From positions 1 to 20,536 of the IMG/VR virus record IMGVR_UViG_3300045970_000437: a DNA stretch of 20,536 nt. One strand, given 5' to 3'. Shown piece after piece: positions 1 to 20,536 of the stretch. Position numbers and translations under genes: made by a program. Positions within the stretch are counted from its first letter, which is position 1. Every line of letters starts with the position of its first letter. The stretch is from a virus. Under the pieces are notes generated by a model, which saw nothing but the letters and a program-made list of their open reading frames with translations, ran no database searches and was not told the DNA's origin.

Positions 1-1340
1 AGTAGGTAGCTGTTGCGGTCCTTGCCGTAGCCCGCGTCGGCCACGATGAGGTCAGGGTCGAACGGGGCGATGAATGCGTTGATCGCTTGCACGGCCTCAA
101 GGTCTCCGGACTGACTGTCTTCGAAGACCATGATGCCCAAGAGGTACTTCTTGTTGTTCACCGCGTTGCGGCCCATGACGATCACCCAGTTCAGGTGACC
201 CCAGTCGATCCCCACCGTGATGTGGGTCCAATCCGGCGTGCGGCTCGCGAGCATTTGGTGGCCCGCGATGGAGTATTCGAAGTCTTGCTCGGTGAGCAGC
301 ACGTTCTCACCGATGCTCGTCCTCCCCAGACAGTAGTTGTCGAAGAGTTGCTTGAACTTGTAGTCGATCCGCTTTTGCATCAAGGCGGTGGCGTTGATCC
401 ACGGGCAAATGGTTTGCGGGATCCAGTAGCCGTGGCAACCCGTGCGGTTGGGGTAGGCAGGGATCCAACGCCCCACCGTGCGGTCGAGATCACCCCGGCA
501 CTTGGTCTTGCGGCACTTGTAGACGTAGGTGCCCTCCTCCAAGTGTGAGGTCCCAACAGGGATGTCCTTCACTTGGATCACGTTGTCGGGGTAGTCGATG
601 GTTTGTTCCATGTTGCACGCCTTACACCGCACGTGCCATTCGAACTGGCACGAGGTCATGTAGGGCGCATCCACGCCACGGCCGGGGAGCGTCGGGGTGC
701 TCACCTCTCGGGTCAGGCCCCACGATGACGACGACAGCGACTCGCGGAAGGCAACCTCGATGCCCTCCTTCATCCGATCCTTCTCATCGAAGGTCACGCC
801 GTCCGCGTCGATGCCCTCACCAAGGTTCGACTCCCACGCGGAGCGGAGCAGCATGAACGACTGCCCGACGCGCTTGGTGTAGATCTGGTTCGGCACGCCG
901 ATGATGCGGCGCATCCGTGGGGTCTCGTTGATCGCCTCTTGGAGACGGGTGACGCTGAAGTCCACAAGCTGCTTGTCGCGGGGGAACGTGTAGATCCACT
1001 TCTTGTCGGGGTGCGTCCACAAGAACCAGAGCACCTCCGTGATGGATAGCTCGGAGATCCCGACTTGCCGCCCCTTCTTGTAGACCTTGTGCGGGTGGAG
1101 GTCACGAAGCGGCTGGATCAAGAACGGGCGATGGCGCACGAGCAAGCGCACCGCCTCGCGACTCGGCGTGGGCACGAGGTGCTCAGGCCCCAGCAGCTTC
1201 CGGATGTCGAAGGTGAACGGAGAGTTCTTCAACCGCCGGTAGTACATCGTCCACACCACCGGGTCCACCTTCGACAGCGCCTCAAGCGCGTCTGCCGTGG
1301 ACACGTCGGGCGAGGCTCGGAGTAGATCGTGAAGCTCCAT
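1..1340 (-). CDS. terL: Terminase large subunit (partial, C-terminus off window)
   Basis: This is the ATP-driven motor and nuclease that cuts concatemeric phage DNA and pumps it into the prohead. About 446 residues are present and the gene runs off the left edge. The N-terminal ATPase half shows a P-loop-like segment KKGRQVGISELS near residues 88-99 and a Walker B-like stretch ADGVTFDEKDRM near 178-190. A zinc-finger-like insert follows, with CKAC near 238-241 and two further cysteines about 33 residues on (CRKTKC). The nuclease half begins with VGIDWGHLNWV near 375, and a second acidic motif, LIVADAGYGKDRN, lies near 430. The cysteine insert recalls GpA-type terminases. The ATG at 1338-1340 follows the stop of the small-subunit gene by two bases, which suggests translational coupling. 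The terminase call is firm; the subfamily is inferred. Confidence 0.93.
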   Translation of the reverse strand, partial: MELHDLLRASPDVSTADALEALSKVDPVVWTMYYRRLKNSPFTFDIRKLLGPEHLVPTPSREAVRLLVRHRPFLIQPLRDLHPHKVYKKGRQVGISELSITEVLWFLWTHPDKKWIYTFPRDKQLVDFSVTRLQEAINETPRMRRIIGVPNQIYTKRVGQSFMLLRSAWESNLGEGIDADGVTFDEKDRMKEGIEVAFRESLSSSSWGLTREVSTPTLPGRGVDAPYMTSCQFEWHVRCKACNMEQTIDYPDNVIQVKDIPVGTSHLEEGTYVYKCRKTKCRGDLDRTVGRWIPAYPNRTGCHGYWIPQTICPWINATALMQKRIDYKFKQLFDNYCLGRTSIGENVLLTEQDFEYSIAGHQMLASRTPDWTHITVGIDWGHLNWVIVMGRNAVNNKKYLLGIMVFEDSQSGDLEAVQAINAFIAPFDPDLIVADAGYGKDRNSYL

Positions 1341-1342
1341 GC

Positions 1343-2275
1343 TCACCTCTTCCGCTTCATGGCTTCGGAGGCTTCGGCCTCTTCACGGTCGGTGATCCGG
1401 TCCTCTTCCCCGATCTTGTCGAGGAGGTCGGTGGCTTGCATCAACTCTGCTGCCACCTCGATGAGCCCGTCTTGAGGCGAGGCGTCAGCGGGTAGGGCCT
1501 TGAGGCTCGTGACGTGGGGCACGTGCTCCTTGAGGAACTCGTGGAACGAGCGGGCGCTGGCAGAGTCCTTCTTGGCCTCCGCCGTCTCGCCCCCACCTTC
1601 GAAGAGGACACGGTGCTCGACCCGGGCCACGGTCCCACCCGTCACCTCGCGCTCCTCGCGCTGGTAGTCGCGAAGCTCCCGCAGGATGAACTGCGACTCC
1701 CCGATGTTGAGCTTGCCGCCCGCCGCCAACGCCTCGGCCATGAGCCGGGTCGCCTTGGTGTAGAGGGCCTCGCCCAGCACGGAGGTCCGGTGCGTCTGCC
1801 GCAGCTTCATGGAGGTGGTGTACTCGGACATCCGCCGCTGCACCTCCACCTTGAACTCGGGGGAGTGCCACCAGTTCCGGATGGTGTTGCGGTGCTTGCC
1901 CAGCTTGTCGGCTATCTGCCCGACCGGCACCCCCTCCATGGTCAGTTCCAGCGCCCGCCGCTTCACCTTCGTCCACACCCACTCGGTCGCAACGCCCGCC
2001 ACCACGATGGCCGTCTTGGGATCGTCTTCGGGCTCGTCGCCGGGGGGCGTCGATTGGGCGGCGTTTTGCACAATGTTCGCAGGGGTGGGATCTTGAATAT
2101 CCCCCGGAGAACTCTTGGGGATTTCGGGATCAGCGGGCACTTCCACCACGGGCACAACGGGAGGGGTCGGTTGTGCGTCCTCTTGTGCAAGCAAACGCCC
2201 CTCGGCGGCCTGCCTAGCGGAGGGGTTGGACTGCACATTCGACCGCGCCTTCCCGTTCCTACCCTTCGCAGCCAT
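1343..2275 (-). CDS. terS: Putative terminase small subunit (HTH protein)
   Basis: This is probably the DNA-recognition subunit of the packaging terminase. The 310-residue protein starts with about 90 residues rich in Pro, Gln, Ala and acidic residues that look disordered. A helix-turn-helix follows at about 106-138 (ELTMEGVPVGQIADKLGKHR, then NTIRNWWHSPEF), the arrangement seen in small terminase subunits with a homeodomain-like DNA-binding end. A helical region (about 145-210) with many Arg and Glu could be the oligomerisation part, and the tail is highly charged. It ends two bases before the large-subunit gene, which is the main contextual support. Its start lies inside the end of the KH-domain gene, a 17-base overlap. 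A general HTH regulator is possible but less likely in this position. Confidence 0.75.
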   Translation of the reverse strand: MAAKGRNGKARSNVQSNPSARQAAEGRLLAQEDAQPTPPVVPVVEVPADPEIPKSSPGDIQDPTPANIVQNAAQSTPPGDEPEDDPKTAIVVAGVATEWVWTKVKRRALELTMEGVPVGQIADKLGKHRNTIRNWWHSPEFKVEVQRRMSEYTTSMKLRQTHRTSVLGEALYTKATRLMAEALAAGGKLNIGESQFILRELRDYQREEREVTGGTVARVEHRVLFEGGGETAEAKKDSASARSFHEFLKEHVPHVTSLKALPADASPQDGLIEVAAELMQATDLLDKIGEEDRITDREEAEASEAMKRKR

Positions 2276-2570
2276 CGAGGTGCCTCCGCCTCTTCGGATC
2301 AGGGTCGATGAGGTTCAAGACGTACTTGGAATTGTGCTTCCGGCTCATCGCCTTGAGGAGCGTCCGAATTGACTCAGCGTGCGCCCCCTCCTTGCCGATG
2401 AGCTTGCCGAAGTCGCTGCGCGCCACGTAGACCTCAAAGGTCACAGAGTCGGTGGCAGGGAACACCTCCACCCGCACGGCGCGCTCGTCGTCCACCAGCC
2501 CCCGCACGGTGGCTCCCAGCCACGCGTGCAAGGCCACTCGACCCGGTGCTGCCATCGTAGCGTCGCCCAT
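2259..2570 (-). CDS. KhpA-like KH-domain RNA-binding protein
   Basis: The 103-residue protein matches the layout of the small bacterial KH-domain protein KhpA (YlqC family), which binds RNA and in bacteria often partners with KhpB. The key segment is SDFGKLIGKEGAHAESIRTL at residues 52-71. Its GKEG loop (59-62) is the GxxG loop that grips single-stranded nucleic acid, and the helix after it has the KhpA pattern ending in IRTLL. Helical and strand segments before the loop also fit the KhpA fold order. The basic tail DPKRRRH is an extra. The ATG at 2568-2570 has a strong ribosome site (GGAGGG) about five bases upstream and sits one base after the previous stop. The gene lies directly before the terminase genes. 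The role in the phage is unknown. Confidence 0.82.
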   Translation of the reverse strand: MGDATMAAPGRVALHAWLGATVRGLVDDERAVRVEVFPATDSVTFEVYVARSDFGKLIGKEGAHAESIRTLLKAMSRKHNSKYVLNLIDPDPKRRRHLDGCEG

Positions 2571-2571
2571 C

Positions 2572-2892
2572 CTACCCTCCCACCTTCGGCAAGTTGCCCG
2601 CCTTCATCTGGCGGTAGATCGCGCCCTCTCGCTCCGCTCGGCCACGAGGGGTCTTGTCGAAGTCGGCCGACCTCTTGTTCATGCGCTCTCGGAACTCTTG
2701 CTTGTACGACTCGCGGCTCTCGGGGCTGCGACCCTTGGTCAACGTGACCAGAGCCCGCTGCGCGCACGGCATCTTCACCATGCGGACGCGCCGACACCTC
2801 GCGCAGTCCGGGAGGCGGGCGTCGTCCAGCAAGACATCGTGCTCCTCGACCCCACAGCGGGGGCATCGGAGATCAAACACCTTCAGGGACAT
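2572..2892 (-). CDS. FmdB-like zinc-ribbon protein
   Basis: A 106-residue protein with an N-terminal zinc ribbon: CPRC at residues 10-13 and CARC at 30-33, after a short beta strand (MSLKVFDLR). This resembles the FmdB-type zinc ribbons common in phages and bacteria, which have no settled function. The rest is helical and charged (many Arg, Glu and Lys) and could contact nucleic acid or another protein. The ATG at 2890-2892 is preceded by a strong GGAGGAA ribosome site. The first 20 bases overlap the end of the upstream nuclease-like gene. Zinc binding is inferred from cysteine spacing. Confidence 0.7.
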   Translation of the reverse strand: MSLKVFDLRCPRCGVEEHDVLLDDARLPDCARCRRVRMVKMPCAQRALVTLTKGRSPESRESYKQEFRERMNKRSADFDKTPRGRAEREGAIYRQMKAGNLPKVGG

Positions 2893-3301
2893 CGCGCTTC
2901 CTCCGGGCCTTTTTCGGCGTGTGGAGCTTCACGTGGGCGATGCGGAGACGCGAGCGCATCTCGGCCTCCGGGTTCCGCTGTACGTCCACGACCCTGCACT
3001 CCCACTTCTTCCGCGTCGTCTTGTTGGGCTTCTTCCATCCGTGAACGATGATGCGCCAGCCCGCGTCCTTGAGGATGGGGAAGTTGGGATGGCCGTGGAT
3101 CTTCGACTGCCTCCCAGCCACGTGGTCACCGGAGGTGGTTTGCACCCCCAGCGTCGGCTCCCCCTTCTTCACGCAGAGGATGTCGATGAAGCCGAAGAGA
3201 TCCTTGCGGATCCCGGAGAAGGCCGACCAGTGCTCAACGATCTCGCACGCCCAGCCGTCAGCGCGGAGAGACGCGAGAGATCGTTGAGTCGGTGAGGTCA
3301 C
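2873..3301 (-). CDS. Putative PD-(D/E)XK-fold nuclease-like protein
   Basis: The 142-residue protein resembles a phage family with the pattern TPTQRSL, then an Asp-Leu-Phe-Gly-Ile/Phe-Asp segment, then GVQ(T/A)TS. Here these are SPTQRSLASLRADGW at 3-17, RKDLFGFIDILCV at 32-44 and LGVQTTSGDHVAGR at 51-64. The order (Asp in one strand, Gln-x-Thr in the next) suggests the restriction-endonuclease fold of Holliday junction resolvases and VRR nucleases, but the usual Glu-x-Lys pair is replaced by Gln-Thr-Thr, so activity is uncertain. A basic tail (KKARRKR) ends the protein. The start is GTG at 3299-3301, in a GTGA overlap with the stop of the coiled-coil gene. The family resemblance is from memory and the fold is inferred. 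Confidence 0.55.
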   Translation of the reverse strand: MTSPTQRSLASLRADGWACEIVEHWSAFSGIRKDLFGFIDILCVKKGEPTLGVQTTSGDHVAGRQSKIHGHPNFPILKDAGWRIIVHGWKKPNKTTRKKWECRVVDVQRNPEAEMRSRLRIAHVKLHTPKKARRKRDVPEGV

Positions 3302-3930
3302 GTGGTGACCTGCCCCTTGGTCATGCCCTCGATGAACTGGGCTTCCTTCTTGGTGGGCGGCAGCACCTCGGCCAGCGCGGCACCACCCGCGAGCCGGTTG
3401 AGCTTGGAGGTCATCTCGTCCACCTCGGACAGCAGGCTCTTGTTGCTGTCCCGGGCCCGCACCAGCTTCTCGCTGACCTCGTTCACCCGGTTGATCATGC
3501 CGACCATCTCGGCGCGGAGCTTGGTGACCTCCTCCGTCTTCTCGTTGATGCGGCGACGGAGCTTCTTCGTGTCGGGGTCGCCCAGAAGATCGACCAGCCG
3601 CGCCACCTCGGCGCGGAGCGCGACCACCTTGGCCTCCGACTCGGCCAACTCGGAGCGGAGCGCGTCTCGCGCCATCCCCTCCTTGATGACCGCTTGCCGG
3701 GCGTCGAACAGCGTGCTGTCCGTCTGCTCCTTCAGCGCGCGCATCGCCACCTCGCCCCGGACCAAGAGCTTCTCGGCGTTGGCGAGCTTCGACTCGGCCT
3801 CCACCGTGAGCCGCAGGGAGTCCGCAGCCGGGACGAGGTCCCCCGCGTTGAACCGGGCCAGCTTGTCGAGCGCCTCGTCGCGCTGCGCCTTGAGCTTGTT
3901 GATCGTCTTGTGAACCTGATTGGTATTCAT
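3298..3930 (-). CDS. Coiled-coil protein of unknown function
   Basis: I do not recognise this 210-residue protein. Residues 5-175 are almost entirely charged helix with heptad-like hydrophobic spacing, for example ALRSELAESEAKVVALRAEV and KLRRRINEKTEEVTKLRAEM, so a long coiled coil is likely. The last 30 residues contain a Pro-Pro break and end KGQVTT. There is no signal peptide or membrane segment. The ATG at 3928-3930 is preceded by a CGGAGG ribosome site. The stop overlaps the GTG of the nuclease-like gene. The HNH gene ends only 10 bases upstream. A scaffold or structural role is possible, but nothing in the sequence fixes it. Confidence 0.7.
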   Translation of the reverse strand: MNTNQVHKTINKLKAQRDEALDKLARFNAGDLVPAADSLRLTVEAESKLANAEKLLVRGEVAMRALKEQTDSTLFDARQAVIKEGMARDALRSELAESEAKVVALRAEVARLVDLLGDPDTKKLRRRINEKTEEVTKLRAEMVGMINRVNEVSEKLVRARDSNKSLLSEVDEMTSKLNRLAGGAALAEVLPPTKKEAQFIEGMTKGQVTT

Positions 3931-3940
3931 GTTGCCTCCG

Positions 3941-4438
3941 TTATGCCACGTGAGCCCAGTTGATCCGCTGAACTACCTTGGAAACCGTTCGCTGGCACAC
4001 CCCGAACTGCGTGGCCGCGTCCTGCTGTCGCACCCCACTAGCGCACAGCCGCCGAATGGCGATCACTTCCGCGCGGGTGAGCTTGGAGCACCCGTGTCGC
4101 TCACCTCTGGGGCGCTGCTCGGGACGGGGTTGAGGGATGGGCGCATGACGGCCCTTGCGCCACATATCGTGCGAGTTGGTCGAGGCGCTGCCCAAGAACA
4201 GATGGCGAACGCACGGCGGGTTGTCACACTTGTGAAGAACCCATGATCCACGAGGAATCTCCCCTTTCCGAAACTGCCACGAAACCCGATGAGCGTAAGC
4301 AACCCGGCCAGCCAGATAGAATGTACCATAACCCTTCGGCAGTCGGCTACCCGTCCACTCCCAGCATCGAGTTTTCATCCCGGGCATGATCGGCCCGTTC
4401 TTATTCACCTTCACCCAAAACCGCTCACTTGTGGTCAT
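3941..4438 (-). CDS. HNH homing endonuclease-like protein
   Basis: A 165-residue protein typical of free-standing phage HNH endonucleases, selfish genes that cut DNA at a site and spread by repair. The N-terminal half has ERFWVKV, CWEWTG (25-30), AHRVSW (49-54), VLHKCDNPPCV (67-77) and HLFLGS (79-84), the usual His-Asn-His metal-finger layout with paired cysteines. The C-terminal half (118-165) is a helix-turn-helix (KLTRAEVIAIRRLCASGV, then QRTVSKVVQRINW) that probably recognises the target. I chose the ATG at 4436-4438, in an ATGA overlap with the SbcC stop; an in-frame ATG 42 bases upstream lies inside sbcC. Base composition looks less GC-rich than the neighbours, which fits recent acquisition. 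Confidence 0.88.
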   Translation of the reverse strand: MTTSERFWVKVNKNGPIMPGMKTRCWEWTGSRLPKGYGTFYLAGRVAYAHRVSWQFRKGEIPRGSWVLHKCDNPPCVRHLFLGSASTNSHDMWRKGRHAPIPQPRPEQRPRGERHGCSKLTRAEVIAIRRLCASGVRQQDAATQFGVCQRTVSKVVQRINWAHVA

Positions 4439-6309
4439 ACCGTTACCCGCGCGATTCCCCGTTCCTTCGTCACCAACCACGTCTTCGGGAAGTACGATTG
4501 CAGCCCTACTTGGTGCGTGATCACGAAGAGTGAAGAGTAGTTCTTCGCCTCCGCTTGCAACAACTCCATCACCGCGTCACAGGCGGTCTCATCGAGGCTT
4601 TCGAAGACCTCGTCGTAGAACGCGATGTTGAGTTGGGCGCGGGCGCGGGCGGCACCAAGGCGCTGGAGGGCGAGAGCAGCGCAGATATCCACCTTGCGCT
4701 TCTCACCTCCCGACTGCCCGCCGTAGGACGATGACCCATGCCGATTCACCGCTACCACCTCAAACCGATCACGAACCGCACCACTCTTGAGAGCCGACTG
4801 CGCTGAGAACTGAACAAGAAGGTTCCCAGAGGAGAGGTACTTCGAATAGTGGGCCGCGTGCTTGTTGAGGAACGGCGTCACGGATTCGAAGATCAAACCC
4901 TTGAGCGGGGGCGCTCCTTCGACACCCTTGTCGGAGAACATGGTCACCACGAACTTCTGGTGCTCCGCATCCGTCTTCAGCACCTCGATGCGCTTGGCCG
5001 CTGCCTTGGCCCCCGCCTCCCTGTTCTTGATCTTCTCGGTCAGCTTCTCAAGGCGAGTGAACCCGGTCCACTTCTCGTTCAGGACTCGGGCTAGCTCGGC
5101 CTCCCGGGCGATGATGCGCTCCTTCCCCTCCTCCGCAACCGCGAGGTCACGCTTGGCCGTCACCCACGCGGCGTACACCTTCCGCTCGGTGACGCCCTCC
5201 TTATCGGCGCGCTCCTCTGCCACCTCCACCACCTTCCGCGCCTCCACCACCTCGGCCTCCAGCTTGGCCGCGATCTTCTCGTGCTTGGCTCGGTCGGCCT
5301 TGAGCGTGGCCGTGTGCTGGTTGACCGTGTCCTCGGTGATCTCGGAGCCGCAATGCTCACAGACCACCCCGGGCTGGAGGTTGTCCATGCGCTTGAGCGA
5401 CTTGAGGAGGGCGAAGACCATCGTGCGCGCCTCTTGCGCCTTGATCTCGGCGGAGGCCCTCGCGTTGTTGGCCTCGCGAGCCTCCGTGTCTGCCGCCTTG
5501 CTCGCCGCCGTCGCCTTCACGTGAGCCGCCGACGCCTCCGCGAGCACCTTGGCCGCCTTCTTGGGCTCGCCTCCACTCTGGCGCTCCTTCGCCAGCGCCG
5601 CCGCCGCCGCCTCGGCCCGCTTGGCTTGCTGCGCGGAGAACTGCCGCCGCTCGTCCTCCAGATCCTTCAACTCCTCCTTCGAAGTCGCCAGCGTAGACGG
5701 GTCGAACTTCTCCTCCAGCGCCTCGATCTCCTCCGCGATCCGCGTGAGGTCCACGGTGGCCTCGGCGTGCGCCTTGCGGAGCACCTCCACGCCCACCAGC
5801 TTCTCCATGATCTCTTTCTGCTCCTTGTCCGTCATGGCCGGGAAGTGGCGCACCACCCCTTGGCCGAAGAGCGCGGCGTTCATGAAGGTGTCGAAGTCCA
5901 TCCCCACCAGCGCCTCGATCTTCTCTTGCGTGGCCCCGGGGTCGATGGTCGAGAGGTCACGCTTGCCCTCCGCGAGCAGGCGGAGCTTGTTCTTGTGCTC
6001 GTGGTGCTTGCGGTAGCGGACGATGGTGTACGGGTTGCCCTTGTCGTCCTCGATGGTCAGCGTGACAGAGCAGTCCTTGGGGAGCCGCTCGTTGACGATC
6101 TCATCTCCGGACATCCCGCGCACCGTCTCCCCGAAGAGCGCCCACGTGATCGCGTCGAAGATCGTGCTCTTCCCCGCGCCGTTGCTCTCTGCCGTGCGGT
6201 CGTCCTTGTTGTTGCCTTCGATGAGCACCAACCCTTGCCCGTCCAGCGGCAAGGGTCGGCACTCCCCAATGCTTTGGAAGTTGATCGGTTGCACCGTCAA
6301 CAGTTTCAT
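4435..6309 (-). CDS. SbcC/Rad50-like ATPase (T4 gp46 type)
   Basis: This is the ATPase subunit of the SbcCD/Mre11-Rad50 (gp46/gp47) complex, which processes DNA ends and feeds recombination-dependent replication. The 624 residues show all parts in order: Walker A ESNGAGKST at 41-49; a Q-loop region near 148-152 (FGQGV); coiled coil at about 160-310; a zinc hook CEHC at 317-320; a second coiled coil at 330-450; the ABC signature YGGQSGGEK at 529-537; Walker B NIAFYDE at 561-567; and the switch His in ITHQ at 597-600. It is short beside cellular SbcC (about 1000 residues) because the coiled coils are brief, as in phages. The nuclease partner is at 10614-11666, unusually far away. The stop overlaps the HNH start; the ATG overlaps the next upstream stop in an ATGA. 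Confidence 0.95.
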   Translation of the reverse strand: MKLLTVQPINFQSIGECRPLPLDGQGLVLIEGNNKDDRTAESNGAGKSTIFDAITWALFGETVRGMSGDEIVNERLPKDCSVTLTIEDDKGNPYTIVRYRKHHEHKNKLRLLAEGKRDLSTIDPGATQEKIEALVGMDFDTFMNAALFGQGVVRHFPAMTDKEQKEIMEKLVGVEVLRKAHAEATVDLTRIAEEIEALEEKFDPSTLATSKEELKDLEDERRQFSAQQAKRAEAAAAALAKERQSGGEPKKAAKVLAEASAAHVKATAASKAADTEAREANNARASAEIKAQEARTMVFALLKSLKRMDNLQPGVVCEHCGSEITEDTVNQHTATLKADRAKHEKIAAKLEAEVVEARKVVEVAEERADKEGVTERKVYAAWVTAKRDLAVAEEGKERIIAREAELARVLNEKWTGFTRLEKLTEKIKNREAGAKAAAKRIEVLKTDAEHQKFVVTMFSDKGVEGAPPLKGLIFESVTPFLNKHAAHYSKYLSSGNLLVQFSAQSALKSGAVRDRFEVVAVNRHGSSSYGGQSGGEKRKVDICAALALQRLGAARARAQLNIAFYDEVFESLDETACDAVMELLQAEAKNYSSLFVITHQVGLQSYFPKTWLVTKERGIARVTV

Positions 6310-6605
6310 CCCACACCTCCGAAGTTGAGATCAAGCACTATGTCAGATAGCTCCAGCGTGTCCCCGCAGCGGATTCGAATGGGCCGGTTGTTGAGCGCCA
6401 GCCGCGCGAACACGTCGCCCAGATCGTTGTAGAGGAGCACGTGCGTCAGTTCCACCTCGTCGGGCTCCTCCCACGTCCACGTCACGCGCCCCACCGGCCT
6501 CAGTCGCCCGCCTTGCCAATCGAACGTGACGGGAAGCGGCGCGCACACCGCGACGAGATCCGCACCGCCGAAAATAGGGTTGGCAGGTGCCATGAAGCAC
6601 TTCAC
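6306..6605 (-). CDS. Hypothetical beta-rich phage protein
   Basis: I do not recognise this 99-residue protein. It has no membrane segment or cysteine pair. The second half looks like alternating beta strands (ELTHVLLYNDLGDVFARLAL, then RPIRIRCGDTLELSDIVLDL), and a GDTLEL turn resembles those in small beta-sandwich phage proteins. The start is taken as GTG at 6603-6605, which forms a GTGA overlap with the stop of the gene before it. An ATG four codons later (6591-6593) is the alternative. The stop overlaps the ATG of sbcC, so it is probably translated together with that gene. Confidence 0.65.
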   Translation of the reverse strand: MKCFMAPANPIFGGADLVAVCAPLPVTFDWQGGRLRPVGRVTWTWEEPDEVELTHVLLYNDLGDVFARLALNNRPIRIRCGDTLELSDIVLDLNFGGVG

Positions 6606-6820
6606 GTGAGCCCCTTCTCCTTCGCGACCCAGCTTGCCACGGTGAGCACGCCACGCGACCCCGACTCCTCATCGACCGTGGACTCGTCGCTGATCTGACT
6701 CAGCGGGAACCACTCCTCCTTGTCGTGCTCCGGAAGGTGGGCCAGCAGCGCCCTCTCCGTCACCTTGATCACCACAGCCGTCAGGTGCTCGACCTCGTCC
6801 CCCTCAAACGTGAACGCCAT
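6602..6820 (-). CDS. Small conserved phage-type protein, unknown function
   Basis: A 72-residue acidic protein with the pattern TAVVIKVTERALLAHL followed by EEWFPLSQI at about 36-44. Small phage and bacterial proteins of unknown role share this arrangement: a beta hairpin, then a Trp-x-Pro-x-Ser-Gln-Ile segment. The C-terminal end (VASWVAKEKGL) is a short helix also typical of them. No catalytic motif is visible. The ATG at 6818-6820 has a clear AAGGAGGG ribosome site upstream, which overlaps the end of the SLOG gene. The coding call is secure from start signal and packing; the function is open. Confidence 0.68.
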   Translation of the reverse strand: MAFTFEGDEVEHLTAVVIKVTERALLAHLPEHDKEEWFPLSQISDESTVDEESGSRGVLTVASWVAKEKGLT

Positions 6821-6823
6821 GAA

Positions 6824-7201
6824 TCAGCCCTCCTTGATCGTGTGGATGACCACGGTGATGCCCGCTTCCTTGGCGCGCTCCACCATGTCCTTCGTGCCCT
6901 TGCTGCGCTCGATGTGGTTGTGGAACGCCCAGACCATCCCGGGCTTTCCCTTGTCGAGCATACGCTGGTTCCGCAGCGGACCGGCCGCCTTGCCTTGCAG
7001 CATCCACAGCGCGGGGAAGACCTTCACCTTCATCCCCAGATACTTGGCGGCTTGCCCCGCCATCCGATCAGCGCCCCGGCACCCACCGTGGATCACCTTG
7101 GTGTCGCGGGGCAGCGTGCGGAGCATCATGAGGATGAGATCGTAGTCCTTCCAGTTCCGATCACCACAGATGAGCAGCGTGCCAGCGGTGGGACTCTTCA
7201 C
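6824..7201 (-). CDS. SLOG-fold protein (DUF2493, YspA/YpsA-related)
   Basis: The 125-residue protein matches the DUF2493 group of the SLOG superfamily, Rossmann-like folds that bind nucleotides or nucleotide-derived ligands. Motifs in order are TLLICGDRNWKDYDLI at 8-23, TKVIHGGCRGADRMA at 34-48 (the GGCRGAD ligand loop), KVKVFPALW at 58-66, GPLRNQRML at 74-82 and VWAFHN at 90-95. The chosen start is GTG at 7199-7201, because it makes a GTGA overlap with the upstream stop and has a GGAG site eight bases before. A longer reading from 7264 would run inside the neighbouring gene. The ligand and role in the phage are unknown. Members occur in many phages, and related SLOG domains act in nucleotide signalling. 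Confidence 0.83.
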   Translation of the reverse strand: MKSPTAGTLLICGDRNWKDYDLILMMLRTLPRDTKVIHGGCRGADRMAGQAAKYLGMKVKVFPALWMLQGKAAGPLRNQRMLDKGKPGMVWAFHNHIERSKGTKDMVERAKEAGITVVIHTIKEG

Positions 7202-7485
7202 GGCTTCGGCTCCGGGGGCTTGGCTCGGGAGCACGTCGGCTTGTGCCCGGTCTTCTTGCGGCACTCCTCGCAGGGGAAGGTGGCGATGACGGCCACCACC
7301 TTGTTGAGGGCGTTCCGGTAGTCACCCGCCTCCATCGCGCACGCCGACGCCTCACGCGGGTCGTCCTTGGCCGCCTGCCTCATCGCCTCGATGCCCATGT
7401 AGAGCGCGCGGCCCGTGGTCCGGACATCGGCCTCCGTCATCCCCTTGATCGCGTACACCCGGTGCTGCCTACGTTCTGCCGTCAT
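7198..7485 (-). CDS. Hypothetical protein with C-terminal cysteine cluster
   Basis: I do not recognise this 95-residue protein. Its first 65 residues look helical (DVRTTGRALYMGIEAMRQAA, then AMEAGDYRNALNKVVAVIAT). The end has CEECRKKTGHKPTC followed by a Pro/Lys-rich tail. The Cys-x2-Cys, His, Cys spacing could bind zinc. Both ends overlap their neighbours by four bases: ATGA with the methyltransferase stop and GTGA with the SLOG start. These three genes are therefore probably translated as a coupled set. Confidence 0.65.
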   Translation of the reverse strand: MTAERRQHRVYAIKGMTEADVRTTGRALYMGIEAMRQAAKDDPREASACAMEAGDYRNALNKVVAVIATFPCEECRKKTGHKPTCSRAKPPEPKP

Positions 7486-8180
7486 AGCGCCACCCCATTG
7501 ATCATCCGGTTGACCTTCCCACCCAACGCCGCATCATACGTGCGCTCCTGCCGCCGACAGCTAGCATCGAAGCGGCGGCACTCCATCTCCCGCCAGCACC
7601 CGATCCAGTTGAACGGATCACCCGCCATCATCCACCCGCGCGCCTTGGCCTTGAGCTTCTTCATCTCGGGCCAGTTGTCCGGGTTCACGCTCGGCCAGAT
7701 ATCGAAGTAGGCCGTGTGGAACCGCTGACCGCTGGCGGGGATGTACTTGTGGATATCCATGATCTCCACGAGGAGCTTCTTGTTCCCGGGCCACTTGGCG
7801 ACACGGGGCAGCACAAGCTCGGCCACGTCCAGATTGCTCTCCACCACCACGATGGACTTGACCTCGGGCTTCGCCATGATCGCTCGGAGGATGAACCCCA
7901 TCCCCAGACCGGCGATGAGGACGTTCCCGTGCGCGTTGTTGACGAACTCGCGGTTGGTGATCCACTCCATGTCCGTGTCGGACATCCAGAGGGTCTTGTC
8001 CACGAAGAGCATCGCGTAGCTCCCGGGCTTGGTGCCGCCGTACCGCTCGCCGCGCATCGCGCCCATCATCGCTTCGTAGCGGCTCTCCTCGGCCGTCACC
8101 TTGTAGTGCTTGATCTCCGCCTTGCCAACCTTCTCCTCGCGCAGAATCCGAACCATCTTGGGCCGTGCAACAGTCGTCAT
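7482..8180 (-). CDS. SAM-dependent methyltransferase, spermidine synthase-like
   Basis: The 232-residue protein has the Rossmann core of class I methyltransferases and looks closest to spermidine synthase-like proteins found in phages. Residues 85-100 (GNVLIAGLGMGFILRA) form the glycine-rich SAM loop. VVVESNLDVAELV (111-123) supplies the acidic ribose-binding residue E114, VEIMDIHKYIP (138-148) holds the adenine-side Asp142, and AYFDIWP (157-163) sits where the active-site Asp is expected. The N-terminal part includes a strand pair around AMLFVDKTLWMSDTD, as in polyamine synthases. Whether it transfers a methyl or an aminopropyl group cannot be told. The ATG at 8178-8180 follows a good CGGAGAT ribosome site; an upstream in-frame ATG lies in a hairpin and was rejected. 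Confidence 0.78.
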   Translation of the reverse strand: MTTVARPKMVRILREEKVGKAEIKHYKVTAEESRYEAMMGAMRGERYGGTKPGSYAMLFVDKTLWMSDTDMEWITNREFVNNAHGNVLIAGLGMGFILRAIMAKPEVKSIVVVESNLDVAELVLPRVAKWPGNKKLLVEIMDIHKYIPASGQRFHTAYFDIWPSVNPDNWPEMKKLKAKARGWMMAGDPFNWIGCWREMECRRFDASCRRQERTYDAALGGKVNRMINGVAL

Positions 8181-8195
8181 TGTGATCTCCGATAG

Positions 8196-8232
8196 GGGGC
8201 CACGTAGGGACTGCAACCCCCTACGTGGCCCC
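8196..8232 (-). promoter_or_regulatory. Intergenic 14-bp perfect hairpin before methyltransferase gene
   Basis: Positions 8196-8209 and 8219-8232 are perfect reverse complements (14 bp, GC-rich) around a 9-base loop. The hairpin lies between the stop of the Trp/Thr-rich gene (8251) and the ribosome site of the methyltransferase gene. On the transcribed strand it is followed by CTATCGGAG, not a U-run, so it is not a classical intrinsic terminator. It could be a leaky terminator, an mRNA stabiliser or a processing site. Confidence 0.65.
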
Positions 8233-8250
8233 GGGTTGACCGCTTTGCCG

Positions 8251-8850
8251 CTAGTTCATCAACTGCCGTGCGTTCGCCTTCTGCAAGAACTCCGCCTCGT
8301 TGTGCTTGAGGAAGAGGGCTTGCGCGAGGTTCACGTCTCCGATGGGAACGCCACCGGGCTGGACGCAGTAGCTCACCTTCTCCTTCTCGGTCTCCGGGTC
8401 GATCAGGTAGACGTTCCCGTGAGAGCCCTTCTTGATCTTGTACTTCTTGCCGCTCTCGGAGATCACGAAGAAGTACCCGGCACGGCGATACCTCGCGACC
8501 TCCTCCTCGGCCAGCCACTCCAGCAGGAGCTTCTCGGCCGTGGCATCCGCCTTGGCCCGCTCTTCGGCTTGGAGCGCCGCTTGCTCTCGGTAGAGGCGAT
8601 CACGCTCGGCTTGGTTGGCCCGGTACTCGGCTTCCCGCACCTTGCGAGCTTCCGCCTGCTCCGCTGTCTCGACCCACGCCGTCCATGCACCGTTGGTGGT
8701 GTAGGACGTGGTCGTCCAGCCCCACGGCGCGGTGCTCACCGCTGTGGCGCTGGCGGTGCCCGTCGTCCACGTGTACCAGACGCTCGCGGTGGAGACGGCG
8801 GTGCTGTAGGTCGTGGAGGAAGTCCAGTTCCCCCACGTTGTGTTGGTCAT
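8251..8850 (-). CDS. Trp/Thr-rich phage protein with conserved C-terminal domain
   Basis: A 199-residue protein in three parts. Residues 1-60 are low-complexity Thr/Ser/Trp/Ala with repeated Trp pairs (WGNWT, VWYTWT, PWGWTT, AWTAW). Residues 61-122 are a charged helix, probably a coiled coil. Residues 123-195 form a compact domain with GYFFVISESGKKYKI, GNVYLID, YCVQPGG and AQALFLKHNEAEFLQKAN. I know this C-terminal pattern from uncharacterised phage and bacterial proteins; its function is unknown. There is no signal peptide. The likely start is the ATG at 8848-8850; two GTG codons directly before it are alternatives, and the ribosome site is weak. The stop is followed by a 70-base gap with a hairpin. 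Confidence 0.72.
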   Translation of the reverse strand: MTNTTWGNWTSSTTYSTAVSTASVWYTWTTGTASATAVSTAPWGWTTTSYTTNGAWTAWVETAEQAEARKVREAEYRANQAERDRLYREQAALQAEERAKADATAEKLLLEWLAEEEVARYRRAGYFFVISESGKKYKIKKGSHGNVYLIDPETEKEKVSYCVQPGGVPIGDVNLAQALFLKHNEAEFLQKANARQLMN

Positions 8851-8860
8851 CACCACGGCT

Positions 8861-9088
8861 CTACCCGCCAGCCAGCGCCGGGACCATGATCAGCTTCTCG
8901 GCGGTCGGGTCGAACTTCTTGATCTGCTCCCCTTGGCCGCCCTTCTTGTCCACCTTGAAGGCCGCGTAGCCCTTCTTGAGGAGGGCGTCGAACTGCGACC
9001 TCGCGGCGTCCACCTCGTCCTCCTTGTCGGAGTCCCACATCACCTTCAGGTCTCCGCTGCGGTCCATGACTGCCATCTCTCCCGTCAT
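8861..9088 (-). CDS. Small conserved phage protein, unknown function
   Basis: A 75-residue protein with an opening VMDRSGDLKVMWDSDKEDEV, a helix ARSQFDALLKKGYAAFKV, then KKFDPTAEKLIMVPALAGG. The pattern (short hairpin, helix, strand, then Asp-Pro-x-Ala-Glu-Lys-Ile/Leu-Ile-Met and a Gly-Gly end) is one I associate with a widespread phage protein of unknown function. The start at 9086-9088 is supported by a strong GGAGAGGAGAA purine tract; a longer reading to 9136 would lose this site. It often accompanies the Trp-rich protein encoded next to it, but that association is from memory. Confidence 0.7.
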   Translation of the reverse strand: MTGEMAVMDRSGDLKVMWDSDKEDEVDAARSQFDALLKKGYAAFKVDKKGGQGEQIKKFDPTAEKLIMVPALAGG

Positions 9089-9122
9089 CGTCTTCTCCTC
9101 TCCGCTGGGTTGGTGCTGCTCT

Positions 9123-9533
9123 CTACGACATCTCATCCATTGCGCTGGCTTGTACGTCCTCGGTGAGCGTCCCCGTCGCCAGAGGATCGTCAGCCTCGGC
9201 TTGGCAGTCGCACCGCACGGTCCAGTTGATCGAGTAGCCGAAGAAGGTCTTGGTGCTCCTCCCCTTGCCCTCGGTGCGCTCCACCGGCTCTGCGTCGTCG
9301 GCGCTGAAGATCAGCCCGTGCTTGCCGCCCTTGTGCTCCTTGACGATCTCCTCGTCCAGATTGTCCTCGGTGTTGAAGGTGGATTCCTTCACCTCATCAC
9401 CGCAGCACGCGGAGGTGCGGACAATGCGGACCTCGGACGTGATGTGGCCGTCCGCATTCATCTCCACCTCGTTGACCTCGGGGTCGGACATCTCCAGACT
9501 GCACATCTTCGAGCAGCTTTGGCAGCGAGCCAT
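9123..9533 (-). CDS. Cysteine-rich zinc-ribbon-like phage protein
   Basis: A 136-residue protein opening with MARCQSCSKMCSLEM (C4, C7, C11), a second cysteine pair in SACCGDE (C43, C44) and a third in VRCDCQAE (C108, C110). Acidic beta-strand segments such as EVNEVEMNADGHITSEVRIV link them. The Cys pairs suggest one or two structural zinc sites. It resembles a phage family I recall only as hypothetical. The chosen ATG (9531-9533) shares its A with the TAA stop of the preceding gene (TAATG), with a GGGAAGAAG purine tract before it; the longer upstream reading is out of frame with that real gene and was rejected. Confidence 0.72.
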   Translation of the reverse strand: MARCQSCSKMCSLEMSDPEVNEVEMNADGHITSEVRIVRTSACCGDEVKESTFNTEDNLDEEIVKEHKGGKHGLIFSADDAEPVERTEGKGRSTKTFFGYSINWTVRCDCQAEADDPLATGTLTEDVQASAMDEMS

Positions 9534-9886
9534 TACTTCTTCCCTCCGTGGATGATCCGGAACTGCGTCCCGTCCTTGGACTCGTACACGTCGTGAGCGG
9601 CCACGTAGGTGTGGCCGCCCTCCTTCGTCCAGACCACCAGCCCCCGGGTGAAGAGGCCGCCAAGAAAGCGCCAATCCATTCCCAGACTCTCTTCGAACGA
9701 GATGCGCCCGTGCCTCCGGATGAACCGGAGGAGGACGGTTTGACGATCAGTTGGCTGGATGGTCTTTCGCTTCCGCAACACCCGTGACCGCTCGACCTCA
9801 AGGTGGTGCTCTTCCACTTGCGCCTCGATTTGGTTGAGGGCGCGAGCGATGATCGCTTCAACAGAGTGCTTCGACCGTGACAACAT
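9533..9886 (-). CDS. Hypothetical protein, possible winged helix
   Basis: I do not recognise this 117-residue basic protein. Residues 1-45 are a charged helix (VEAIIARALNQIEAQVEEHH). Residues 47-95 read as helix, helix, recognition helix and hairpin (TVLLRFIRRHGRISFEESLG, then MDWRFLGGLFTRGLV, then WTKEGGHTYVAAHDV), which fits a winged helix-turn-helix and hence DNA binding. It ends GGKK. The ATG at 9884-9886 has only a weak purine site (GGAAAGGCGG). It is the first gene after a 56-base gap, and its stop overlaps the next start by one base. Confidence 0.6.
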   Translation of the reverse strand: MLSRSKHSVEAIIARALNQIEAQVEEHHLEVERSRVLRKRKTIQPTDRQTVLLRFIRRHGRISFEESLGMDWRFLGGLFTRGLVVWTKEGGHTYVAAHDVYESKDGTQFRIIHGGKK

Positions 9887-9942
9887 TCGAACCGCCTTTC
9901 CGATGACTACCCGCTAGGAGTTTGCAGCCTACCACGTCCCGT

Positions 9943-10617
9943 CTAGTTCTTGAGCGGCTTGGGGTCCAGCCCCTCGCGCTCCTTCAGCGCCGACGCGAGC
10001 TTCGATTCGGCCGACAGGCTGTCCGACGCCACCGACGTTTCCCCGGTGGTCGGCGGGGTCGTGATCGTCGTCACCCCGGTGAACCCGTCGTGGGGCGTCT
10101 TCCTCGGCATCCCCGCCCCCATCGCCCGCGCCTCCAGAGAGAGGCGCTCCCGGGCCTTGGCCCGCTTCGACGGCTTCGGTTCGGCCCGCATGGACGGACC
10201 CTCGTGCTTCCGGAGCGCCTCGCGGTTCTTCTTGGCCGACGCGACGATCTGCTCCTTCCTCGCCGCCTTGCTGATCAGCGAACCGGCGGAGAGGCGGGTG
10301 AGGTCGGAGATCGCGGTGTCGATGCTCTTGCTCGTCGTCGCCGTCGCCAGCCGCTTGTGCCCCTTCACCTCCTTGGCCGTGCGCGCCACCTCCAGCTTGT
10401 AGAACTCGTGCTGGTCGGTCAGGAGAGCCACCTTCTCTTCGGCCTTGCGGCGGAGGTGCTGGATCTTCATGAGGGCCGTGTTCGCCTTCCGCCACGCCGT
10501 GGCCGCCGCCTTCTCCTCGGCCCGCAGGTTCCCCAAGTTCCACTTGGCGTGACGCACCGCCCCCCGCGTCATGAGGAGCCGCTTCGCGTTCTTGTCCATC
10601 TTGGTATTGATCGTCAT
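9943..10617 (-). CDS. Basic coiled-coil protein, unknown function
   Basis: I do not recognise this 224-residue protein. Residues 1-90 are Lys/Arg/Ala-rich helix (AEEKAAATAWRKANTALMKI, HLRRKAEEKVALL), probably a coiled coil. Residues 95-165 stay basic (KAARKEQIVASAKKNREALR). The C-terminal 50 residues turn Thr/Pro/Ser-rich and look disordered (GVTTITTPPTTGETS). A nucleic-acid-binding or scaffold role would fit the charge, but nothing fixes it. The ATG overlaps the SbcD stop in an ATGA, so translation is probably coupled to sbcD. Confidence 0.65.
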   Translation of the reverse strand: MTINTKMDKNAKRLLMTRGAVRHAKWNLGNLRAEEKAAATAWRKANTALMKIQHLRRKAEEKVALLTDQHEFYKLEVARTAKEVKGHKRLATATTSKSIDTAISDLTRLSAGSLISKAARKEQIVASAKKNREALRKHEGPSMRAEPKPSKRAKARERLSLEARAMGAGMPRKTPHDGFTGVTTITTPPTTGETSVASDSLSAESKLASALKEREGLDPKPLKN

Positions 10618-11666
10618 GATTCAGCCCTTTCCAGAGCGTTCTTGGCGAGTTCGATGATCCGGTCGTGGGAGAGTCCGTCGCCCGCGTACTTTTCCACGTA
10701 CAACTCCACCATCTCCACCGGGGCGAGCCCCGGGTGTACGTCTAGCCTTGCCACACCAGCTTTCTCTTTCGGTACACAGACTACGTTGGCCCCACGTGCG
10801 CCCAGCTTCAAGAGCAACGCCTTGAACCCCTCGACTCCACCAGAGGGCTCCTCGTCCAGCATCACGTCTACGAAGTTCCCTCGGACCTTCTCCTTGATCC
10901 CACCCGCCTCGATGTCCTTGGCCTCCAGCAGCACGAACTCAGGGAGGTGGAGCGGCTTCACCGTGAACTTGTTCGGGTTGTCGGTGTCGTAGATCAAGTA
11001 CCCCTTGTTCTCGCCGCGCTCCCCTCGGGAGGTTTGCAGCGGCGAGCCGATGTACCACCACCGCTCCTTGAGCTTCTGTCGGCGGTGGTAGTGCCCAAGG
11101 AACCCGAAGTCGTAGAGACCATCCGGGAGATCCTCAAGCTGGATCGGCTCCAGCGGCACGTACTCGGTGGGGCCGGTCACAGCGCCCAGCACACCGAAGT
11201 GTCCGACGCAGATGTACGACGTTGCTCCCTTGGGCCGCTTGGTCTTCAGCGCCGCCTTCGTCTCGGCGGGGTTGTCCGACCACGGGATGAAGTTGATCCA
11301 GATGCCGTCGTCTAGCTCGACCAGCTTGGGCCGGTCGATGATCGACGCCACCTTCTTCAGCGAGTGGAGGGAGTGGACCTTCCCATCCCGCGTGGCTTGG
11401 TCGTGGTTGCCGCGCAACAGATACGCGGACACCTTGTTGATCGCCAGCCGGTCGAACACCTCGTTGAAGGCCCGCACGTCGAGGATGCGCCGCTTGTGGA
11501 AGAGGTCCCCGCCGAAAACCAACGCGTCGAGCCCCTCTGCGCCCCTCACCACCGCCTCCAGCGCGTCCAGCGTGTCGCCTAGACGCGAGTTGAGCCCGCT
11601 CGGAAGGGGCTCGGAGAACTCGCGGTAGGCGTGGACATGGAGATCACTAAACAGAGCCAGCTTCAA
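10614..11666 (-). CDS. SbcD/Mre11-like nuclease (T4 gp47 type)
   Basis: This is the nuclease subunit of the SbcCD complex, which degrades and processes DNA ends together with SbcC. The 350 residues carry the calcineurin-like phosphoesterase motifs in order: FSDLHVH at 6-12 (D8, H10), FGGDLFHKR at 51-59 (D54), LRGNHDQ at 84-90 (N87, H88), CVGHFGV at 153-159 (H156) and LGHYHRR at 190-196 (H192, H194). These are the two-metal ligands. The start is TTG at 11664-11666, in a TTGA overlap with the membrane-protein stop and preceded by GGAGGGGG three bases away; the first residues (LKLALFSDLH) fit the family start. The longer reading to 11813 has no family homology before this point. Its partner SbcC is about 4.3 kb downstream. 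Confidence 0.94.
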   Translation of the reverse strand: MKLALFSDLHVHAYREFSEPLPSGLNSRLGDTLDALEAVVRGAEGLDALVFGGDLFHKRRILDVRAFNEVFDRLAINKVSAYLLRGNHDQATRDGKVHSLHSLKKVASIIDRPKLVELDDGIWINFIPWSDNPAETKAALKTKRPKGATSYICVGHFGVLGAVTGPTEYVPLEPIQLEDLPDGLYDFGFLGHYHRRQKLKERWWYIGSPLQTSRGERGENKGYLIYDTDNPNKFTVKPLHLPEFVLLEAKDIEAGGIKEKVRGNFVDVMLDEEPSGGVEGFKALLLKLGARGANVVCVPKEKAGVARLDVHPGLAPVEMVELYVEKYAGDGLSHDRIIELAKNALERAES

Positions 11667-11872
11667 GGCCCCCTCCGGTCGAGGAGGGTCGCCCGGTAGA
11701 CCACGTGGCGGTCTCGCTGCTTGATCGCGACGACAATGACGGGCGCGACCGCCACGAACAAGGCAAGCCCACTCGGCTCGCCCGCGATGAAGGTGCTGAA
11801 GAACGCCAGCCAAACGAACCAGAGCCAGATTGGGGCTAGAAGAAACCCCAGTACAACTTTGATGCCGGTCAT
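11663..11872 (-). CDS. Small membrane protein with two predicted TM helices
   Basis: A 69-residue protein. Two hydrophobic stretches, at about 5-30 (VVLGFLLAPIWLWFVWLAFF) and 37-52 (LALFVAVAPVIVVAIK), should span the membrane, with a short loop (IAGEPSG) between them and a basic tail (KQRDRHVVYRATLLDRRG). The tail is probably cytoplasmic. I know no family. It sits between recA and sbcD, and its stop overlaps the TTG of sbcD. The ATG at 11870-11872 is favoured because GGAGGA lies about seven bases before it; a GTG two codons upstream is the alternative. A holin seems unlikely in this context but cannot be excluded. Confidence 0.68.
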   Translation of the reverse strand: MTGIKVVLGFLLAPIWLWFVWLAFFSTFIAGEPSGLALFVAVAPVIVVAIKQRDRHVVYRATLLDRRGP

Positions 11873-11896
11873 GATCACTCCTCCGCTGTGGGTGTG

Positions 11897-12889
<993 letters not shown>

Positions 12890-12910
12890 GTGATTCTCCG
12901 AAAGGAAAGG

Positions 12911-12939
12911 CCCGGGGGTGGGCCACCAGCACCCCCGGG
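12911..12939 (-). promoter_or_regulatory. Intergenic 10-bp GC hairpin before recA
   Basis: Positions 12911-12920 (CCCGGGGGTG) and 12930-12939 are perfect reverse complements around a 9-base loop. The hairpin sits in the largest gap of the window (12890-12996), between the stop of the single-strand binding protein gene and the recA ribosome site. On the transcribed strand it is followed by CCTTTCCTTTCGGAG, pyrimidine-rich but without a real U-run. A weak terminator or mRNA-processing element is possible. No clear promoter boxes were seen in the gap. Confidence 0.6.
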
Positions 12940-12996
12940 ACACAGCGCGAGCCTTGCAAGCCGGTTCTTCCGACCGGGCCACTCGCTACGGCAGAG

Positions 12997-14313
12997 CTAC
13001 TTCTTTCCCTTCTTCTTGAGGGCGGCCTTCATCTTGGTCTCGATCTCCTCCTCGGCCTCCTCCTCGTCCTCTTCGGCCTCGGCCTCCTCCTCCTCCTCGA
13101 CCTTCTTCTTGATCACCTTCTTCTTGGTGACCTTGGCCTTGGCCTCCTCCTCATCGTCCTCGGCAGGCTCGTCCTCCGTCTCCTCGGCCTCCTCGGGCTC
13201 CTCGTCGGACGCCTCGGCACGCTTCGCCTGCTCCTTGATGCACGCCGCCTTGAAGGCGCACGCCTTGCACGTGGCGTCCTTGGCGTCGTAGTCCTCGGCC
13301 TCACCGAAGCACACCGGCTTCTTGGCGGCCTTGGCAGGCTTCTCCTCCTCGGCGTCCTCCTCGCCCTCTTCCTCCGCCGCCTCCTCCTCGGGCTCCTCCT
13401 CGTCGTCCTCCTCAACCTTCTTGGAGGGCTTCTTGATCGCCTTCTTGGCGGGCTTCTCCTCGACCTCCTCCTCGTCAGACTCCTCGGTCTCCTCGGTCTC
13501 CTCGACCTCTTCCTCCGACTCCTCGGCCTCCTCGGTGTCGCCCTCGTCCTCGATCTCCTCACCCGTGAGGATGGACTTGATCTCGGCGTAGGACTTCGGC
13601 TCACCCATGAGTTCGGTCAGATCGTGGATGTTGGCCTCGATCTCGGAGGTGTCCACGTCCGCGTACTTCCGCGTGGTCTTCACGCTGTACTCGGTGTCGT
13701 TCTTGCCGGTGCCGGTCCGCTCCAAGATGAAGTCGTAGCGGCCACCCTCCTTCCAGAACACCCCGGAGGTGTCGGCGTCCTCGTCGGTGTAGTAGCCCAG
13801 CACCGCCTCCATGATCATGGAGCCCGCGCCTAGCACCTCGGGCTTCTCGGCGGCCTCGCCCAGCTTGGCCTCGGTGGTGTACTTCGGCTCGCCCTTGTCG
13901 AGCCACACCGCGTTCAGGAAGAAGCGGGGCTTGGCCCGAAGCTCACCGGCCTCGTCCCAGTACCGCTTGTTCTTGTCGGAGTTGCGGGGGAACTTCTTGG
14001 CCTTGGCGCGAAGCTCCTCGACCACCTCGCAGATCGGGCACGGGGCCTTGGCGTCCACGCACTTCGGGCACATCACGGTGGCCTTCGCCTCCCCGACGTT
14101 CCGGTGGTACGCCAACTCCCGGTAGAACTCCTCCGTCTCTGCGTTCCACGGCCCGAAGATGCGGATGACCCGCTTGCCCTCGGGGGTGACCATGTAGTCG
14201 AACGGGTACTCGCCGCCGTCGCCGCCCCCGCCCTTCTTGTTCTTCTTCTTCATCTCGTCCAACTTCTGCTTCGCCCGCGCCATCGCTCCAGACTGCTTGA
14301 TCACCTTTGCCAT
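12997..14313 (-). CDS. T4 gp32-like single-stranded DNA-binding protein with long acidic tail
   Basis: This protein probably coats single-stranded DNA during replication and recombination. Of 438 residues, about 35-250 form the core. It includes DYMVTPEGKRVIRIFGPW (39-56), then YHRNVGEAKATVMCPKCVDA (69-88) and CPIC (92-95): a His followed by Cys-x2-Cys-x6-Cys-x2-Cys, like the zinc site of gp32-type proteins. PRFFLNAVWLDKGEPKY and GRYDFILERTGTGKN continue the core. Residues 252-438 are extremely acidic, as in gp32 and SSB tails but far longer, with Lys-rich patches and an embedded cluster C335, C349, C352, C358 (CFG, CKAC, FKAAC). The tail may recruit partners. The ATG at 14311-14313 follows GGAGACGC; an upstream ATG 30 bases earlier lacks a site. 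It is followed by recA. Confidence 0.85.
   Translation of the reverse strand: MAKVIKQSGAMARAKQKLDEMKKKNKKGGGGDGGEYPFDYMVTPEGKRVIRIFGPWNAETEEFYRELAYHRNVGEAKATVMCPKCVDAKAPCPICEVVEELRAKAKKFPRNSDKNKRYWDEAGELRAKPRFFLNAVWLDKGEPKYTTEAKLGEAAEKPEVLGAGSMIMEAVLGYYTDEDADTSGVFWKEGGRYDFILERTGTGKNDTEYSVKTTRKYADVDTSEIEANIHDLTELMGEPKSYAEIKSILTGEEIEDEGDTEEAEESEEEVEETEETEESDEEEVEEKPAKKAIKKPSKKVEEDDEEEPEEEAAEEEGEEDAEEEKPAKAAKKPVCFGEAEDYDAKDATCKACAFKAACIKEQAKRAEASDEEPEEAEETEDEPAEDDEEEAKAKVTKKKVIKKKVEEEEEAEAEEDEEEAEEEIETKMKAALKKKGKK
13016..13560 (-). repeat. Low-complexity Glu/Lys codon tract
   Basis: The acidic tail of the single-strand binding protein is coded by imperfect runs of GAG, GAC and AAG triplets, seen on the plus strand as strings of CTC, GTC and CTT. 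The tract is strongly purine-rich on the coding strand and nearly repetitive, so it could change length by slippage or recombine with the similar tract near 19289-19378. Confidence 0.6.
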
Positions 14314-14347
14314 GTGGTTGCGTCTCCGGTTTGTGTTGGGCACTCCT

Positions 14348-14863
14348 CTACACCTCTTCGTCGTCGTCGCTCCGCGTGCCCTTTCGGAGGTCCGATGCTA
14401 CCCGCTTCGCCTTGTCCTTCAGAGTCGTGATCTCGGATTGGTCAAGCTCCCTACGCCTCATCGCACCAATACTTCTTAGCATATCGGCGCGTTGTTCAAA
14501 GGCCCCAGCGAGAACTTTCAGCATCCCGGCAACCCGCCTCGCTTCAAGGTACTCGTCGTACTTTGCGCGAACGTCAGGGTGCCGATTGATCCTCGCCTTG
14601 ATCGCTCCTTCCGTTGGCGTTTTGCCGCCCTTCGCCACCTCCTTCTTGCGAATCGAGTAGTCGAGATCCTCTTGCAGGCAGTAGATCTCGTACTTCAGCC
14701 TCTTCACCCGGTGAAACGCCTCCTCCGCGATCCCAGCGTAGTACGCATAGAGCCCCGGCTGATTGCTCATGTGCCGCGTGAGGTCGGGACCGATGTCGAT
14801 GTCCACCACCACGTCCGGGATCTTCTTGCTCGCCTCGGAGTACATCACCAGACTCTTCTTCAT
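14348..14863 (-). CDS. Helical protein, possible UvsY-like recombination mediator
   Basis: The 171-residue protein is almost all helix: YAYYAGIAEEAFHRVKRLKY (39-58), then EIYCLQEDLDYSIRKKEVAK, TEGAIKARINRHPDVRAKYD and LKVLAGAFEQRADMLRSIGA (115-134), followed by MRRRE. This order (early helix with paired aromatics, long charged helix, a Thr-Glu-x-x-Ile-Lys-Ala turn, a Gln-Arg-x-Asp-Met-Leu end) resembles phage proteins compared with T4 UvsY, which loads the recombinase onto DNA coated by gp32. The location, directly upstream of the gp32-like and recA genes, fits that role. I infer the function from layout and position, not from a diagnostic motif. The ATG overlaps the preceding stop in an ATGA. 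Confidence 0.55.
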   Translation of the reverse strand: MKKSLVMYSEASKKIPDVVVDIDIGPDLTRHMSNQPGLYAYYAGIAEEAFHRVKRLKYEIYCLQEDLDYSIRKKEVAKGGKTPTEGAIKARINRHPDVRAKYDEYLEARRVAGMLKVLAGAFEQRADMLRSIGAMRRRELDQSEITTLKDKAKRVASDLRKGTRSDDDEEV

Positions 14864-15111
14864 GCTCGTCCCCTTCGCTTGAACGCCTTCTCGATCTCCT
14901 TGACCGCTCTCCCCCGGAACCTTGGGTTCGCTCGGAGCAAGATGACTTGCCGCACCTCCATTGTGGTGAGGGACTTCGCCGCCTCCGTACCAAGGATGAA
15001 GTCGGCCTCACAGAGATAAACCGGTTGATCGTTCATGAACACGATATGCACCGGCCCGCCGATGATCTCCCCGCCGCACACGTCGCACGTTTGAGCATGA
15101 GCCGTCACCAT
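14860..15111 (-). CDS. Small zinc-binding-like protein
   Basis: An 83-residue protein with CDVCGGEI at 9-16, then HIVFMNDQPVYLCEADF (22-38) with C34 and D37, a half-ribbon resembling treble-clef zinc sites in small phage proteins. The rest is basic helix (EVRQVILLRANPRFRGR, IEKAFKRRGRA), which could bind nucleic acid. The ATG at 15109-15111 follows a G-rich stretch (AGGGGGTTGCT). Its stop overlaps the start of the mediator-like gene in an ATGA. No specific function can be given. Confidence 0.68.
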   Translation of the reverse strand: MVTAHAQTCDVCGGEIIGGPVHIVFMNDQPVYLCEADFILGTEAAKSLTTMEVRQVILLRANPRFRGRAVKEIEKAFKRRGRA

Positions 15112-15120
15112 AGCAACCCC

Positions 15121-15324
15121 CTATGACACCGGGTCAGCGTAGGAGCACACCGGGCACGACGCCCCAATCGGCTTCTGTGCATCGCAGTTGGGGCAGTTGA
15201 TCATCGAGGGCACGGTCGCCTTCCCGGCCTTGCAGTAGGGGCACGGCTTCGGCTTCCGACCGCTCGGGTTCTCGGTGACGAGATACCCGAAGCCGCCACA
15301 GACGTGACAGTCTCTAGCGATCAT
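15121..15324 (-). CDS. Double zinc-ribbon-like protein
   Basis: A 67-residue protein with four Cys-x2-Cys pairs: CHVC (6-9), CPYC (28-31), CPNC (44-47) and CPVC (57-60). The first half (CHVCGGFGYLV, then PCPYCKAGKA) resembles a DnaJ-type zinc finger repeat; the second is a separate ribbon. Two structural zinc ions are likely. Small proteins of this kind are common in phages and often mediate protein or nucleic-acid contacts. The start overlaps the end of the upstream gene by 11 bases. Confidence 0.72.
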   Translation of the reverse strand: MIARDCHVCGGFGYLVTENPSGRKPKPCPYCKAGKATVPSMINCPNCDAQKPIGASCPVCSYADPVS

Positions 15325-15649
15325 AGGGCCGCCCCACCGCTTCCGCCAAGTCGAGGGACTGCACCAGCGTCTTCTTGCCCTCCTTCGTCAGCCTCCCCTT
15401 CCAGAGCACCTTCGCGTCCAGCATCGAGTCGCCCTTCCGGAGCAGCCGGTACTCGACCGGCGCGTAGCCCCGCTCCATGTACATCCCGACGAAGTAGCGC
15501 CGCCCGGGGACCTTGATGATCGCCCACTTCTCCCCGTTGCACCCCGGGAGAATGGACAGGTCACCCCCACCCTCGACACCAGCGCCCGCCCGCTTCAGCC
15601 ACGGCTCCTTCAGCTTCTCGGCCCACAGCTTGTGCGCTGCCATGATCAC
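15314..15649 (-). CDS. Hypothetical protein, unknown function
   Basis: I do not recognise this 111-residue basic protein. It opens with a helix (HKLWAEKLKEPWLKRAG), then a Gly-rich turn, then beta-strand stretches (EKWAIIKVPGRRYFVGMYME, PVEYRLLRKGDSMLDAKVLW), and ends in a helical TLVQSLDLAEAVGR. There is no cysteine cluster or membrane segment. I take the GTG at 15647-15649, which makes a GTGA overlap with the upstream stop; an ATG two codons later is equally possible. It ends 11 bases inside the double zinc-ribbon gene. Confidence 0.62.
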   Translation of the reverse strand: MIMAAHKLWAEKLKEPWLKRAGAGVEGGGDLSILPGCNGEKWAIIKVPGRRYFVGMYMERGYAPVEYRLLRKGDSMLDAKVLWKGRLTKEGKKTLVQSLDLAEAVGRPYDR

Positions 15650-16068
15650 CGCGCCCCGTGGAGAACCTTGCGGATGTCCCGTGCCAACGCGGTCGCAGAC
15701 TCCCGGGAGATCGGGAAATTGTCCACCGGCTCGTTGAACTCCTCCATCCGCGTCGCCATGAAGGCAAGCCGATCAACCGCCGTCTGATACTCCGTCTTCG
15801 GCTTCGCCCGCTTCGGGAGCTTCTTCGGGATGCTGGAGTCCGGGTTGCAGATCAAGTGCCGGTCCTTCTCCATCTCGGGGCGGCCCAACGCCGTCGCGAC
15901 CCCAGCCGGGGACCCGTGCTCGTTGTACCGCGACTTGCAGTTACGGCAGCACACGTGGCCGTAGTCCCGGTTGTGCCCAAGGTCGGGCTCGCCCAAGCAA
16001 CTGCTCCAGAACGTCCCCGGGTAGGGCCGCCCCCACACATCCTTCACCGCCGTCTTCTTCACGCGCAT
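15646..16068 (-). CDS. Cysteine-containing hypothetical phage protein
   Basis: A 140-residue basic protein whose N-terminal part carries SSCLGEPDLGHNRDYGHVCC (22-41) and RNCKSRYNE, giving C24, H32, H38, C40, C41 and C44, a plausible zinc finger. The rest is Lys/Arg/Pro-rich and then helical (EYQTAVDRLAFMATRMEEFN, RESATALARDIRKVLHG). I know no family. The ATG at 16066-16068 has a strong GGAGGAA ribosome site; the longer reading to 16173 is rejected because it overlaps the repressor gene without a site. Confidence 0.66.
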   Translation of the reverse strand: MRVKKTAVKDVWGRPYPGTFWSSCLGEPDLGHNRDYGHVCCRNCKSRYNEHGSPAGVATALGRPEMEKDRHLICNPDSSIPKKLPKRAKPKTEYQTAVDRLAFMATRMEEFNEPVDNFPISRESATALARDIRKVLHGAR

Positions 16069-16082
16069 GACTTCCTCCGTTG

Positions 16083-16439
16083 TTACCCGCTGGTTCGACG
16101 CTGTACTAGTAGTTTCGCCGCTCTCCGTAGAACACAGACTTCGTCGTAGTTGATCTCTTCGTCCCGCATCCACTCCAAGAACTGGACGAGGTAGCGGGGG
16201 GCGTCCGCGTAGACGTTGGGCACCGACAGCAGATCACCCGGTGCCACACCCAACGCCTTCGCGAACGTGTCGAGCACGGAGAGGGACGGAGCCCGCTCCA
16301 ACCGCTCGATTTGAGCCAGATGGCTGGTGGACAGCCCGACCTTCTCCGCTAGCTGCGCTTGCGTGAGACCCGCCTTTGCCCGCAACTCCTTGAGTCGAGC
16401 GGCGAGGATCTCAGACATCGTTGGCTCGATGGCGGTCAT
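16083..16439 (-). CDS. XRE-family helix-turn-helix regulator
   Basis: A 118-residue transcription regulator. Residues 13-72 form a Cro/CI-type helix-turn-helix: ARLKELRAKAGLTQAQLAEK, VGLSTSHLAQIERLERAPSL, then SVLDTFAKALGVAPGDLLSV. The C-terminal 45 residues (VQFLEWMRDEEINYDEVCVL, AAKLLVQRR) are helical and may dimerise. The start at 16437-16439 follows AGGAG by about five bases. That site overlaps the polymerase stop (TAGGAG), so the gene is probably coupled to pol. An ATG seven codons later is an alternative. It lies in line with its neighbours rather than divergent, so it may adjust the replication genes rather than act as a lysogeny switch. Its operator is not visible. Confidence 0.85.
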   Translation of the reverse strand: MTAIEPTMSEILAARLKELRAKAGLTQAQLAEKVGLSTSHLAQIERLERAPSLSVLDTFAKALGVAPGDLLSVPNVYADAPRYLVQFLEWMRDEEINYDEVCVLRRAAKLLVQRRTSG

Positions 16440-16446
16440 GGCGCTC

Positions 16447-18522
16447 CTAGTGCTTCGCGCTGGCCCAAGACGGGCCGATGCCGACCGCCACCTTGATGTC
16501 CACGTCGGTGAAGAACAGATCACCATCCGGGTCGTTCCTCCCGTAAGGAAGGATCATGAGGTCGTTGACCCGCTTCGCCGCCTTCTCCGCGTTCTCATCC
16601 GGAACCTCGATCACGAGTTCGTCGTGGACTTGGATGAGTTGGACGCACTCCAGATCGTGGAGCACCTCGTCGCGCTCGATGAGGTTCATCGCCTTCTTGA
16701 TCACGTCGCCAGCCGTCCCTTGGATGGGCGCGTTCACCGTCTGGTTCTCAGCGTGCCCCCGCTTGCGGCGCATCAGCTTCTCGTCCTTGCTCCGGAAGTT
16801 GATGTCCACCACCCGCCGACGCCTCCCCGCCACGGTCTTCACGAACCCGTTGTCTCGACACTCAGACTTGATCGAGGCAATCCACCGGGCGACCCCGGCG
16901 TAGACGCGGAAGTACCGCTCGACCCGACGCTCGGCGTCCTCCAACTCGATCTCCAGATCGAAGTGGAGCTTCCACGCCGTGAGCCCGTAGGGGATGCCGA
17001 AGTTCAGCACCTTCGCATCGCCGCGCTGGCTCTTGTGCTTCTCCTTCCACGTCTCGCACTCGGCCACCCACCGCTTCTTGTCAGGGTGGGACTCGTCCCA
17101 CGAGACCGGGGCCTTGGGGAGCGCGATGTCGAAGTTCTCCGACGCCGTGATCATGTGGAGGTCTTCGCCCCGTGCGAAGGCTTGGATCATCCGCTTGTCC
17201 TTCGACCATTGCGCCAGAATGTAGAGTTCGATTTGCGCGTAGTCGGCCACGATCAACTTGCACCCCGGGCGAGCCGTGAAGAAGGACCGGAGCTTGTACG
17301 GGTCCTTCTCCTTCTTGGCCGGGATGTTTTGGAGGTTGGGCTTCCCCGCCCGCTTGTCTCCAGACGCGATGCGCCCCGTCACCGTGCCCGTGTGCTTGAA
17401 GCGCGTGTAGGCCACGCCGTCCACGAGCTTGTCGAGCAGCCCGGTGATGAAGGTCCCGTCCAGCGTGGCGGCTTGCCGGTTCTCCAGAAGCAGGCCCGCC
17501 TCCTCCACCCCGTCCTCGGAGTAGATCTCCAGCGCCGTCGCGTCGAACGACGGCTTGCCGCTCCCGGGCTCGGTCTCGCTGACGACCGGGAGCTTCATCT
17601 TGTCGATGAAGAGCGCCTTGATTTGCTGCACGCTCTTCAGATTGAAGTCGGGGTTGCCGACCATGGCGCGGAAGACGTGCTGGAGGCGAAGTAGCTGCGC
17701 CTTAACTCGGGCTTGCACCAGACGAAGCGCCGCCGTGTCGATCTTGATCCCCCGGCGCTCCACGAGCCGCAGCGTCTCCCCGAAGGGCCGCTCCACCTTC
17801 TCGTAGATGTCCCAGAGTCCCTCCTTGTCGAGCTTCGCCCGTAGCGTCTCGTAGACGACCCACGTGGCGTAGGGGTCCAGCGCCGCGTAGGGCCGCGCTC
17901 GGGCTCGCCCCGTTGCCCCGGTGAAGGTGAGGTGCGGGAACCGCTCGGAGCCCCACACGACCTCCCGCATGGATGGAGCGATCAACCGCTTCTGCGGAGT
18001 CCCGTCCTTCTTCAGCGGGTAGTAGCCGAAGGTGTCGTCGTAGGTCTTCATGTACAGCTTGCAATGATCGGAGGCGCACTCCTTCAGACCGTGGTGGTAG
18101 CGGTTCTCGTCGTGCATCCAATCCATCACCTCGGTGTCGGCGTGGAAGCCTCGCGGGTGGTAGCCCGCCTCCTCCAGCGTGTTCACGTCGGCGTGCATCG
18201 TGGAGTAGATCTTCAGAATGCGGGGCGACTCGATGATTTGCCGGAACGCCTCCACGGCATTCATCCCCTTCTCGCCCTCGGCCGTGCTCGTGAAGGGCCC
18301 GTCCACGCATACCGTCTTCTTCCCGTTGGAAAACTGGAAGAAGTACAACTCGGTGGTCGGGGACTCAGGGTTATCCTTGATCTCGTCGTAGCTGAGGCGA
18401 TAATACTCCGTGTCAATGGAGATCATCTCCCAGCCCGGGGTGGGGTCCTTCCCCCGCATCATCGCCCCCGCGAACTTGAGGGCGTCCATGTAGTTGCGGA
18501 TGTAGACCGTCTCAACGCTCAT
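16447..18522 (-). CDS. DNA polymerase I (family A) with 3'-5' exonuclease domain
   Basis: The replicative polymerase of the phage, 691 residues. The N-terminal exonuclease domain has SIDTEYY at 35-41 (D37, E39), the second-motif Asp112 in MHADVNTLEEAG, and YAALDPYAT at 212-220 (Y212, D216). The polymerase domain has TGRIASGDKRAGKPNLQNIP (382-401), motif A VADYAQIELYILA at 425-437, motif B QRGDAKVLNFGIPYG at 499-513 (R500, K504, F508, Y512) and motif C QVHDELVIEVP at 631-641. Motif A is unusual: the Arg of the normal QIELR is Tyr434. There is also an insert of about 25 residues at 469-498, before motif B. The 5' nuclease domain of bacterial Pol I is absent, as in phages. The ATG at 18520-18522 has a GGAGG site. 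Confidence 0.96.
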   Translation of the reverse strand: MSVETVYIRNYMDALKFAGAMMRGKDPTPGWEMISIDTEYYRLSYDEIKDNPESPTTELYFFQFSNGKKTVCVDGPFTSTAEGEKGMNAVEAFRQIIESPRILKIYSTMHADVNTLEEAGYHPRGFHADTEVMDWMHDENRYHHGLKECASDHCKLYMKTYDDTFGYYPLKKDGTPQKRLIAPSMREVVWGSERFPHLTFTGATGRARARPYAALDPYATWVVYETLRAKLDKEGLWDIYEKVERPFGETLRLVERRGIKIDTAALRLVQARVKAQLLRLQHVFRAMVGNPDFNLKSVQQIKALFIDKMKLPVVSETEPGSGKPSFDATALEIYSEDGVEEAGLLLENRQAATLDGTFITGLLDKLVDGVAYTRFKHTGTVTGRIASGDKRAGKPNLQNIPAKKEKDPYKLRSFFTARPGCKLIVADYAQIELYILAQWSKDKRMIQAFARGEDLHMITASENFDIALPKAPVSWDESHPDKKRWVAECETWKEKHKSQRGDAKVLNFGIPYGLTAWKLHFDLEIELEDAERRVERYFRVYAGVARWIASIKSECRDNGFVKTVAGRRRRVVDINFRSKDEKLMRRKRGHAENQTVNAPIQGTAGDVIKKAMNLIERDEVLHDLECVQLIQVHDELVIEVPDENAEKAAKRVNDLMILPYGRNDPDGDLFFTDVDIKVAVGIGPSWASAKH

Positions 18523-18541
18523 TGTGCCTCCAACTAGAAGT

Positions 18542-18571
18542 GGGGAGGGGCCCGCTACTAGCCCCCTCCCC
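18542..18571 (-). promoter_or_regulatory. Intergenic 9-bp GC hairpin before DNA polymerase gene
   Basis: Positions 18542-18550 (GGGGAGGGG) and 18563-18571 are perfect reverse complements around a 12-base loop. The hairpin fills the 60-base gap between the stop of the 68-residue protein gene and the polymerase ribosome site. No U-run follows it on the transcribed strand (CACTTCTAG). Its placement matches the hairpins before recA, the methyltransferase gene and the acidic-protein gene. Confidence 0.6.
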
Positions 18572-18582
18572 GGGACCAACCG

Positions 18583-18789
18583 CTATCTCCGCTGCGGCAG
18601 GACGGTGAGTTGTCCGACTTGGTACTTGCGGAGGGGTGCCGCCTCCGAGATCAACTGCACGGTGGCGTAGAGAATGCCGCCCTCGTTGTGGACCACCCGC
18701 ACGACCCCCTGCACCGTCTTCTTTCCGTCAGGGGTCGTGTACTGCACCGCCTCCCCCACGAGGTCCGTGTGGAACTTCTCCCCGGTCAT
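18583..18789 (-). CDS. Small beta-rich protein, unknown function
   Basis: A 68-residue protein with a strand-rich pattern: HTDLVGEAVQYTTPDGKK, TVQGVVRVVHNEGGILYATV, QLISEAAPLRKYQVGQLTVL. Five short strands with Gly turns resemble a small SH3-like or KOW-like barrel; this is a reading of pattern only. The ATG at 18787-18789 is preceded by GGGGAGGT, which sits in the end of the upstream 54-residue gene. The long upstream extension in the same frame overlaps that gene and has no start site of its own. Confidence 0.65.
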   Translation of the reverse strand: MTGEKFHTDLVGEAVQYTTPDGKKTVQGVVRVVHNEGGILYATVQLISEAAPLRKYQVGQLTVLPQRR

Positions 18790-18791
18790 GG

Positions 18792-18956
18792 CTACCTCCC
18801 CGCCTTCGGGGCCTTCACTTTCTGGGGCTGCTTCGTCTCGGGGGCCTTCTTCGCCCCGCTCCCGGTACCAACCCGGGAGCCAGCGCGCTCCTTGCCCTCG
18901 CGCATCGCCCACGCCTTCTTGGCCTTGCGGCCGATTCCGTCGTATCCAGCAGGCAC
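18792..18956 (-). CDS. 54-residue basic protein with GTG start
   Basis: A short gene read directly from the sequence. GTG at 18954-18956 is preceded by GGAAGGAGATCAAC, a strong ribosome site, and the frame stays open to a TAG at 18792-18794. The product opens MPAGYDGIGRKAKKAWAMRE and is rich in Lys, Arg, Gly and Ala with no acidic cluster; its second half (KKAPETKQPQKVKAPKAG) looks disordered. It fits exactly between the stop of the acidic Cys-cluster gene (18970) and the ATG of the next gene (18789). It may bind nucleic acid through its charge. The family is unknown. Confidence 0.68.
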   Translation of the reverse strand: MPAGYDGIGRKAKKAWAMREGKERAGSRVGTGSGAKKAPETKQPQKVKAPKAGR

Positions 18957-18969
18957 GTTGATCTCCTTC

Positions 18970-19848
18970 CTAGCGGGCGAGTTCCAACTCGCCCGACTCC
19001 AGCATGGCCCGGGTGAGATCCCGGAACACGTCGTTCAGCGCGTCGTCCTCGACCTCCAGAGCCGACCCGACGATCTTCTTGATGAGCGACCCCTTCACCT
19101 TCTTCGACGGGCTCTTCTCGCTGGCCTTGAGCACCCGCTTGTAGAAGCTCTCCAGCCCATCGTTCCCGTCGAAGTCGATCTCGCCCAGAGCCTCCTCGTC
19201 GAAGTTCACCTTGACGATGGAGTCGTCGTTGATCACCCCGCGCTTCGCCATGATCGACGGCTTGGCGGCGGTCTTGACCTTGGCCTTGGGCTTCTCCTCC
19301 TCGTCGTCCTCCTCAGACTCAGCGGCCTCCTCCTCGGGCTCCTCCTCGGTCTCCTCCTCCTCCTCGGGCTCCTCCGCCTTCTTCTTGACCACCTTCTTCA
19401 CGTGGGCCTTCCGCACCACCTCGGCGTCGTCCTCGGTGATCGCGCCCGCCTCGTCCTCGGCCTCGATCTCCGCCTCTGCGTCCTCACCCGCCTTGGGGGC
19501 CTTGGCCGACAGCGGCTTGCACGCGGCCCGGTGCGGGCACTTCTTCGTGCAGAGGTCCGTCTCCGCGCTGTAGAACCAGCCGAAGCAGTCGAGGTGCTCC
19601 CCGTTCTTGCCCAGCGGGGCGCGCTTGCCCGCGAAGGGCAGAGCCGACGACGTGGGGGCCTCGGGCTCCTTCTCCTCCTCCTCCACCGCCGCCAGCTTGG
19701 CGGTGAACTTCTGCAACTTGCGCCGCAGGGCCGCCTCGTCGTCCTCGGTCTTGCTCCACGCGATCTCGTACTGATCGCACCACTTCCGAAGCTGCTTCTT
19801 GTCGGCGGCTTCGAACTCGCCCTTCTTGATCGTCGGTGCCTTTGCCAT
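18970..19848 (-). CDS. Acidic protein with SAP-like N-terminus and four-Cys cluster
   Basis: A 292-residue protein of unknown function in four parts. Residues 16-51 (ADKKQLRKWCDQYEIAWSKT, then a helix) resemble a small SAP/HeH-type helical domain, which often binds DNA. Residues 86-110 hold a cysteine cluster: CFGWFYSAETDLC then TKKCPHRAAC (C88, C100, C104, C110). Residues 120-190 are acidic with a Lys-rich patch (KKVVKKK). Residues 205-292 form a helical domain (DGLESFYKRVLKASEKSPSK, DDALNDVFRDLTRAMLESGE). The cluster closely parallels that in the single-strand binding protein. The start has a CGGAGAT site seven bases before the ATG. A DNA-related role is inferred. Confidence 0.7.
   Translation of the reverse strand: MAKAPTIKKGEFEAADKKQLRKWCDQYEIAWSKTEDDEAALRRKLQKFTAKLAAVEEEEKEPEAPTSSALPFAGKRAPLGKNGEHLDCFGWFYSAETDLCTKKCPHRAACKPLSAKAPKAGEDAEAEIEAEDEAGAITEDDAEVVRKAHVKKVVKKKAEEPEEEEETEEEPEEEAAESEEDDEEEKPKAKVKTAAKPSIMAKRGVINDDSIVKVNFDEEALGEIDFDGNDGLESFYKRVLKASEKSPSKKVKGSLIKKIVGSALEVEDDALNDVFRDLTRAMLESGELELAR
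19289..19378 (-). repeat. Second low-complexity acidic codon tract
   Basis: This codes for the Glu-rich middle of the Cys-cluster protein (runs of GAG and GAC codons, seen as CTC/GTC strings on the plus strand). It resembles the tract at 13016-13560 in base pattern and in the peptide it encodes, so the two could pair in recombination or share an origin. Confidence 0.5.
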
Positions 19849-19893
19849 TGTTGATCTCCGCTACTGGTTTACCTAACCACGGGGGAAAGGGCA

Positions 19894-19914
19894 GGGGCGG
19901 CCGACTGCCGCCCC
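19894..19914 (-). promoter_or_regulatory. Intergenic 8-bp GC hairpin before Cys-cluster protein gene
   Basis: Positions 19894-19901 (GGGGCGGC) and 19907-19914 are perfect reverse complements with a 5-base loop. The hairpin lies in the 77-base gap between the stop of the CobT-like gene and the start of the Cys-cluster gene. On the transcribed strand TGCCCTTTCCCCC follows, with no U-run. A second, weaker repeat (GGTT/AACC, 19867-19879) is closer to the ribosome site. Confidence 0.55.
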
Positions 19915-19925
19915 CACCCGCTGCA

Positions 19926-20536
19926 CTACCGCTTCTTCAGCAAGAGGATCGTCTTGAGCTTCTCGATGAAGAGTTTTGAGAACTCCTTGGTGTTGTGAAC
20001 CACCAGATGGTTCGTGTAGAACTTCGACACGGAGTCGTCCCCCATGCCGATACCGATCACCTCGATGCCCGCCGCCTCCGAATCCAACACCGACCGGCGC
20101 AGCGCCTCGGCGTGCTTCGCGATCACTTCCGACTTCTCGTAGAAGTCCGGATCATCCCGGATGTAGAGGAGGTCGGGCCGCCAGACATTCGGGAAGGGCT
20201 GCCCATCGTCCAGCATGAAGACGATGCGGCGAGTAACGTCCTTCCGCGCGAGAAGCCGGTTAGAGGCCAGCTTCACCGCCTCGGCGTCGTGCGTGTTGTG
20301 GCAGACCTTCGCTTCCATGATGCGGGGGGCCACCGCCTTCCACGATTCATCGAAGGTCTTGTACTCCTCGATGATCGTCCCGCCCCACCGCGTGTAGAGC
20401 TTCCTCAAGGAGGCAGGGCAGGCGGCCCACGTCTTGTGCCCCTCTATGTGCGTGGTCGAGTGACCCAGCACTTCGAAGGGGACTCCGATGGAACTCAGGC
20501 ACTCTCCGAAGATCATGGCCGCTTCGATTGCAAGCT
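19926..20536 (-). CDS. CobT-like cobaltochelatase/VWA protein (partial, N-terminus off window)
   Basis: The visible 202 residues match the C-terminal part of CobT, the VWA-type subunit of aerobic cobaltochelatase; many phages carry CobS/CobT-like pairs of uncertain function. The frame stays open through the window edge (LAIEAAMIFGECLSSIGVPF), which corresponds to the helix after the first metal-site motif, so the true start and the DxSxS motif lie outside. Other matches are FEVLGHST, KVCHNTHDAEAVKLASNRLL (the Asn-Thr-His-Asp segment) and RRIVFMLDDGQPFP, where CobT has a Ser-Asp-Gly-x-Pro strand. GIEVIGIGMGDDSVSKFYTN is the last conserved block. An AAA+ partner of CobS type would be expected nearby. 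Base composition is lower in GC than the neighbours. Confidence 0.82.
   Translation of the reverse strand, partial: LAIEAAMIFGECLSSIGVPFEVLGHSTTHIEGHKTWAACPASLRKLYTRWGGTIIEEYKTFDESWKAVAPRIMEAKVCHNTHDAEAVKLASNRLLARKDVTRRIVFMLDDGQPFPNVWRPDLLYIRDDPDFYEKSEVIAKHAEALRRSVLDSEAAGIEVIGIGMGDDSVSKFYTNHLVVHNTKEFSKLFIEKLKTILLLKKR

Follow-up and report, generated by a model that had tools for sequence, protein, structure and literature searches.

KhpA and KhpB bind RNA, and khpA usually lies in the bacterial neighbourhood ffh-rpsP-khpA-rimM-trmD. Residue I61 of pneumococcal KhpA is needed for homodimerisation, KhpA heterodimerises with the KH domain of EloR/KhpB via I61–L239 contacts, and some KH domains bind single-stranded DNA (PMC6403258). 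Phage-made KhpA-type proteins have hardly been described so far. A phage-encoded PF13083 domain (54.1 bits) is found in gp147 of the Tunturiibacter phage Tunturi_5 (XOB77590.1, hypothetical protein). This is a jumbo phage, however, whose ORFs are numbered starting at TerL (PMC11924767), so that gp147 lies far from TerL; none of the 38 features in the 24-kb stretch examined is annotated as terminase, and neither 'KH domain' nor 'RNA-binding' occurs in the passages of that paper examined or in its word counts.

The DNA analysed here (the window) is the entire virus record IMGVR_UViG_3300045970_000437, positions 1 to 20,536 (20,536 bases). Its TerL is related to those of the SPO1 group (Herelleviridae, Spounavirinae), with identities of 39.2% to SPO1, 40.7% to vB_EalM-132 and 35.5% to LysYB1, but PF13083 is absent from the whole genomes of these phages (0/3). 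The terminase gene cluster of the window contains the following features:

3..1346, minus strand: TerL, open at the contig end (PHROG 675, E 3.2e-96)
1343..2275, minus strand: TerS candidate, 310 aa, with HTH (Pfam HTH_23, 1e-5; weak match to PHROG 2538 TerS, E 2.7e-5)
2259..2570, minus strand: KH gene, 103 aa, ATG start, one type-II KH domain with its GKEG loop at residues 59–62, and a basic C-terminal tail
2572..2892, minus strand: FmdB-like zinc-ribbon gene, 106 aa, stop one base before the KH start, weak family matches only
2873..3301, minus strand: ORF of 142 aa, in the position that a PDDEXK_15 nuclease occupies in relatives

In an HMM search against KH families (Pfam), the KH protein passed the curated cut-off of the KhpA/KhpB KH superfamily (PF13083, KH_KhpA-B; E 1e-15, 57.8 bits versus a cut-off of 32.1, residues 21–86), which confirms the KhpA-like KH domain with intact GKEG loop named in the initial annotation. 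The 17-base overlap with the small-subunit gene (2259–2275) and the co-orientation with both terminase genes were likewise found as described there; all three genes are read from the minus strand, which the initial annotation does not specify. GC content at the three codon positions was 0.65/0.45/0.84 for the KH gene versus 0.68/0.46/0.84 for the TerS candidate (a single comparison, without a null model). Every window gene having a family match is carried by the minus strand, and none of the ten plus-strand ORFs searched, five of which overlap or flank the KH gene, matched Pfam at 0.01. A PHROGs search with the KH protein gave no match at 0.1. A chance or non-coding ORF at 2259–2570 was ruled out by the PF13083 match and the codon composition, and contamination by host DNA was rejected because the gene recurs in other phage records and is surrounded in the window by phage genes, namely SbcC-like, RecA/UvsX-like, phage SSB, DNA polymerase A and TerL (Pfam, PHROGs).

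TerL-related sequences were collected by protein pattern scans, which gave ten records from IMG/VR and a single contig of a MAG (12 records with the window, some of which may be fragments), and PF13083 was then sought across them. The KH gene was present in 6 of the 12 (6/11 with a duplicate merged), always in the cluster upstream of TerS–TerL. The bearers, all over the PF13083 cut-off, were the window and L002 (G001), L003 (G002), L005 (G004), L007 (G006) and L023 (G009), with 35.1 to 54.9 bits for the five cluster homologues outside the window. PF13083 was absent from L004 (G003), L006 (G005), L020 (G007), L021 (G008), L025 (G010) and the MAG contig L038; L020 and L021 are identical over their shared 9.8 kb, L025 shows only 37% identity, and PF13083 matches in G011, the MAG genome of L038, fall solely on other contigs. 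In L004, L006 and L038 the stretch from zinc ribbon to TerS was read directly and contained no KH gene, and further TerL queries and two KH sub-alignment searches gave no new records. The neighbourhood survey thus shows that the window is not a single case: a phage KH gene beside the terminase genes is a real and recurrent arrangement, undescribed as far as searched. Its absence from half of these records makes the gene dispensable in the group, but since it recurs in several related uncultured tailed phages, it may have a working role in late infection and be more than a stray gene. L038, whose TerL is related to these and which was binned into a MAG of Patescibacteria, carries an HU/IHF-like gene at 3880–4227 (PF00216, 6e-9) together with a 67-aa ORF between zinc ribbon and TerS, the interval that holds KH elsewhere.

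The distance from the zinc-ribbon stop to the KH start was 1, 1, 1, 9, −4 and −4 bases in the six KH-bearing records, gene starts being chosen by hand (G001 has a TTG further upstream, inside the zinc-ribbon gene; for G002 a GTG was taken, although an ATG lies 48 bases inside this frame and longer ones could be read). The end of the KH gene lies 0.9 to 2.4 kb from TerL in these six. When ORFs of at least 55 aa were read by eye, no separate one stood between KH and TerS in the window and G006, at least one short ORF did so in G002, G004 and G009, and the gap of about 1.7 kb in G001 held two, one of 391 aa and a short one with an HTH. Since ORFs intervene before TerS in 4/6 records and the zinc-ribbon gaps stay between −4 and +9 in 6/6, the zinc-ribbon link is the tighter one, and the closest conserved partner of the KH gene is the upstream FmdB-like zinc-ribbon gene, not TerS. 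The initial annotation had placed the gene directly before the terminase genes; the position upstream of TerS–TerL is recurrent, but immediate adjacency fails in those four records. Its wider description as a feature of the packaging region stands as regards recurrence, but needs narrowing to a patchy gene whose nearest constant neighbour is the zinc ribbon.

The window zinc-ribbon ORF gave matches below the cut-offs to Zn_ribbon_IS1595 (0.0013) and the NCBIfam FmdB model (0.049). That of L002 matched the FmdB-like PHROG 1076 (3e-4) but nothing in the phage collection, and that of L005 had no PHROG match. A common C-terminal stretch without known function, about R...R..KRS..H....G..EAI.R, is shared by the zinc-ribbon proteins of the window (2572–2892), L002, L003, L005, L006, L007 and L023, which occur in the terminase cluster with or without KH. 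The TerS of L003 had a PHROG TerS match at 1.2e-8; a tblastn search of the phage collection with the window TerS candidate gave no hit. Upstream of the zinc ribbon, PDDEXK_15 nucleases were found in L002 and L007, the two relatives scanned (PF24608, 4.7e-31 and 6.1e-26); the alignment of ORFs in this position, other relatives included, is weak, with 19–31% identity, and the 142-aa ORF of the window had no Pfam or PHROG match.

A structure model of the window KH protein was built from a six-row alignment. In alignments A1 and A5, L002 is one residue short at its N-terminus, and L003 is entered from a point lying between two candidate starts. Mean pLDDT was 79.5, with 87–89 per ten residues in the core. 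The predicted elements (H9–25, E33–38, E42–48, H51–58, H60–79, E82–88) follow the α-β-β-α-α-β order of type-II KH domains, with GKEG (59–62) between helices 2 and 3. The sole Foldseek match at E ≤ 0.001 was 8p2f_d, a chain of a Staphylococcus ribosome entry that we take to be ribosomal protein S3, and Thermus KhpB/EloR ranked third (2.5e-3). VIA-align ranked T. thermophilus KhpB/EloR first among solved folds, without RNA (9lrg; Z 9.4, rmsd 2.6 over 81) and then with RNA (9lri; Z 9.2, rmsd 3.5 over 88), but an entry for an archaeal RuvB-like helicase, along with several chains from ribosomes, tied within 1 Z. Since other KH folds tie at this level, the subfamily cannot be told from the fold: the model says KH, and the KhpA/KhpB type is assigned from sequence.

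Both glycines of the GxxG loop are invariant in 6/6 aligned phage homologues (GKEG in the window, GRDG in three, GSGG and GSHG in one each), and Lys or Arg stands within the loop in four; the intact loop thus extends to the relatives in its glycines, but not in its basic residue in the GSGG and GSHG proteins. Predicted pI values were 8.9, 6.6, 6.8, 4.8, 5.3 and 4.8, so only the window protein is clearly basic. The residue equivalent to I61, with the alignment read via the R59–T60–I61 motif, is L, L, V, L, L and L, hydrophobic in 6/6, which fits a KhpA-like dimer.

NCBIfam KhpA-type models outscored Jag/EloR on the window protein (3e-13 versus 0.0023; Jag_EloR 17.9 of 145 bits), and the KhpA cut-offs were not reached (PRK00468, 49.9 of 106; PRK01064, 46.2 of 85; PRK02821, 38.6 of 106 bits). 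With KhpA it shares a single type-II KH domain, similar size, the GxxG loop and the hydrophobic I61-equivalent residue. It differs in sequence, with 36.8% identity to the best bacterial copy in the phage collection (over 72% of it) and 38.8% in the plasmid collection, and in surroundings, its gene lying with the zinc ribbon, TerS candidate and TerL, not among ffh, rpsP, rimM and trmD. Judged by these scores and neighbours it is KhpA-like, yet not assignable to KhpA proper. Unlike in KhpB/EloR/Jag, the solved KH fold that VIA-align ranks first for its model, no Jag-N or R3H domain was found in it, KH_KhpA-B being the only Pfam domain over cut-off in its 103 aa.

The phage collection (50,697 records) was searched with KH queries from the window, L003, L023 and Tunturi_5 at E up to 1, and among the 12 distinct records matched Tunturi_5 was the one credible phage. 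The other 11 are unannotated and marked UNVERIFIED, and the flanks of all 11 were read as ORFs, not family-searched. Nine have a khpA-type gene immediately preceded by an S16 (rpsP)-like ORF (L009, L043, L044, L046, L047, L049, L050, L058, L059), L045 has a khpA-type gene followed by a RimM-like ORF and truncated on its upstream flank, and L048 has KhpB between YidC-like and MnmE-like ORFs. All 11 were set aside, as khpA or khpB beside ORFs read as bacterial neighbours. The UNVERIFIED records that are named phage but carry khpA or khpB beside ORFs read as ffh, rpsP, rimM, yidC or mnmE (MT835475.1, MT836999.1, OR846632.1 and eight like them) look like bacterial contaminants. No KhpA-type family in PHROGs matched the KH proteins of the window or its relatives, that of L003 matching a family of unknown function at 0.065. 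Literature text searches, judged by listings, found no paper on a phage KhpA-type protein or on a KH domain with phage terminase. The KhpA-type KH gene thus looks rare in described phages, in agreement with the initial annotation, which had called it unusual in a phage packaging region. Against rarity count phage proteins of similar fold in a viral fold library (BFVD), uncharacterised, with a best E of 0.0019 and none at E ≤ 0.001; A0A6J5S5E0 superposed on the window KH model with an rmsd of 1.7 (TM 0.61/0.68). Both A0A6J5S5E0 and A0A6J5PF67 are uncharacterised proteins of uncultured phages with a similar predicted fold. In the plasmid collection six records had a KH match. Of the two examined, one, from Monoglobus, keeps KH in the customary order ffh-rpsP-KH-rimM-trmD; the other is the conjugative Granulicella plasmid NC_015058.1 (L056), where a KH gene at 52925–53212 stands among regulators and no rpsP is annotated in the stretch covered.

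RNA regulation is ranked first because KhpA and KhpB bind RNA, and packaging second because of the neighbouring genes. The best explanation, held tentatively and at somewhat less than even confidence, is a dimeric single-stranded-RNA-binding protein of the KhpA/KhpB superfamily that acts on late phage messages and is coupled to the FmdB-like zinc-ribbon protein. The KH protein would be made from the terminase gene cluster, apparently in translational coupling with the zinc ribbon, and would pair via its third helix, as KhpA does. The two KH clefts would grip short stretches of single-stranded RNA, most likely in the phage's own late messages, whose translation or stability would be set as packaging starts. 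Support comes from PF13083 in 6/6 homologues, the higher scores of KhpA-type over Jag/EloR models, the KhpB/EloR top fold, GxxG and the hydrophobic I61-equivalent residue in 6/6, and the position directly after the zinc ribbon in 6/6. The GSGG and GSHG loops, the non-basic pI of the relatives and the absence from 6/12 records weaken this reading. It also counts against an RNA regulator that every Rfam family stays below its gathering score in the window. The HU/IHF-like gene in the KH interval of L038 points away from RNA and to work on DNA.

The same gene can be read, with rather lower probability, as an accessory of packaging or DNA processing, in which KH and zinc-ribbon proteins would bind single-stranded DNA or RNA and help TerS–TerL or the nuclease to recognise or clear DNA. 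IHF is a known helper of lambda terminase, and the HU/IHF-like gene that separates the zinc ribbon of L038 from TerS favours this reading, as does the recurrent order nuclease, zinc ribbon, KH, TerS, TerL (from ORF reading, with PDDEXK_15 confirmed in the two relatives scanned). Binding of single-stranded DNA by some KH domains (PMC6403258) is consistent with it. However, the motor works without KH in the 6/12 TerL-related records that lack it, about 1.7 kb and two ORFs separate KH from TerS in G001, the window ORF in the nuclease place is without a family match, and gene order says little about whether proteins act together. A KH protein that a phage lineage has built into its packaging module, and that with the coupled zinc ribbon would help terminase to choose or prepare its substrate, or would tie translation of late mRNA to the start of packaging, is unlikely; the HU/IHF-like protein in the same interval of a relative bears on this proposal. 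A recurrent terminase-linked KH gene offers a handle on whether phages regulate late messages post-transcriptionally or, alternatively, on whether an RNA-type binding domain serves in packaging.

Takeover of the host, by a phage KH protein that replaces or decoys host KhpA in the KhpA–KhpB heterodimer and so alters host translation or cell-wall growth, is improbable. The I61–L239 heterodimer reported in PMC6403258 makes it conceivable, the window protein having Leu at the matching place, but the position among packaging genes suggests late, not early, expression, and the homologues are divergent, with 19–50% mutual identity.

TerL identities among these phages (44–68%) are higher than those of KH, which marks KH as a fast-changing gene; L007 and L023 are 48–50% identical in KH, depending on the alignment, and the window KH protein shares 20–33% with the other phage proteins. 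KH and TerL identities correlated weakly (r 0.39), short of significance (45/720 permutations as high in an exact Mantel test). On the TerL tree, where L025 is a long branch and only 4/11 inner branches are well supported, KH presence needs at least three changes, outgroups counted as lacking KH. On the KH tree five phage proteins form a modestly supported group (83/91), from which the window protein stays weakly apart; a single clade of six was not rejected (AU p 0.5), the tree being too weak to date capture. Common descent with losses is likely from these sequences. Repeated capture of host khpA into one permissive place, without a settled phage function, is the least probable reading: the window protein is as close to bacterial KhpA as to its phage kin and stands weakly outside the other five, and the TerL tree asks for those three or more changes, but the zinc-ribbon neighbour is the same in 6/6, one clade is compatible with the data, and KH and TerL identities rise together, if not significantly.

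Elsewhere in the window, a CobT-like VWA protein is encoded at 19926–20516 (PF11775, 2.2e-9) and a YspA/SLOG-family protein at 6824–7264 (PF10686, 7.8e-10), and an HNH endonuclease ORF with an HTH end (3941–4480) overlaps the end of the SbcC-like ORF at 4435–6309.
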